Assembly (NCBI RefSeq): GCF_015062935.1
Contig: NZ_SUTM01000015.1
Coordinates: 1-58,348 of the forward strand
Direction of reading: 5' to 3'
Origin: Methanobrevibacter sp.
Lineage (GTDB): Archaea > Methanobacteriota > Methanobacteria > Methanobacteriales > Methanobacteriaceae
Length of the DNA: 58,348 nucleotides
Shown here: in pieces, positions 1-58,348 of the stretch
Numbering within the stretch: position 1 is the stretch's first letter
Layout: each line of letters begins with the position of its first letter
The notes under the pieces: model-generated
Told to the model about the DNA's origin: nothing
Databases searched by the model: none
Seen by the model: only the letters and a program-made list of their open reading frames with translations
Translations under genes and position numbers: made by a program

Positions 1-290
1 TTTATCCATTATATATCCACCACATTTTTTGAATTAAAACTATAATGGTTCTTTAATTTTAACATACAAAAATTAAAAACTCACTAATATTAAATTAACA
101 ACTTCCCCATATATAAAGAAATAGTAAGAGAGCGTATGAAAAGTATTAATTTTCCAATATTAATATGAAAATCAAAAAGTAATAGTGAATTATAATAATC
201 CCCCATAAATACCTTATAAAAAAAAAGCTTATTTTAAAAAATAACTAATTACATAGACAATTAACAAAAGTACGCCCAACTTTTCGATTC
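1..290. other. AT-rich non-coding stretch
   Basis: No convincing ORF, tRNA or repeat array is visible. It is very AT-rich and lies downstream of the minus-strand DUF447 gene, before the hairpin at 293-314. Confidence 0.5.
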
Positions 291-292
291 AT

Positions 293-314
293 CCCCGACT
301 TGCAGAAGTCGAGG
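293..314 (-). repeat. IS200/IS605-like end hairpin (solo remnant)
   Basis: An imperfect hairpin: six base pairs next to the loop, one mismatch, then two more pairs, around a 4-nt loop (302-305). Read on the minus strand it is CCTCGACTTCTGCAAGTCGG, and it closely resembles the hairpin at 58282-58303 (CCTCGCCTTCTTCAAGGCGA), both preceded by GAAT. Such GC-rich stem-loops in AT-rich DNA are typical of ends of IS200/IS605-type elements and their TnpB-associated RNAs. No tnpB or tnpA ORF lies next to this copy, so it would be a remnant or a miniature element. The assignment is inferred from shape and similarity only. Confidence 0.4.
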
Positions 315-390
315 TATTCTCGAATTTTAAAGATAAAATTTATTTTGCTTTCAGCACCACCCATGTGCCAATAAAAAGTAAACTTATGAC

Positions 391-1044
391 CTATTCAACA
401 TCAAAACCCTTTTCTATCATGCTGTTTTTAAGAATCTCCATGGCTCTTATCGTATCTTGACCTGAAACCCTCTTAATCATCCGGTTGTTTTCATTAAACC
501 TTCCGACAAAATAATCCTGCTGCTCCTTACTGACAAGGTCAAGTCGAGTATAGTTTGTAAGGCATTCCAGAAGCGCAAAAACTCCACGATTTAAAGCCTT
601 TGCACATGGATGGTTCTTGACGATTTCCACAACATCACTGCTTATGATATAAGCCTCTCCATTTGATGTCACATGGTCTTTAATCGGATCCATTTTTCTA
701 ATGTCTGTGACCTCACAAATGATATATGCTTCTGCATTTTTCAATATAGCAATGTCCTCATCATCAGTAAACTCATCAATTTCCAGGTTTCCGATTGTTG
801 AATTTACAAAATTTATAGGATCAAAAGTAATATTTACAACATATTTCCGGGTTTCCATAATGTTTTTCAGGGTTTTGGTACCGACAAAAAGCCTGCATCC
901 AAGCTTGTCTTTGCCTTTGCATACAATTCCTATTGGAGCTGCATTTTTTACACCGTCTTTGCTCATGGTAGTGTAAATTCCTTCATATTTCTGTCCTTCT
1001 TCAATTCCAATATCTGTCAAATCCATAGCCATTTTATCATCCAT
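391..1044 (-). CDS. DUF447 family protein (flavin-reductase-like split barrel)
   Basis: A 217-aa cytoplasmic protein. The N-terminal part, with the pattern YEGIYTTMSKDGVKNAAPIG followed by a KGKDKLGCRLFVGTKTLKNI segment, is typical of the archaeal DUF447 family, whose members fold as FMN-binding split beta-barrels like flavin reductases. Length fits the family. No signal peptide or membrane segment is seen. The physiological substrate is unknown. The start is the first ATG (1044); a GGATGAT-like purine stretch precedes the next Met but the full N-terminus is plausible. It stands alone on the minus strand with non-coding DNA on both sides, so no operon context helps to assign a role. Confidence 0.8.
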   Translation of the reverse strand: MDDKMAMDLTDIGIEEGQKYEGIYTTMSKDGVKNAAPIGIVCKGKDKLGCRLFVGTKTLKNIMETRKYVVNITFDPINFVNSTIGNLEIDEFTDDEDIAILKNAEAYIICEVTDIRKMDPIKDHVTSNGEAYIISSDVVEIVKNHPCAKALNRGVFALLECLTNYTRLDLVSKEQQDYFVGRFNENNRMIKRVSGQDTIRAMEILKNSMIEKGFDVE

Positions 1045-1202
1045 ACTAATTTACATTTTCAATATTACTATCTATTCTTAATCTAATTAAAAATTATTGT
1101 AAAAAATTCTTTGATAAATTGATATTTATTAAACTACCTATTATTTGTCGAAAGTGGGTGAAAATATATTAACCATATTATTTATAAGAAAATATGAAAT
1201 CA

Positions 1203-1335
1203 TTGAAAAATTTAATAAAAAAAGTCAGATTAATGTCTTATTGCAGAGAATAACTCTCTACAATATCCCATTTAGACATTAAAATAATTCGATTTGCATC
1301 TCTACATGGGTTTACTTTAAAAGAAACCCTCTTGT
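1203..1335 (+). ncRNA. Candidate structured RNA
   Basis: This non-coding stretch contains nested inverted repeats. The outer stem is TAATGTCT (1231-1238) with AGACATTA (1274-1281); it encloses AGAGA/TCTCT (1245-1249/1255-1259). A separate hairpin GGGTTT/AAACCC spans 1308-1329. A TATA-like TTATTTATAAG lies at about 1172-1182, which would place a start near 1203-1207. Direction is inferred from that box only. It is not recognised as a known RNA family. Confidence 0.25.
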
Positions 1336-1498
1336 ATAACCATATTTGCATGACATTATATAAACTTAACTATTTTTTAAAAAGGTAATTAAACAGTAGC
1401 CATCTCAGAGAAAAGACATCACGAAAACTTAGTTTTCAAGCTTGTCATTGACTTGTTAATATTTAACTACCAGTTAATGAGGCGAAAAAAATGAGCGA

Positions 1499-1591
1499 TT
1501 ATCTTCTTTTATCAGTGGCACCGATTAATGATTTAATAATTGATAGGATATTAAACCAATAGGTTCCAATTATGAAGATAACTAACTCCAT
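1499..1591 (-). CDS. Small single-span membrane peptide (30 aa), second of a tandem pair
   Basis: A 30-codon ORF starting with ATG at 1591 and ending with TAA at 1499-1501. It begins MELVIFIIGTYWFNIL, continues with more hydrophobic residues, and ends in a positive tail TDKRR: a pattern of one membrane span with a basic C-terminus. The reason to take it seriously is the ribosome site: CTAGGAGGTG lies about six bases before the ATG, a near-perfect match to the archaeal anti-Shine-Dalgarno. That site lies inside the upstream ORF (1551-1691), so the two may be translationally coupled. A T-run on the minus strand (1485-1491) and a palindrome (1423-1437) follow. Could be a regulatory or toxin-like peptide; function unknown. 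Confidence 0.45.
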   Translation of the reverse strand: MELVIFIIGTYWFNILSIIKSLIGATDKRR

Positions 1592-1691
1592 CGTTTTCAC
1601 CTCCTAGAGACACGGAAAGAACACCAACGCAGCAAATGGGAAAAAGCCAAACTGATAAGAAATAAACAATACTTAAAAATACTAAGTTCAT
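1551..1691 (-). CDS. Small hydrophobic peptide (46 aa), first of a tandem pair
   Basis: ATG at 1691, TAA at 1551-1553. The ribosome site AAGGAGGTGA is among the strongest in the window and sits six bases before the ATG. Residues 1-29 form one hydrophobic segment (begins MNLVFLSIVYFLSVWLF) with a vicinal Cys pair at 20-21; the rest is polar. The final 41 bases overlap the next small ORF (1499-1591) in another frame. The hydrophobic segment could be a membrane span or a signal-like region. Not recognised as a known family. It is too short to be judged by composition, so support rests on the ribosome site and the hydrophobic pattern. Confidence 0.42.
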   Translation of the reverse strand: MNLVFLSIVYFLSVWLFPICCVGVLSVSLGGENDGVSYLHNWNLLV

Positions 1692-1803
1692 GTTTATTCA
1701 CCTCCTTCCTAATCGAATTGAGGTCTTTACTAAAAATGTATGGTTTAAATCATGTTTAAAGCTTGTTGAAGCCCATTTGAAAAATTGTAGTCATTAAAAC
1801 ATC

Positions 1804-1814
1804 CAATATAAAGT
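1804..1814 (-). promoter_or_regulatory. Possible TATA box for the tandem small ORFs
   Basis: On the minus strand this reads ACTTTATATTG, a TATA-like element about 115 bases upstream of the ATG at 1691. It would give a leader of some 90 nt. In such AT-rich DNA a match like this is weak evidence. Confidence 0.25.
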
Positions 1815-2067
1815 TTATGGTAATTTAAAAAGTCTATAAACTGATATTTGTCTGTCTAGGATTTTATTGGGAAAAATGAAGTATCAAAACAAAAACAAAA
1901 TTAAAAGAAATATTTTTAAAAATAAAAGAATCAAAACACTTAGAACTGCAATAATAAGAATGGATAAGTGCCCAATAAATGCAGATTAATTATGAAAATG
2001 TTTATATATGTCCATTTACTTGCATATTAAATGAAAGATTAGAAGGTAAAATCCATTATTTTGGTTT

Positions 2068-2146
2068 AGCCTGCACGTCATTGTCACCGCTGGTGGCGAC
2101 TTTCCATGAAATTCTATTTCATAGGTCAATTAGTTGGCTGCAGGTT
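2068..2146. ncRNA. Candidate three-way-junction structured RNA
   Basis: A GC-rich patch in AT-rich non-coding DNA. An outer stem pairs AGCCTGCA (2068-2075) with TGCAGGTT (2139-2146; one G-U pair). It encloses a hairpin at 2083-2100 (GTCACC/GGCGAC, one mismatch) and a second at 2106-2122 (ATGAAAT/ATTTCAT, 3-nt loop). The three stems fit together as a three-way junction. Strand cannot be decided. It may be a standalone RNA, part of a mobile-element end, or a terminator of the DUF3800 fragment that stops at 2171. Not recognised as a known family. Confidence 0.3.
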
Positions 2147-2170
2147 CTTCAGTCTTCATATTTTCTAGTT

Positions 2171-2503
2171 TTAATGTTTTTTAAAGACTTCAATGACATT
2201 CTTATTTTTAATCAAATCAATGAAATCAGAGTTATTGTGTTCTAAACTTTGAAAGATTGACCATACCAGCAAATCCGCTATTTGCACTCCTTTTTCTTTA
2301 ATAGAATTTGCATGAGTTATATTAATTGGATAATTATTTGGATTATTAAGGCTTGATGAAAATCTTTCATTGAAAATGCGGATATCTTCATGCTTACTTT
2401 TTGATCTGTCCACAATGACTTTTGTTGTTGATGTAATTTTAATTACTCTGATAGTCACTATTAATCCTAACATATAAATCTTCTGAAAAACCGCAAAAAA
2501 CAT
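2171..2503 (-). pseudogene. DUF3800 family protein, C-terminal fragment
   Basis: The last ~85 residues are typical of the C-terminal half of DUF3800 proteins: KVIVDRSKSKHEDIRIFNER, then ITHANSIKEKGVQIADLLVW and a final acidic/aromatic helix. DUF3800 proteins are RNase H-like and often linked to mobile elements or defence. The N-terminal half (the start with DESG-like motifs) is absent. The first ~20 codons overlap another frame and do not look like family sequence. The gene is thus truncated, probably by a deletion or frameshift near 2440-2450, where the ORF at 2439-2852 ends. Taken as a pseudogene. Confidence 0.6.
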
Positions 2504-2852
2504 CGAATTCTAAATAATGTGATTTAACAAACTCTTCAATATCTTTTAAATTCTTTTTTATTAAATTTTCAAATCTGAATGGATTTTTAGAATTATCATA
2601 AAATTCTTTAGCTAATGATTCATCATATATTAATCCCATATATACTGGAGCAAAATATAATTTTTCACCACATACTTTAAACAACCATTTTTGAGAATAA
2701 TTTTTCACTCCAATGATAATATCTCCAACAAATGATGGCTCATCAAAATTTATTTTATCCTTTTCACCCTTAATATCATAATAACAACCATCGATTTGTT
2801 TAGGTAACATTTTCTGAATCGGCAAAGTAAGCCGAATCAAAAGACATTTCAA
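2439..2852 (-). pseudogene. Unknown protein fragment fused out of frame to the DUF3800 remnant
   Basis: A 137-codon ORF of unknown family that ends abruptly (YVRINSDYQSN) where the DUF3800 C-terminal fragment begins in another frame. Its middle has regular protein-like patterns (QKWLFKVCGEKLYFAPVYMG, then LIYDESLAKEFYD), so it was probably coding. It may be the N-terminal part of the same original gene, split by a frameshift at about 2440-2450, or a different gene joined by a deletion. No domain is recognised. The start at 2852 has no clear ribosome site, which adds to the suspicion that it is not intact. Confidence 0.4.
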
Positions 2853-2938
2853 ATATTTTCATACTATTAATTTAATATTAAGTTCATAATATGATTTTGT
2901 ATGAATTAAAAAGAATTTGTTAATGAAAATATAGTAAT

Positions 2939-3877
2939 TTAAAAATCAAATAACGTTGTCTGTTTTGGCTCAATATATCTTTCTACTTTCGTATCAATTA
3001 GATTATCTTCTTCCTTAAGATGTCCTAACAACAATGGCGATTTCTCATCATGCAGTTTTATAACCTTTTTAGGAATGTCAGGTTTCCGGTTGGCATAGCA
3101 ATATTTGCATTCGCTTAAACAGGAATTATATGCCCCTATGTCTCTTGACGGAATGCAGTGACAGTTTTTTCTAATTCCACTGGCTTTAACGTTTTTATAG
3201 ACTACACCATGAGCCTGTTCCAATATCTCACTGGAAGTACAACCTGCAGGATGAATACCGTATTTTTCATAGATTTCATTTGTTGCACATGTTTGGGTAT
3301 ACAAGCCATACTTCTCGGATATCTCACCGATTCCCTTCAATAGCCTAACCTTATCCTCTTCACTAAATGGAATTATCTCAGGCATGTTCTCTTCAACTTT
3401 CCTGTACATATCAACAAAGCTGAAGATGCATCTGTAAACTATCGGGGATATCCTTTCAGCCATATACTCAAATGTTTCCAAATGTTTTTCAACAGTGTAT
3501 TTTTCAGTCAGAAGTATCGGATCGTATCTCCAGAGAATTTTGTTGCGACCAACGATATCAGATAATCTCTCCAACGTCTTAATAGATTGATCGATTGATG
3601 GAACCTTGGGTTCTATGTCCTTGCCATATGCAGTAATCGTATAGTTGCACAATATATTGTACTTTTCATCAATGCCATCTATATGTTTCAGTATAGGTTG
3701 GTAGTTTTTGGAGCAGAAGAGAAGACAATCCACATCTTCAGGCTTTAAGCTTAGCTTATAAACCTGTTCTCTTGCAAATGGATTTCTTGAATATGCATAC
3801 CCTTCAGCTAGTCTATTCAATAGCCATGGAGTAAAGTAGTTCACTATATCTGTTCTTCCGCCGACATTTATTATCAT
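2939..3877 (-). CDS. DUF1848 family protein with C-terminal radical-SAM-like cysteine motif
   Basis: About 312 aa. The N-terminus (IINVGGRTDIVNYFTPWLLN) and the WRYDPI motif near residues 115-120 are hallmarks of DUF1848. Near the C-terminus there is CHC, then after 12 residues CLSECKYC: a CX3CX2C motif with an aromatic before the last Cys, followed by YAN. That is the form of a radical-SAM iron-sulfur site, but it lies at the C-terminal end rather than the N-terminal. An upstream in-frame GTG (3886) is part of the likely ribosome site GTGAT, which sits five bases before the ATG at 3877, so that ATG is preferred. Paralogue of the next gene (4026-4901). Function unknown. Confidence 0.8.
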   Translation of the reverse strand: MIINVGGRTDIVNYFTPWLLNRLAEGYAYSRNPFAREQVYKLSLKPEDVDCLLFCSKNYQPILKHIDGIDEKYNILCNYTITAYGKDIEPKVPSIDQSIKTLERLSDIVGRNKILWRYDPILLTEKYTVEKHLETFEYMAERISPIVYRCIFSFVDMYRKVEENMPEIIPFSEEDKVRLLKGIGEISEKYGLYTQTCATNEIYEKYGIHPAGCTSSEILEQAHGVVYKNVKASGIRKNCHCIPSRDIGAYNSCLSECKYCYANRKPDIPKKVIKLHDEKSPLLLGHLKEEDNLIDTKVERYIEPKQTTLFDF

Positions 3878-4025
3878 TTGTATCACTAATATTTTTGGTG
3901 ACAGTCACATTTCTTATTTGTGTTTTTACCAGCAATTCCAATAAATAATTTCTGTTCAAGACAACAATTTTATTTCTATACATTCACCAAATAATTTATT
4001 TTTTATCTGAATATATGTTAAGATT

Positions 4026-4901
4026 TTATCGTTTGAACGAAATTGCAAAACTTAAATTACCAAGCGGAATAATATTATTATCTGTAGTGAGAGAAAAGTA
4101 GTAGATTATTTCTTGATTATTGGCGTAACAGTACTTGCAGCCATGCATGCAGGTGTTGTATGCTCCAATATCCCTTCCGAATATACAGTTGCATTCACGG
4201 TTCTGATATTTTCCTTTAGGCAATTTCAAATTATTTCCAATAGCTTTTTCAATCACCTGTTGGGTCATGCATCCTGATGAGTCACATCCGAACTGATCAA
4301 GCAGTGTTCCCTCAAGACATGTCCTGATTAGAATATCGTTTTCACGGGCAATTCTTGAAAAATTCTCACCTATAATCAATTGCTCTTCAACAGTTACCTC
4401 ATCGGCTTCAGGAAAATTCCTTATGACCTTTTTGTATAAATCAATGAAGCTTATTGTGCAGTCATGAGTATAGCCTGCCAAATCTGATGCAATTTCTTCA
4501 AACTTGTCAATGTGAAACTCCAAGTCATATTTTTCTGTTATAAAAATAGGATCATATCTCCAGGCTATGGCATTTGTTCCAACATTTTGTGAAATTTTCT
4601 TAAATGTTTTGATTACATTTCTATAATTCGGGACATTAACCTCAACATCCCTTCCATAAGGATTTATTGTTAAAAACCAATACTGCTTATAATCTGTGAG
4701 CTCATCCAAATGTTTTACAAGAGGCTTTGGATTTTTGGAACAGAAGCACATGCAGTCAACGACTTTTGGATTAATAGGATAACTGTAAATATCATTATTA
4801 TAGGGATTTTTACTAAAAACAAAACCCTCATCAACCCTGTTCAAAAACCATTTGTGAAAAAAAGCGGGAATATCAGTTCTTGAACCTGTATTAAGAATCA
4901 T
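4026..4901 (-). CDS. DUF1848 family protein, second copy
   Basis: A 291-aa paralogue of 2939-3877, with the same opening (LNTGSRTDIPAFFHKWFLNR), the WRYDPIFITEKY motif and the same C-terminal cysteines: CNC, then CMHGCKYCYAN, again CX3CX2C with an aromatic. After this it carries about 25 extra residues. It starts at an ATG that follows directly on the T-rich tail of the terminator-like palindrome at 4920-4937, with no clear ribosome site. It may therefore be expressed at a low level by read-through from the mevalonate genes, or as a near-leaderless message. Function unknown; a metal or iron-sulfur centre is likely from the cysteines. Confidence 0.78.
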   Translation of the reverse strand: MILNTGSRTDIPAFFHKWFLNRVDEGFVFSKNPYNNDIYSYPINPKVVDCMCFCSKNPKPLVKHLDELTDYKQYWFLTINPYGRDVEVNVPNYRNVIKTFKKISQNVGTNAIAWRYDPIFITEKYDLEFHIDKFEEIASDLAGYTHDCTISFIDLYKKVIRNFPEADEVTVEEQLIIGENFSRIARENDILIRTCLEGTLLDQFGCDSSGCMTQQVIEKAIGNNLKLPKGKYQNRECNCIFGRDIGAYNTCMHGCKYCYANNQEIIYYFSLTTDNNIIPLGNLSFAISFKR

Positions 4902-4919
4902 AAAAAAAGAAAAGGTAAA

Positions 4920-6095
<1,176 letters not shown>

Positions 6096-7133
6096 TTACA
6101 TTTTAATTTTGCCTTTGAATTTAGCGTACACAGCATAATCAACATAGGTTTTTTGATCAATTATTTCTTGTGTTTTTGGAGCTAATTCTCTTCTTTCGAC
6201 TATATCATCTTTAACAGTTATTGTAAATCCGTCACTTCCCGCACCTGAACCGTATGAAATAACGAAAATATTGTCACCAGGTTCTGCAACATCCAGAATA
6301 TTGGACAATGCCAATGGCACAGCACCGGAGTAAGTGTTTCCAATATTAGGAGTTAAAAGACCTTGTTTGATTTGATCTGATGTGAATCCTAATTTTTTAC
6401 CTGCCCTGAGGTAGAATTTACCGTTAGGCTGGTGGAAACATGCATAATCATAATCTTCAGGTTTTGTGTCAGTTTCTTCGAAAAGCATTTTTGCTGTACT
6501 TAATACATGCTTGAAGTAAGCAGGTTCACCTGTGAAACGTCCACCGTGTGAAGGATAGTCCTGACCTTCTCTTCTGTAAAAATCAGGAGTATCAGTTGTA
6601 AAACTGCAGGTATGGTTAATATCTGCTATTGTATTTTCTTTTCCAATAATGTATGCGGCACCACCGGCAGATGCAGTGTATTCTAAAGCATCTCCAGGAG
6701 CACCCTGTGATGTATCAGCACCAATAGCCAAACCATATTCTATCATTCCGGATTCAACAAGACCCATTGTCATTTGAATACCTGCGGTTCCTGCCTTACA
6801 TGCAAATTCCAAATCAGCAGCAGTCAGCTTTGGAGTTGCGCAAACCGCTTCAGCTACAATGGAAGCAGTCGGTTTTACTGCATAAGGATGTGATTCGGAA
6901 CCAACATAAACGGCACCGATTTTACTTGGATCAATTTGAGCTCTTGCTAGTGCATATCTAGCAGCAGTTACTGCAATAGTAGCAGTGTCTTCATCAGCAG
7001 AAGGTACGGATTTTTCATTAACCACCAATCCGTTTGATAAAGCTACAGGGTCATCTCCCCATACCTTTGCTATTTCTTCTACTTTAATTCTATAAGATGG
7101 TACATGTGCACCATATCCTACTATTCCTACCAT
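6096..7133 (-). CDS. Hydroxymethylglutaryl-CoA synthase (archaeal type)
   Basis: A 345-aa enzyme that adds acetyl-CoA to acetoacetyl-CoA to give HMG-CoA for isoprenoid synthesis. It begins [16 protein letters not shown], as usual in the archaeal group. Catalytic residues can be seen: Glu48 in [10 protein letters not shown], Cys112 in [10 protein letters not shown], and His234 in [11 protein letters not shown]. First gene of a two-gene unit with thiolase, 12 bases apart. The upstream region to 7220 is AT-rich with several TATA-like sequences on the minus strand (7175-7200). The ribosome site AAGGTGAT lies before the ATG. Confidence 0.95.
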
Positions 7134-7220
7134 TAAATCACCTTAAATAATAATCTTAAAAGACATTAAAATTTAATTTAATTATAAATATTATATTTTT
7201 ATTATTATATAAAATTAACT

Positions 7221-7264
7221 AAAAAATAGCTATTTTTTAAACAAAAAAAGAATTTTAAAAAAAG
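7221..7264 (-). terminator. Terminator region after the tRNA pair
   Basis: A perfect AAAAAATAG/CTATTTTTT palindrome (7221-7238) and two T-runs on the minus strand (7243-7249, 7257-7263) lie between the tRNA genes and HMG-CoA synthase. Confidence 0.4.
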
Positions 7265-7278
7265 TAATGTATTTTAGA

Positions 7279-7352
7279 TGCAGTTGCCGGGATTCGAACC
7301 CGGGTTGTAGGCTTGGAAGGCCCAAGTAATAACCAGACTATACCACAACTGC
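7279..7352 (-). tRNA. tRNA-Gly (anticodon TCC)
   Basis: A 74-nt cloverleaf on the minus strand. The acceptor stem GCAGTTG/CAACTGC is perfect, with discriminator A. The T arm is CCGGG-TTCGAAT-CCCGG. The anticodon stem TGGGC/GCCTA holds the loop CTTCCAA, giving anticodon TCC. CCA is not encoded. The second tRNA-Gly gene lies 17 bases upstream, and both probably share the promoter at 7481-7490. Confidence 0.93.
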
Positions 7353-7369
7353 ATAATAATTATAAAAAA

Positions 7370-7443
7370 TGCGGCGTCCGGGATTTGAACCCGGGTCTCT
7401 AACGTGGCAGGCTAGAGTCTTAACCAGGCTGGACTAACACCGC
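7370..7443 (-). tRNA. tRNA-Gly (anticodon GCC)
   Basis: A 74-nt cloverleaf on the minus strand. Acceptor stem GCGGTGT/ACGCCGC (one T-G pair), discriminator A, T arm CCGGG-TTCAAAT-CCCGG. The anticodon stem CTAGC/GTTAG carries the loop CTGCCAC, giving anticodon GCC. CCA is not encoded. First gene of the tRNA pair. Confidence 0.93.
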
Positions 7444-7480
7444 ATGAAAACTAACAACAAATAAACTTATGTTTTAATGA

Positions 7481-7493
7481 TATATAAAGGTTT
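7481..7493 (-). promoter_or_regulatory. BRE/TATA promoter of the tRNA-Gly pair
   Basis: On the minus strand AAACCTTTATATA is a good BRE plus TATA box. It ends some 38 bases before the mature 5' end of tRNA-Gly(GCC), as expected for a start site 25 bases downstream plus a short 5' leader. Confidence 0.6.
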
Positions 7494-7568
7494 GCATTAT
7501 TTTCAACTTTTTTAAAATTGATGGATTAAAAAGACAATATTGATGAGTAAACTCACCAACAATCATGT

Positions 7569-8237
7569 TCAGATTTTACGTGCAGTAACGCAAATCCAAT
7601 CATTTTCATCATCAATATAAGCCTTGAAATCCTTAAAGCCGGTTTTTTCCAAAGACTCCTTCAATACTTCTTCAGAATAGATTTTCATGTCCAAAAGTTC
7701 CACCAGATCATCGTATTTTTCCATTTCACCTTCACGGTAAACAGCTTCATTGCAGAAAAATACAAGACCGTCTTTTTTAAGAACCCGGTTAACTTCTTTC
7801 AGGTCGTTTATGAAATCAGGCCAGAAATATATTGTTTCAAATCCTGTTACAATGTCAAATGTCTCGTCATAAAAAGGCATGTTTGAAACGGATGCCTGCA
7901 GTACATTTACGATTCCCTTGTCAATAGATTCCTTGTTTAGTTCAATGGACTTTTCAACGCTTACCTCAGAGTAGTCTATACCTACAACTCTTCCGTTTTC
8001 TGAAATCTGTGCTGCAAATCTTTCGATGTTTCTTCCACCGCCACATCCGATGTCGAGGATTTTGCTGTCCTCGGCCACTTCAAAATGGCTCACTCCCCAC
8101 TGCGCCATGGATTCGTGGGATTGGTTCATCCTGTCAAGTATCTGATGGCCAAGCTCGCCGACCGGTTTTCTTGCATTTTTAATAAGTTCCTTATCTTCAA
8201 TATGATGACCTGTATTAACCTTATCGTTATCACTCAT
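7569..8237 (-). CDS. Class I SAM-dependent methyltransferase
   Basis: A 222-aa methyltransferase of the Methyltransf_11 type. Motif I is KILDIGCGGGRNIERFA (about 61-77), the acidic end of strand 2 is VVGIDYSEVSVEKS, and the later NMPFYDETFDIVTGFETIYFW matches the post-motif regions. The N-terminus carries about 55 residues before motif I. The substrate cannot be read from sequence. It starts 4 bases after the tgtA stop, with a GAAGTGAT ribosome site, so it is co-transcribed with tgtA. A role in tRNA modification is possible from context but not shown. Confidence 0.85.
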   Translation of the reverse strand: MSDNDKVNTGHHIEDKELIKNARKPVGELGHQILDRMNQSHESMAQWGVSHFEVAEDSKILDIGCGGGRNIERFAAQISENGRVVGIDYSEVSVEKSIELNKESIDKGIVNVLQASVSNMPFYDETFDIVTGFETIYFWPDFINDLKEVNRVLKKDGLVFFCNEAVYREGEMEKYDDLVELLDMKIYSEEVLKESLEKTGFKDFKAYIDDENDWICVTARKI

Positions 8238-8241
8238 AGTA

Positions 8242-10221
8242 TCACTTCTTCATTCCTTTACGGGTTTTTATTGCCTGACCTGTTTCAAACTGTTCAATTT
8301 CACAGGCTCCCAGGAGGGATTTACCGTAAGCAAGCAATTTATCATCTTCATCAACAATCAGCACTTCATCCTTTGCCCTGATGTTTTCATCGCATTCCAC
8401 TACGAATTTACAGAATACGCTTTTGCCGTCAAGCGCAAACGGTACTGAGTCTTCATTTACAACAACCCTGTTTTGAGGATATGGCATTGCTGAGTGAAGC
8501 CTTTTTGCACCTTCTTTTGACAGGATTAAATAAGAATCAGAGGCTCTCATATTAACAATTAATGTTTTTCCATCATAGATATGTCTGATTTTACCTGTCT
8601 TTTTACTTTTTTCTATGTTGATGTTGCCTTTAAAGAGCGCTTCACCTGCTCCAATACCGAACTGGTAGTCTGCAATGGCTTTAACTTTTTTAACGTCATC
8701 CTTCTGGTACCTGACATCACCGCCATACATTTCGCCTTCGGATAAATCCATGTCAAGGTCTCCGGCAACTCTCTTATGTATGAGAACCTGGTCATAATAT
8801 TCAATGAACTCACTTACAAAGTCCTCTATAAACTCCATACTGTCCACATCACGTGTTTTTGGAGCATCGCTTTGGCTTAACGGATAAACTTCATCAATTT
8901 CTAAAGGTATCAGACCGAATGGAATGTCCAGCACCATGAAATCTGTATCGTCAAAGTCAATTTCATGGTCATCCCCGTAGGCATAGAAGTCTCCAAGTTT
9001 TCCTGAAATGAATTTTGAGTAAGGTTTTTTGGAGGAAGGCAGTATTATCAGGTCTCGTTTTTTAGGCATTTGACGTAATTTCTGAATGTGTCTTAAAACT
9101 TCAGACCTTCCGAGGGATTCCGGACCTGTATAGAAAAAGGCGGACTTTTTGCTTCTAGGGTCATATTTTTCCAAATCTTCACTGTAGTTTGAAAGATGTC
9201 TTACAGCTTCAAGAAGTGCAGGGTGTGCTCTGCATCTTTCCTCAACAAGTTCCATAAGGTTTCCGTCATAGATTGCCTGTCTGATTAATCTAAGTTCTGC
9301 AAAGGATACGTGGAGATTGTGTTGAGCTATAAGGTCCCTTCTCTGTTTTTTAGGCATTGCCCTTAAATCATCCGGAGTGTATTTGGTGCACACTTCACAT
9401 GAACACGGCATTTCCTGGAGGTTTTCAAGCTTGAATGTTCCCCTGGTTGATAAAAGCCTGTCGTCTTCAGCATAGAGAATGTAAGCCGCTGAATCGAAAA
9501 GGTCGCATCCCATTGCAACGCACAGTGCAAATATCATAGGGTGGCCTGCTCCCATAAGGTGGCGTGGAACGGTATCTGACAGTTCCTTCATTGAGTTCAT
9601 TACAACATCAACAAGGTCCTTATAGTGATATGACTCCATGAGAGGCACTACTGCACCTATTGGATATAAATCGGCATCAAGAGCAGACAATTCTTTTGCG
9701 CATTCACGTCTCAAGTCAAGAAAAGTGGATCCCTGAACGACGGAGTTTAAAAGCATTTCAATGTTGTTTTCCTTTTTGAATGCTACTGCTTCCTTTGCCC
9801 TTTCGATTGTGATTTTTAAATCCTCTTCAGCCTTTTCACGGTCTACAAAAGGTGCTGTCGGAATGTCCAGGCTTGTTCCGATATCTGTCTGGATAAGTTC
9901 CTGAAACTCAAGGACTTCCTTGTTTGTTATTTCAACATCACCGTAAACTGACAGCTGAAAAGAACCTGAATCTGTCATTATCGGACCGTCAAAGTGTATA
10001 AGTTCATGAAGTCCCTTTTCCACAGCCTCTTTTTTCAGCTCATCATCCTTGTAAATCAGATATGCGTTTGTTATTACAATATCTGCACCGTATTTGGCAA
10101 CATCGATTGCCTGTTTTCTAGGATGAATAACCGGCATTAATGCAGGAGTCTTTACATCACCATGTTTTGTTTTTAAAACTCCTACACGCCCCATATTATC
10201 TTTAGCTTTAATTTCAAACAT
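8242..10221 (-). CDS. tgtA: Archaeal tRNA-guanine(15) transglycosylase
   Basis: A 659-aa enzyme that swaps guanine-15 of tRNA for preQ0, the first committed step of archaeosine. The N-terminal TIM-barrel domain carries MTDSGSFQLSVYGD (general acid/base Asp84), GAGHPMIFALCVAMGCDLFD with the nucleophilic Asp in GCDLFD (240-243), and a zinc site CSCEVC (273-278). The C-terminal region ends with a PUA domain (about 580-659: ALDGKSVFCKFVVECDENIR onward), which binds the tRNA acceptor end. Length fits the archaeal family. It diverges from the MnmC-like methyltransferase at 10393. Archaeosine is specific to archaea, so this is a strong taxonomic marker. Confidence 0.96.
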   Translation of the reverse strand: MFEIKAKDNMGRVGVLKTKHGDVKTPALMPVIHPRKQAIDVAKYGADIVITNAYLIYKDDELKKEAVEKGLHELIHFDGPIMTDSGSFQLSVYGDVEITNKEVLEFQELIQTDIGTSLDIPTAPFVDREKAEEDLKITIERAKEAVAFKKENNIEMLLNSVVQGSTFLDLRRECAKELSALDADLYPIGAVVPLMESYHYKDLVDVVMNSMKELSDTVPRHLMGAGHPMIFALCVAMGCDLFDSAAYILYAEDDRLLSTRGTFKLENLQEMPCSCEVCTKYTPDDLRAMPKKQRRDLIAQHNLHVSFAELRLIRQAIYDGNLMELVEERCRAHPALLEAVRHLSNYSEDLEKYDPRSKKSAFFYTGPESLGRSEVLRHIQKLRQMPKKRDLIILPSSKKPYSKFISGKLGDFYAYGDDHEIDFDDTDFMVLDIPFGLIPLEIDEVYPLSQSDAPKTRDVDSMEFIEDFVSEFIEYYDQVLIHKRVAGDLDMDLSEGEMYGGDVRYQKDDVKKVKAIADYQFGIGAGEALFKGNINIEKSKKTGKIRHIYDGKTLIVNMRASDSYLILSKEGAKRLHSAMPYPQNRVVVNEDSVPFALDGKSVFCKFVVECDENIRAKDEVLIVDEDDKLLAYGKSLLGACEIEQFETGQAIKTRKGMKK

Positions 10222-10309
10222 TTGTTTAACCTTACTTATTTTTAATTAAAAAGAATAATTTTAAAAAATTAGAGTGTTTTTATTGTTTAAATAAAGTTTA
10301 ATTTAGAAA

Positions 10310-10319
10310 TTATATAAAT
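10310..10319 (+). promoter_or_regulatory. Likely TATA box for the MnmC-like gene
   Basis: TTATATAAAT lies about 75 bases before the ATG at 10393, in the divergent spacer shared with tgtA. Confidence 0.4.
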
Positions 10320-10392
10320 TTTGCTTTGTGAAAAATTAGAAGTTGCATTTAAGATTTATTAGAAATAAGATTCAAAAATTAAACTTGATAAA

Positions 10393-11607
10393 ATGAGTTA
10401 CGAAAATAATGCAAGGGTAATTAATGACGATATTTTTGATTTAGTCAATGAATGTTTTAGTCAGGAAAAAAGTAGTCGAAATATTGAAGGAAGAGTTAAT
10501 TTTTTTGATACTTACAACGATTATTTTGTTTTAACAGATGATGGATCTTATTCAATTAATTCAAAAGAAATAAATCATAAAATTGAAACACTTCATACAT
10601 CTACAGGTGCAATAAGTGAGTCATTTGAGAAATTTATCAAACCGATGAAGTTCAACTATGATGAAGACATTGCCATTCTCGACATCTGCGCAGGACTTGG
10701 ATACAATTCATCAGCCGCAATAGCTGATTTTATCGAAAACTCCATTGATTCATCACTGACAATCGATATGGTTGAAATATCAAAGGCAACACTTGCATGC
10801 GGACTTCTGGTTCCATCACCAATCAAGGAACATGACATAACCAAAAAAGCTATTGAAGATGAACTTATTGCTCAGGATTATGCAACATTAAGTGTGGAAA
10901 AAACAGAAATTCCATCAAACATCACCGTCAACGTGTTCATCGAGGATGCAAGACAGACCGTCCAAAATCTTGAGGATAATACTTATGACGCAATATTTCT
11001 AGATCCATTCAGCCAGAACATGGCGCCCGAATTATTTTCACTTGAGTTTTTCAGGGAATTTAGAAGAGTAATAAAAGATGACGGCATTGTTGCAACATAC
11101 ACCTCAGCAGCACCTATAAGAGCCGCATTTATAGAATCCGATTTTTATATCGGCCAGGGTCCTATTTTTGGAAGAAAACAGGGAGGAACTCTTGCAAGTC
11201 CAAATCCATTAATGCTTGACACATCACTTCCTAAAAATGACGAGATAAGAATTGCACTGTCTGATGTGGGAATACCTTTCAGGGACCCAAACCTAAATGA
11301 CGAAAGCGACACTATTTTAGAAAGAAGAACTGAAGAGCGCCACAACGCACGCCACAGCACAAAAATTTCATCAGCAGTTAAAACCCCAATATTTCTAGGA
11401 GATGAAATGGAAGATGAAAAGCTGAAAAGGCGTGTGGAGAGAAACCTTGCAAAAATGAATATACCATCAACCACATCAAAAGAAGCATTCTACATTATAG
11501 AATGTGAAAAAAATTATTCAAAAAACCAAAATGAAAAAAACAATTCAAGAAACAGAATTCTTGAAATGAAAGAAAGATTAGAAAAAGTTAAGACAGGAAA
11601 GTTATGA
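10393..11607 (+). CDS. MnmC-like SAM-dependent methyltransferase
   Basis: A 404-aa protein. The central domain has AILDICAGLGYNSSAA (about 96-111, SAM-binding), an acidic VEISKATLACG segment, and DAIFLDPFSQNMAPELFSLE, which resembles the DPF motif of the methyltransferase half of MnmC (tRNA wobble mnm5s2U formation). The FAD domain of bacterial MnmC is absent. In archaea such single-domain proteins are annotated as MnmC-like; the tRNA substrate is inferred. The C-terminal ~90 residues are charged and probably helical. It overlaps the converging adhesin gene by 6 bases at their stop codons. Confidence 0.8.
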   Translation: MSYENNARVINDDIFDLVNECFSQEKSSRNIEGRVNFFDTYNDYFVLTDDGSYSINSKEINHKIETLHTSTGAISESFEKFIKPMKFNYDEDIAILDICAGLGYNSSAAIADFIENSIDSSLTIDMVEISKATLACGLLVPSPIKEHDITKKAIEDELIAQDYATLSVEKTEIPSNITVNVFIEDARQTVQNLEDNTYDAIFLDPFSQNMAPELFSLEFFREFRRVIKDDGIVATYTSAAPIRAAFIESDFYIGQGPIFGRKQGGTLASPNPLMLDTSLPKNDEIRIALSDVGIPFRDPNLNDESDTILERRTEERHNARHSTKISSAVKTPIFLGDEMEDEKLKRRVERNLAKMNIPSTTSKEAFYIIECEKNYSKNQNEKNNSRNRILEMKERLEKVKTGKL

Positions 11608-13464
11608 AGCTACATACTTTCCGCTTTTTAAGGTATACGCATCGTCTTTGGTACATGAAGCGGTAGGTGTTATTACAGTCAAGTCACCACCAGATCCTCC
11701 ATGATTATGTCCGAATACAGACCAGTCACTGTCACAGTTTGCACAGACAATAATACCTTCTGCACTACTGCCTTCACCGTTTCCGGTTGCAGGGAAAGTT
11801 CCCCAGTTAGTGTATTCGTTGCCTGCAAAGAAAATACTCCAGTAAAGTTCATGACTTCCGCAGTATGGACATGTTCTGTCAAATTCAGTTACATAAAATG
11901 TATAACCGTATTTGCTGTATTCTCCGGATGCTGAAGCCCTACCTATTGCCAATAGGGAATATCCGTCTTCAGAAACACCATACTTATTGTATGATTTTCC
12001 GATATTGGATTCATAAACAGTGATTGTAGTAGTTTTTGTATAACCAGTACTCAAATCTTTAGATACCACTTTATATGTACCTGCAGGAAGATTGAATGTT
12101 ATGCTGGCCGCACCATATGCATTAGTCTTGACTGTTTTATTTTCTCCGTTAAGAGTAATCTGCATGTTGGTGTTTTTAGCAACATCACCGTTCTGCTTAA
12201 GGAGGGTTACAGTATATTTTGAAGTCTTGTTTGAAGGTGCCACCATGTTGCTGGCTTTAATAGAAGCCAGTTTAACTGTAATCTTAGTACCAATACTTGA
12301 TTTTGTGTACGGATCATATGATTCAAATGTATATGTTCCCTTGGCCAATTTGAAACTGACACTGGCCACACCATCGGCATTGGTTTTTGCAACCTTCTTT
12401 ACACCTTTGATATATACATAAACCTTAGCGTTTTTAACTAATTTCTCGTTTTTATAAAGTTTTACTTTGAATGTGGAAGTCTTATCGGAAAATACAGACA
12501 TCTTACTTGCAGTCATAGTAGGTGAAATCTTGATAGTGTTTGTTTTCTTCTCACCTGTCTGAGGATTTATAGAATAAATCTTGAATGTTGACGGGTATGA
12601 AATAACACTTAACTTAGCAACACCTTTTGAATTTGTTTTGACCTTGAATGTGTCCCCATGACATTTGAATGTTACATACTTTTTGGAAAGCAGTTTTCCG
12701 TTGGTTCCGTAGAATGTTGCGGAAAATACCTTTGAACTCAAATAACGTTTATTGAGATTGCTTGAAATCACTGATGTCTTTACAGTAATCTTGTTTGAAA
12801 TCTTATATCCTTTAGGATGAACCGCATAAATGGTATAGGTTCCAACTTTCAAAGTAATTTCAATGCTAGCCACTCCTTTTGTATTGGTCTTTTTAGTGTA
12901 GGTCTTTCCATTCAAAATAAATTTAACGTTGGTATTTTTAAGTGGAGTTCCATCACTATTTAAGAATGTAGCGGAGTATTTGGTGGTACTTTTATAGGTT
13001 TTTGTTATGTCCTTTCCGGATACGACAGATAAAACCTTAACAGTTCCATTGGAAGATACATTTTCATAGGATGCTGAAAATTTATAAGTTCCTGCATTCA
13101 AATTCAAAGGAATAGAAACCTTACCAGTGTCATCGGTATTTTGAATGTAGTTTACTCCATTGACATTTACAGATATGGAAACATTTTCTACAGGATTATT
13201 GTTATTTGAAAAAACAATATCATAAGTTCCTCCACTGTAGTATTTTCCAGTATTCTGACCAGTTAAAACATAATTATCGTTAGAATCAGCAGCTAACACA
13301 TCCTCACTCTCGGATATGTTTAAAACACTACCCGATGGAGGTTCTTCATCAACTTCTCCAGCGATAATGTCATCGGTTGAGTTTGCATCAACTGCTGCGA
13401 CTGCAGACAGTGACAACATAAACACCAGAGTAATTAAAACTAAACTAAATTTTTTATTAAACAT
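11602..13464 (-). CDS. Secreted adhesin-like protein with Ig-like repeats and Cys-rich C-terminus
   Basis: A 620-aa protein with a signal peptide (FNKKFSLVLITLVFMLSLSA, residues 2-21). From about 65 to 490 it consists of five or so Ig-like repeats, each with a VKTNAxGxASxxxxLxxGTYxx core typical of methanogen adhesin-like proteins. The last ~120 residues form a different domain with CPYC (532-535) and CANC (574-577), which look like a zinc-ribbon pair, and an HNHGGSGG segment. No C-terminal membrane anchor or pseudomurein-binding repeat is seen, so the mode of attachment is unclear. The gene is monocistronic, with an AT-rich upstream region. It converges with the MnmC-like gene. Confidence 0.85.
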   Translation of the reverse strand: MFNKKFSLVLITLVFMLSLSAVAAVDANSTDDIIAGEVDEEPPSGSVLNISESEDVLAADSNDNYVLTGQNTGKYYSGGTYDIVFSNNNNPVENVSISVNVNGVNYIQNTDDTGKVSIPLNLNAGTYKFSASYENVSSNGTVKVLSVVSGKDITKTYKSTTKYSATFLNSDGTPLKNTNVKFILNGKTYTKKTNTKGVASIEITLKVGTYTIYAVHPKGYKISNKITVKTSVISSNLNKRYLSSKVFSATFYGTNGKLLSKKYVTFKCHGDTFKVKTNSKGVAKLSVISYPSTFKIYSINPQTGEKKTNTIKISPTMTASKMSVFSDKTSTFKVKLYKNEKLVKNAKVYVYIKGVKKVAKTNADGVASVSFKLAKGTYTFESYDPYTKSSIGTKITVKLASIKASNMVAPSNKTSKYTVTLLKQNGDVAKNTNMQITLNGENKTVKTNAYGAASITFNLPAGTYKVVSKDLSTGYTKTTTITVYESNIGKSYNKYGVSEDGYSLLAIGRASASGEYSKYGYTFYVTEFDRTCPYCGSHELYWSIFFAGNEYTNWGTFPATGNGEGSSAEGIIVCANCDSDWSVFGHNHGGSGGDLTVITPTASCTKDDAYTLKSGKYVAS

Positions 13465-13842
13465 ACGTTAACTCCATTTAACATTTGTTCGTAATATTTC
13501 TTATTACACTTTTTCTATAAAAAGCTTTTGTTTTTCAAAAAAAGCACAAATAGGCCTAATTTACAATAAATAAAGTTAAATAATCTTAAAAATAGTATAA
13601 ATACATTAAAGTAATTGAAATTATTAACAAAAGACAATATTCAATTGAAAATGAAATTTTTATAATTACCAATAGTTAAGAAAACATTAAGAAACATCAT
13701 GCCTTTAACATGATAGATGAACAGCTGAAATTTAAAGGTTTTCAATAAATTTAATAGTAGAGCACAATATTGGAAAAATTAATGTTTAAATATCCCAAAA
13801 TCGGATTTAAAGATTAAACAATGAAAAAAATAAAAAAAGTTA
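13465..13842. other. Intergenic region between glmS and the adhesin gene
   Basis: No gene is seen in this 378-base stretch. It should contain the adhesin promoter (minus strand; TATA-like sequences at about 13520-13612). Several A/T runs occur but no clear repeat. Confidence 0.4.
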
Positions 13843-13864
13843 AATAAGGTCAAAAAACCTTATT
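13843..13864 (-). terminator. Terminator of the pur-cobA-glmS operon
   Basis: AATAAGGT (13843-13850) pairs with ACCTTATT (13857-13864) around a 6-nt loop. The stem overlaps the glmS stop codon, and T-rich sequence follows on the minus strand (13826-13839). Confidence 0.6.
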
Positions 13865-15644
13865 CCACGGTCACACATTTTGCCAGATTTTTAGGCTTGT
13901 CAGGGTCATGTCCCTTTTCAAGAGTGATGTAATATGCAATCAGCTGCAGCGGCACAATATATACCAATGGTGCGATAATTTCTTTTACATCAGCATTTAT
14001 TTCTATAACAGCATTAGCCTTGCTTTTAAGTGATTCATCACCTTTTGCACCTATTGCCAGCACATTAGCTCCACGGGATTTGACCTCTTCAAGGTTACTC
14101 ATTGTTTTTCTGTAATTGTCTCCAGGAGGAATTATTACAACAACAGGAATTCCCTCATCAATCAGTGCCAAAGGACCGTGCTTTAGCTCTCCGGCAGCAT
14201 AACCTTCACCGTGGATATATGTAATTTCCTTAAGCTTCAATGCACCTTCAAGAGCTGTCGGATAAGAGTATCCTCTTCCCAGATAGAAGAAGTCACGTGC
14301 ATAGTTATATCTTTTTGAAAGTTCCTTTACATATTCAACATCTTCCAATGCTTCATCAATGAAATCAGGAACATTGTCAAGTTCTTCGAGCAATTCCTGA
14401 TTTTTGGAAAGCAGTGCTGCAAATAAGTATATTGAAGTCAGCTGAGCCACATATGTTTTTGTTGCAGCAACACCGATTTCAGGACCTGCCTGAGTCTGGA
14501 TAACATAATCTGCTCTTCTGGTTATTGCTGATCCTGCAACGTTGACTATACCTAATGTCTTTGAAGTTTTGTTTGCAACATCCAGTGCCTTGAGTGAATC
14601 TGCGGTTTCACCGGACTGTGAAATGAAAATCACCAGAGTCTTGTCATTCAAGGTATTTGCAGAATATTTAAACTCAGATGCAAGAATTACGTCTGTTGGA
14701 ATTCCTGCAAGTGATTCTATCAGATATTTACCAGTCAGTGATGCATGATAGGATGTTCCGCATGCAACAAAGCATATTCTTTGAATGTCATCAATCTCAT
14801 CGATGATTTCTTGAATGTTTTCCTTTTGTGTGAGTGTATTTCTGACAGCTGTTGCCTGCTCGTTGATTTCCTTTATCATGAAATGGTCATATCCTTCCTT
14901 TTCAGCCATTTCAGGTGTCCAGTTGATGGTTTCAATGTCCTTGTTGACAACATTGTCAAACTCATCATGAACAACTACACCATTTTTATCAACAATGACA
15001 ATTTCCCCTTTTTCAGGGTATATTATGTCTTTAGCATATTTCAGTATAGCCGGAGAATCTGATGCCAGATAGTATCCGTTTTCACCTAAACCAACAATTA
15101 ACGGAGAGTCCTTACGGGTTGCTACGATTTTATCAGGTTCATTTACTGATATTGCAGCAATCGCATAAGCCCCTTCGATAATTCCGATTGTTTTTCTCAC
15201 GGCATGCTCAAGGTCAAAGCCTTCATCCATGAACTTTTGAATGAGATGAGGAATCACTTCAGTGTCTGTGTCTGATTTGAATACGTGACCTTCATGAATT
15301 AATTTTTCCTTGATTTCAAGGTAGTTTTCAATGATTCCGTTGTGAACAACAGCTACACGATTTTCCTCATCAATGTGAGGGTGGGCATTCAATTTGGATG
15401 GGTCTCCATGAGTTGCCCAGCGTACATGAGCAATACCGAAGTTTCCAGGCATGTCTGTTAAATCTAAGCTTTTATCTACTTCAATGATTTTTCCTTTGTC
15501 TTTTTTGATGTGAATTTTTCCATCTGAAAAGGTAGCAAGACCTATTGAATCATATCCCCTATATTCCAATTTGGATATGCAATCAAAAAGGATAGGTGCC
15601 ACATCCTCTTCATCTTTCAATATACAACCTACAATTCCACACAT
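13860..15644 (-). CDS. glmS: Glutamine-fructose-6-phosphate aminotransferase (isomerising)
   Basis: A 594-aa enzyme making glucosamine-6-phosphate, the entry to UDP-GlcNAc and thus to pseudomurein and the glycans of this window. The N-terminal glutaminase domain begins MCGIVG with nucleophile Cys2, and has the [16 protein letters not shown] motif. Two SIS sugar-isomerase domains follow ([36 protein letters not shown], then [11 protein letters not shown]). It ends with [10 protein letters not shown], the usual C-terminus. Last gene of the purC-purS-purQ-cobA-glmS operon; its ATG directly follows the cobA stop codon with no gap. Confidence 0.96.
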
Positions 15645-16367
15645 CTAATCACCTTTTTGATAATTATAAATATCCTGATAAAGATTTACCACATCACCAA
15701 TTATTACTATCGCAGGAGTGTTGATTTTCTTATCTGCAATATCTCCCAAGGTTCCGAACACCACGTTTTCATCAGGCAGGGTTCCGCTTTCAACCACACA
15801 TACAGGAGTGTCTGCTGAGCGGTATTTCATAATTTCTGCAGTATTTTCCCTGATGTTACCTATTCCCATTAGGATAACTAGTGTATCTGCGGTATAGTCC
15901 CAGTGAACCTGACTTTCAGCTTTAGTCGGGTCTTCATGACCTGTTACAATAGTAAGTGATGTTGCAACTGCTCTGTGAGTTACGGGTAGTCCCAATGAAG
16001 TTGGTGCTCCGATAGCTGAGGTTACACCAGGAATAACTTCAAATTTGATATCATGTTCCATTAAAGCCAATATTTCTTCTCCACCACGGCCGAAGACAAA
16101 TGGATCTCCTCCTTTAAGCCTTACGACATTTTCATGGTTTTGAGCCTGGGCAATAATTAGTTCGTTAATTTCATCCTGTGTCTTATAATGCTCGCCCGCT
16201 TTTTTACCGACGTAAATTCTTTCAGCGTCTTCAGGCACATGAGCCAGTATTTCCTCATTAGCCAAATAATCATATAAAACAACATCTGCCTTGTTGAGTG
16301 CTTTAACTGCTTTAAGAGTTATTAAATCAGCATCTCCCGGACCTGCACCAATTAAATAAACTACCAT
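15645..16367 (-). CDS. cobA: Uroporphyrinogen-III C-methyltransferase
   Basis: A 240-aa enzyme that methylates uroporphyrinogen III twice (C2 and C7) to precorrin-2, the branch toward cobamides, coenzyme F430 and siroheme, all central to methanogens. The SAM-binding start [18 protein letters not shown] and the [14 protein letters not shown] loop are characteristic; the [20 protein letters not shown] motif follows. Length fits the single-domain form without a CysG fusion. It lies 9 bases after purQ and abuts glmS. Its place in a purine/glucosamine cluster is known from other Methanobacteriales and does not imply a shared pathway. Confidence 0.95.
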
Positions 16368-16376
16368 TATATCACT

Positions 16377-17021
16377 TTATAAAAATCCTTTGAAAAAGTT
16401 TAAACCGTCATCTGAGCCGAATATCTCTTCACATGCCCTTTCAGGGTGAGGCATCATTGCACAGACTAGACCTGATTCATCACAGACACTTGTAATTGCC
16501 TCCATTGAACCGTTAGGGTTTTTGCCTTCAAACTGAAGAACAATCTGGTCCTGATCTTTTAAAAGATCCATGTCTTCTGTGTAAAACCTTCCTTCAGCGT
16601 GTGCAATCGGAAGTCTGATTGTCTGGTCTTTTTTGAATGCCTTTGTAAACGGAGTTCTTGAGGTTCCCACTTTCAGGTCAACCCATTCGCAGTTGAATTT
16701 AGGATATTCATTTGTAATGAAAATTCCAGGAACAAGTCCTATTTCACCTAAAATCTGTGCACCGTTACATATTCCTAAAACCGGTTTTTCTTCTTTAACC
16801 AATGCTTTGATTCCGTCAATTACAGGAGTGATTGAAGCCATTGCACCTGCTCTTAAATAATCCCCATATGAAAATCCGCCGGGAATGACAATGCCGTCAT
16901 AATCTGTCAAGTTCTCTTCACTCCACCAGATGTATTCAGGAGTGAGGCCGGCCAGTTCTATAGCCTGTGCTACATCCCTGTCACAGTTGGTTCCAGGAAA
17001 TCTAATTACACCAATTTTCAT
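16377..17021 (-). CDS. purQ: Phosphoribosylformylglycinamidine synthase, glutaminase subunit
   Basis: A 214-aa class I glutamine amidotransferase that supplies ammonia for FGAM formation, the fourth step of purine synthesis. It shows [12 protein letters not shown] at the start, the nucleophile Cys85 in [12 protein letters not shown], and [10 protein letters not shown] near the C-terminus with the catalytic His/Glu. It works with PurS (adjacent) and a separate PurL subunit not in this window. Gaps of 9 bases separate it from purS and cobA. Confidence 0.96.
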
Positions 17022-17030
17022 TCTCTCACC

Positions 17031-17297
17031 TTATTTGCCACAGGCCATGTTCTGTGGGATGACGTTGATTTTATAATCATGAATTACAGGATTGCATAAC
17101 AATCTTTCACACATGTCTACAACATTTTCTCTGATTACTTCTCTGTCTTCGCCTTCCATTTGGAATTTGATGGTTTCTACGGTTTTAACGTTTTTGACTT
17201 CGTAACCTAACAAATCAAGAGACCTTTCAACCTGGGTAGCTTCAGGGTTTAACATACCGCTTTTAAGAGAAATTTTTACTTCAATATCAAATAACAT
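17031..17297 (-). CDS. purS: Phosphoribosylformylglycinamidine synthase, PurS subunit
   Basis: An 88-aa small subunit that holds PurQ and PurL together. It has the family pattern VKISLKSGMLNPEATQVERS and a C-terminal region ending NPVIHDYKINVI. The purC-purS-purQ order and the 9-base spacings support one transcript and joint function. Confidence 0.95.
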   Translation of the reverse strand: MLFDIEVKISLKSGMLNPEATQVERSLDLLGYEVKNVKTVETIKFQMEGEDREVIRENVVDMCERLLCNPVIHDYKINVIPQNMACGK

Positions 17298-17306
17298 TCA
17301 AATCAC

Positions 17307-18038
17307 CTAAAAATCAAATTTTTCCTCATCAGGAATAATTCTGTTATATACTTCTACGTAAGCTTCCATTACTTCATCATCTTTTCCTTTTCTGAACAGT
17401 TCCTTATCAAGCATTTCCAGGGTTTCGCTGTCCCATAATCTGCATCCGTCAGGGGATATTTCATCACCTAAAAGGATGTTGCCGTCTTTGTCTTTTCCGA
17501 ATTCGACTTTGTAGTCAACGAGAATAATGCCTGCATCTGCAAAGAATTTGGTCAATATTTCATTGATTTTCAATGCCTTTTCAACAAGAATGTCGATTTC
17601 CTCTTCGGTTGCAATGCCCAAAGCCTTGATAAGGGAACGGTTTAACATAGGATCGTGATATTCATCTGCCTTGAAGTCCATCTGAACGATTGGAGGGTTC
17701 AGTTTGGTACCGTCTGCAATCGGATATTTGCGAACAAGACTTCCAGTTGCGATATTTCTTACAATAACTTCAATTGGAATCATTTCAAGTTTTTTGGCAA
17801 GCATGACATTAGGTTCGGGAAGGTCGATGAACTGGGTCTGGATGCCGTTTTCTTCCAAAACTTTAAATATTTTTGAAGAGATTACTGCATTGTAGGAACC
17901 TTTTTTGTCCATTACCTCTTTACGTTCACCGTCACCGGCAGTCATGTCATCTCTAAACTCGATTATGACTTCATCGTCGTTTTCTGTAGTAAATACGCTT
18001 TTTACTTTTCCAGAATTAATTAACTCTTTTTTGTCCAT
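17307..18038 (-). CDS. purC: Phosphoribosylaminoimidazole-succinocarboxamide synthase
   Basis: A 243-aa SAICAR synthase joining aspartate to CAIR in purine synthesis. Clear family motifs: SGKVKSVFTT at the start, GDGERKEVMDKKGSYNAVIS, PIEVIVRNIATGSLVRKYP, and DEISPDGCRLWD near residue 195. First gene of the operon; the promoter lies at 18081-18100. Length fits the bacterial/archaeal single-domain type. Confidence 0.96.
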   Translation of the reverse strand: MDKKELINSGKVKSVFTTENDDEVIIEFRDDMTAGDGERKEVMDKKGSYNAVISSKIFKVLEENGIQTQFIDLPEPNVMLAKKLEMIPIEVIVRNIATGSLVRKYPIADGTKLNPPIVQMDFKADEYHDPMLNRSLIKALGIATEEEIDILVEKALKINEILTKFFADAGIILVDYKVEFGKDKDGNILLGDEISPDGCRLWDSETLEMLDKELFRKGKDDEVMEAYVEVYNRIIPDEEKFDF

Positions 18039-18080
18039 GATATCAACAAAATTATTAAATTATTATATTATAATTTTTAG

Positions 18081-18100
18081 TAAATATATTATATAATACT
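18081..18100 (-). promoter_or_regulatory. Promoter region of the purC operon
   Basis: On the minus strand AGTATTATATAATATATTTA contains a TATA-like core about 45-60 bases before the purC ATG. It is the best candidate between purC and the Rpn gene. Confidence 0.4.
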
Positions 18101-18157
18101 ATTTAAAAAAACAAGCAAAAATAAGAAAAAAAGAATAATGAATGTTAAAATAAACAT

Positions 18158-19018
18158 TCATCTAAGAGACCTAATCTTATCCAAATCAAGCCCTGTTGCT
18201 TTAGAAATTATTTCTTCGTCAACACCTAACTCAAGTAAATTACGAGCATCTTCTAATTTAGCATCATCAAAACCTTCACGCTCACCATCAAGATAAGCAA
18301 GGTTGATTTCTTCTTCAATACCCGTTACATTAGGCTCAAGGCCATAATCTTCGGCTTTAAAATTTAACATATTTTCCACCTCAATTCTATCCGCCACTTT
18401 CAAAAATCTTTGCAGCATTTTCTTTTGACAATCTATTAAGTCCAAATGGAAGTCTGTATCTTCAATTACCGTATTTACCAGCAATCCTGAAGAATGTTCA
18501 AGCAATTTCTTAATATCCCAGTCGTGTTTCATATCCGGCAGGAGTATCAAATCTATTGCATCTGTGTCGAGAAGAGGAATCCTGTTAGTTACTTTATGTT
18601 CAATGACATTTAAAACTTCCTCTGCACTCTGGTTTTTGATGTAGTAGAAATCCGGATGAAAATTGATATCACCGTCAAGTTCAAGGTTATCAATTCCATG
18701 TTTAGGATTGTATGTTGCAAAAACACATGTTTTAAACGGCATACTATCTTCAGATTGGGAATATATGCGATATTTGTACATATCTTCCATTTTGGAATCA
18801 TACACTGGCGATGATTGCAGTTCAACATTGCTGTTATATTTTCCATCGACTTCAATGAAGATATCCATATACCTGTTATCGGGAGCCAATGGAACCAGTT
18901 CAACGTTTTTAAATTTGATTGACTCAGCATCATAGCCTAATCTTCTGTAAAAACGAACACCCAACTTTTTAAAGATATATTTGTAGGTTTCGTCTTCACG
19001 GGACAGCTCACTAGTCAT
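18158..19018 (-). CDS. Rpn/PD-(D/E)XK nuclease-family protein
   Basis: A 286-aa protein. The N-terminal half fits the PD-(D/E)XK fold: FYRRLGYDAESIKFKNVELV, then RYMDIFIEVDGKYNSNVELQ with the Asp and the ExQ of the family. The C-terminus has ARNLLELGVDEEIISKATGL, the short helix-turn-helix-like tail seen in Rpn/transposase-associated proteins. Rpn proteins of bacteria are linked to recombination-promoting DNA cleavage and to phage defence; no archaeal function is established. It is alone on the minus strand, and a degenerate 19-bp repeat lies 100 bases upstream (19119-19194). Related genes are at 22790, 48963 and 57780. Confidence 0.75.
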   Translation of the reverse strand: MTSELSREDETYKYIFKKLGVRFYRRLGYDAESIKFKNVELVPLAPDNRYMDIFIEVDGKYNSNVELQSSPVYDSKMEDMYKYRIYSQSEDSMPFKTCVFATYNPKHGIDNLELDGDINFHPDFYYIKNQSAEEVLNVIEHKVTNRIPLLDTDAIDLILLPDMKHDWDIKKLLEHSSGLLVNTVIEDTDFHLDLIDCQKKMLQRFLKVADRIEVENMLNFKAEDYGLEPNVTGIEEEINLAYLDGEREGFDDAKLEDARNLLELGVDEEIISKATGLDLDKIRSLR

Positions 19019-19118
19019 TTAAACCAAGATTTTAATTATTTTATCCGGACCCAGAAAACATGTTTAAACACAATTATAGATTGGTTAACCTAATATAAAA
19101 AGGTTTAAGTATCAAATA

Positions 19119-19194
19119 AGAGCAATTATGATTAATTATAACAATTTATTGAAAGTAAATCAATTTTATTGAATGAAAGCAATTTAAAAAAAAT
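19119..19194. repeat. Degenerate 19-bp tandem repeat, about four units
   Basis: Units start at 19119, 19138, 19157 and 19176, each with CAAT at the same offset (for example AAATCAATTTTATTGAATG at 19157). The same period and consensus recur at 20586, 23808 and 49885. It lies about 100 bases upstream of the Rpn gene start at 19018. Confidence 0.5.
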
Positions 19195-19212
19195 AGAAAA
19201 AAATAATAGCAA

Positions 19213-19506
19213 TTACAGTTCGTTTATGTATGCCACTTCATCTTCGTTTCGGCCAAACTTCATTCCGTTTAGAGAACCATTTGGAAGCTCGGACATTATT
19301 ATCACCGGAAAGTCCTCATCAGGTTTGAGATACATGTGATGAGTGACGTTCTGTCTTGTGGTAATCACTATTTCATAATTATTGTCTTTTTTTGTGAAGT
19401 CTCCGTCCAGAAAGACTTCATTGAATCTTTGATTTAAAAGATAATCGGGAAATTCCTCTTCGATTTCAAAATGATTTAACAAATCCTTCAGTATCATTTC
19501 AATCAT
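19213..19506 (-). CDS. Hypothetical protein (97 aa)
   Basis: A small acidic cytoplasmic protein, no recognised domain. It shows mixed strand/helix patterns (ILKDLLNHFEIEEEFPDYLL, then NNYEIVITTRQNVTHHMYLK). Its ATG overlaps the stop of the upstream membrane protein (19503-19874) in an ATGA arrangement, so both are translated from one message and probably act together. A second Met three codons in is an alternative start. Confidence 0.6.
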   Translation of the reverse strand: MIEMILKDLLNHFEIEEEFPDYLLNQRFNEVFLDGDFTKKDNNYEIVITTRQNVTHHMYLKPDEDFPVIIMSELPNGSLNGMKFGRNEDEVAYINEL

Positions 19507-19874
19507 TCTAAGGTTGGAAGTTTATCCTTGTCTGAGTCATATGAAGAGCCTATCAGATCTCCGGTTTCAGTGTCATACTGTCTGAATCCTCCGTCGGAGT
19601 AGGTCACTTCACGGTAATATCCTTCACCGTTTTGTCCGTTGAATTTCACTACTTCATCTACAATGTTGCTTCCTTCAGATGATGAGGCAGACGGTGAATC
19701 TGAACTTTCAGAAGATGCAACATTACTTACTTTATCTTTTATTTTGTCTATTGTATTTGAATCGATATCTTCCATATTAACACCTAATTCATTCATAAAA
19801 GAGTAGGCTACAGCACCGCCGACAATCAATAGTGCGGCAATAATGCCTAAAACGACTACAATAAAGCCTTTCAT
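19503..19874 (-). CDS. Small membrane-anchored protein (123 aa)
   Basis: The N-terminus (GFIVVVLGIIAALLIVGGAV, residues 3-22) is one membrane span or uncleaved signal anchor. After a Ser/Asp-rich linker (SSESSDSPSASSSEG) a small extracellular region contains YREVTYSDGGFRQYDTETGD, a beta-hairpin repeat pattern of the kind seen in proteins that read out polar side chains. Not assigned to a family. The ribosome site AAAGAGGTGAT precedes the ATG. Overlaps the downstream gene by 4 bases. Confidence 0.6.
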   Translation of the reverse strand: MKGFIVVVLGIIAALLIVGGAVAYSFMNELGVNMEDIDSNTIDKIKDKVSNVASSESSDSPSASSSEGSNIVDEVVKFNGQNGEGYYREVTYSDGGFRQYDTETGDLIGSSYDSDKDKLPTLE

Positions 19875-19939
19875 ATTATCACCTCTTTTAAGTTGCTTTT
19901 GATAATTTGAATGTTATTGTTAAAATACTTTTCTATCAT

Positions 19940-19950
19940 TTTATATATTA
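19940..19950 (+). promoter_or_regulatory. TATA box for a 26-aa membrane peptide
   Basis: TTTATATATTA sits about 25-30 bases before the ATG at 19971, which would make the transcript leaderless. Confidence 0.4.
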
Positions 19951-19970
19951 CAAACAACAAAATTAAAAGC

Positions 19971-20051
19971 ATGGATATGAAAGATACAGCAATACTTCTG
20001 ATACTACTGTTATGCATTCTGGGTTTGATGGTCGGCATTTATTATGCTTAA
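19971..20051 (+). CDS. Very small membrane peptide (26 aa)
   Basis: ATG at 19971, TAA at 20049-20051. The peptide reads MDMKDTAILLIL, then a continuous hydrophobic stretch ending GLMVGIYYA, that is one membrane span with an acidic N-terminus. The TATA box at 19940-19950 is at the right distance for a leaderless mRNA, which supports it. There is no ribosome site. It is divergent from the membrane protein at 19503-19874. Too short to be certain; function unknown. Confidence 0.4.
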   Translation: MDMKDTAILLILLLCILGLMVGIYYA

Positions 20052-20083
20052 TGGTAATGATATATCCTTAAATTCTATTTTTA

Positions 20084-20461
20084 CTAAATTAAAGCCAATT
20101 CACTGACCCCATTTGGATAATGATTATGATTGCTTGTGAAGGATTCTATATCCTGAATATTTTCAACATTATCAATTAAAACGCCGATAACGGCTTTTAG
20201 AGAAATTGATTTATCTTCAATGCAGACTTCCATTTTAAAAAAGACAATATTATCTAAACTTTCACGGGGAAGATTAAATCTTTTTGAAGCATCAAGTATT
20301 TCCAAAGATACCGGAACATTATCATCATCAAAATCCAAGAGTAAATCATCATCCATTTCAATAGTTTCACAATATTGAAACTTTTTATTTGATTTAACGC
20401 CCAAAATATCGGATGCAATATCATATCTGCATATTACTTCCTGAATGTTATTTTCTCCCAT
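20084..20461 (-). CDS. DUF2283 family protein
   Basis: About 125 aa. The N-terminal half shows the DUF2283 pattern: CRYDIASDILGV, then ETIEMDDDLLLDFDDD and VSLEILDASKRF. The family is small, cytoplasmic and of unknown function, and often sits near toxin-antitoxin-like genes. The ATG at 20461 follows AGGAG by nine bases; an upstream in-frame TTG (20467) lies too close to that site. The extra C-terminal ~50 residues are not typical of the short family members. A 19-bp tandem repeat is found 125 bases upstream (20586). Confidence 0.7.
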   Translation of the reverse strand: MGENNIQEVICRYDIASDILGVKSNKKFQYCETIEMDDDLLLDFDDDNVPVSLEILDASKRFNLPRESLDNIVFFKMEVCIEDKSISLKAVIGVLIDNVENIQDIESFTSNHNHYPNGVSELALI

Positions 20462-20585
20462 ATTCAATTTCTCCTGATTTTGGTAATGACAAAAAATTTG
20501 TTAAAAATCAGTTTTAATACTTATTGAAGTACTACTGTATGATTAAACATAGATATGACTAGTATTTAAACTTTACTAAACTCGA

Positions 20586-20632
20586 AAAGCAATTTTACGC
20601 AATGAAAGCAATTTTACGCAATGAAAGCAATT
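20586..20632. repeat. 19-bp tandem repeat, two full units and a partial one
   Basis: AAAGCAATTTTACGCAATG occurs at 20586-20604 and 20605-20623 without change, followed by AAAGCAATT. This is the cleanest copy of the 19-bp family also present at 19119, 23808 and 49885. Confidence 0.75.
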
Positions 20633-20678
20633 ATATTAAAAAAAGTAAAAAGGTTAGATATAAAATCTAACTCAAATT

Positions 20679-22175
20679 CTAAACTCTCTCTTCGGCATTG
20701 TCCCATTCAGGATTTTTGGCAGGTAAAATAGTAAATACCAGTGTAGCTCCTAAAAGAAGGACTGCTGAGATAACTGTAAATACGAGCTGGTCAAATGTTC
20801 CGGCTGAAATAACATCATACATTCCGCCGATCCACACGATTGCCAGAAATATCGGAAGAATGTATTTGACAATGACAAGCCACCATCCGCCGACTTTGAT
20901 TGTTTTTGTTCTTTTGTTTAAAAATTCAATCAGCTTGTCGGCCTTGAATACCCATGCAAAGAGTATGCATTCAACAATAACACCAAAGAGCAGTGCAATC
21001 TGGTTGATGAAAGTATCAACAAAGCCCAGAAGGTCTCCGCCGAATGATGTTGCATAAACCATAGACACCAAAGCACCTACAATGATTAAAATGGTCATTG
21101 TGCTTTTTCTTGTGAGTCCAAACTTGTTCTGGATTGAAAAGGACAAAGGTTCAATTGTTGATAGGATGCTTGTAAGACCTGCAAGATAAACTGTAATGAA
21201 AAAGAGAGGTCCTAAAACATATGCCCACTGACCCAATACATTGAATACTGTAGGATATACGATAAATACCAGTCCGGTTCCCTGTGTTACAAGATCAGCC
21301 ACTGCTGTTCCTGACTGCATTGACATGTAACCTAGAATTGAAAATACTCCCAATGCGGCAAAGTTTTCAAATAAGGAGTTTGCAAAGGCTATTGAGATTG
21401 TATTTGTAATGAGATCTGCATCGTCCTTTGTGTAGCTTGCATAAGTAAAAGCAATTGACATCCCCAGACTCAGTGAGAAGATAATCTGTCCGAATGCTGC
21501 CATCCAGATTTCGAAATTGCCTAAAAGTGACCAGTCCGGATGGAAGAGCTCTGCAAGCCCGACTGAAGCACCAGGTAAAGTCAAGGAAAATCCGACAATA
21601 ATAACCATTATAATAAATAGTGCAGGTACTAAAATCTTTGACACCTTACCGAGACCTGATTCAAGGTCTCTGTGTGATATAAACCAAACGATTACCCAAC
21701 CCGCAAGCATTGCAACAGCAATTAGAGGAATGAAATTCAAAAGTCCGGTGTATGAAGATGAGGCCTGAAGCAAATTGGTTGTAAAGTAGGTGTTCGGGTC
21801 TGCTCCCCATCCCTTAAAGAAACTTAAAATAATATATATTCCATCCCAGCCTAGAATAGCTGAGTAGTAAATCATAATCATAAAAACAGCAACCGGCAAA
21901 AGCCAGCCTAAATACTCAAATTTGGAGTTGATCTTCCTTGCAGCCTTTGCAAAGGAAGATTTGAAATTGTATCCCACACCGTACTCCAAGATTAAAAATG
22001 GAATTCCCATCAAAAGAATTGCAACGATATAAGGGATGTAGAATGCTCCCCCACCGTTGGAGTAGAGTACATACGGGTATCTCCAAATGTTTCCAAGTCC
22101 GACGGCAGAACCAATCATTGCAAGGATGAATGACAGGTTACTGCCCCATTCATTTTTATCCGCCATAATTTCCAT
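20679..22175 (-). CDS. Sodium-dependent transporter of the neurotransmitter:sodium symporter family
   Basis: A 498-aa polytopic membrane protein. Span 1 carries the SNF-family signature GSAVGLGNIWRYPYVLYSNG, with the unwound substrate/Na+ site, and LTSILSTIEPLSFSIQNKFG corresponds to the span 8 region. About 11-12 membrane spans are visible. It probably imports an amino acid or amine with Na+; the substrate cannot be told. The first ATG (22175) or the fourth codon ATG (MADKNEWG) may be the start; a GGAAA sequence precedes the first. Confidence 0.9.
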   Translation of the reverse strand: MEIMADKNEWGSNLSFILAMIGSAVGLGNIWRYPYVLYSNGGGAFYIPYIVAILLMGIPFLILEYGVGYNFKSSFAKAARKINSKFEYLGWLLPVAVFMIMIYYSAILGWDGIYIILSFFKGWGADPNTYFTTNLLQASSSYTGLLNFIPLIAVAMLAGWVIVWFISHRDLESGLGKVSKILVPALFIIMVIIVGFSLTLPGASVGLAELFHPDWSLLGNFEIWMAAFGQIIFSLSLGMSIAFTYASYTKDDADLITNTISIAFANSLFENFAALGVFSILGYMSMQSGTAVADLVTQGTGLVFIVYPTVFNVLGQWAYVLGPLFFITVYLAGLTSILSTIEPLSFSIQNKFGLTRKSTMTILIIVGALVSMVYATSFGGDLLGFVDTFINQIALLFGVIVECILFAWVFKADKLIEFLNKRTKTIKVGGWWLVIVKYILPIFLAIVWIGGMYDVISAGTFDQLVFTVISAVLLLGATLVFTILPAKNPEWDNAEERV

Positions 22176-22323
22176 TTTCCTATAAATTATGTTAAATATC
22201 TTTGTCAGTGAAAGGTTAAAAAGGTTTATATTTACCTTAAAAATGGAATTGTTTAAAAAAAATAGGTAAAAATGAATGAAAAAAGAAATATTGTCCTTTT
22301 AAATGATAATCCAACCAATTAAA

Positions 22324-22727
22324 TTATAACAAAAGAACAGTATTTAAAGAAAGTCCGGTCACTTTTGCAATTTCTTCGAAAGAAAGTTTGCCATTTAACT
22401 TTCCTGCCATTTCAATTTCTTTTTTATTTTCAATCTCTTCTTTATGCATATGCAGTACACATTTAGCTTTTTCAGCCATACCAATCATCTCCATTAATTT
22501 TTTATGCTTATACTCAACAATATTAAGATAACTTCCCACAACCGCTTTATCAAACATTGTCTTAAGAATACAATGTTTTTGAATTTGACATACCCGCACA
22601 TTTCAATAACAATTTCCTCCTCGCCAACATCCAATTCAAACAAAGGCAGAGTTACCAAAAGAGAACATTCCTCAAACATGGAACGACTGTTTAAAAGAAC
22701 AATACCCAAATGTAAATTGCTTTCCAA
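22324..22727 (-). pseudogene. Decayed tandem duplicate of the adjacent Rpn-family gene
   Basis: Two frames together match the C-terminal half of the neighbour at 22790-23728. One frame has FEECSLLVTLPLFELDVGE, identical to the neighbour; the other has AVVGSYLNIVEYKHKKLMEM and a related C-terminal ATGLSLNT-like tail. A frameshift near 22560-22600 separates the two, and the nuclease domain is missing. So this is a partial tandem duplication that has decayed. Confidence 0.8.
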
Positions 22728-22789
22728 AGTGAATAATTTTATAGTATCAATAAATACACTACAAGGTATTCAACTTAAGATTGAAATTA

Positions 22790-23728
22790 TTAAAGTAAAA
22801 AGATTGTTTTGAGATCTAAGCCAGTGAGTTTAGCAATTTCTTTAGGAGTGTGTAATCCTTTTAACTTTCTTGCCATTTCACGATTATATTCATCCCTTAC
22901 CTCTTCTTTAACTTCATCCCTTACCTCTTCTTTAACTTCATCCCTTACCTCTTCTTTAACTTCTTCTCTTACTTCTTCTTTAAATTCATCCTTCGCAGCT
23001 TCTTTCATCTCTTCCCCATACATCTGCAGTACACCTTTAGCTTTTTCAACCATACCAATCATCTCCATTAATTTTTTCTGTTTATCCTCATCAATATACT
23101 CAACAATATTTAAATAACTTCCCACAACCACTTTATCATACATTTCCTCGGGAATACAATGCTTTTTTGATTTGAGATATTCACATGTTTGAATAACAAT
23201 TTCCGCCTCGCCAACATCCAATTCAAACAAAGGCAGAGTTACCAAAAGAGAACATTCCTCAAACGTGAGCATCTTATTGTTTTCAAATTTGTTTTGAATA
23301 AGATTTAAATCTTCCTGTTTGTTGATTTTTTTGGTTTTGATTATTCTTGGGTGAAATGTCAAATCAAGCTTAACATACTCTTTGATTCTGCCACCTTTAG
23401 AAAGCACAATCATAATCAGTTCAACATCCTCACTGCTTTTACAGAATTCACGAGTATAATACTCAAATGACTGTTTCAAATCCTTATTTCTGAGTGCATC
23501 CTTTTTAAATTCAAAAATGATTACTTTTCCGGATTTTGTCAAAGCCTTGAAATCGAAAAAATTGTCAAAGATTTTAACATTACCTGTCTTTTTGTAGGTT
23601 ATCTCTTCTGTTGGAAGCATGTCAACTATTTCCTCACCGATGCCCAGAACAATCAGGACATGATTTAGAAAATACATGAAACAAAATTTAAGGAATATAT
23701 CCCTATTTCTTTCAGTTTCTATTGTCAT
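22790..23728 (-). CDS. Rpn/PD-(D/E)XK nuclease-family protein with expanded charged repeat
   Basis: A 312-aa protein. The N-terminal half (about 1-150) fits a PD-(D/E)XK domain: NFFDFKALTKSGKVIIFEFK carries an Asp and an ExK at the expected spacing, followed by LKQSFEYYTREF. Residues 175-235 form the helical middle found in its relatives. Then comes an eight-residue repeat KEEVRDEV, made by a 24-bp DNA repeat (22889-22984), probably a charged coiled coil, and the Rpn tail ARKLKGLHTPKEIAKLTGLD. A decayed partial copy lies just downstream (22324-22727) and 19-bp-period repeats lie about 80 bases upstream. Function in archaea unknown. Confidence 0.72.
   Translation of the reverse strand: MTIETERNRDIFLKFCFMYFLNHVLIVLGIGEEIVDMLPTEEITYKKTGNVKIFDNFFDFKALTKSGKVIIFEFKKDALRNKDLKQSFEYYTREFCKSSEDVELIMIVLSKGGRIKEYVKLDLTFHPRIIKTKKINKQEDLNLIQNKFENNKMLTFEECSLLVTLPLFELDVGEAEIVIQTCEYLKSKKHCIPEEMYDKVVVGSYLNIVEYIDEDKQKKLMEMIGMVEKAKGVLQMYGEEMKEAAKDEFKEEVREEVKEEVRDEVKEEVRDEVKEEVRDEYNREMARKLKGLHTPKEIAKLTGLDLKTIFLL
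22889..22984. repeat. 24-bp coding tandem repeat
   Basis: Three identical 24-bp units at 22889, 22913 and 22937, and a diverged fourth at 22961-22984. On the minus strand each encodes eight residues, KEEVRDEV-type. In-frame repeats of this kind expand and contract by slippage. Confidence 0.9.
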
Positions 23729-23807
23729 AAAGTTAAAACCTCATTTAAAGTTAATTGATTGTTTATAACTTTATAACTCAAAATATTTAAAGTATTTGCT
23801 TGAATAG

Positions 23808-24045
23808 AGAACAATTTAACTGTTTTGAAGCAATATTATGCCGAATAAGTGAAATTAATTCCAAGCGGCTATTTTTAGTTTTAAACAAAATACTTTAAAC
23901 ACCAAAAGATTTCACTCCATGCACAGATTTCAATGTTTGATTTAAACATGTGAAACTTGATTAAAATATTATTCCAGAAATATAAATAGTTTTTCTTTGA
24001 TTTGAGAACAATATTTTGAAGTTATGACAATATTACAAAGCCATA
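23808..24045. repeat. Intergenic region with degenerate 19-bp-period repeats
   Basis: The 366-base gap between the Rpn gene and the downstream end of the flippase-like gene has no ORF. Two 19-bp units lie at 23808-23826 and 23827-23845 (GAAGCAATATTATGCCGAA is the second). A further pair with ACAATATT spaced by 19 bases occurs at about 24008 and 24027. These resemble the cleaner repeats at 20586. Confidence 0.4.
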
Positions 24046-24094
24046 CAACTTTTCTGTTAAACTTTAAAAAAATAAGTAAAATGAGTCCGTTAAG

Positions 24095-25150
24095 TTAAGA
24101 CTCATCTGAAATTGATTTGTCAAGCTCTTCAGCGGAATTTCCAATGGAAATCTTTTCAAGAACAGAAGATCCGTAATGAGGCAGGATTACCAGTCCGATA
24201 ATTGAAGCCATCCAGAATGATATTAACCTTTCAACTAAAGTTACAGGCCCTGCAAGACCAGCCGGACAGCCCGCCTTTGAGTAAAGTCCAATCATCAAAC
24301 CGTCCACAGCACCAAGACCACCTGGCAAGAGCGGAATCATACCGACTAAAGATGCAAGGATGAATACCTCACCGATAACAATAACATTCAGTGTTGCTCC
24401 GAATGCCATAAATACCACATAAACCCTCAGGATTTCAAAAATCCAAATCAGAAATGATAGAGGGATGGTATAGTAGAAGAGTTTCCTGTTTGAAATCAGC
24501 ATGTTCATGGTGTCCTGGAAACCTGAAATATTCTCATGGATTTTCATTTTAAGGTTATCTGAGCCTTTCTTGTAGAATCTGTGGGTCAGTTTGAAAATGA
24601 GATTTTCAACTTTGATACCGAAACTTTCGTTGACACACATGTAAATCAGCATGCCCAGAATAATTATGATAGCTATTACTGAAAGGACAAGAATTCCTTC
24701 AAGCCACATCGGGAAATTGAAGTACAATACTGTTGCAATGATTGTGATGATTGCCAAAACAATGAACGGGAAAGTGTCAAGCATTCTGTCTGCAATAACA
24801 GTTGCCAAAGTCTCTTTAAGCTCATATCCATGCTCTTTAGCTAAGATATATGCTCTTACAGGCTCCCCACCACCACGTCCTGACGGAGTGATGTTGTTAA
24901 CGGCAAGCCCCACCATTACAATCGGGAACAGCTTTTTGAAACCTATGTTGATATCCGCAATATTGTTTACTATTTGCCAGCGGTAGGTATATAAGAAATA
25001 GGTTCCAATCTGAATTAGGATAGCTACCCCCAATATTGCAAGATTGGCATCTTTAATTGCATCAATTACCTTGTCAATTCCTATAAAATAAAGCATTACT
25101 GCAAGAATTGCAATACTTAATATGATGAAAAATGCAGATTTTTTATCCAT
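24095..25150 (-). CDS. UPF0104/LPG-synthase-TM-type flippase-like membrane protein
   Basis: A 351-aa protein with eight or so membrane spans, matching the flippase-like family related to the membrane domain of lysylphosphatidylglycerol synthase. The signature NITPSGRGGGEPVRAYILAK (about residues 87-106) and PLLPGGLGAVDGLMIGLYSK (about 275-294) are clear. It may move a lipid or lipid-linked intermediate. It is the last gene of the minus-strand operon that starts at 29138, 42 bases after the LicD gene, suggesting it serves the same glycan-modification route. Confidence 0.85.
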   Translation of the reverse strand: MDKKSAFFIILSIAILAVMLYFIGIDKVIDAIKDANLAILGVAILIQIGTYFLYTYRWQIVNNIADINIGFKKLFPIVMVGLAVNNITPSGRGGGEPVRAYILAKEHGYELKETLATVIADRMLDTFPFIVLAIITIIATVLYFNFPMWLEGILVLSVIAIIIILGMLIYMCVNESFGIKVENLIFKLTHRFYKKGSDNLKMKIHENISGFQDTMNMLISNRKLFYYTIPLSFLIWIFEILRVYVVFMAFGATLNVIVIGEVFILASLVGMIPLLPGGLGAVDGLMIGLYSKAGCPAGLAGPVTLVERLISFWMASIIGLVILPHYGSSVLEKISIGNSAEELDKSISDES

Positions 25151-25192
25151 GTTTAAAATTTAATAATTTATTTTTTATATAATTATTGTTAT

Positions 25193-26008
25193 TTAATATG
25201 GGCCGAAATCAATTTCATTTAGAATATGGGCAACACGGTCTTCTTCAGGAGGAAGTTGCATATAATCACCAAAGATTTGGCCTAATGTTGCCTCCTGATT
25301 ATTTGGAATTTTTGCATAAATATCTTCAAATTTAACCATTTTAGCAGGTTTGAAGTCTTCTAATTTAAAGTGAGGTTGTTCATTCATAGTTAAATCAGCA
25401 TAATATTTATAATCACTATGCTCATACTTTCTAAATAATTTTAGCATTTTCTTTTGGTAATATTTAGGTGTTAAACCTATTTTATTGAAAAGTGAATGTG
25501 AAGTATTTGCAATTAACTTTACTAGAGCAGAACCTTCCTCAATTTTTATAGAAGCAATAGAACAAAGTTTACATAAAAACAAGCATCTTCTCATATATAA
25601 AAAGCGTTTAATTTTATTGTCCGGAACTTTATCTAAAATAAACAGGTCAATGTGAATGCCTAATTTAAAATCAATCTGGCTGTCCCAATATTCAGCCCAG
25701 TATGTTCCGTTTAATGACAATCTTCCAAATTGTAAGAAATACTCCTCATCATATCTGATATCGAAAACTGTGTATTTTTCAGAAGGTTTTTCTTCCATAA
25801 TCTTTAAAAATTTCTCATAATCATCTCTGAATAAAATTACATCAATGTCATCATCCCATGGGATAAAACCTTCATGCCTAACGGCACCAATTTCAGTTCC
25901 AAAGAACAGATAATATTCAATATTGTTTTCATCACATATTTCAATAAAATCTTTCAATATTAATAGTTCAACATCCTGAATATGCTTTAGGGTTTCATCA
26001 TCACTCAT
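25193..26008 (-). CDS. LicD family phospho-substituent transferase
   Basis: About 271 aa. The LicD core is plain: NIEYYLFFGTEIGAVRHEGF followed by IPWDDDIDVILFRDDYEKF, with the three metal-binding acidic residues. LicD enzymes transfer phosphocholine or similar groups from a CDP carrier onto a cell-surface sugar. An upstream in-frame ATG (26059) would lie inside the previous gene; the ATG at 26008 has GGGGAT before it and is preferred. It directly follows the cytidylyltransferase fusion gene, as expected if that enzyme makes its CDP-linked donor. Confidence 0.88.
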   Translation of the reverse strand: MSDDETLKHIQDVELLILKDFIEICDENNIEYYLFFGTEIGAVRHEGFIPWDDDIDVILFRDDYEKFLKIMEEKPSEKYTVFDIRYDEEYFLQFGRLSLNGTYWAEYWDSQIDFKLGIHIDLFILDKVPDNKIKRFLYMRRCLFLCKLCSIASIKIEEGSALVKLIANTSHSLFNKIGLTPKYYQKKMLKLFRKYEHSDYKYYADLTMNEQPHFKLEDFKPAKMVKFEDIYAKIPNNQEATLGQIFGDYMQLPPEEDRVAHILNEIDFGPY

Positions 26009-26021
26009 CTTATCCCCATGA

Positions 26022-27350
26022 CTAATATTTATTAATAATATTAATATTATTATTTTCAAATTCTTCCATTATTTTACATATTGCTCTTGAAACTTCAAAA
26101 TCAACATATGCATTATTTTTACCAAGTTCAATTGATTTTGCAAAAGCTACAAGTTCATATCTTATTCCTTCACCATCCAGCTGGTAGAAGTATTTTCTAT
26201 TGTCTTCCTGATTTTCATATCTTAATTCAAAATAATCTGTTTTCCACCAGGGGGCTGGAATATATGCATAACCTTCTGAACCTGAAATTATAAGTTCTCC
26301 TTCTGATTTTACGCTGTTTGCAACTTTAATTGAAGCAACAGCATTTTCATACTGAAAATCTATTTTTGTAAACAAATCAAAATTAGAGTCTTTATTTAAC
26401 TTTAATGAATTGATAGTTTTGTTTTTATAATCGATTCCGAGAATCTGGAATATCGGTAAAAGCGCTGTTGGTCCCCATGCAGTTATACTGTTCCATGAGT
26501 TATCATCATATTCCCTTAAACTTGTACATGTTGCATCAACAGAATATACTTCACCTATGTTTCCGCCTTTGAGTATTAAAAGCAATCGATTATATGCAGT
26601 AGAATAAGCTGTTTTAATTGAATCCATCAATATTAAATTATTGTCATTAGCTAGTTTTTCGAGTTCGATACATTCATTTTCTGTTAAAGCAAATGGAGAT
26701 TCGCAAAGTACATGTTTGCCATTATTTAAAGCCCGTTTAATTTGAATGTAATGTTTTGAAGGATGAGATATGATAAATACTGCATCAGTAATATCTAATA
26801 ATTCATCATAATTATCCGTTAATGTCAAATCTTCATTTTCATAGCATTTCCTTTCATTTTCATTGTCAACACATATTGCATTTACATCAATACCATTAAC
26901 ATATTTGGATTCATCATAAAATTTCTTTAAAATATTTCCTTCACCGACAAGACCTAATTTGATGCTTCTGTTTTTAGATCTGATTTGTGAGCTTGAAACT
27001 CCTTCAGTTCGGTCTAAATAAACCACATCACAGTAATCCTTTAAGTAATCGAAATGACCTACCCAGTCTGAACCCACTGTGAATATATCAACGTCCATTC
27101 TTTTTATATCATCAATTTTTTGACCTTCGTATTCTTCAATGATAATCTCATCAGCTAGGCCGGTTGCCCTTACAGATTCTATACGTTCCATCAATGACTG
27201 CTTTACGTTTATTTTACCTCGCTGCTTGTCAAAGTCATCTGCAGTAACACCTACAATCAGGTAATCTCCCAGTTCTTTAGCTCTTTCCAGAAGTCTTTGA
27301 TGGCCGTAATGGAATAAATCATAAGTTCCATAGGTAATTACTTTAATCAT
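26022..27350 (-). CDS. Fusion: TagD-like cytidylyltransferase + Gfo/Idh/MocA oxidoreductase
   Basis: A 442-aa two-domain enzyme. Residues 1-128 are a glycerol-3-phosphate cytidylyltransferase-like domain: GTYDLFHYGHQRLLERA (8-24) with the HxGH-type site and DRTEGVSSSQIRS (113-125), the RTxGxSSS motif. From residue 130 a Gfo/Idh/MocA Rossmann domain follows (IKLGLVGEGN), then the C-terminal sheet domain. The usual EKP motif of that family, which carries a catalytic Lys, reads ESP here (HVLCESPFAL). The fusion suggests one enzyme both oxidises/reduces and CTP-activates a polyol-phosphate-type substrate. It overlaps the aminotransferase by 4 bases and is followed by LicD. Confidence 0.88.
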   Translation of the reverse strand: MIKVITYGTYDLFHYGHQRLLERAKELGDYLIVGVTADDFDKQRGKINVKQSLMERIESVRATGLADEIIIEEYEGQKIDDIKRMDVDIFTVGSDWVGHFDYLKDYCDVVYLDRTEGVSSSQIRSKNRSIKLGLVGEGNILKKFYDESKYVNGIDVNAICVDNENERKCYENEDLTLTDNYDELLDITDAVFIISHPSKHYIQIKRALNNGKHVLCESPFALTENECIELEKLANDNNLILMDSIKTAYSTAYNRLLLILKGGNIGEVYSVDATCTSLREYDDNSWNSITAWGPTALLPIFQILGIDYKNKTINSLKLNKDSNFDLFTKIDFQYENAVASIKVANSVKSEGELIISGSEGYAYIPAPWWKTDYFELRYENQEDNRKYFYQLDGEGIRYELVAFAKSIELGKNNAYVDFEVSRAICKIMEEFENNNINIINKY

Positions 27351-28420
27351 TTTAGTATTCCTCTTTTTTCCAAATCATGCAATGCGTCAATAAGCTTGTC
27401 GTTATCATCAATTGTCAAATCCCCAATGTGGCCTACTCTAAACATTTTGTCTGCAACTTGCCCGCCACTCGGATTTACCCAAATCGAATATTCTTTTTTT
27501 AAGGTGTTTACGATTTCAGATGCAGATGAGTTTGTATAAACACTGGTAACTGCATTTCCCAGATTTTTGCATTTTATCTCCAAAGGCAAGTCTTTAATTC
27601 TTGAACGGAAGTCCTCAGCTAAATTTGAGATTCTTTTGATTTCTGCTTCTACCCCGCCTTGAGCTTTGATTTCTTTTAATCTTGCATTTATCTGAAGCAG
27701 AATAGTTACTGCAGGAGTGAAAGGAGTTTGGCCTCTCTCACCATTTTTAAGTGCATCCTTAAGATCGAAATACATTGATTTAACTGGATTTTTTTCAACT
27801 CTTTCCAGTGCTTTTTCATCTAGAACTATTATTGAAACTCCTGGCGGACAGGCTAGGGCTTTTTGTGAACCTGTTATCAGTGTGTTGATGTTTTGTTCTT
27901 TCATGTTAATTGAATCTGCAAGAAAAGAGCTTATTGCATCCACGACTAAAAATATACCATTCTTATTGCAAAAATCACTGATTAAATCCAAATCATAGTG
28001 AACTCCTGAACTGGTTTCACAAATATTAACTAAAAAGCCTGTAAATCCATTATCTGCGTATTGATTTAAAATATCTGGTGTTAAATCCTCACCGAAATCA
28101 AGTTTGATGTCCTCAAATGGAATGTTGTGCAAATCACATAAATCAGCGAAACGTTGGCCGAATCCTCCACCATTAACAACTAAAACCTTGTCTTCAGTTG
28201 AAAACACATTCATTACAGTAGCTTCCATTGCGGCAGTTCCGGAACCTGTGATAAAAACAACTCTTGAATTTTCATCCCCATAAACAAATTCCTTCATTAA
28301 CTTTTCATTTTCAAACATCACTTCGGAAAATTCATCATTTCTAAAATAGGGAGTTTGCTCACCGCCGATTTTTCTTACCTCATCACTGCTCATTACAGGA
28401 CCTACTGTAAAATTTAACAT
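27347..28420 (-). CDS. Class V PLP aminotransferase (2-aminoethylphosphonate/alanine-glyoxylate type)
   Basis: About 357 aa. Fold-type I aminotransferase of the AGT/AEP-transaminase group: LNFTVGPVMSSDEVRKI at the start, VFITGSGTAAMEATVMN for phosphate binding, and ITGSQKALACPPGVS with the PLP Lys. The substrate is not shown by sequence; phosphonate-making genes (PEP mutase, phosphonopyruvate decarboxylase) are absent from the window, so an aminoalcohol role is at least as likely as 2-aminoethylphosphonate. Start: the ATG at 28420 follows GGTGTGAT; an upstream in-frame TTG (28438) overlaps the previous gene. The next gene overlaps by 4 bases. Confidence 0.85.
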   Translation of the reverse strand: MLNFTVGPVMSSDEVRKIGGEQTPYFRNDEFSEVMFENEKLMKEFVYGDENSRVVFITGSGTAAMEATVMNVFSTEDKVLVVNGGGFGQRFADLCDLHNIPFEDIKLDFGEDLTPDILNQYADNGFTGFLVNICETSSGVHYDLDLISDFCNKNGIFLVVDAISSFLADSINMKEQNINTLITGSQKALACPPGVSIIVLDEKALERVEKNPVKSMYFDLKDALKNGERGQTPFTPAVTILLQINARLKEIKAQGGVEAEIKRISNLAEDFRSRIKDLPLEIKCKNLGNAVTSVYTNSSASEIVNTLKKEYSIWVNPSGGQVADKMFRVGHIGDLTIDDNDKLIDALHDLEKRGILK

Positions 28421-28430
28421 TATATCACAC

Positions 28431-29138
28431 CTATTCAATTACGAAAAATTTATAGTGGGTTTCACTATGGTCGCTTAAATCTTTGAAAATATCATCTGAA
28501 ATTACTTTATTGTAATTCAAACCTTTGAATAATTCCATGTATTCATCTTCAGTTCTGTATATTTCATTATAATCTGCTTCAAGACCTTCAGAATAGAAAT
28601 CTTTAAGGGTCAATCTTGATTCAATATGGGAAACAGGTTCCATTATGAATAATTTTTTATCAACAGAGCCTACACGGTTCAATTCTTCAAAAACAAGTTT
28701 TATATCTTCATCATTAATGTACATTAAAACTCCGCTGAAAATAATAACATCAAATGGAGGCTCGATTAATAGCGCATCCTCGTCAATATCTGTTGCTGAC
28801 ATGACCTGGAACTTGCAGTTATCATAATCATAAGATTCTTCAGCTATTTTAATCAAATCTTCAGTATAGTCAATACCAAGATATGATTCGCATTTATCAT
28901 GCAATGCTTCAACCCAACGGCCGATTTCACAGCCGACTTCAAGAACTTTCTTGCCGGTTACATCAATGTGTTCATGTAATAATTTTTTTTCTTCAATATG
29001 TCTTTGTTCTGAGTTTTCTTTATTCTGGAATAAAACAATGGATAAATCACTTTCCAACTCACGATTAGCCCTGTCTGCAAAAAAGTTTTTAACTTTATCA
29101 GAGTTAATATCCTCATTATCACCGTATAATCTTACCAT
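28431..29138 (-). CDS. Class I SAM-dependent methyltransferase in the LicD operon
   Basis: A 235-aa methyltransferase. Motif I is KKVLEVGCEIGRWVEAL (about 68-84), followed by YLGIDYTEDLIKIAEE and DVIIFSGVLMYINDED. First gene of the operon that continues with the aminotransferase, CTP-transferase fusion, LicD and flippase-like genes; the gap to the aminotransferase ATG is 10 bases. It may methylate the amino group or a hydroxyl of the group transferred by LicD, or the glycan itself; sequence does not decide. Diverges from the GT52 gene. Confidence 0.8.
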   Translation of the reverse strand: MVRLYGDNEDINSDKVKNFFADRANRELESDLSIVLFQNKENSEQRHIEEKKLLHEHIDVTGKKVLEVGCEIGRWVEALHDKCESYLGIDYTEDLIKIAEESYDYDNCKFQVMSATDIDEDALLIEPPFDVIIFSGVLMYINDEDIKLVFEELNRVGSVDKKLFIMEPVSHIESRLTLKDFYSEGLEADYNEIYRTEDEYMELFKGLNYNKVISDDIFKDLSDHSETHYKFFVIE

Positions 29139-29253
29139 TATAAAACTCCTAGAATAAATTTAAATTTAAATAAATTTAAAATAAATTATATAAATAATTG
29201 TTTAAATAATTTAGTATTGATAAAATTTAATTTTAATAACAATAGGGATAAAC

Positions 29254-30285
29254 ATGTCTAAAGAACATAAAAATGTATGTCTAGTTACAACAGTATATTC
29301 ATTTTTCTTATATTTGTTAATCAAAGGATACAATGAGAATGATATTTTTATATTTACTGCATGGTTTCCAAAAGAAGTTTCAAAAAATATCCCCCATATT
29401 CAAATGCCTCCTGTTGCATTCCGATATGGCGCTAAAATGTATTCAACAGATTCAATTAAAGGGATTTTCCAAAATGTATTTGGATACTGCAGATATTTCT
29501 ATGGATATATTAAATTAAGAATATTATTCTTCATTAAAACATGTAATAAAGAGATTGATATATACGGACATGCACAAACACCTTTTTCATACATGTTTTA
29601 TGAAAATGAAAATTCAAATATCATTGAAGATGGGCTTCAAAATTACAATCCAAACATCTGTGAAACCCATAAAATAAATCCGATAATTGACAAAATTCTC
29701 CATTTATGCGGCATTTACTTTTTAAATGCCAATGAGGCGTTAGGAAGCCATAAAAATATAAAAACTGTTTATTTAACACGTGAATTTAATCATCCATTAA
29801 TTAAAGATAAAGTTGAAGTAATTGACATTGAAAAAAAATGGAATAACTTAACTGACAACGAACAGAATGAAATTTTAGATATATTCAACGTCAATGTTGC
29901 TAACATTAATTTTGATGGAAAAACTGCATTAATCTTATCCCAACCTTTGAGTGAAGATAATTTAGCAACTTATGAGGATGAATTAAAAATCTATGATGAA
30001 TTTATCGACAAATTTTCAGATTATGAGATAATCATAAAACCTCATCCAAGAGATGAAAAGGATTATACTAAGATTTACCATAACATGAAAATTATTGATA
30101 AACATTTTCCAATCGAATTATTAAATTTAATAAATATTAATCCAACAGTCGTTTGTTCCGCAATTTCAACAGCCTTATTAAACTTCAAGAATTCTGAAAT
30201 ATATGTTTATCAAGGTGAATTGAAAAATGAAAGGCTGAAAAAACTAAGAGAAGAATTAATTAAATTGATTAATGAAAAAAATTAA
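29254..30285 (+). CDS. GT52-type glycosyltransferase (sialyltransferase-like)
   Basis: A 343-aa cytoplasmic enzyme. Features of GT52, which includes bacterial lipooligosaccharide sialyltransferases: NVCLVTTVYSFFLYLLI at the start, NIIEDGLQNYNP (about 127-138) in the middle, IIIKPHPRDEKDY (about 255-267), and the later FPIELLN/CSAISTALLNF. Since a CMP-nonulosonate pathway is encoded at 31-38.6 kb, the natural donor would be CMP-legionaminate or a similar sugar; that is inferred. The only plus-strand gene in this part, and its stop overlaps the converging DUF4422 gene by 4 bases. Confidence 0.8.
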   Translation: MSKEHKNVCLVTTVYSFFLYLLIKGYNENDIFIFTAWFPKEVSKNIPHIQMPPVAFRYGAKMYSTDSIKGIFQNVFGYCRYFYGYIKLRILFFIKTCNKEIDIYGHAQTPFSYMFYENENSNIIEDGLQNYNPNICETHKINPIIDKILHLCGIYFLNANEALGSHKNIKTVYLTREFNHPLIKDKVEVIDIEKKWNNLTDNEQNEILDIFNVNVANINFDGKTALILSQPLSEDNLATYEDELKIYDEFIDKFSDYEIIIKPHPRDEKDYTKIYHNMKIIDKHFPIELLNLININPTVVCSAISTALLNFKNSEIYVYQGELKNERLKKLREELIKLINEKN

Positions 30286-31082
30286 GACAATAAAGAAACT
30301 AACCTAGTTTCAACAGATACTAATTTTGGAAATCTACGACATAAGACATCAAAAACAGGAAACTTTCTTTCATTAAACAAAATATAATGTTCTTTAATTT
30401 TTAGATTATTATTTAAAACATATACATTCAATAAAATTTCACCAAAAAATCCAAATACTCTTTTATTATTTTTAGGATATTTAGAAAGATCAATTTTATC
30501 AAAGACCTTTTCAAAAATATCAAAAAGCCATTTGAAATAATTATCCGCCAATTTTTTATTAGATATAAACATAGTATTATAATAAGCGCTTTTACTATTC
30601 ATCACTTTCTGAAATGATGTGTAATACTCCGGAAAAAAATCTTTTATTGTTTCACCTAAAATCAAATAATCTTCATATTTCACACCATAATCAGGATTAA
30701 TTTTTAAACTATCTTGAATAACTTCCGAAACAGTACCGTTTAATCTTCTTTTCTGAGGAAGAATAATATCAAATTTGGATAAATCATTAATTATGTCCTT
30801 TTTTGTTAATTTATCAAATTTTAAATTTCTAACAAACCAACGACGGTAATGGCAAAAACCTATTATATCAGCATCCGAATTCTTCCAAGCCCAAAATTGA
30901 CCAGTGAACTCCGCGAAATATTTATTTAAATTTGAGATATTTTCTCCAGAATCATCCCTAATGTATCCATAATCGTCATCCAACATGCAAGACCCATTTA
31001 ATAAAGGTTTATACAAATTTGAATCATATTGTTCATCAAACTTTTTATGAGTTAAAATAAATATTTCAATTTTTTGATTCAT
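30282..31082 (-). CDS. DUF4422 glycosyltransferase, copy 1
   Basis: A 266-aa protein of the DUF4422 family, found in capsule and exopolysaccharide loci as glycosyltransferases. Motifs: EIFILTHKKFDEQYDSNLYK, LDDDYGYIRDDSGENIS, FTGQFWAWKNSDADIIGFCH and YRRWFVRN. Closely related to 38705-39505 over the whole length. It lies 28 bases after the 4,6-dehydratase gene, so is part of that transcript. The sugar and acceptor are unknown. Confidence 0.82.
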   Translation of the reverse strand: MNQKIEIFILTHKKFDEQYDSNLYKPLLNGSCMLDDDYGYIRDDSGENISNLNKYFAEFTGQFWAWKNSDADIIGFCHYRRWFVRNLKFDKLTKKDIINDLSKFDIILPQKRRLNGTVSEVIQDSLKINPDYGVKYEDYLILGETIKDFFPEYYTSFQKVMNSKSAYYNTMFISNKKLADNYFKWLFDIFEKVFDKIDLSKYPKNNKRVFGFFGEILLNVYVLNNNLKIKEHYILFNERKFPVFDVLCRRFPKLVSVETRLVSLLS

Positions 31083-31110
31083 AATATTAATCCCTTAAAT
31101 AATAAAAAAA

Positions 31111-32091
31111 TCATTCTAATTCAGATAAAACATTTAAAATATCATTTTTTGATAATTGACCAATTTCAGAAGAGTCATAAATGAAATTAGGATGATTTTC
31201 AACAAATTCTTTTCTAATAATAAATAAATCATTTGTTTCTTCAGCATATAATATTTCATCTGGAGTCATTAGCTCTTCGTGTAATTTTTCTCCTATACGC
31301 TTTCCAATAATCTCAACCTCAATATCATCAACTGAATAACCATATTTAGGAGCATAATATTCAATCATTGCTTCAGCAAGATCAGTTACTTTAACAGAAG
31401 GCATTTTTAAGATAAATATTTCTCCCCCTTCAGAGATGCTGCCCGCATCTAAAATCAATTTAGCAGCTTCATGAATGTGCATAATAAAACGAGTCATTGC
31501 CTCATCTGTAATAGTTAAAGGACCACCATTTTTAATTTGTTTTTTAAACACAGGAATGACTGATCCTCTTGAGTTTAAAACATTTCCAAATCTGACACAT
31601 GCAAATTTAGTTCCATCAGCTCCACTATATGCATTGGATGAAATCATTAATCTTTCAGCCAGCAATTTTGTAGCTCCCATTACATTTACAGGATTTACTG
31701 CCTTATCAGTACTGATTAAAATTACTTTTTCAACATCACAGGTAATAGCTGCATCAATAATATTTTGAGTTCCTCCAACATTTGTTTTTACAGCATCCAT
31801 AGGATTATATTCGCATAAAGGAACATGTTTATAAGCAGCTGCATGAAAAATTATATCAATATCCTTAAAAGCCCTTTCAAGTCTTTTTAAATCCCTAATA
31901 TCTCCAACAAATGTCCTTATTTTGGATGAATTCAAATCTTGCTCCAAATCAAATAAAGCAGTTTCATTATTATCAAAAACTCTTACAACATCAACATCAT
32001 AGTTTAATAACTCTGCAACTATTTTTCTACCAATAGATCCAGAACCGCCTGTAACAAGAACTTTTTTTCCTTTATAATAATCATCTAACAT
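31111..32091 (-). CDS. Nucleotide-sugar 4,6-dehydratase, LegB/PseB-like
   Basis: A 326-aa extended SDR. The NAD-binding site is VLVTGGSGSIGRKIV, and ISTDKAVNPVNVMGATKLLA holds the FlaA1/CapD/PseB-type catalytic region. It would convert NDP-GlcNAc to the 4-keto-6-deoxy sugar, the first step to legionaminic or pseudaminic acid. Placement 8 bases after a DegT aminotransferase, its natural partner, supports this. With a hydrolysing 2-epimerase in the cluster, the legionaminic branch is more likely than the pseudaminic. Whether UDP or GDP is the carrier is not known. Confidence 0.85.
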   Translation of the reverse strand: MLDDYYKGKKVLVTGGSGSIGRKIVAELLNYDVDVVRVFDNNETALFDLEQDLNSSKIRTFVGDIRDLKRLERAFKDIDIIFHAAAYKHVPLCEYNPMDAVKTNVGGTQNIIDAAITCDVEKVILISTDKAVNPVNVMGATKLLAERLMISSNAYSGADGTKFACVRFGNVLNSRGSVIPVFKKQIKNGGPLTITDEAMTRFIMHIHEAAKLILDAGSISEGGEIFILKMPSVKVTDLAEAMIEYYAPKYGYSVDDIEVEIIGKRIGEKLHEELMTPDEILYAEETNDLFIIRKEFVENHPNFIYDSSEIGQLSKNDILNVLSELE

Positions 32092-32099
32092 AAAATCAC

Positions 32100-33215
32100 C
32101 TATTTATAGAATTTTCCAATAGTATCAGCCATATAATCCATTTGCTCAGTTGTTAATGTAGGAAACATAGGCAGAGTAATTGTTTTTTCATGCATTTTCT
32201 CAGTAACAGGCAATACATCATCATATTTTAATCTGTTTTTATAAAATTCAGATTTGTGAACAGGATCAAAGTAAATTTTAGATGATATTCCATTATCTGA
32301 CAAGTAATCTATTAATTCATCCCTTTTATTTGCTAAAACTGAGAATAATTGATAAACATGATTATAACCTTGCGGAACTTCAGGAATAGTTATTTCATCT
32401 GTTTCTTCCAATATTCTTTTAGAAAGATATTCAACATTATTTTTTCTCATTTCAATAATCTTATCTGCCTTTTTAATTTGTGAAATCCCTAAAGTTGCAG
32501 TTAAATTTGACATTCTCCAGTTAAAACCAAGTTCAATATAATCAAATAATCCTACAGTTGAGAAATAGTCTCCACTTTCCAATCTTCCATGAGACCTGAT
32601 TAATTTTAATTTTTCATAAATTTCATCAGAATCTGTGACAACCGCTCCACCTTCACCGGTTGTTATAATCTTATTTTGACAGAAACTTAAAATATTTGAA
32701 TCACCGAAAGTACCAATATTTTTTCCATCAACAGAAGCACCAAAAGCTTCTGCAGCATCTTCAATTAGTACCAAATCATTATCTTCAGCAATGTCCTTTA
32801 ACGCTTTAATTTTACATGGGCATCCACCATAGTGAACCGGAATAATAGCTTTAGTATTTTTTGTAATTTTTTCTTCAACTAATTCAGGATTTAATCCAAA
32901 AGTCTCTTCTTCAATATCTACAAAAATGGGTTTTGCTCCTACAAATAATGGAGAATTAACAGTTGCAATAAATGTGAATGATGGAACAATGACTTCATCA
33001 CCTTTTCCGATTCCATGAGCAAGTAAAGCAGCATGTAAAGCAGAAGTCCCAGAATTAAATGTTATCGCATGTTTTGTCCCAATATACTCCGCAATCATGT
33101 CTTCAAATTCAGTGACCTTTGAACCTACAGCCCAAAATTTACCTGAAGCAATTTGTTCAGAAACTAGTTTAACATCTTCTTCATCATTATAAATTTCAAA
33201 TAATGGGACATTCAT
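32100..33215 (-). CDS. DegT/DnrJ/EryC1-type sugar aminotransferase, LegC-like
   Basis: A 371-aa PLP aminotransferase. It shows NSGTSALHAALLAHGIGKGD, PVHYGGCPCKIKAL, VLIEDAAEAFGASVDGK and the PLP-Lys region LSFCQNKIITTGEGG. In sugar pathways such enzymes aminate the 4-keto group made by the dehydratase encoded next. First gene of a three-gene unit (aminotransferase, dehydratase, DUF4422), with a likely promoter at 33285-33310. Confidence 0.87.
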   Translation of the reverse strand: MNVPLFEIYNDEEDVKLVSEQIASGKFWAVGSKVTEFEDMIAEYIGTKHAITFNSGTSALHAALLAHGIGKGDEVIVPSFTFIATVNSPLFVGAKPIFVDIEEETFGLNPELVEEKITKNTKAIIPVHYGGCPCKIKALKDIAEDNDLVLIEDAAEAFGASVDGKNIGTFGDSNILSFCQNKIITTGEGGAVVTDSDEIYEKLKLIRSHGRLESGDYFSTVGLFDYIELGFNWRMSNLTATLGISQIKKADKIIEMRKNNVEYLSKRILEETDEITIPEVPQGYNHVYQLFSVLANKRDELIDYLSDNGISSKIYFDPVHKSEFYKNRLKYDDVLPVTEKMHEKTITLPMFPTLTTEQMDYMADTIGKFYK

Positions 33216-33284
33216 CTTATCTACCTACATAAACTAAAAATAACTTTTAAATTCAATGAATTTTAAATTTAAATCAAATAATCA

Positions 33285-33312
33285 CTAATAAATATATATA
33301 AATTATTATAAA
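33285..33312 (-). promoter_or_regulatory. Likely promoter of the LegC-LegB unit
   Basis: The 108-base gap between the acyltransferase and aminotransferase genes has a run of TATA-like sequence (TTTATATATATTTAT on the minus strand). It divides the nonulosonate genes into two transcription units. Confidence 0.35.
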
Positions 33313-33323
33313 TAATTTTCCAA

Positions 33324-33725
33324 TTAATCTAATTTTCTCACTACTTTTGCCGGAACGCCAAAAGCAACAACATTATCCGGAATATCTTCAGTTACAAAAC
33401 TAAAAGCACCAATAATAGAATTTTTACCAACAGTAACCCCAGGCATTACAACAGAATGAGTTCCAATTCTGCAGTTTTCTTTTAAGATAACTTCCCCTTC
33501 CTTATCATCAATAGTGGATATTGAATAAATAGAACAGTGAGATCCAATTTGAACATAATCTTCAATTACAACATGATTTTTTGCGTTAATATATGTAAAT
33601 GCGCCGATATCAGTTTTATAACCCAAATCCAAATTATCTTTGTTTTGAACCAACCAATTATACTTAGTCAGTTCACATTCTTTTATTTCAGGAGCTTTCC
33701 AGCCATCAAATCTATCTTCACTCAT
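33324..33725 (-). CDS. Left-handed beta-helix acyltransferase, possible LegH
   Basis: A 133-aa hexapeptide-repeat acyltransferase. Repeats run from about 42 to 125 (INAKNHVVIEDYVQIGSHCS; KENCRIGTHSVVMPGVTVGK; NSIIGAFSFVTEDIPDNVV), ending GVPAKVVRKLD. In the legionaminic pathway an N-acetyltransferase (LegH) acts on the 4-amino sugar; this is the only candidate here, but it is shorter than PglD-type enzymes, which carry an extra N-terminal domain. It starts 8 bases after the CMP-transferase stop. Confidence 0.75.
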   Translation of the reverse strand: MSEDRFDGWKAPEIKECELTKYNWLVQNKDNLDLGYKTDIGAFTYINAKNHVVIEDYVQIGSHCSIYSISTIDDKEGEVILKENCRIGTHSVVMPGVTVGKNSIIGAFSFVTEDIPDNVVAFGVPAKVVRKLD

Positions 33726-33733
33726 AATTTCAC

Positions 33734-34474
33734 CTAAATATTATTGTAAACTTCAGCAAATTCTTCATTATTTTCAAAAAGATATTTTGCAATAACTTCC
33801 ATTAAAAACATGTCATTTTCATGGTCCAAATCCAATACTCCAGTATCAAACATCTTATGAATTCCACATTTTCCATCAAACAGTCCCACTTTTCTTTGTA
33901 GGAACTCTCTGGAGTAAACATAAATTGATGCATTCATGTCATAAATCACAGGTGCTTCCTGTCTTGTATTAAAATTGGACTTAATTACCCTATCATAGCC
34001 ATGTTCTGTTTCCATAACCATGTTAAAATAGGGATTTCTTCTAGAATCAGTTACAGAAAAAATCAGGTCATAATCAGTATTCAATTTCTTTTCAATCATG
34101 TCATCCAAATCTTTTACTGTCCTAAGGGGAGAAGTAATGTCTAAATCAATTATCAAATCATAATTGCCATTCTTTTCTTCCATAACTTCCAAACAGTTTT
34201 GAATAACATCAACTTTGGCAACTTTATCGCCCGCTAAATCGGCACTTCTCTCAATTATATCTACGGAACGTAAAGAATTATTGTCGAATATTTCCATCAA
34301 ACTTTCACTATCAGTGTTTATAACTATATCCGCATCATAATTTGATTTTTTTAAATATAAATCAATGACAGATAATGAATATAAAGCCAAAGGTTTATCT
34401 AAAAAGTTTTTAACATTTTTATTTTTTATTCCTTTTGACCCAGCACGCCCACATATAGTAAATAATAATTTCAT
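33734..34474 (-). CDS. CMP-nonulosonate (acylneuraminate) cytidylyltransferase
   Basis: A 246-aa NeuA/LegF-type enzyme that activates a nonulosonic acid with CTP. The CTP-binding start FTICGRAGSKGIKNKNVKNF is typical, as are DITSPLRTVKDLDDMI and the later TRQEAPVIYDMNASIYVY. It overlaps the preceding Gfo/Idh gene by 4 bases and lies in the same transcript as the synthase and the 2-epimerase. The CMP sugar would be the donor for the GT52 enzyme at 29254. Confidence 0.9.
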   Translation of the reverse strand: MKLLFTICGRAGSKGIKNKNVKNFLDKPLALYSLSVIDLYLKKSNYDADIVINTDSESLMEIFDNNSLRSVDIIERSADLAGDKVAKVDVIQNCLEVMEEKNGNYDLIIDLDITSPLRTVKDLDDMIEKKLNTDYDLIFSVTDSRRNPYFNMVMETEHGYDRVIKSNFNTRQEAPVIYDMNASIYVYSREFLQRKVGLFDGKCGIHKMFDTGVLDLDHENDMFLMEVIAKYLFENNEEFAEVYNNI

Positions 34475-35406
34475 AATTCTCCTCCAGCCAATTTCATAAC
34501 ATTTAATGCATTTTGAATATCATTAATATTATCTATTTCTTCTGTAATTAATTTAAAGAAATATTTTAATTCTTCAACTTGATAGTCATTGCGTTGTTCA
34601 TTAAAATCGATTACTTTATTTTCATTTTTAAAAACTATTTGATTATTATAAATATCCCCAATAATAGTTTCATCTTCTTTAAAAATCATTAATTCTCTTA
34701 TTGGAAACCTACCAAAATAATCCAAATGTAATTCTAAAAGCAGATTATCATATTTTGCAATGTAGACTGCAATGTCTTCTGTATCTATTTCCAAAGTAGA
34801 TACTTTATCCAAAATTGCATCCACAGAATGGGGCATTCCAAACAGGTAAGTCAAATAGTCCCATTCATGGATTAAATCAATACTTACTCCACCGCCCAAT
34901 TCCTTTTTTGCACTATAGGACTTCCTGTAATCCTCATCAGGATGCCATTCGGGAAGATAAGTTGAACAAATTGATCTAACTCCATTTACCTGATTTAAAT
35001 CCAGATTCTCTTTAAGGTATTGAATTACACTTCCATGCCTTAATGGACAAGCAACATAACATGTTTTTGAGTTAAATTCATCGAAATTTTTATCTAAATC
35101 ATCGGAATAGACAATCGGTTTTTCTATAAAAAAGTTTTCAGAATTATCCTTAAATAATTTAAGAGTTTCATAATGGAGTTTTGTAGGATTGGTGATGAAA
35201 ATTGCATCATAATCTTTTGGAACTTCATCATAGCTGTGATACTCATTGGAAATATATTTGGCAATATCCTTATCCAATGGAGAATTGCTGCTTCTATAAG
35301 CATCTATCTGACAGTTAAAATCATCAGCCAAATAGTTTTTAATATTTGAAATATGCCTTTTAGCAATTGAGCCGATTCCAACAAAACAAATCTTTAAATC
35401 AAACAT
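34471..35406 (-). CDS. Gfo/Idh/MocA oxidoreductase with intact EKP motif
   Basis: About 311 aa. Start at ATG 35406 (FDLKICFVGIGSIAKRHISN), preceded by GAGGT, one base after the previous gene's stop; longer upstream reading would run through that gene. NAD(P)-binding GxGxxxKRH motif, EKP in NFFIEKPIVYSDD, and the later WHPDEDYRKSYSAKKELGGG. Similar in shape to its neighbour (35408-36424), with the shared LPxWHPxExY segment. Its step in the nonulosonate route is unknown; such enzymes may tailor the sugar. Confidence 0.83.
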   Translation of the reverse strand: MFDLKICFVGIGSIAKRHISNIKNYLADDFNCQIDAYRSSNSPLDKDIAKYISNEYHSYDEVPKDYDAIFITNPTKLHYETLKLFKDNSENFFIEKPIVYSDDLDKNFDEFNSKTCYVACPLRHGSVIQYLKENLDLNQVNGVRSICSTYLPEWHPDEDYRKSYSAKKELGGGVSIDLIHEWDYLTYLFGMPHSVDAILDKVSTLEIDTEDIAVYIAKYDNLLLELHLDYFGRFPIRELMIFKEDETIIGDIYNNQIVFKNENKVIDFNEQRNDYQVEELKYFFKLITEEIDNINDIQNALNVMKLAGGEL

Positions 35407-35407
35407 G

Positions 35408-36424
35408 TTAAACCTCAAAAACCTCACTATCAGAGATTTCTTCAATTCTATCAATAATATCCAATATATATTTATCCTTTTCAAAAGAGTGTAATCCGCA
35501 TTCTGCATTGCCTGACAGGACACTGAAAAAGTCCTTAATTTCTTCAAGATACGCATTTTCAATGATTGTCTGATTATAATCATTTTCTTTTGAGATTTCC
35601 TCATATAAATTCAATTTCTTCATTTCATTCACGTCAAAATCAAATTCTTCAAAACCTTGAGGAGTTCCATCCCAAGACAAATAAATATCCTCGTTAATGA
35701 TTTCCAAGTTCCTTACAGCTTTACGTGATGCCAAATCAACAATTAAAGCGCCACGACTGCCGTTTTCATGAATAATATTTATAAAAAAGCTGTCTGGATA
35801 GTCAATTTCCAAATCAGTGATCTTATTTTTAGATACATGCAATTTCTCAATATTGCCGAATACATTTACAATCCACGGCAGTTCAATAGCTAAAATTTCT
35901 CTACAACCATTAGTTTTTTTATTTCCCACGAAAAAGTTTTTATAACTCTCCCAAGGGTGCCAATCCGGCAAATAATTACCTATATGATAGATATAATTAG
36001 TAACTTTGTCTGAATCCTGAACCTGTGAGTCAATGTAATTGATTTCTTTTCTGTAAAGTTGTGTTGATGATAAAAACAAGACTAACTCATTTTCATTGGA
36101 CAAATCAATATTTTCAGTATAACCCTCACTAACCAAATTGATTTCGGTGAAAACATTCAAATTTGAATTTAAAGCCTGTTTAATTAAATTAGAATGAGTT
36201 AATGGTGGAGTTGATATAAACACTGCATCAAAATTATCTAAATTAAAAAATTCATTGGAATCATTAAAAACATCAATATTAAATAATGATTTTACCTCAT
36301 TACATCTCTCATCACTATTATCAATTCCAACAACATTTATTTCAGGAAAATTTTCTTTTATTAGTCTAATTCTTCTTTTTCCCATTGAACCTAAACCGAT
36401 TACACCAACATTCAAATTTATCAC
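35408..36424 (-). CDS. Gfo/Idh/MocA-like protein lacking the EKP lysine
   Basis: A 338-aa paralogue-like partner of 34471-35406. The Rossmann motif is VGVIGLGSMGKRRIRLI. Where relatives have EKP it reads FTEINLVSEG, so the conserved catalytic Lys is missing. It may be non-catalytic, or a subunit of a complex with the next gene product. The start is uncertain: GTG at 36424 overlaps the stop of the epimerase gene (GTGA), while TTG at 36415 has GGAGTGAT four bases before it. Confidence 0.8.
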   Translation of the reverse strand: MINLNVGVIGLGSMGKRRIRLIKENFPEINVVGIDNSDERCNEVKSLFNIDVFNDSNEFFNLDNFDAVFISTPPLTHSNLIKQALNSNLNVFTEINLVSEGYTENIDLSNENELVLFLSSTQLYRKEINYIDSQVQDSDKVTNYIYHIGNYLPDWHPWESYKNFFVGNKKTNGCREILAIELPWIVNVFGNIEKLHVSKNKITDLEIDYPDSFFINIIHENGSRGALIVDLASRKAVRNLEIINEDIYLSWDGTPQGFEEFDFDVNEMKKLNLYEEISKENDYNQTIIENAYLEEIKDFFSVLSGNAECGLHSFEKDKYILDIIDRIEEISDSEVFEV

Positions 36425-37554
36425 TCCAACTCAAAAAATTTCTTATTTAATAAATCATCATTAATATCTAACTTATTTAAAATTTTACAGATATTTTCAC
36501 CAGATTTCCCATCTCCATAGGGATTAATACAATTATTTAATTTATTTTGATAATCTTCACTTTTAATATAATTCATGGCATTTAAAATTTCATTGGAATC
36601 ATAATCAACATCAATAACATTCTCTGCCTTTTCACGGCCAGCCTGCCTAGTTCCGATATTAATTACAGGCAGCTTAAATGAAGAAGATTCAATTATTCCA
36701 CTGCTTGAGTTTCCTATCAATGCACTGGCTAACCCCAAAAGACCAATGAAATCGTCGTGAGGGATGTTCTTATAAGCGTCAACATCATATTCGTTTATTT
36801 TCTCAATCATTGCCCTTCCGCCTGCATCTGCATTCGGATAAACCAATAAGATCTGATAATCAGTAGAGGTTACCGCATCTAAAGTTTGTTTAATCTGATT
36901 AGATGAGTCTTCAACCTCCAAACTAACAGGATGCTGCAATACAAGAATGAAATCATGTGCAATATTATATTTTTCCTTCAAATGCTTTTCATCAATTTTA
37001 TCTTTAATTTTAATTATTGAATCTAATCCAGGCGCTCCAACAACAAAAATATTGTCCGGATTTTCACCCATTTGCCTTATTCTTGATGCGCTTTTTTCAG
37101 TTGCCGCAAAGTGAATATTGGACAATTTTGTTATTGCATGGCGAGCGGAATCATCGACGGTTGATGAAACATCACCACCATGAATATGTGCAACAGGAAT
37201 CTGCAGATAGGAAGCGACAATTGCTCCGGCCAGCATTTCACCACGGTCTCCTAAAAGTAAAACGACATCAGGTTTTATTTCAACCATCAGTTGTGTTAAA
37301 TCGCCGATGAGATTACCAATGAATGCAGACATTGACTGCTCATCGTCTTTTAAAAATGTTTGATTAATAACATGTAAATTAAAATTATCCTTTTTAACTT
37401 CATCTAATGAATATCCAAATTCTTCCATTAAATGCATACCAGTTACTGCAACTTCCAGGCGAATATTTTCATCATTATCCAATAATTCCAAGGCATCGTG
37501 CATTAAACCGTAATCTGCTCTTGTTCCAGTAATATATAATACTTTCTTTAACAT
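36421..37554 (-). CDS. Hydrolysing nucleotide-sugar 2-epimerase, NeuC/LegG-like
   Basis: About 377 aa. The start KKVLYITGTRADYGLMHDAL is typical of NeuC/LegG, which release NDP and invert C2 to give a free ManNAc-type sugar. Other motifs: VLLLGDRGEMLAGAIVAS, VAHIHGGDVSSTVDDSARHA, and the phosphate/UDP-binding IGNSSSGIIESSSFKLPVIN. The ATG at 37554 lies two bases after the synthase stop; a longer start would overlap that gene. Product feeds the adjacent synthase. Confidence 0.9.
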   Translation of the reverse strand: MLKKVLYITGTRADYGLMHDALELLDNDENIRLEVAVTGMHLMEEFGYSLDEVKKDNFNLHVINQTFLKDDEQSMSAFIGNLIGDLTQLMVEIKPDVVLLLGDRGEMLAGAIVASYLQIPVAHIHGGDVSSTVDDSARHAITKLSNIHFAATEKSASRIRQMGENPDNIFVVGAPGLDSIIKIKDKIDEKHLKEKYNIAHDFILVLQHPVSLEVEDSSNQIKQTLDAVTSTDYQILLVYPNADAGGRAMIEKINEYDVDAYKNIPHDDFIGLLGLASALIGNSSSGIIESSSFKLPVINIGTRQAGREKAENVIDVDYDSNEILNAMNYIKSEDYQNKLNNCINPYGDGKSGENICKILNKLDINDDLLNKKFFELE

Positions 37555-37556
37555 AA

Positions 37557-38591
37557 TTATTCCAAATCTTCCCATTGCAAAACATGACCTGATTTTAGGT
37601 CTTTATTAACTGTTTTGCCTATTAAATCATCAACATACTTAGGAGCAATACCTGTTCCAGGCCGTTTAATTGACAGCATCTCTTTTTCAAGCACATCCCC
37701 TTTTTTGAGATTATCATTTAAAATGATGCTTTTTCTTGCAACCTTTTTAATTTCATTTTCATTTTCAGAAAATTTCCTAACACCATCCCCCATTGCAACC
37801 TCAACATGCCTGATTGCACTTACCATAGCTTTAAATTCCTCAGGATTTAAAGACGCCTTATGGTCCGGGCCTTCGAGCGTTTTATCCAATGTAAAATGTT
37901 TTTCAACAACACATGCACCCAATGCAACAGCTGCAATCGGAAGTTCTATGCCCTGAGAATGGTCTGAAAATCCGATTGGCACATCCAATTCATTTTGTAA
38001 TGTTTTTATGAAATTTAGATTTGCTTCCTCAAATGAAGTCGGATATCCTGTAATGCAATGCAAAATGCATAACTTTTCCTTATTTTCAATGAAATCATAG
38101 GTTTCTTTAATCTCTTCCAAGGTAGCCATGCCTGTTGACAAAATTAATGGTTTATCAGTATTTAAAACATAATCAATCAGTTCAAAATTATTCAGTTCAC
38201 CTGAACCCAATTTATAAAGTGAAACACCTAACTTCTCTAAAAGATCCACACTTTTAAAATCAAAAGGTGAAGATAAAAATACTACTCCACACTCTTCAGC
38301 ATAGCTTTTAAGTTCATAAAAATCATCATATGACAATTCCAATTTTTTTAGCATTTCAAGTTGTGAATTTTCATTAGTATTTTTTTCCTGATATTCAGCA
38401 GTTTTTGCATTTTCACTAACCAAATCCTCACTGACAAAAGTTTGAAATTTAACAGCATCAACACCACATTTACTAGCTGATTTAATCATTTTACGAGCAA
38501 GTTCAATACTGCCATTATGATTAACACCAATTTCAGCAATGATAAATGTAGATTTAACATTCGATTTATTACATTCAGCATCAAAAATCAT
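37557..38591 (-). CDS. Nonulosonic acid synthase (NeuB/LegI-like)
   Basis: A 344-aa enzyme condensing a six-carbon amino sugar with PEP to give a sialic-type nine-carbon acid. The TIM-barrel domain has FIIAEIGVNHNGSIELARKM, DAVKFQTF, LGSGELNNFELI and VEKHFTLDKTLEGPDHKASL. The C-terminal SAF (antifreeze-like) domain covers about 280-344. First gene of the minus-strand unit that continues with the 2-epimerase. Sequence alone does not separate sialic from legionaminic acid, but the dehydratase and aminotransferase nearby favour the latter. Confidence 0.92.
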   Translation of the reverse strand: MIFDAECNKSNVKSTFIIAEIGVNHNGSIELARKMIKSASKCGVDAVKFQTFVSEDLVSENAKTAEYQEKNTNENSQLEMLKKLELSYDDFYELKSYAEECGVVFLSSPFDFKSVDLLEKLGVSLYKLGSGELNNFELIDYVLNTDKPLILSTGMATLEEIKETYDFIENKEKLCILHCITGYPTSFEEANLNFIKTLQNELDVPIGFSDHSQGIELPIAAVALGACVVEKHFTLDKTLEGPDHKASLNPEEFKAMVSAIRHVEVAMGDGVRKFSENENEIKKVARKSIILNDNLKKGDVLEKEMLSIKRPGTGIAPKYVDDLIGKTVNKDLKSGHVLQWEDLE

Positions 38592-38704
38592 GAAAAAAAC
38601 CTAACTAATTCAATATATCATAATATATTATTAATATAATAAAATTTTATGTATTGCCTAAAAAAATAAGTTTAAAATAAGAAAATAAAATATTATAAAA
38701 AATA

Positions 38705-39505
38705 CTATTTATTTTTATAATTAATTAAATTATTTTCAATTGATTTTAAAAAAGGAAATTTACTGCCTAAAATTGTAACAATTGGGAATTTCCTATCAGT
38801 ATTAATTATGTAACGTTCTTTAATGCTTAGACCTTTTTTATAAACAAAAACATTTAATAAATATTCACTAAAGAAACCTAAAATTCTTTGGTTATCATCA
38901 GGATATGATGAAAAATCAATTACCTGTTTTAATTCATTAAGAACATCAAAGAGCCATGAAAAATATTCATCAGCTACTTCTTTTTTACAAATAAACATAT
39001 TACAATTATATCCTCCTTTACTATTCATAAGATATTGGTATGAAGAATAATAATCAGAAAATTTATTTTTTATAAGATTTTCTAATTTTATATAATCCTC
39101 CCATTTTGCACCATAATCTGGATTTAAGCTTATAGCCTTTTGAATACCCTCTCTTAAAATATCATGAGAATTAGTTTTTTGAGGAAGAATAATATCAAAA
39201 TTTTCTAAATCATTTTGAATATCATCAACAGTTAATTTATCACCAAAAATATTTCTTACAAACCAACGCCTATACTGACAAAAACCAATTATATCTGCAT
39301 CAGAATGCTTCCAAGCCCAATATTGACCTGTCAATTCTGCATAATAAATATTAAGTTCAGATATGTTATCGCCAACATCATCTCGTAAATATCCAAAATC
39401 ATCATCCGAAAAAATACTGCCATTCAATAAAGGAACATATGGAGGGCATTTATAATTTTCATTTATCTTCTTATGAGTTAAAACATAAACTTCAGTTTTC
39501 ATCAA
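38705..39505 (-). CDS. DUF4422 glycosyltransferase, copy 2
   Basis: A 266-aa paralogue of 30282-31082, exactly the same length. Matching motifs: VYVLTHKKINENYKCPPYVP, SDDDFGYLRDDVGDNIS, LTGQYWAWKHSDADIIGFCQ and YRRWFVRN. The two copies bracket the nonulosonate cluster in the same orientation. Likely adds a sugar to the same or a related repeat unit. A gap of 113 bases separates it from the synthase gene. Confidence 0.82.
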   Translation of the reverse strand: MMKTEVYVLTHKKINENYKCPPYVPLLNGSIFSDDDFGYLRDDVGDNISELNIYYAELTGQYWAWKHSDADIIGFCQYRRWFVRNIFGDKLTVDDIQNDLENFDIILPQKTNSHDILREGIQKAISLNPDYGAKWEDYIKLENLIKNKFSDYYSSYQYLMNSKGGYNCNMFICKKEVADEYFSWLFDVLNELKQVIDFSSYPDDNQRILGFFSEYLLNVFVYKKGLSIKERYIINTDRKFPIVTILGSKFPFLKSIENNLINYKNK

Positions 39506-39767
39506 AATTCACGCATATTTATTGAATTAAAATATTTAGTTAATTACAATAATATTTTAAATTTTTATTTTAAATAATTTTTTATCTTAAAATACGAAAT
39601 ATTTTTCCAAAAAGCATAATTAGTTTCAATTAATTTAATGTTAGTTAAAAAAAAAATAATTAATTTAGTTTCACCTATTTTTCAAGACATTAAACTATTT
39701 TTTCAGACATAATTTTATAAATAAAACTCATTCACTCACTTTGAACACACACTCAATAATTCTAATT

Positions 39768-41774
39768 TTAGTTTAATTTTTCATTATCACATGCCCTTTT
39801 AATTAGCATGTCTTGATATTCAATAGGCAAATCCTTAAAATAGGAACTAAATCCCCAAACACGAACAATTAAATTAGGATATCTATCAGGATGTTTCTTT
39901 GCATCAATTAGGATTTTTGATGAAACAACATTAAGCTGCATCTGAAAAACACCCATGTTTAAACTCATTTTAAGAAAATCAAGAAATTTATTGAAATTTT
40001 TCTCAATGAAATCTGGAGCAACCATAAAATCCACTACATTCCCATTGAACTTATGATTAGTATAATCCAGTTTAGATGCAAAATGCATAATTTCAGTGTA
40101 ATCATTATTATCATCTAAAGAGATGTGCACATTAAACGGTTCATAATCCTTTCTACCATCTAGAGATGCAGAAATATCTAAAGATCCGCTTATGTAACTT
40201 GGTGCACTTAATCCAAATTTAAATTTACCCCCGTATCGTGTTCTTTCACTCTCAAAAACATCATCAACAAAACATATAATTTCATTAGTTAATCTAATAA
40301 TTTCCGAATCATCCATCCCAAATCTTTTTTGGTTTTTAAGTTCATTTAATAATACTTGATCTTGAAAATTTGCTTTTCGACTTTCGTTTAATTCTTCAAA
40401 GGAGTATTTTTCATCATCAAAAACTAATTTTTTTATATTATACAAACTATTTACAGTATTCGATAATGATACTGAAGTTAATCCATAATTATTATAAACA
40501 GCACCACCTTCCGATACATCATTATTATTATTATCAATGAATAATGAAATAATTGGATCTTCTTCCCAAACATAATTATTAATTTGATTTAAAATTTCAT
40601 TTACATGATATTTCAGATAAATTTTATAATCCTCCAAGAATTCGTTAAAGTTTGAATATTTTGATAATTCTTCATTATCCAATAACTCATTTAATGGTTT
40701 TAAAAAGATAATAAGATTAACATTATTTAATTCTAAACCTTTACCTACTGGCGCAGGTTCCCAACAGGCAGAAACAATATAGTTATATGCATCTTCTTTT
40801 TCATATCCAAATTCTATTAAATTTTTTATGACTAAATCATCATTTGACAATAATGGTGAACCAATTCCAGTAGCCAATGTTTCAACAGCAAGCTCCATCA
40901 AATCATCCGGTGTGTTATCAGAATATCTCAAAATGATTTTTGGATCAGGTAAGTTAAGTTCTTTTAAAGCATTAATGAATAAATATGTTAAATCATTGCA
41001 AAAATAGGAATTATCTTCATTTAATCCTCCTAAAACAATGATTTGGCCAGTGTCTCCCGCAAGTGCATCACTTTTGAAATAATAATAACTATGAAGTTTT
41101 ATTATAAAATCTTTAATTAGTTCATATGCTTCGTTTTTACTAATATTATCCTTTTCATACAAATCATTCAAAATTAAATCAATCCTTCCCACACCATTTA
41201 AATGATGATTTGTTTGCCATAATGTTTGATTAAAAAATAAAATTCTTTGTAATGCTTCTTTAAACGATTCTGCTTTTTTAAATTTAATATTTTCCAGATA
41301 AGCTATATATTCAAATTTATCTTCGCGATTAGATGACATCAATTCCTCAATTTCACGATCAATTAATATTTCAAAAGCTTTTAATGTATCTAATTGATTT
41401 GATGAAAATTCATTTTGAGTATTATAAAATACTTTCAAATCTTCTATCGAATTATTTAAAATTTTACTATAATCCATAGTAATATTTCCTATAATCCTAT
41501 TTTCATAATTTAAACATTTCCAAGAGTCTAATGTGAAAATAAATCCTTCTTTAGGAATATTAATATTAATTTTTGCAAATAAATCTTGTATTTGTTTTCC
41601 TTTTGTCTGTTTTAAAGAAGGAGTATAAAAATCATGTAATCTCTTAAAAATATTATTCGAATAATATTTATTTAATTTTTTTGACAACGCCTTAAAAATT
41701 AATATTTTTTTTGCATACTCAAAAAATCCTAGCTTTAAAAGGATTGATTTGAGATTTAGTATTAAATTAACCAT
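39768..41774 (-). CDS. Glycyl radical enzyme of the CxEP (eliminase-like) type, function unknown
   Basis: A 668-aa enzyme, shorter than most glycyl radical enzymes (about 750-850). Active-site Cys337 lies in VSACWEPAPVGKG; the CxEP form, with Glu339, is that of dehydratase/lyase members (glycerol dehydratase, choline lyase) and not of pyruvate formate-lyase. The radical Gly641 lies in IVRVWGFSSYFKDL, the RVxG motif. LDGRKDYEPF (538-547) is the conserved loop before it. N-terminal ~50 residues are basic and hydrophobic. It is divergent from a flippase gene and the matching activase (43620-44339). Its substrate is unknown; a glycan precursor or its polyol/amino-alcohol substituent is the guess from context. 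Confidence 0.88.
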   Translation of the reverse strand: MVNLILNLKSILLKLGFFEYAKKILIFKALSKKLNKYYSNNIFKRLHDFYTPSLKQTKGKQIQDLFAKININIPKEGFIFTLDSWKCLNYENRIIGNITMDYSKILNNSIEDLKVFYNTQNEFSSNQLDTLKAFEILIDREIEELMSSNREDKFEYIAYLENIKFKKAESFKEALQRILFFNQTLWQTNHHLNGVGRIDLILNDLYEKDNISKNEAYELIKDFIIKLHSYYYFKSDALAGDTGQIIVLGGLNEDNSYFCNDLTYLFINALKELNLPDPKIILRYSDNTPDDLMELAVETLATGIGSPLLSNDDLVIKNLIEFGYEKEDAYNYIVSACWEPAPVGKGLELNNVNLIIFLKPLNELLDNEELSKYSNFNEFLEDYKIYLKYHVNEILNQINNYVWEEDPIISLFIDNNNNDVSEGGAVYNNYGLTSVSLSNTVNSLYNIKKLVFDDEKYSFEELNESRKANFQDQVLLNELKNQKRFGMDDSEIIRLTNEIICFVDDVFESERTRYGGKFKFGLSAPSYISGSLDISASLDGRKDYEPFNVHISLDDNNDYTEIMHFASKLDYTNHKFNGNVVDFMVAPDFIEKNFNKFLDFLKMSLNMGVFQMQLNVVSSKILIDAKKHPDRYPNLIVRVWGFSSYFKDLPIEYQDMLIKRACDNEKLN

Positions 41775-42174
41775 AAATACACCAAATTCAATTTATAAAT
41801 AAATATAAAACTCTACTTTGAATATATGCTCAAATCATATTAGTCATTTTTATATTATTTATCCATTATACATAAAATTTTGTAAAATAATTCAATAGTG
41901 AAAATTAATTTCAAAGAAGATACTATTAAAATAAGATATTAAATAAAAACCGAACATTTTTTAGTTATAAAAAATATTATCTTCAAAAAATAGTTTTTAA
42001 TAAATTTTAGTCATAAATCAGTTAATACTAAAATTGACAAAAAATTTATTTATACAAACTTTAATAAAGAAGATTAAAGAAAATATATTACACTTTTAAT
42101 TAATTAAACTATTTAAATTAAATAATTATCATTTTAGAAGAAATTTATAATTAAAATTTAAAACTGTTGATTTT
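41775..42174. promoter_or_regulatory. Divergent promoter region, glycyl radical enzyme / flippase
   Basis: A 400-base, highly AT-rich spacer without ORFs. On the minus strand a TATA-like TTTATATTTATTTATAA (about 41790-41810) lies close to the glycyl radical enzyme ATG, with TTGGTGT as its ribosome site. On the plus strand TATA-like candidates lie at 42047-42056 and 42113-42125 before the flippase. No clear operator repeat was found. Confidence 0.4.
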
Positions 42175-43602
42175 ATGAGTCAAGTGCGAAAAATATTTAA
42201 AAATATGAGTTGGCTATTAATATCACAAATAATTGCCAGTATTTGCGGGTTTATTTGGACAATCGTTATTGCACAATACTTGGGAGTTAATGATTACGGA
42301 ATTTTAGGATTTGCAATATCATTTACAGGAATTTTAACTGTATTAAATGATTTAGGTGTTGGAACCCATATCATCAGACATGTAGCGACAGATTATGATT
42401 CGGCTAATCATTACCTGGGAAATGCAATTCCTTTAAAATCTTTATTTTCTACATTTAATTTTGGAATATCATTAATTATATTAATAATAATGAAATGTAA
42501 CCCACTTACAATTCAAATAACACTACTGTTTACAATAGAATCTATTATTAAATCATTCTTTAGTTTATTTAGTAGCACATTTCAAGCTGTTGAAGAAGGA
42601 AAATATCAAGCAATTGGCAATACAATAATGAATTCATTATTACTACTTTTTGTTTTCATCGTAATTTTTACAGATACAGGTATTTTTGGAATAACTTTTG
42701 CATATGTCCTTTCAAACATTATTGCACTAATTTACATATTTTATGCATTTAATAAGCATATTACAAAAGTTACCATCAACTTTGACAAAGAATTCTGTAA
42801 GAAAATAACACTTGCCTCAATCCCATTTGCAATAAGTGGATTATTATCCACACTTTATTATTCCGTTGACATGATTATGCTTACCCCTATGGCCGGAGAC
42901 TATGCAACAGGAATATATAATGCAACTTATAGACTTATTTCTGTTTTAACCTTATTTTATGGAGTTTATACTGCAGTTATATTTCCTGTAATGAGCAGAA
43001 TGTTTAAAAATGATAAGAAAATGTTATCTGTTAGTTTTGAAAAGTCAACTAAATATCTAATGCTTATCATCATCCCAATTGCTATTGCAACTCAATTTTA
43101 CTCAACAGATATTGTTGTTTTATTCTTCGGCAGAGAATATGCGGCTGCTTCAACACCTTTATCCATATTAATATGGACAGTTTGCTTAGTATTCTTCAAT
43201 GCATCAATAGCAACCGTTTTAAATGCTTCATTTAAAGAAATGACAGTGACAAAACTCAATTTCATTGCTGTAATATTTAATGTAGTTTTGAACTTATTTA
43301 TGATTCCTAAATACACATATAATGGAGCTGCAATTACAACAGTATTGACTGATTTATTACTCCTATTCCTATATTTATACTCTATGAAACAGATTATATC
43401 CCCAGATAAAAAATTTTACTTAAGTATTGGAAAAATAATTATCGGATCTGCAATATTAGGAATTGCATTATATTTCTTAAACTTAAATATGTGGATAGCT
43501 ATTCCAGTAGGAATAATAATATATTTTGTAACAATTTTCATTTTAAGAGTATTTGATGATGACGACAAATATATTGTAAAAGAGATTTTAGGAAGAAACT
43601 AA
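42175..43602 (+). CDS. Wzx-type oligosaccharide flippase
   Basis: A 475-aa MATE/MOP-superfamily membrane protein with 12-14 spans. It opens with RKIFKNMSWLLISQIIASIC and has VIAQYLGVNDYGILGFAISF, the classic start of polysaccharide flippases. It would move a lipid-linked glycan across the membrane for assembly outside. The activase gene follows after 17 bases in the same direction, so both are on one mRNA. Together with the island's transferases it points to a membrane-lipid-carried repeat unit. Confidence 0.9.
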   Translation: MSQVRKIFKNMSWLLISQIIASICGFIWTIVIAQYLGVNDYGILGFAISFTGILTVLNDLGVGTHIIRHVATDYDSANHYLGNAIPLKSLFSTFNFGISLIILIIMKCNPLTIQITLLFTIESIIKSFFSLFSSTFQAVEEGKYQAIGNTIMNSLLLLFVFIVIFTDTGIFGITFAYVLSNIIALIYIFYAFNKHITKVTINFDKEFCKKITLASIPFAISGLLSTLYYSVDMIMLTPMAGDYATGIYNATYRLISVLTLFYGVYTAVIFPVMSRMFKNDKKMLSVSFEKSTKYLMLIIIPIAIATQFYSTDIVVLFFGREYAAASTPLSILIWTVCLVFFNASIATVLNASFKEMTVTKLNFIAVIFNVVLNLFMIPKYTYNGAAITTVLTDLLLLFLYLYSMKQIISPDKKFYLSIGKIIIGSAILGIALYFLNLNMWIAIPVGIIIYFVTIFILRVFDDDDKYIVKEILGRN

Positions 43603-43619
43603 CAATTACGGACAATAAA

Positions 43620-44339
43620 ATGACTGTACGAATTACGAACATCCAACATTTTTCACTCCATGATGGTCCCGGAATAAGAACAACTGTATTTCTTAAAGGT
43701 TGCAACTTAAAATGTCCATGGTGTGCTAATCCAGAATGTATTTCATCTAAAATCCAAGGAGAATTTGGATATGATATCTCATTAGAGAAATTGGAACAAG
43801 AAATCGTTAAAGACAAACCATTCTATGAAACAGGGGGTGGAGTGACCTTTTCTGGAGGGGAACCTCTACTTCAAATTAATGATTTAGAACCTCTTTTAAA
43901 ATCCCTAAAAAATAAAAATATCAATATTTGCTTTGAAACAGCACTATTTGTTCCTGAAAAATATTTAAAAATTGCTAAAAAATATAGTGATGAATTTATT
44001 GTTGACATTAAAATGATTAATCATGAAAATTGCAAAGAAGTAATTGGAGGAGAAATTGACCAATATTTAAATAATATAAAACTACTTGATTTAAAAAAAA
44101 CTACATTTAGAATTCCAATAACAAAATTCATCCTTAAAGATACAAAATTAATTTTAGATTTACTAAAAACTTATCAACCTAAGCATTTGGAGATATTTGA
44201 ACTCCACAATCTCGCAAGAAAAAAATATGATATTTTAAATAAAGAACAATATTATGAAAAAATAGATGATAGAGAAATTAAAGAATTTTATGAAAAATTA
44301 AAAGAAATTATTCCTACTACAGAAATTATCGAAATTTAA
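43620..44339 (+). CDS. Glycyl radical enzyme activase (radical SAM)
   Basis: A 239-aa radical-SAM enzyme. It starts with ITNIQHFSLHDGPGIRTTVF, the hallmark of glycyl radical activases, and the cluster motif CNLKCPWC (28-35, CX3CX2C), followed by ANPEC. GGGVTFSGGEPLLQ (about 77-90) binds SAM. The ferredoxin-like cysteine insert that most activases of eliminase-type enzymes have is absent, so the length is closer to that of the pyruvate formate-lyase activase. It would place the radical on Gly641 of the enzyme at 39768-41774; no other glycyl radical enzyme is seen in the window. Confidence 0.92.
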   Translation: MTVRITNIQHFSLHDGPGIRTTVFLKGCNLKCPWCANPECISSKIQGEFGYDISLEKLEQEIVKDKPFYETGGGVTFSGGEPLLQINDLEPLLKSLKNKNINICFETALFVPEKYLKIAKKYSDEFIVDIKMINHENCKEVIGGEIDQYLNNIKLLDLKKTTFRIPITKFILKDTKLILDLLKTYQPKHLEIFELHNLARKKYDILNKEQYYEKIDDREIKEFYEKLKEIIPTTEIIEI

Positions 44340-44347
44340 TTAACAAC

Positions 44348-44375
44348 ACTCAAATTCTGAAAGAAATTCTTGAGT
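44348..44375 (+). terminator. Possible terminator after the activase gene
   Basis: ACTCAA (44348-44353) pairs with TTGAGT (44370-44375) around a 16-nt loop, nine bases after the stop codon, with A/T-rich sequence downstream. A weak call. Confidence 0.3.
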
Positions 44376-44438
44376 CATATCTTCTAAATCAAAAAAAAAG
44401 ATAAAATTTAAAATAATTAGTAGAAAATATATGATATT

Positions 44439-45536
44439 ATGAAATATGATTATTTAATAGTAGGTGCGGGTCTTTTTGGTGCAGTTTTTGCACATGAAAT
44501 GACAAAAGCCGGAAAAAAATGTTTAGTGATAGAAAAAAGAGACCATATTGCTGGAAATGCATATACTAAGTTAAAAGAAAACATTAATGTCCACAAATAT
44601 GGTGCGCATATTTTTCACACAAACAATAAAGAAGTTTGGGAATATATCAACCAGTTTGCAGACTTTAACAGATTTACAAACTCCCCTGTTGCCAATTACA
44701 ACGGTGAATTATACAACTTACCATTCAACATGAATACATTTTATCAAATGTGGGGAGTTAAAACTCCTGCCGAAGCTAAAGCAAAAATTGAAGAACAAAA
44801 AGCTGAAGCAAAAATTGATAATCCTCAAAACCTAGAAGAACAAGCAATTTCCTTAATTGGTAAAGATATTTATGAAAAACTGGTTAAAGGATATACTGAA
44901 AAACAGTGGGGTAAAAAATGCTCAGAACTACCTGCATTCATTATCAAAAGACTTCCAGTGAGATTTACTTATGATAACAACTACTTCAACGATTTATTCC
45001 AAGGGATTCCTATTGGAGGATACACAAAAATTGTTGAAAAAATGCTTGAAGGAATTGAAGTTAAACTCAACACAGATTTCTTTGATGACAAAGAAAAATG
45101 GCTAAATATTGCTGATAAAGTAATATTCACAGGCATGATTGACGAGTATTATGATTATTGCTATGGAGAACTGGAATACCGAGGATTAAATTTTGAGTTT
45201 GAAACATTGGATATGGAAAACTACCAAGGAAATGCAGTAATCAATTACACTGATGCAGAGACCCCATACACAAGAATAATTGAACATAAACATTTTGAGG
45301 GTTCAGAGTCTCCAAAAACAATAATTACAAGAGAATATCCTAAAAATTGGGTGAAAGGTGAAGAAGCATATTATCCTATGAATGATGAGAAAAACTCAAA
45401 ATTATACAATAAATATGTTGAACTTTCTAAAAAAGAGGATAATGTCATTTTTGGTGGAAGACTTGGAATGTACCAATACTTTGACATGTGGCAAGTAATT
45501 GATGAAGCTTTAAAACTGGTTAAAACACTTCAATAG
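44439..45536 (+). CDS. glf: UDP-galactopyranose mutase
   Basis: A 365-aa FAD enzyme converting UDP-galactopyranose to UDP-galactofuranose. FAD site: YDYLIVGAGLFGAVFAHEMT at the N-terminus and CLVIEKRDHIAGNAYTK after it. Other family motifs: VHKYGAHIFHTNNKEVWEYI, GYTEKQWGKKCSELP and IPIGGYTKIVEKML. Indicates that the surface glycan contains galactofuranose. The next gene (acyltransferase) starts 5 bases after its stop. Confidence 0.95.
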   Translation: MKYDYLIVGAGLFGAVFAHEMTKAGKKCLVIEKRDHIAGNAYTKLKENINVHKYGAHIFHTNNKEVWEYINQFADFNRFTNSPVANYNGELYNLPFNMNTFYQMWGVKTPAEAKAKIEEQKAEAKIDNPQNLEEQAISLIGKDIYEKLVKGYTEKQWGKKCSELPAFIIKRLPVRFTYDNNYFNDLFQGIPIGGYTKIVEKMLEGIEVKLNTDFFDDKEKWLNIADKVIFTGMIDEYYDYCYGELEYRGLNFEFETLDMENYQGNAVINYTDAETPYTRIIEHKHFEGSESPKTIITREYPKNWVKGEEAYYPMNDEKNSKLYNKYVELSKKEDNVIFGGRLGMYQYFDMWQVIDEALKLVKTLQ

Positions 45537-45541
45537 ATATT

Positions 45542-46543
45542 ATGAAAACCAAAAAAGAAAGAATTTTCTATTACGACCTATTAAGGGCATTCGCAATCAT
45601 CGCAGTTATAATTTGTCATGTTGACTTCTATTTTGGACCACTAAACACACCATTTGAAGTCATAGCACAGCTTACCTTCCACGATATCGGAAGAATTGGC
45701 GTTCCAATATTTCTAATGATTAGCGGAGCACTTCTTTTAAACAGAGACTATTCGAATCTGGGCGATTTTTTAAAAAGAAGGTTTGCAAGAATAATTTATC
45801 CGTTCATCTTCTGGATAATCCTAATAACACTGACAAATTTCCACTTCCACAAGCCATACTCATACATGTGGAACGTGTTTATCGGAAATCCTTCAATCAT
45901 GTGGTATTTCTGGACTTTAATCGGAATTTACCTTGCGATTCCTATCATTAACATATTCATTAAGGAATATGGAGAAACGGGTTGCAAATACTTTTTGGCA
46001 ATCTGGCTTATCACAATTATCCTGAACACTTTCAACATGTATCCGTTATTCCCATATTTCAAACTGGATTATTTTGCAGGATTTATCGGATACCCTGTTT
46101 TAGGTTATTACCTTTCAACCAAAAAGTTCAGTTACTCAAACAGAAAAATGTGGATTGTGGGACTTCTTATCCTTTTAATTTCACTTGGAATTTTTGTTGC
46201 ATACACTTATTCAAACAGTTTCCCTTCAGTTGAAGTGATGTATCAAAACATTCTGGTTGCAGGCATGGGAATCGGAATGTATCTGTTTATAGAATACCTT
46301 GACAAGGAAAACAAGTTCAGTTCAATAAAAAACAATGCAGTAGGAAAGACAATAAGCTCAATAAGCCTGTGCAGCTACGGAATGTACTTTTCACATGTCA
46401 TCATAATCATGTTCATGTCTAAAATCAATCCTCACTCAAACATTCTGTTCCCTGCAATGTTTATAGCGACAATATTCCTTTCATGGCTTTTACCATACAT
46501 TTTCAGTAAAATCCCGTACATCAAGAAGGTCAGCGGAGTCTGA
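45542..46543 (+). CDS. Membrane acyltransferase 3 family protein
   Basis: A 333-aa protein with about ten membrane spans. The start FYYDLLRAFAIIAVIICHVD carries the conserved RxxAxxxVxxxH pattern of acyltransferase-3/OafA-like enzymes, and FKRRFARIIYPFIFW-type and WYFWTLIGIYLAIPIINIF segments follow. It would add acetyl groups to glycan sugars at the membrane. Gene is coupled to glf. Codon use appears less AT-rich than in the neighbouring glycan genes. A terminator overlaps the stop. Confidence 0.85.
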   Translation: MKTKKERIFYYDLLRAFAIIAVIICHVDFYFGPLNTPFEVIAQLTFHDIGRIGVPIFLMISGALLLNRDYSNLGDFLKRRFARIIYPFIFWIILITLTNFHFHKPYSYMWNVFIGNPSIMWYFWTLIGIYLAIPIINIFIKEYGETGCKYFLAIWLITIILNTFNMYPLFPYFKLDYFAGFIGYPVLGYYLSTKKFSYSNRKMWIVGLLILLISLGIFVAYTYSNSFPSVEVMYQNILVAGMGIGMYLFIEYLDKENKFSSIKNNAVGKTISSISLCSYGMYFSHVIIIMFMSKINPHSNILFPAMFIATIFLSWLLPYIFSKIPYIKKVSGV

Positions 46544-46555
46544 CTCCACTTTTAA
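46533..46555 (+). terminator. Terminator of the glf-acyltransferase unit
   Basis: GGAGT/ACTCC (46535-46539/46543-46547) with a 3-nt loop, overlapping the stop codon and followed by TTTT. Confidence 0.5.
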
Positions 46556-46768
46556 TATTTAAACACAACGTATATTACTATTAAAAATATACGTTAAAAT
46601 TCGTTAATTACATTCAATTAGTTAAATTGTTTCCACTTCACAAAATTGCCCCCAGTGTATAAAATTTACCTCAAAAAACCATCGTATATAACTTAATATG
46701 ATTTAAATCAAATGTAAAATTGTTTAAATATCCAAAATATAATAAAATATTAACATTAACAAAATTTA

Positions 46769-46850
46769 TATAATTACTTTACTAAAATATGTATAATTAC
46801 TTTACTAAAATATGTATAATTACTTTACTAAAATATGTATAATTACTTTA
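46769..46850. repeat. 23-bp tandem repeat, 3.6 copies, upstream of the ATPase gene
   Basis: Three identical 23-bp units start at 46769, 46792 and 46815, and a partial one at 46838. Each unit begins TATAATTACTTTACTAAAAT and so carries TATA-like sequence. The array ends 30 bases before the ATG at 46881, where the promoter of that gene should be. The rest of the gap (46556-46768) is AT-rich and shows nothing else. Confidence 0.9.
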
Positions 46851-46880
46851 TCAAAGTTAATATGGAAATGGTGAAACACT

Positions 46881-48167
46881 ATGAAAAAATATTTAAGCAG
46901 ATATATTGATGATGAACTGGAAGAATTATTGGAATATATGGGTGCAGTGTTAATTGTAGGGCCAAAATGGTGTGGAAAAACAACAACCGCCAAACAGCAT
47001 GCAAAAAGCATGATACAATTACAAGATCCAAGTAATTCTTATAATTATCTGAAATTAGCAAAATTAGACCCTCTTTTATTATTGGACGGAGATAAACCTA
47101 GATTAATTGATGAATGGCAGATGGCACCTGAACTATGGGATGCTGTGCGCTATAGTGTTGATGAAAGTGATGATGATGGACTATATATCTTAACTGGTTC
47201 AACAGTTGTTGACAATTCAAAAATAATGCATAGTGGTGCAGGTAGAATCCATAGATTATTAATGAGACCTATGAGTTTATATGAAAGTGGCGAATCAAAT
47301 GGTAAAATTCATTTAATGGATCTGTTTGATAATCCTGATTTAGATATAAATGGTATTTTTTCTGATTTATCAGTACAAGATTTGATATTTGCAATGTGTA
47401 GAGGCGGTTGGCCTGAAAGTTTAAACAAAAAAACTAAAAAGCAACAGTTAAAGATTGCAAGGTCTTACTTGGATATACTTACTCAAGTTGATGTATCTTC
47501 AATAGATGGGGTTAAAAGAAACCCTGATAAAGTTAAGGCTCTTTTAAAATCATATTCCCGAAATATTTCTTCTTTTGCAAGAAATACAACAATAATTGGC
47601 GATATACACGAGCATCATGGAACTATGAGTGAAAAAACATATTATGACTATGTCAATGTTTTAAAACAGTTATTTGTCATTGATGAGGTTAACGCATGGG
47701 GTCCAAAAATTAGGTCTAAAACTGCCATGAGAAATTCTTCAAAGAAAAGTTTTATAGACCCTTCAATTGCAGTAGCTGCTCTGGAATTAACTCCTGAAGA
47801 ATTATTATATAATTTAGAAATGGGCGGTCAAATTTTTGAAAACTTGTGCATACGTGACCTTAATATATACTCCGCTTGTAGAGGAGGTAAAGTATTACAA
47901 TATCATGACCGAGACGGTTTAGAAGTTGATTGTGTTGTGATTTTAAGTAATGGAGATTATGCTTTAATAGAGATTAAGTTAGGAAGCGATGAAGAGGAAT
48001 ATGCAGCATCAAATCTATTAAAACTTAACAGTTTGATATGTAAGCGAATAGCCTCTGGTGAGATTAACATACCTAAACCAAAATTTTTAGCTATTGTAAC
48101 AGGAGGCAAAATGGCATATGTTCGTGAGGATGGTGTAAAAGTAATTCCAATAGGATGTTTATCCTAA
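46881..48167 (+). CDS. AAA-type ATPase with C-terminal DUF4143
   Basis: A 428-aa protein. Walker A is GPKWCGKTTTAKQH (27-40), Walker B-like PRLIDEWQMAPE (about 74-85), sensor ILTGST. The C-terminal DUF4143 domain ends with a nuclease-like core: DRDGLEVDCVVILSNGDYAL followed by IEIKLG, a D...ExK pattern of PD-(D/E)XK type. Such genes are common, often multi-copy, in Methanobrevibacter and gut bacteria; function is not established. Its promoter region is a 23-bp tandem repeat. Confidence 0.88.
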   Translation: MKKYLSRYIDDELEELLEYMGAVLIVGPKWCGKTTTAKQHAKSMIQLQDPSNSYNYLKLAKLDPLLLLDGDKPRLIDEWQMAPELWDAVRYSVDESDDDGLYILTGSTVVDNSKIMHSGAGRIHRLLMRPMSLYESGESNGKIHLMDLFDNPDLDINGIFSDLSVQDLIFAMCRGGWPESLNKKTKKQQLKIARSYLDILTQVDVSSIDGVKRNPDKVKALLKSYSRNISSFARNTTIIGDIHEHHGTMSEKTYYDYVNVLKQLFVIDEVNAWGPKIRSKTAMRNSSKKSFIDPSIAVAALELTPEELLYNLEMGGQIFENLCIRDLNIYSACRGGKVLQYHDRDGLEVDCVVILSNGDYALIEIKLGSDEEEYAASNLLKLNSLICKRIASGEINIPKPKFLAIVTGGKMAYVREDGVKVIPIGCLS

Positions 48168-48683
48168 GATTACCAGGAAAATATATTTTGAGATTTTAAA
48201 GCATTTGAAGTATTATCCTACAATTTATTAAAAATTTTAATCATATTTAACAAATCTTATTCCCATATCTACCAAAGCAGTTTCTGTTCCAAAAAACATA
48301 TAAATTTCAATATTTTTAAATACATATCCTCTTCAGTTTAAACTCTCAAACCATGAAATTTTATATAAACTAATGAAAAATAATCACAGGTAAAATTCAT
48401 GAAGACTACATTGGTAATGACAACCTCACAACAACATATATTTATTTTAATAACATTAATCATCAAGTGTAATCATCAACCAACACGATTTTTTAATTTT
48501 TAATTAACATCCGTTAAATCTTAAAATATGCAATTTAAAACATTTTTGAAAATTAATCATCAACCCAAAAATATGTTAATCATCAACCACATGATTGAAT
48601 TTTATAATTATTTGAAACTAATATTTTCCCACAGATATTTTCAAAATATCATTATTCTGGAGTTTAATATATTCTAATAATCT
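48168..48683. other. Intergenic region with four copies of a TTAATCATCAAC-type motif
   Basis: No gene is seen in this 516-base region. The motif TAATCATCAA occurs at about 48457, 48470, 48553 and 48577, all on the plus strand; three copies extend to ATCATCAACC. Two are followed by a similar CACGATT/CATGATT sequence. The rest is AT-rich. Confidence 0.5.
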
Positions 48684-48890
48684 TTAGTTGATTTTTATTT
48701 TTTTCATTTCCACATACTCATGAATCATACTCATCCTATCACCCAGCAAATCCTGCAATATATTTCTTGTATTTTCATTTTCAACGAATTTATCAACAAT
48801 TAACCATTCAATTCCAAAAACCAAAGCCTGAATTGACGAAATCGAATCTTTAAGACCAATTACATAATTAAAACAAATTATATATACCAC
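48684..48890 (-). pseudogene. Partial duplicate of the adjacent Rpn-family gene
   Basis: About 50 codons nearly identical to residues 181-235 of 48963-49787, sharing IQALVFGIEWLIVDKFVENE and the following NTRNILQDLLGDRMSM. The nuclease half and the C-terminal tail are missing. DNA is almost the same over about 150 bases, so the duplication is recent. Confidence 0.85.
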
Positions 48891-48962
48891 ATCTTTTCTA
48901 CTTTTATGATTAATTACTTATAAATTAATTATGTATAATCCAACACTAAAAAAATGAAAGAA

Positions 48963-49787
48963 CTATAAATGATATTTTCTTTTAATTGCATTTACTTTTG
49001 ATAACGGCACTCTTGTATCGTTTGCAATTTCAAAAGGAGAATGTCCTGATTGTAATAAATTCCTAATAATTCTTTCTTGCTCGTTATTTTTTTTCCTTTC
49101 CGCATATTCATGAACCATACTCATTCTATCACCCAGTAAATCCTGCAATATATTTCTTGTATTTTCATTTTCAACGAATTTATCAACAATTAACCATTCA
49201 ATTCCAAAAACCAAAGCCTGAATTGACGGAGCTAAATCTTTAAGACCAATTAATGTATTTACTACATCAAAAATATAGTCTTCTATTTCACCTTCTTTTT
49301 CAATGATTGGAACTAGGGAGAATAATACTAATTCTTTTCCAGTTATTTCTTCACCATGTTCTATTTTATAATTGATAATATTAATAATTTCTTCACTGTC
49401 ATAATCAGATAAGCTTATTACATCATATTTAAAATCGTTATGCTGATTTACATGATAAGTTATCAGTTTAGATTCTTCTGCTGTTGTAAAAACACAAAGA
49501 TTAACATCTTTATCATGATTTTCAACATTATAATCCGTTATTGCAACATAGACATGAAATCTTCTGTGATGTCTTTTTCCAACTTTTGTTGATTGAAATT
49601 CTATTATAAGAATCTCATCATCGAGTTCAAGTATTATATCAGGTTTGAACGCAGTCGGGTCAAGTAGCCTTAACTCTTTTGTCCAAATCTTTACTTTTTT
49701 AGATTTTTTGCCGATGATATCTAAAAGTATTCTTGCATCCTCATCACCGACATTTTTAAAAATCATATCTTCCTGAAATTGCGACAT
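48963..49787 (-). CDS. Rpn/PD-(D/E)XK nuclease-family protein
   Basis: A 274-aa protein. The nuclease core FKPDIILELDDEILIIEFQS (48-67) shows PD, then ExQ, with TKVGKRHHRRFHVY after it. A helical middle (about 140-235) and a C-terminal helix-turn-helix-like tail (LLQSGHSPFEIANDTRVPLS) complete the family layout. In contrast to 22790, no charged repeat is present. A partial tandem copy lies downstream, and a 19-bp tandem repeat lies 98 bases upstream of its start. Possible roles are DNA cleavage in recombination or defence; none is proven for this archaeal type. Confidence 0.78.
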   Translation of the reverse strand: MSQFQEDMIFKNVGDEDARILLDIIGKKSKKVKIWTKELRLLDPTAFKPDIILELDDEILIIEFQSTKVGKRHHRRFHVYVAITDYNVENHDKDVNLCVFTTAEESKLITYHVNQHNDFKYDVISLSDYDSEEIINIINYKIEHGEEITGKELVLFSLVPIIEKEGEIEDYIFDVVNTLIGLKDLAPSIQALVFGIEWLIVDKFVENENTRNILQDLLGDRMSMVHEYAERKKNNEQERIIRNLLQSGHSPFEIANDTRVPLSKVNAIKRKYHL

Positions 49788-49884
49788 TTTAAAAAACCCA
49801 CTAAATTCATCTATTTTAAAAATATAAAATAAATATTATTTAAATTTAACTATAAATTTATTAAAATCTAAAAATAATATAATT

Positions 49885-49954
49885 AAAGCAATTTAACATA
49901 GTTAAAGCAATTTTACGAAGTGACAACAATTTTACTGAGTCACTACAATTTTAC
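49885..49954. repeat. 19-bp tandem repeat, 3.7 degenerate units
   Basis: Units at 49885, 49904 (AAAGCAATTTTACGAAGTG), 49923 (ACAACAATTTTACTGAGTC) and a partial at 49942. Same period and consensus as at 20586. It lies 98 bases before the Rpn start. The rest of the 49788-50133 gap is AT-rich without genes. Confidence 0.7.
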
Positions 49955-50133
49955 ATTTTAAAATCAAAATTAGAAAAAATGATTCAGATTAATATAATCA
50001 ACGCACTGAAAAGTAAAAAAAGTAAACAGCATCTAGTAAAACACCTAAAAAATAATTTCAATGGTTAAATGGAGGAAATAGAGGGTTTAAAATCAATTAA
50101 ACCCACTAAAATTAATATTTAAATTTCAACATG

Positions 50134-50346
50134 TTACAGTTCCACCATGGAAATTACACTTAAAGGTTCATAGCAGCTTGCCACATGACAGACATCACCT
50201 GATCCTCTTATATACAAACCACCTACATCATCGGTTGAATCAGCATGGGAAACTTCACCTGCTTCACCTGCAGCATATACCCCTGCAAATGCAAGTGAAA
50301 CAACCAATGCTAAAATCAAAACTTGAATTAATCTAGCCCTATTCAT
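50134..50346 (-). CDS. Small secreted peptide (70 aa)
   Basis: A signal peptide (ARLIQVLILALVVSLAFAGV, residues 4-23, then YAA) is followed by about 43 residues rich in Gly/Asp/Ser with two Cys (GDVCHVASCYEP). No domain recognised. A TTTTAATCGCC region precedes the ATG with AAAGGCGAT as the probable ribosome site. It may be a short secreted protein or the N-terminal remainder of a larger adhesin. It stands alone. Confidence 0.6.
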   Translation of the reverse strand: MNRARLIQVLILALVVSLAFAGVYAAGEAGEVSHADSTDDVGGLYIRGSGDVCHVASCYEPLSVISMVEL

Positions 50347-50541
50347 TTTAATCGCCTTTTTAATTTTAAGTTTTACAAACTCTATTTTACAGTATAAAAA
50401 CGATTATATATAAAGATTTTCGAGTGTAAGTACTCACTTGCTCTTAAAATCAGTTAAAAAACTCATTACATTATTGAAATATAAAAATAAGTCATTTAAA
50501 AATTTATTTTAAAAAATAATGCATTCAATCAGCGAATAGTC

Positions 50542-51417
50542 CTAATCAGTTATTCCATCTTCAACAATTTTCATGGCTCCAAAAACAGCCGCTTTTTCTC
50601 TCAAATCAGAGAGCAAGATTTCAGTATTTTTAAATGCAACTTCGCTGAAACCTTCCTTAATTATATCCAAAAGCAAATCTCCTGCCTTTGAAACACCGCC
50701 TGAAATTATTATGACTTCCGGGTCAAACGCACTGCAGATTACAGCAAGCAGCTTTCCTAATTTGAAATAGACCTCTCTGACTATTTTTAAAGCCACAGCA
50801 TCACCAGATTTTGCCTGATTGAAAATGTCTTCAGCCGTGAAAGTTTCAAAATCCCTCAGTGAAGAATCGTCATTGTTTGATTTGAGATAGTTTTGGGCTG
50901 TTTTTACAAGACCTTTAGCAGATGCATTTTCCTCAGGAGTTTTTGAATCAAGATAAATATGACCAATTTCACCTGCCCAACCGTTATAGCCTTCCACAAG
51001 ATGGCCGTTAATCATCAAAGCTGCTCCAATTCCAGTTCCGATTGTTACTAAAAATAGACTGCTGTAGTTTGAAGATTCACCTATAGCCTGTAGATTAACA
51101 TCATTTAAGATTATTACTTTTATGCCAAGTCTGGACTCCAAAATGTCTGCCAAATCATAATCTCTCAAATTCAGGTTAATGGCATAGCTAACAATACCAT
51201 CCTTTACAATGCCCGCTACACCTATTACAACCGCCTTGAAATCAGTGCTTTCGAGATTTAAATTTGAAAAATTATTTCTGATTTCGCTTTCAATCATATC
51301 GACTATATTGTTTTCTGGTGTTGGAGACGACCACTGACAGATTATTTCATCTGATGTAAAAACTGAAAACTTTGACGTTGTTCCTCCCAAATCAACACAA
51401 ACAGTATAATCACCCAT
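50542..51417 (-). CDS. ROK family sugar kinase
   Basis: About 291 aa. N-terminal phosphate loop CVDLGGTTSKFSVF, catalytic Asp in ILNDVNLQAIGE, second loop TIGTGIGAALMINGHLVEGY and WAGEIGHI. The CxCGxxGCxE zinc motif normally following GHI is absent (YLDSKTPEENASAKG), so it is a zinc-free variant. Likely phosphorylates a hexose; the substrate is unknown. The ATG at 51417 is preferred: a TATA-like GCATATATTTTTA lies about 25 bases upstream, as for a leaderless message. The longer form from 51504 would cross that promoter. Confidence 0.85.
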   Translation of the reverse strand: MGDYTVCVDLGGTTSKFSVFTSDEIICQWSSPTPENNIVDMIESEIRNNFSNLNLESTDFKAVVIGVAGIVKDGIVSYAINLNLRDYDLADILESRLGIKVIILNDVNLQAIGESSNYSSLFLVTIGTGIGAALMINGHLVEGYNGWAGEIGHIYLDSKTPEENASAKGLVKTAQNYLKSNNDDSSLRDFETFTAEDIFNQAKSGDAVALKIVREVYFKLGKLLAVICSAFDPEVIIISGGVSKAGDLLLDIIKEGFSEVAFKNTEILLSDLREKAAVFGAMKIVEDGITD

Positions 51418-51522
51418 GCTTAATAGTTTAAAAATATATGCATTTAATGCTTTTGTAAAAATAGCATCCCAAATAACTGAAACTTTAATGGTAATGAATA
51501 ACATATAAAAAAACAGATTTCT

Positions 51523-52286
51523 ATGAATTGCTGGAAAGATAATTTCAATGAAAAAACACTAAATCAGGGACTTAAATACAAAAACAATGTTGAAAACTTA
51601 TCTTACAATGGCTGCAAGTTTAAAGCGACCATAAATTCAAAATTCATTGTTGAACTAATCATGCAAGACAACATATTATATGATATGTCCTGCAGCTGCT
51701 CTAAAAAATCATCCTGTGCCCATGAAGCGGGACTCCTGTACTTTCTGGAGGAATTTCCGGAAATACTGGAAGACTTCTCAAAAGACAGTGAATACGGAAG
51801 AATTGCTGACATTGACATTAGCGATGATTTGAAAGTCATATCAGATGCAAAACTTAAGAAATTCCTGAAAAAAGAATTCAAAAAGAATTCAAAACTCAAA
51901 TACAACTTCATCAAGCAATTCAAAAACGAATCCCTAATAGATTCCAAAGCTTATGAACGAAAACTTAAAGGCATTTTGAGAAACGGAGGAAAGGAATTCG
52001 GTTATTATAAACTCCACAATATGAGAACCCCCTGAAAAGATTCATTAAAAAGGATATTGACATCTTAATCCAACAAAAGGAGTATGAATTGGCGTTCAAG
52101 TTATTGAATAAAATAATGGATCTGTTTATCGACCAGATTTACTGGGATGACGATGCATGGTATGAAATAGCATATTACTATTGGGAACACATTAATTTTT
52201 TACTTAAAAATGGAGATTTTAGCGAAAACGAAAAATTTCATGTTCAAAAAAACTTAAATGTGATTAATGACCTTATAATTTACTAA
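51523..52286 (+). pseudogene. SWIM zinc-finger protein, frameshifted
   Basis: The first ORF (51523-52035, 170 aa) has a SWIM finger, CSCSKKSSCAH (57-67). It stops at TGA within a run of C's at about 52030. In another frame the protein continues without break to 52286: YENPLKRFIKKDID, then KEYELAFKLLNKIMDLFIDQ. Restoring one base near 52018-52022 would give one protein of about 254 residues. It lies just upstream of a SWIM-SNF2 helicase gene, its usual neighbour in bacteria. Either a true recent mutation or a sequencing error in this AT-rich stretch. Confidence 0.78.
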
Positions 52287-52407
52287 AAATTATCGTTCCG
52301 CATTATTTAATTGAATATTTCTAAAAACAGAATGTAAATTTAAAAACAAAACATAAATTTCCTGAAAAAATCTTTATAGACAATGAAAAAAAAGTCAAAC
52401 GGTTAAA

Positions 52408-55400
52408 ATGGCAAGCAAAGAGATTACAAAAACATGGTGGGGAGAAAAGTGGCTGGATGCACTTAAAGGAGTGTATTATACCAACCGAATCGGTCGTGGA
52501 AAAACCTACGCAAACACAGGCAGAGTATATGACATTTTAATTAATGACAACCTCGCTCTGGCCAAGGTCAGGGGCAATTACAAAAGTTTCTATAATGTCA
52601 GTGTTGAATTCCGGCAATTTTCCCAAAGTGAAAAAAATACCATCATTAAAACAATTTATGAAAATCCTCAAATTACCTCAGCGCTTTTAAACCGCAAACT
52701 GCCGGTAGAATTGTATGATTTAATCACAAAAGAGGGAGTGAACGTTTTTCCAGCATCACACAACGACATTAAAACATCATGTAACTGTCCCGATTATGCT
52801 CCCATCTGCAAACACATTGCAGGCCTGGTTTATATGATAGCACTGGAAATAGATAAGGACCCGTTTCTGATTTTTAAACTTCAGGGCCTTGATTTGCTGG
52901 ATGTGATGAATTTTGAAGTTGAGGAGGAAAGCATCGATGATATCTGCGAACTGTTCAGGCATGAGGACAGCGAATCTGAAAATGAACTGGATTTTTCCAA
53001 AATTCCCAATCTTCACCTGCAAATTTTTGAGCTTCTGGATGACAATCCCGTTTTTTATGCTAAAAACTTTAAAGCAATTCTTGACAACATCTATAAGTCC
53101 CGTGAGAGATATCTTAAAAAAAGAGTACTTGGTTATTCACATTTTGGTTATGGGAGTCATTACGAATATTACACACGAGTTGATTTTGAACATGATGGAT
53201 TTAACGGCAGCGAAGAGGAATATGACAGCTGGCTTGAAAGCATTTTTCTTGAAAGATGGGGAATGCCAAACCAATGGGAAGATTTTTCCATAAACATTGA
53301 CGATAACTATGCCATTTCCAAAATAATGCCCGGAAAAGATACGCCTTTCAGCAAAGATAAAAGTGAAGGCACACTATTCGGATTTTTCACAGAATTAAGT
53401 GAAAGCAACATCTCAAAATTCAACAAAGATATTCAATTTTTAAATCTGGTTTACCAATTCAGTTTAGAGTTAATAAAAAACCATTCTTTAGTTCCGGAAC
53501 TGTTCAAATCAGGAAATGCATACCATATCAGATGGATTCCTGCGATTTTTGATAAAACCATCCGTGAAACAATTGATATTTTAACAAGGTCATGTCCAAT
53601 TGACTTGATTACATTTAAAAATCAAAAGATTTCACGAAAAGACCAGATTATAGCTGCAGTTAGTTTATTTGTCAAGGGATTTGACTTTAAATATTTAAAA
53701 CATGGTGTTGCACAGTCTATTAAAAGAAATTATGATGAAAATGTGTTTAAGCTGTTCTTTTTTAATCCTCAAAAATTTAAAAATGAAATTACAACACCAG
53801 AATCAATAAATCAATGGCTGTCAAAGTTCAATATCAATTCAAGGGATTATGATTTGTATTTGCACATTGAAGAGTCTGAGAGAGGATTTAATGTTGACGT
53901 TAAAGTAAATGACAGTCTGGAAAACATCAATGATGTCATTGACACAACAGAAAACAAACTTCTTAAAACAAACTTGCTCAAAGATATCTATATCATCAAT
54001 GAAATTTATCCCAGATTCGATGAAAGTCTTACTTTAAATGAAAATCTAGAGTTAAATTTAGATGACTTTACTAATTTCTTTTTAAATACTTTACCATTAT
54101 TTGAAGTAATGGGTCTTAAAATTATTTTACCTAAAAACCTTCAAAAAATATTCAAACCAAAACTGAAACTGAACATTACGCAAACGCAAAACGAGGACAA
54201 ATACATAACTTTCAAGGATCTGACAAAATTCGACTGGAAAGTTGCAATAGGAAACACAACCTGTACACCAGATGAATTCAGACAACTTGCAGAAAAATCA
54301 AAAGGTCTTGTAAAAATAGCAAACGAATTTGTAATGCTTGATGAGCGAGAAGTGAAATCGCTCATCAAACAAATAGACAGGCTTCCCGAAAAATTAAACC
54401 GGCACGACCTCCTTAAAGGAATTTTAAGTGGGGAAATTCTGGACATGGATGTTGAAATTGAAGGAAACTTCGACAAACTGGTTGAAAATATAACAAAAGT
54501 AAATGACATCAATGTTCCAGACAACATAAATGCCAAATTAAGGCACTATCAGGAAACAGGTTACTCCTGGCTGGTTCAAAACATCAATACAGGATTTGGA
54601 AGCATTCTAGCAGATGATATGGGACTTGGAAAAACACTGCAGGTTCTAACAACAATCCAATACCTGAAAGAACAGGGTCATCTTGAAAAAGAACATGTTT
54701 TGGTCATTGCACCAACAAGCCTGCTTACAAACTGGCAAGAAGAAATCAGAAGATTCACACCTGATTTGACATCATATATTTTCCATGGAACCGCACGACG
54801 TTTTACAAAAAAGAAATATGACATTTATCTGACCTCTTACGGAGTAATCAGAAGCGACATAAACAAATTCAAAAAGCAGAAATGGTTTTTATGTGTAGTT
54901 GATGAAGCGCAGAATATCAAAAATCCGAATACCAAACAGACAAAAGCGATAAAATCAATCAAAGCCAAACACAAAATCGCAATGTCAGGAACTCCTGTTG
55001 AAAACAGAATGTCTGAATATTGGAGCATCTTTGATTTTACAAACAAGGGTTATCTTTCAAGTCTGAAAAGCTTCAGGAAAAATTATATCGTTCCAATTGA
55101 AAGAGAAAAAAATCAGGACACACTGGAAAACTTCAAACAGATTACCAAACCATTTATCCTGAGGCGTCTTAAAAGTGATAAAAACATTATTAAAGACCTG
55201 CCTGATAAAATAGTCAGTGACATCTACTGTAACCTAACTAAAGAGCAGATTGCACTTTACAAAGAGACACTGGATGCATCAATGCTGGAAGTAGAAGAAA
55301 ACGATGGAATTAAACGGAAAGGATTGGTTTTAAAAATGATAAACTCCCTAAAGCAAATCTGCAACCACCCTTCACAGTTTACCAAAAGCAAAAACGCAAG

Positions 55401-55935
55401 CGTCAACGAATCCGGCAAAATGGAGATACTTATGAACACCCTGGAAAATATTCTTCAAGCAGACGAAAAAGTCCTGATATTTACCCAATATGTTAAAATG
55501 GGAGAAATAATTCAAAAATCTATTGAAGAGAAATTTCAAGAAGAAGTTCTGTTTTTACACGGATCACTTTCACGTAAAAAAAGGGATGAAATGATTAAAA
55601 AGTTCCAAAACAGAAATCAAAATAAAATATTCATCATATCCCTTAAAGCTGGAGGAACAGGATTAAACCTAACAGCAGCCCAAAATGTCATTCATTATGA
55701 TTTATGGTGGAATCCCGCAGTTGAAAATCAGGCTACAGACAGGGCATATAGAATTGGACAGAAAAAAAATGTGATGGTTTACAGATTCATTACAAAGGGA
55801 ACTTTTGAAGAGAAAATCAACGAAATGATTCATTCAAAAGAGGAACTGGCTAAATTAACCGTTGGAAACGGAGAGACATTCATCACAGAAATGAATACCA
55901 ACGAGTTGAAAAAGATGTTAAAATTAAGAAAATAA
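52408..55935 (+). CDS. SNF2-family helicase/ATPase with N-terminal SWIM finger
   Basis: An 1175-aa protein. A SWIM zinc finger lies at CNCPDYAPICKH (125-136). A long middle region is of the bacterial SNF2-associated type. The SNF2 ATPase starts near 712 (LRHYQETGYSWLVQNINTGF) with Walker A ADDMGLGKTLQ (about 734-744), DEAQ box VVDEAQNIKNP (about 830-840), SGTPVENRMSEYWS, and the C-terminal helicase lobe ending ATDRAYRIGQKKNVMVYRF. SNF2 ATPases move along duplex DNA and remodel protein-DNA complexes. A short leader with TATA-like CTTTATAGA precedes the ATG. It probably works with the SWIM protein encoded upstream, which is broken here. Confidence 0.92.
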   Translation: MASKEITKTWWGEKWLDALKGVYYTNRIGRGKTYANTGRVYDILINDNLALAKVRGNYKSFYNVSVEFRQFSQSEKNTIIKTIYENPQITSALLNRKLPVELYDLITKEGVNVFPASHNDIKTSCNCPDYAPICKHIAGLVYMIALEIDKDPFLIFKLQGLDLLDVMNFEVEEESIDDICELFRHEDSESENELDFSKIPNLHLQIFELLDDNPVFYAKNFKAILDNIYKSRERYLKKRVLGYSHFGYGSHYEYYTRVDFEHDGFNGSEEEYDSWLESIFLERWGMPNQWEDFSINIDDNYAISKIMPGKDTPFSKDKSEGTLFGFFTELSESNISKFNKDIQFLNLVYQFSLELIKNHSLVPELFKSGNAYHIRWIPAIFDKTIRETIDILTRSCPIDLITFKNQKISRKDQIIAAVSLFVKGFDFKYLKHGVAQSIKRNYDENVFKLFFFNPQKFKNEITTPESINQWLSKFNINSRDYDLYLHIEESERGFNVDVKVNDSLENINDVIDTTENKLLKTNLLKDIYIINEIYPRFDESLTLNENLELNLDDFTNFFLNTLPLFEVMGLKIILPKNLQKIFKPKLKLNITQTQNEDKYITFKDLTKFDWKVAIGNTTCTPDEFRQLAEKSKGLVKIANEFVMLDEREVKSLIKQIDRLPEKLNRHDLLKGILSGEILDMDVEIEGNFDKLVENITKVNDINVPDNINAKLRHYQETGYSWLVQNINTGFGSILADDMGLGKTLQVLTTIQYLKEQGHLEKEHVLVIAPTSLLTNWQEEIRRFTPDLTSYIFHGTARRFTKKKYDIYLTSYGVIRSDINKFKKQKWFLCVVDEAQNIKNPNTKQTKAIKSIKAKHKIAMSGTPVENRMSEYWSIFDFTNKGYLSSLKSFRKNYIVPIEREKNQDTLENFKQITKPFILRRLKSDKNIIKDLPDKIVSDIYCNLTKEQIALYKETLDASMLEVEENDGIKRKGLVLKMINSLKQICNHPSQFTKSKNASVNESGKMEILMNTLENILQADEKVLIFTQYVKMGEIIQKSIEEKFQEEVLFLHGSLSRKKRDEMIKKFQNRNQNKIFIISLKAGGTGLNLTAAQNVIHYDLWWNPAVENQATDRAYRIGQKKNVMVYRFITKGTFEEKINEMIHSKEELAKLTVGNGETFITEMNTNELKKMLKLRK

Positions 55936-56171
55936 TTCAAACAAAAGACTAATTTGAATTTAACTAATTTTAACATTTCAATTTCATCTTTAAGTCTGAA
56001 GTTTTCAGTTTTAGAATTATCCTCCTAACATCCACACGAATATCCAACGATTAGTTCTGCTATTAACTCCTTCCAATTCCTTTTCAAATTCAATTAAAGC
56101 ACATTCTAATTTTATAAAAGATTCAAAAAAATATACCAACACTTAAATATAACATTCGAGTTATTATTCCT
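55936..56171. promoter_or_regulatory. Spacer with promoter of the beta-helix protein
   Basis: No gene. CTTAAATATAAC at about 56143-56154 is a TATA-like element roughly 25 bases upstream of the ATG at 56172, so the message may be leaderless. Confidence 0.4.
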
Positions 56172-57737
56172 ATGAACAGAAAGTATCTGATTGCGGCAAT
56201 TGCAATCGTAGTTATAATAGGCGTAGGTGCATTTGCACTGACAAATACGAACTCCTCTTCGGGAGGCACATCCGTCAATGTCGATGCAAGCGCACTTGAA
56301 GATATGGGAAATCTTGTAGTCAACGCCAGTGATGAATCAAAAGAAAAAGGACTGATTTCATCTAGCGCAAGTGATTTGAATTCTATTTTAGTAACCAAAA
56401 ACGGCAAATTGACATTGAAAGATTCCATTGTAAATAAAACCGGTGACACCGCCACATCAGGCGATGATGCTGACTTTTATGGTGTCAATTCAGCAATTTT
56501 AGTAAATACAAACGGTACACTTGACATTTCGAATGTTGAAATCAATACCAATTCCAAAGGATCCAACGGTATTTTTGTAACCAACTCCGAGGCTTCAACA
56601 TCCTCAAGCGGCGGAAATGCAAGCCAGGGCGCAGCTCCTGAAACAAACTCAACCCAACAAGGTGGAGACGGTGCACAGCCTCCTGAAGCAACCGGCGGAG
56701 AATCCGGTCAGGGCGGAGATGGAGGACAACCTCCTGAAATGCCATCAGGTGAAGGATCAGGTGAAGGCGGACAGGCTCCTGGAAACGGCGGGGGCGACCC
56801 GTCAGGTGCAAGTGATGTAAGCGGCAATACTCAGGCAACCGTCAAAAACGTGAAAATCACAACCCACTCAGACAAGTCAAGAGGACTGGACGCAACATAT
56901 AAAGGAATAATTAATGCAGAAAACGTTATCATCAATACTGACGGTCAAAGCTGTGCGGCACTTGCAACAGACCGTGGCGAAGGGGAAGTGCACGTTAAAA
57001 ACTCAGACATCAACACAGGTGTTAGCAAAGACAGCGGCAGAGGTTCTCCTTTAATCTATTCAACCGGAAACATTACCCTTGACAACTCAAAAGGTACTGC
57101 ATACGTATCCCAGATTGCATGTATCGAAGGTAAAAACTCAATTGAAGTTACAAATTCTGATTTGACAGGTTACGGCGAAGGTAACAGAAAAGACGGCGAC
57201 AGTTATGTTGATTTGGGCGGAGTGTTCATTTACCAGTCCATGAGCGGTGACGCTGATGTTGGAACATCACTCTTTACTGCTAAAAACTCCAAACTGTCAA
57301 TAGCTTCCGACTCCTCAGTGTATAAGGATGCACCGATGTTTCATGTAACCAACACAGCATGCGTAATTGACCTTGACAGTACCGAACTCAGCTTCGGCAG
57401 CGGAACATTTTTAGAAATAGCCGGCCAGAACCAGTGGGGAACAACAGGATCCAACGGAGGAGTTGCTGAACTGAATACAAACAATGAAAAAATAGACGGA
57501 AACGTTATTGTTGATTCAATAAGTTCACTTAACTGGACCATGAAAAGCACCGAATTCAAAGGCGCTATAAATTCAACCGGAAACACTACCGTTAATGTTG
57601 ACGACGGTTCAACATGGACATTGACCGGTGACAGTACAGTTTCATCCCTAACCGTTACCGGAAACATTGAATACGGTGATTATTCCATAACAGTAAACGG
57701 TCAAAAATACGACAGTTCAAATCCTTTTAAAGGTTAG
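56172..57737 (+). CDS. Surface beta-helix protein with Gly/Pro/Gln-rich insert
   Basis: A 521-aa extracellular protein anchored by an N-terminal span (YLIAAIAIVVIIGVGAFALT, 5-24). The body has the Asn/Thr/Ser-rich rungs of a right-handed beta-helix (KNGKLTLKDSIVNKTGD; VEINTNSKGSNGIFVTNSE; repeated VKNSDINT-type turns). A low-complexity insert with Gly, Pro, Gln and Glu (about 141-220) interrupts it. Similar proteins are frequent in gut Clostridia, and the GC content is clearly higher than in the surroundings, so transfer is possible. Ligand or role unknown; adhesion is the usual guess. Confidence 0.8.
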   Translation: MNRKYLIAAIAIVVIIGVGAFALTNTNSSSGGTSVNVDASALEDMGNLVVNASDESKEKGLISSSASDLNSILVTKNGKLTLKDSIVNKTGDTATSGDDADFYGVNSAILVNTNGTLDISNVEINTNSKGSNGIFVTNSEASTSSSGGNASQGAAPETNSTQQGGDGAQPPEATGGESGQGGDGGQPPEMPSGEGSGEGGQAPGNGGGDPSGASDVSGNTQATVKNVKITTHSDKSRGLDATYKGIINAENVIINTDGQSCAALATDRGEGEVHVKNSDINTGVSKDSGRGSPLIYSTGNITLDNSKGTAYVSQIACIEGKNSIEVTNSDLTGYGEGNRKDGDSYVDLGGVFIYQSMSGDADVGTSLFTAKNSKLSIASDSSVYKDAPMFHVTNTACVIDLDSTELSFGSGTFLEIAGQNQWGTTGSNGGVAELNTNNEKIDGNVIVDSISSLNWTMKSTEFKGAINSTGNTTVNVDDGSTWTLTGDSTVSSLTVTGNIEYGDYSITVNGQKYDSSNPFKG

Positions 57738-57757
57738 GAAAGATAAATTCTTTCCTA
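57735..57757 (+). terminator. Terminator of the beta-helix gene
   Basis: TAGGAAAG (57735-57742) pairs with CTTTCCTA (57750-57757), overlapping the stop codon and followed by a T-rich stretch. Confidence 0.6.
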
Positions 57758-57779
57758 AATTTTATTTTAAGACAACAAA

Positions 57780-58280
57780 TTATTTAGATAATGTTTTATT
57801 TACAAATGCAACGCTTACATTTGCAATTCTTGCAATATCTTTAACACCATAACCTTCTTTATCCAAATTTATAACCATATTAGTATCTTTTGATTCCAAT
57901 TCTGATTGAAATTTTTCTTTTTGTTTTTTAACTGCTTCTTTTGCTACTCTTTGAGCATAATCTTCTACTATTTTCATATTCCACCTACTAAATTAGAAAT
58001 TCTAATGTTCAGCAGTTCATCATCGACAAATTTGTCACACAACATTAGGATTACCCCCTTGGCAAACTGTTCCATATCCTTATCAACATTAGGAACATTA
58101 ACTATTGTTTCTGCCGAATCAAGTATACTTTGATTGATACTTTTATCAGAATCCATAAAACAAAGTAAAGTCAACAGGAGCAATTCTTTTTTGGATATGA
58201 CATCCTCACTTTTAATTTTAAACCTGATATTATTTAAAAATTTATTTCCATCATAACCTTTGAGAGAATGAATTTGAACA
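57780..58280 (-). pseudogene. Rpn-family remnant, truncated and frameshifted
   Basis: Read on the minus strand from about 58280: VQIHSLKGYDGNKFLNNIRF, then KKELLLLTLLCFMDSDKS, the helical middle of Rpn-type proteins, ending NLVGGI with TGA at 57974-57976. The C-terminal part follows in another frame (MKIVEDYAQRVAKEAVKKQ, then GVKDIARIANVSVAFVNKTL), overlapping by ATGA. The nuclease half is missing; its place is taken by IS200/IS605-like hairpins at 58282-58345. The coding part is thus cut, probably by insertion of an element, and carries a frameshift or split. Confidence 0.65.
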
Positions 58281-58281
58281 A

Positions 58282-58345
58282 CCTCGCCTTGAAGAAGGCG
58301 AGGATTCCTAGAGTTTTGTTTTTATTACTCAATCGTTTATTGAGT
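58282..58345 (-). mobile_element. Probable IS200/IS605-type element end (rest outside the window)
   Basis: A perfect 9-bp stem with a 4-nt loop (58282-58303) is followed by a second hairpin, ACTCAAT/ATTGAGT (58327-58333/58339-58345). Two successive hairpins of this kind at a border are typical of the 3' end of TnpB-encoding elements and their guide RNA scaffold. The related hairpin at 293-314 has the same orientation. If right, a tnpB gene lies beyond the right edge on the minus strand. Confidence 0.4.
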
Positions 58346-58348
58346 GCT

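Follow-up and report, generated by a model that had tools for sequence, protein, structure and literature searches.

DUF1848 proteins are likely to be circularly permuted radical-SAM enzymes of the SplB type, in many members tethered to a sliding clamp and perhaps engaged in repair, as judged from sequence comparison and a predicted model. Computed directly were the permuted relationship, the fold match, an invariant set of three plus four cysteines, and a motif that many members carry in their tails.

Two DUF1848 genes in a Methanobrevibacter contig

The window, a stretch of 58,348 nucleotides from Methanobrevibacter sp. (contig NZ_SUTM01000015.1), carries two DUF1848 open reading frames on the minus strand, where the initial annotation had placed them:

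2939..3886, minus strand: P0001, DUF1848 protein, 315 aa counted from GTG
4026..4901, minus strand: P0002, second DUF1848 protein, 291 aa

Family alignments suggested that the real start of P0001 is the ATG at codon 4, position 3877. Both proteins matched the PF08902 profile (P0001, E 8e-94 and 314.7 bits; P0002, E 3e-94 and 316.1 bits) far above the Pfam cut-off of 30.5, and are therefore full-length members. The genome contains three DUF1848 genes in all. The two genes had been described as tandem copies, each with a WRYDPI motif, and both copies and both motifs were indeed present. However, a local or recent tandem duplication was excluded as their origin, since they share 37-38% identity and fall into separate clades of a FastTree tree.

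The family is common. Members were found in 79 of the 151 genomes searched in the class of the window, in 90/299 and 22/194 genomes of two draws, made from the phyla of a Clostridia and a Gastranaerophilales genome respectively, and in 8 phage records.

Seven cysteines are invariant

The motifs on which the comparison relies are located as follows:

3098..3121, minus strand: P0001 CX3CX2C (C256, C260, C263; C256LSEC260KYC263YAN), radical-SAM-type cluster motif, aligns with the SplB-like cluster motif
4128..4151, minus strand: P0002 CX3CX2C (C251, C255, C258; C251MHGC255KYC258YAN)
3152..3163, minus strand: P0001 CxC (C242, C244), which may form a second metal site together with C200 and C216
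4182..4193, minus strand: P0002 CxC (C237, C239)
3284..3292, minus strand: P0001 TC200A, holding the third cysteine of this putative site
3236..3247, minus strand: P0001 AGC216T, holding the fourth cysteine of this putative site
3845..3856, minus strand: P0001 RTDI, near the N-terminus, aligns in the permuted alignment with GGVTD, a stretch that follows the cluster motif in the SplB-like reference
3515..3532, minus strand: P0001 WRYDPI, residues 119-124, DPI aligning with MPI, which lies on a later strand in the SplB-like reference
4545..4562, minus strand: P0002 WRYDPI, residues 114-119

The initial annotation had reported a C-terminal CxC followed by CX3C-K-Y-C-YAN in both proteins, and we found exactly this at C242/C244 and C256-C263 of P0001 and at C237/C239 and C251-C258 of P0002. 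The conserved set proved larger than CxC plus three, as C200, C216, C242, C244, C256, C260 and C263 (P0001 numbers) were cysteine in 148/148 homologues, a pattern that does not arise by chance. The homologues were picked by profile score, with a minimum length of 240 aa and without regard to their cysteines; being related, they are not independent rows. Other positions were similarly constrained. Y262, the aromatic residue ahead of the third cysteine, was invariant in both a 93-row and a 68-row set (93/93 and 68/68); R120, D122 and P123 of WRYDPI were invariant in the 93-row set; and D13 of RTDI was D in 86/86 main rows and D or E in 7/7 divergent rows. Alignment A1 used 70 of the 93 non-redundant homologues. 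The majority cluster motif of the DUF1848 alignment, CxHGCxYCYA, can be compared with GCxHGCxYC in the SplB-like reference set. The DUF1848 cluster loop is C-terminal, whereas radical-SAM enzymes normally carry theirs close to the N-terminus, following the first strand. The Pfam note on PF08902 already likens these C-terminal cysteines to a radical-SAM site and is not known to mention a permutation or a clamp tail.

Sequence evidence for circular permutation

A permuted branch is poorly found by linear radical-SAM profiles. A PF04055 search of the window's own genome (E 0.001) returned 20 proteins and 0/3 of the DUF1848 genes; PF04055 gave no match to P0001 at E <= 0.1 or to P0002 at E <= 0.001, and an NCBIfam search with P0001 gave zero matches. 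Being linear, the PF04055 model has no means of spanning a permutation. Residues 239-264 of P0002 matched NF033668 rSAM_PA0069 weakly (E 0.012), and among 70 single family members 22 matched PF04055 (best E 0.001) and 20 matched NF033668 (best E 7.8e-4).

Profile-profile comparison with hhalign gave two non-sequential matches between unpermuted DUF1848 and SplB-like proteins, one joining DUF1848 247-270 to SplB-like 26-49 (E 9.4e-8), and the other DUF1848 32-197 to SplB-like 88-278 (E 5.5e-7). After permutation of DUF1848, a single alignment of about 206 columns to the SplB-like (NF033668-type) profile was obtained, with E 4.1e-14. The reference set consisted of 43 of 55 CX3CX2C ORFs from an NF033668 fetch, kept by hand, one of them trimmed by 150 residues; COG1533 and SplB are further labels for this NF033668 PA0069 / NF038135 Rv2578c group. 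A scan of 24 cut points gave scores of 52-60 at cuts 1-86, a plateau of 101-103 at cuts 206-251, and 56 at cuts 266 and 281, so that the chain break should lie somewhere from about residue 206 up to the CX3CX2C motif.

The relationship extended beyond the cysteines. The cysteine-free DUF1848 body matched the region behind the cluster motif in SplB-like proteins at E 1.3e-7, as against 0.27 and 0.42 for reversed controls. When this body was searched against 2838 ORFs, a set enriched by design in NF033668-type loci, 23 of the first 25 non-DUF1848 matches came from NF033668-fetched loci, and the remaining two were an NF033668-type protein of the same genome and one adjoining a plasmid DUF1848 gene (E 4.7e-42). 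Sixteen of the 25 lay at E <= 0.01 and the others at 0.011-0.37, and the best match of the reversed body had E 0.17. Among the 20 PF04055 proteins of the window's own genome, the NF033668-type protein alone scored (E 1.4e-6; next 0.13).

The SplB-like proteins (NF033668 and the NF038135 Rv2578c family) resemble DUF1848 in profile after permutation, cluster motif, fold and clamp-type tail; they differ in that the DUF1848 motif is C-terminal rather than N-terminal and is accompanied by four extra invariant cysteines. Because the order becomes collinear with the SplB-like group only once DUF1848 is permuted, we regard the family as a permuted relative and do not file it as a SplB-like member.

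Predicted fold

An AlphaFold2 model of P0001 (pLDDT 94.5, pTM 0.91) was obtained from an alignment (A6) of 68 rows, after 3 of 71 candidates with open 5' ends had been left out. With VIA-align, radical-SAM enzymes made up 38 of the 50 listed rows (Z 7.7-9.9), including all of ranks 1-29 (Z 8.1-9.9, partial beta/alpha barrel), although Z values of 8-10 exceed those of the unrelated barrels on that list (8.1, 8.0) by a modest margin, and certain of these barrels likewise align from residue 1. Each radical-SAM row was aligned from model residue 1, a point that, by the numbering of the solved enzymes, falls behind their own cluster motif. Solved spore photoproduct lyase was among the best matches (Z 8.9-9.2), and its identity of 15% was the highest of the 50 rows. 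Foldseek alone did not separate radical-SAM enzymes from ordinary TIM barrels, which were among its best matches (top, an EAL domain, E 3.9e-4); VIA-align achieved the separation. A sequence search of solved structures gave best E values of 1.5 for P0001 (proline oxidase) and 9.6 for the family profile. One strong match was found in a viral structure library, part of a 1278-residue crAss-like phage protein (TMq 0.63).

The initial annotation had offered circular permutation or convergence as alternatives, and had proposed structure prediction with comparison to radical-SAM barrels and spore-photoproduct-lyase-like proteins. The latter were an apt comparator, and the body relation, the cut scan and the fold match from residue 1 support permutation and not convergence.

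A clamp-type motif at the C-terminus

P0001 ends in KQTTLFDF:

2942..2962, minus strand: P0001 C-terminal QTTLFDF, sliding-clamp (PCNA) binding-like motif

Compared with the beta QLxLF and PCNA QxxhxxFF-type motifs, QTTLFDF has no counterpart to the second of the two final aromatics in the PCNA type. We counted Qxx[LI][FL] within the last 12 residues of long-tailed DUF1848 proteins and found it in 47/77 (shuffle means 3.25 and 0.72), against a background of 4/832 neighbouring proteins; the count leaves out the 71/148 homologues with tails shorter than 35 residues, 1 of which has the motif. With so many short-tailed members, among them P0002, which has no conserved tail, a clamp tether would not be general. 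A C-terminal clamp-type motif was also present in 19/43 SplB-like proteins, and DUF1848 proteins with clamp-type tails occur in Methanobacteria, in cyanobacteria/Gastranaerophilales, in the Clostridia-phylum draw and in viral records. The tail motif is a new observation of this analysis and hints at a possible role in DNA repair.

Gene neighbourhoods

The P0002 gene lies 24 bp behind a thiolase gene, and in many Methanobrevibacter-type loci P0002-type genes have a thiolase directly ahead and HMG-CoA synthase also upstream. A mevalonate-pathway function was dropped, since the arrangement concerns only the P0002-type copy and only that group. AlkB-type genes, whose products carry a clamp-like motif near their N-termini, were found near 4/11 DUF1848 copies of one phylum. 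These four are among five loci from larger genomes (L062, L352, L354, L355, L360), and none of the six loci from small genomes of that phylum (Gastranaerophilales or similar) had AlkB. Across 74 host loci, AlkB was present in 4 and a methyltransferase-fold partner in 9; the best structural match of this partner was 8csu_7, a chain of a human mitochondrial ribosome-assembly intermediate (Z 15.8). No general operon partner was retained, as most of the 74 loci had none, and among those neighbours that were identified no DNA-repair gene was recognised in most loci. A Roseburia DUF1848 copy was grouped with macro-domain and Sir2-type genes.

Discussion

In the proposed permutation, the first strand and the cluster-binding CX3CX2C loop would have moved to the C-terminal end of the barrel, so that the chain would begin at what is normally the second strand. 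C256, C260 and C263 would hold a 4Fe-4S cluster that splits SAM to give a 5'-deoxyadenosyl radical, and the other four cysteines may ligate either zinc or a second cluster. Through the tail, archaeal members may bind PCNA and bacterial members the beta clamp; tailed enzymes would on that account work on DNA at the fork or in its wake, most probably, by analogy with spore photoproduct lyase, in lesion reversal by hydrogen-atom abstraction. More tentatively, and with rather less than even confidence, we picture a permuted radical-SAM branch with two Fe-S clusters, placed on PCNA or the beta clamp for direct-reversal DNA repair. Methanogens, gut bacteria, cyanobacteria and phages would all use it, and some lineages would pair it with AlkB and the methyltransferase-fold partner.

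A permuted radical-SAM enzyme could instead work off DNA, on a small-molecule, protein or RNA substrate, with a tail that is something else or only localises some members. The members without a long tail (71/148), the HMG-CoA synthase and thiolase genes ahead of P0002-type genes, the ribosome-assembly chain nearest to the partner's fold, and the macro-domain and Sir2-type genes beside the Roseburia copy all fit such a role, which we nevertheless think rather unlikely in view of clamp-type tails in several groups, SplB-like relatives included, and of AlkB near some DUF1848 copies.

Two readings without a permutation fare worse. ThiC, a non-canonical radical-SAM enzyme, combines a beta/alpha barrel with a cluster domain at the C-terminus (PMC4389238), and so resembles DUF1848 in its barrel and in cluster cysteines near the C-terminus; a C-terminal cluster arm might likewise have been gained or evolved separately in DUF1848, possibly swapped into a partner subunit. 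This is improbable, as ThiC has CX2CX4C (PMC4389238) and not CX3CX2C, a domain-swapped arm and another barrel family, whereas the DUF1848 body shares sequence kinship of its own with what follows the cluster motif in SplB-like proteins, and is collinear with the motif only after permutation. Still harder to credit is a TIM-barrel protein with zinc-binding cysteines and no Fe-S cluster, convergent on radical SAM; the EAL-domain barrel at the top of the Foldseek list would suit it, but the invariant aromatic ahead of the third cysteine, the scores of individual members against PF04055 and NF033668, and the kinship of the cysteine-free body with SplB-like proteins speak against it.

A partial parallel to a SplB-type enzyme with a clamp-type tail is in print. 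In PMC4929162, archaeal SplB-like genes adjoin nreB, NreB belongs to a family whose member NreA ends in a PIP motif and takes part in DNA repair, and the substrate of the archaeal SplB-like proteins is given as an open question; in contrast to those proteins, DUF1848 is permuted and many of its members bear a clamp-like tail themselves. The permuted proteins treated in passages of PMC1282579, PMC6411480 and PMC10332631 are other proteins than DUF1848. A literature text search found neither 'DUF1848' nor 'PF08902', with most subscription papers outside its scope, so that the absence of a description is unproven.

If the proposal is true, many SplB-like proteins outside spores would be clamp-bound DNA enzymes, and a real clamp tail would give a concrete DNA-repair role to a large unnamed family and to the SplB-like proteins of sporeless organisms.

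The two tandem DUF1848 genes

Two adjacent reading frames of the DUF1848 family (PF08902) lie in tandem:

2939-3886, minus strand, P0001, PF08902 E = 8e-94
4026-4901, minus strand, P0002, PF08902 E = 3e-94

All motifs listed for this pair in the initial annotation were found in both proteins, and a third DUF1848 copy was present elsewhere in the genome. A search with P0001 found 21 loci, of which twelve were full-length or near-full-length matches from Methanobrevibacter (80-93% identity); the source of the window is a Methanobrevibacter-like archaeon. The P0001 frame starts VIQMIINVGGRTDI, and the ATG at codon 4 (3877) appears the likelier true start because the family consensus begins MIISASRRTDIP. 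Phylogenetic analysis placed P0001 with copies from the Gastranaerophilales phylum (support 0.98), and it may therefore have been acquired by transfer.

Seven invariant cysteines

Homologues came from archaeal genomes, from the phylum to which a Clostridia genome belongs, from cyanobacteria and Gastranaerophilales and from Bacteroidota, as well as from plasmids and phage or viral records. Cysteines C200, C216, C242, C244, C256, C260 and C263 (P0001 numbering) were invariant in 93 non-redundant rows and again in 148. The last three form CX3CX2C with an invariant tyrosine ahead of the third cysteine, which is the radical-SAM pattern, and the other four would fit one further metal site, either a 4Fe-4S cluster or zinc. 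T83, R120, D122 and P123 were also invariant, and Y161 nearly so, in the 93-row set. A distant viral-contig clade (L286-L289, L291 and L292; 20-23% identity to P0001 in structure alignment A6) retained the seven cysteines but not D122. A divergent subfamily (L121, L122, L123, L127) carried WTKFP or WTKHP with a CxPG..SxCIDG motif and hardly any tail; a gene of ~640 residues lay upstream in L121 and L127, identified by Pfam as SelB in L121.

Evidence for circular permutation

The radical-SAM model PF04055 matched 22 of 70 DUF1848 members with E no higher than 0.1 (best 0.001), and NF033668 matched 20 of 70 (best 7.8e-4). In P0002 the NF033668 match lay at the C-terminal motif (residues 239-264, E = 0.012). 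When NF033668 was the query, four DUF1848 loci came up on the strength of a short segment at the motif, with E from 3.4e-4 to 9.6e-4. A profile was made from 43 proteins of the NF033668 type, a group that goes under the labels COG1533 and SplB (SplB-like; tested members matched NF033668 at E = 4e-44 and 5e-42). Aligned unpermuted, the DUF1848 (D) and SplB-like (S) profiles matched in two stretches that did not run in the same order: D247-270 with S26-49 (E = 9.4e-8) and D32-197 with S88-278 (E = 5.5e-7). The DUF1848 body alone (residues 1-195, with none of the seven cysteines) matched the SplB-like profile at E = 1.3e-7, and two reversed controls gave 0.27 and 0.42. Moving residues 235-290 to the front produced a single alignment of 206 columns (E = 4.1e-14), pairing YNSCLSECKYCYA of DUF1848 with YRGCEHGCRYCYA of the SplB-like proteins, N-terminal INVGGRTD with INLGGVTD, IEPKVPS with LEPGSPS, and DPIL with MPIV. 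Single-pair hhalign E-values are rough, and the weight of the argument lies on the reversed controls and a scan of 24 cut points in the DUF1848 profile. Scores were 52-60 for cuts 1-86 and increased over cuts 101-191, where they ran from 77 up to 95. They levelled off at 101-103 between cuts 206 and 251 and dropped back to 56 once the cut lay beyond the cysteine motif, at 266 or 281.

The cysteine-free body was also searched with HMMER against 2838 ORFs, with 258 DUF1848 ORFs removed, in a set rich in radical-SAM proteins (60 loci fetched with NF033668, 20 with PF04055). Among its first 25 matches, 23 came from NF033668-fetched loci, and the other two were the NF033668-type protein of the same genome and one near a plasmid DUF1848; 16 had E = 0.01 or better and the rest 0.011-0.37. 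The reversed body reached at best 0.17 in the same ORF set. Of 20 PF04055 proteins from the window's own genome, 11 were matched at E = 10 or better by the permuted or native profile, the sole strong match being the NF033668-type protein (1.4e-6; next 0.13). The HMMER results agree with a permuted kinship of DUF1848 to SplB-like proteins.

Predicted structure

AlphaFold2 modelling of P0001 (68 rows) gave a mean pLDDT of 94.5 and pTM of 0.91. As the initial annotation had proposed, the model was compared with radical-SAM barrels, including spore photoproduct lyase (SPL); these enzymes led the VIA-align list, and plain Foldseek did not separate them from other barrels. Radical-SAM enzymes, identified from their names or as known members of the superfamily, filled rows 1-29 and accounted for 38 of the 50 listed. 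Z-scores were 9.9 for biotin synthase, 9.7 for HydG, 9.4 for RlmN, 9.2 for SPL (178 residues aligned, 15% identity) and 9.0 for PFL activase. Unrelated barrels in the same list reached 8.1 and 8.0, some also beginning at residue 1, so that the margin in these model comparisons appears real but modest.

In all 38 radical-SAM rows the alignment began at model residue 1, which corresponded to residue 124 in SPL (4fhf), residue 80 in biotin synthase (1r30), residue 64 in PFL activase (3cb8) and residue 168 in RlmN. These numbers exceed those that we assume for the cluster cysteines (90-97, 53-60, 29-36 and 125-132, respectively), and the DUF1848 N-terminus is therefore predicted to fall after the cluster motif of all four enzymes, as permutation predicts. 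This fold match, the collinear SplB-like alignment and the cut-scan plateau bear out the circular permutation that the initial annotation had offered beside convergence, and we regard it as highly probable. Part of A0A7M1RU68_5 in BFVD, a protein of 1278 residues from uncultured phage cr272_1, also resembled the DUF1848 model, with TMq 0.63 and E = 3.5e-11.

A clamp-type C-terminal tail

A tail of 35-98 residues followed the cysteine motif in 77 of 148 rows, and 47 of these carried Qxx[LI][FL] within the last 12 residues. When those 12 residues were shuffled the mean count was 3.25 (maximum 10 in 2000), and when whole tails were shuffled it was 0.72 (maximum 5). Outside this position, 5 of 1681 windows of the long-tailed proteins had the motif, as did 4 of 832 other neighbourhood proteins and 1 of the 71 rows with short tails, a group that includes P0002. 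Usual endings were QLELF, QLTLF, QMTLFDL and QLSIFDM, and P0001 has KQTTLFDF. By host, the motif was present in 13 of 17 tails from Methanobacteria, 13 of 19 from cyanobacteria and Gastranaerophilales, 12 of 27 from the Clostridia-phylum draw and other hosts, and 9 of 14 from phage or viral records. SplB-like proteins resembled DUF1848 in this respect, with a clamp-type motif in 19 of 43 (KQTTLF, KQSTLFDY).

PMC4549789 gives the beta-clamp motif as Q-L-x-L-F, mostly C-terminal, and the PCNA motif as Q-x-x-I-x-x-F-F; the latter also appears as QXXhXXaa in PMC4929162. The DUF1848 tail looks close to both, and tailed members probably bind the clamp. Where the next gene is of the P0001 type (window 4026-4901, L002, L005, L006, L007, L009, L010 and L015), P0002-type genes were short or had no conserved tail behind CYAN; those of L032, L046 and L047, with no P0001-type follower in the fetched stretch, kept it.

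Gene neighbourhoods

In Methanobrevibacter, the P0002-type gene comes after HMG-CoA synthase and thiolase. In most loci no common partner was recognised; most neighbours were compared by clustering, and 20 chosen ones by Pfam. AlkB-type dioxygenases lay near 4 of 11 DUF1848 copies of the cyanobacteria/Gastranaerophilales phylum:

L062, 9870-10550, AlkB-type dioxygenase, motif near N-terminus
L352, 5064-5720, AlkB-type dioxygenase, motif near N-terminus
L354, 4312-4950, AlkB-type dioxygenase, motif near N-terminus
L355, 4327-4974, AlkB-type dioxygenase, motif near N-terminus

L355 was assigned by PF13532 (E = 1.4e-39), the copy on the Planktothrix plasmid by annotation and the other two by similarity. 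The genes pointed away from or towards DUF1848, sharing no same-strand operon, and all four proteins had a clamp-like motif near the N-terminus (QISLWD, QITLWS, QLSIFS, QLSLWD).

A protein of ~300 residues adjoined DUF1848 in 9 of 74 host loci (L062, L324, L326, L330 as a fragment, L331, L333, L354, L355, L378) and several viral-contig loci. Its AlphaFold2 model (pLDDT 70.5, 5 rows) had a methyltransferase fold; Foldseek returned 139 matches at E = 0.001 or better, with methyltransferases making up nearly all of the 50 listed, and the best VIA match (Z = 15.8) was a chain of a human mitochondrial ribosome-assembly intermediate. The methyltransferase-fold protein (L273 2084-2986 and relatives, beside DUF1848 in loci from two phylum draws and viral contigs) has cysteines near its N-terminus and matched no Pfam family at E = 0.001. 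On a Roseburia plasmid (L064 6313-12886), DUF1848 adjoined macro-domain and Sir2-type genes, and a few genes further were an ARMT1-like gene and an NF033668-type protein ending QQSLFD, which is among the four motif-bearing neighbourhood proteins. The window itself encodes a short divergent glycyl radical enzyme (39768-41774), which matched TIGR01774 at E = 2.5e-71 with 241 bits where the cut-off is 678, and also a glycyl-radical-enzyme activase (43620-44339). NeuB (37557-38591) and NeuC (36421-37575) are encoded in the same region.

A proposed function

The raw observation of the initial annotation, a CX3CX2C motif at the C-terminus, may already be known, because Pfam's DUF1848 note reportedly likens the C-terminal cysteines to a radical-SAM site. 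In the literature searched, we found no published description of the permutation, the SplB-like kinship, the set of three plus four cysteines or the clamp-type tail.

The SplB-like radical-SAM kinship after permutation, the fold match, the invariant cysteines and the tail motif of many members were computed here. In the mechanism that we propose, C256, C260 and C263 would ligate a SAM-cleaving 4Fe-4S cluster, the remaining four cysteines would hold an auxiliary cluster or zinc, and the tail would dock on the clamp. Radical-SAM chemistry is very likely, and on balance we favour a second cluster. The radical would act on DNA, most simply in direct-reversal repair as in spore photoproduct lyase; a role in DNA repair is a tentative assignment. 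According to MacNeill's review, archaeal SplB-like genes adjoin nreB, with the substrate unknown and crosslink repair a speculation (PMC4929162), and DUF1848 would fit such a setting.
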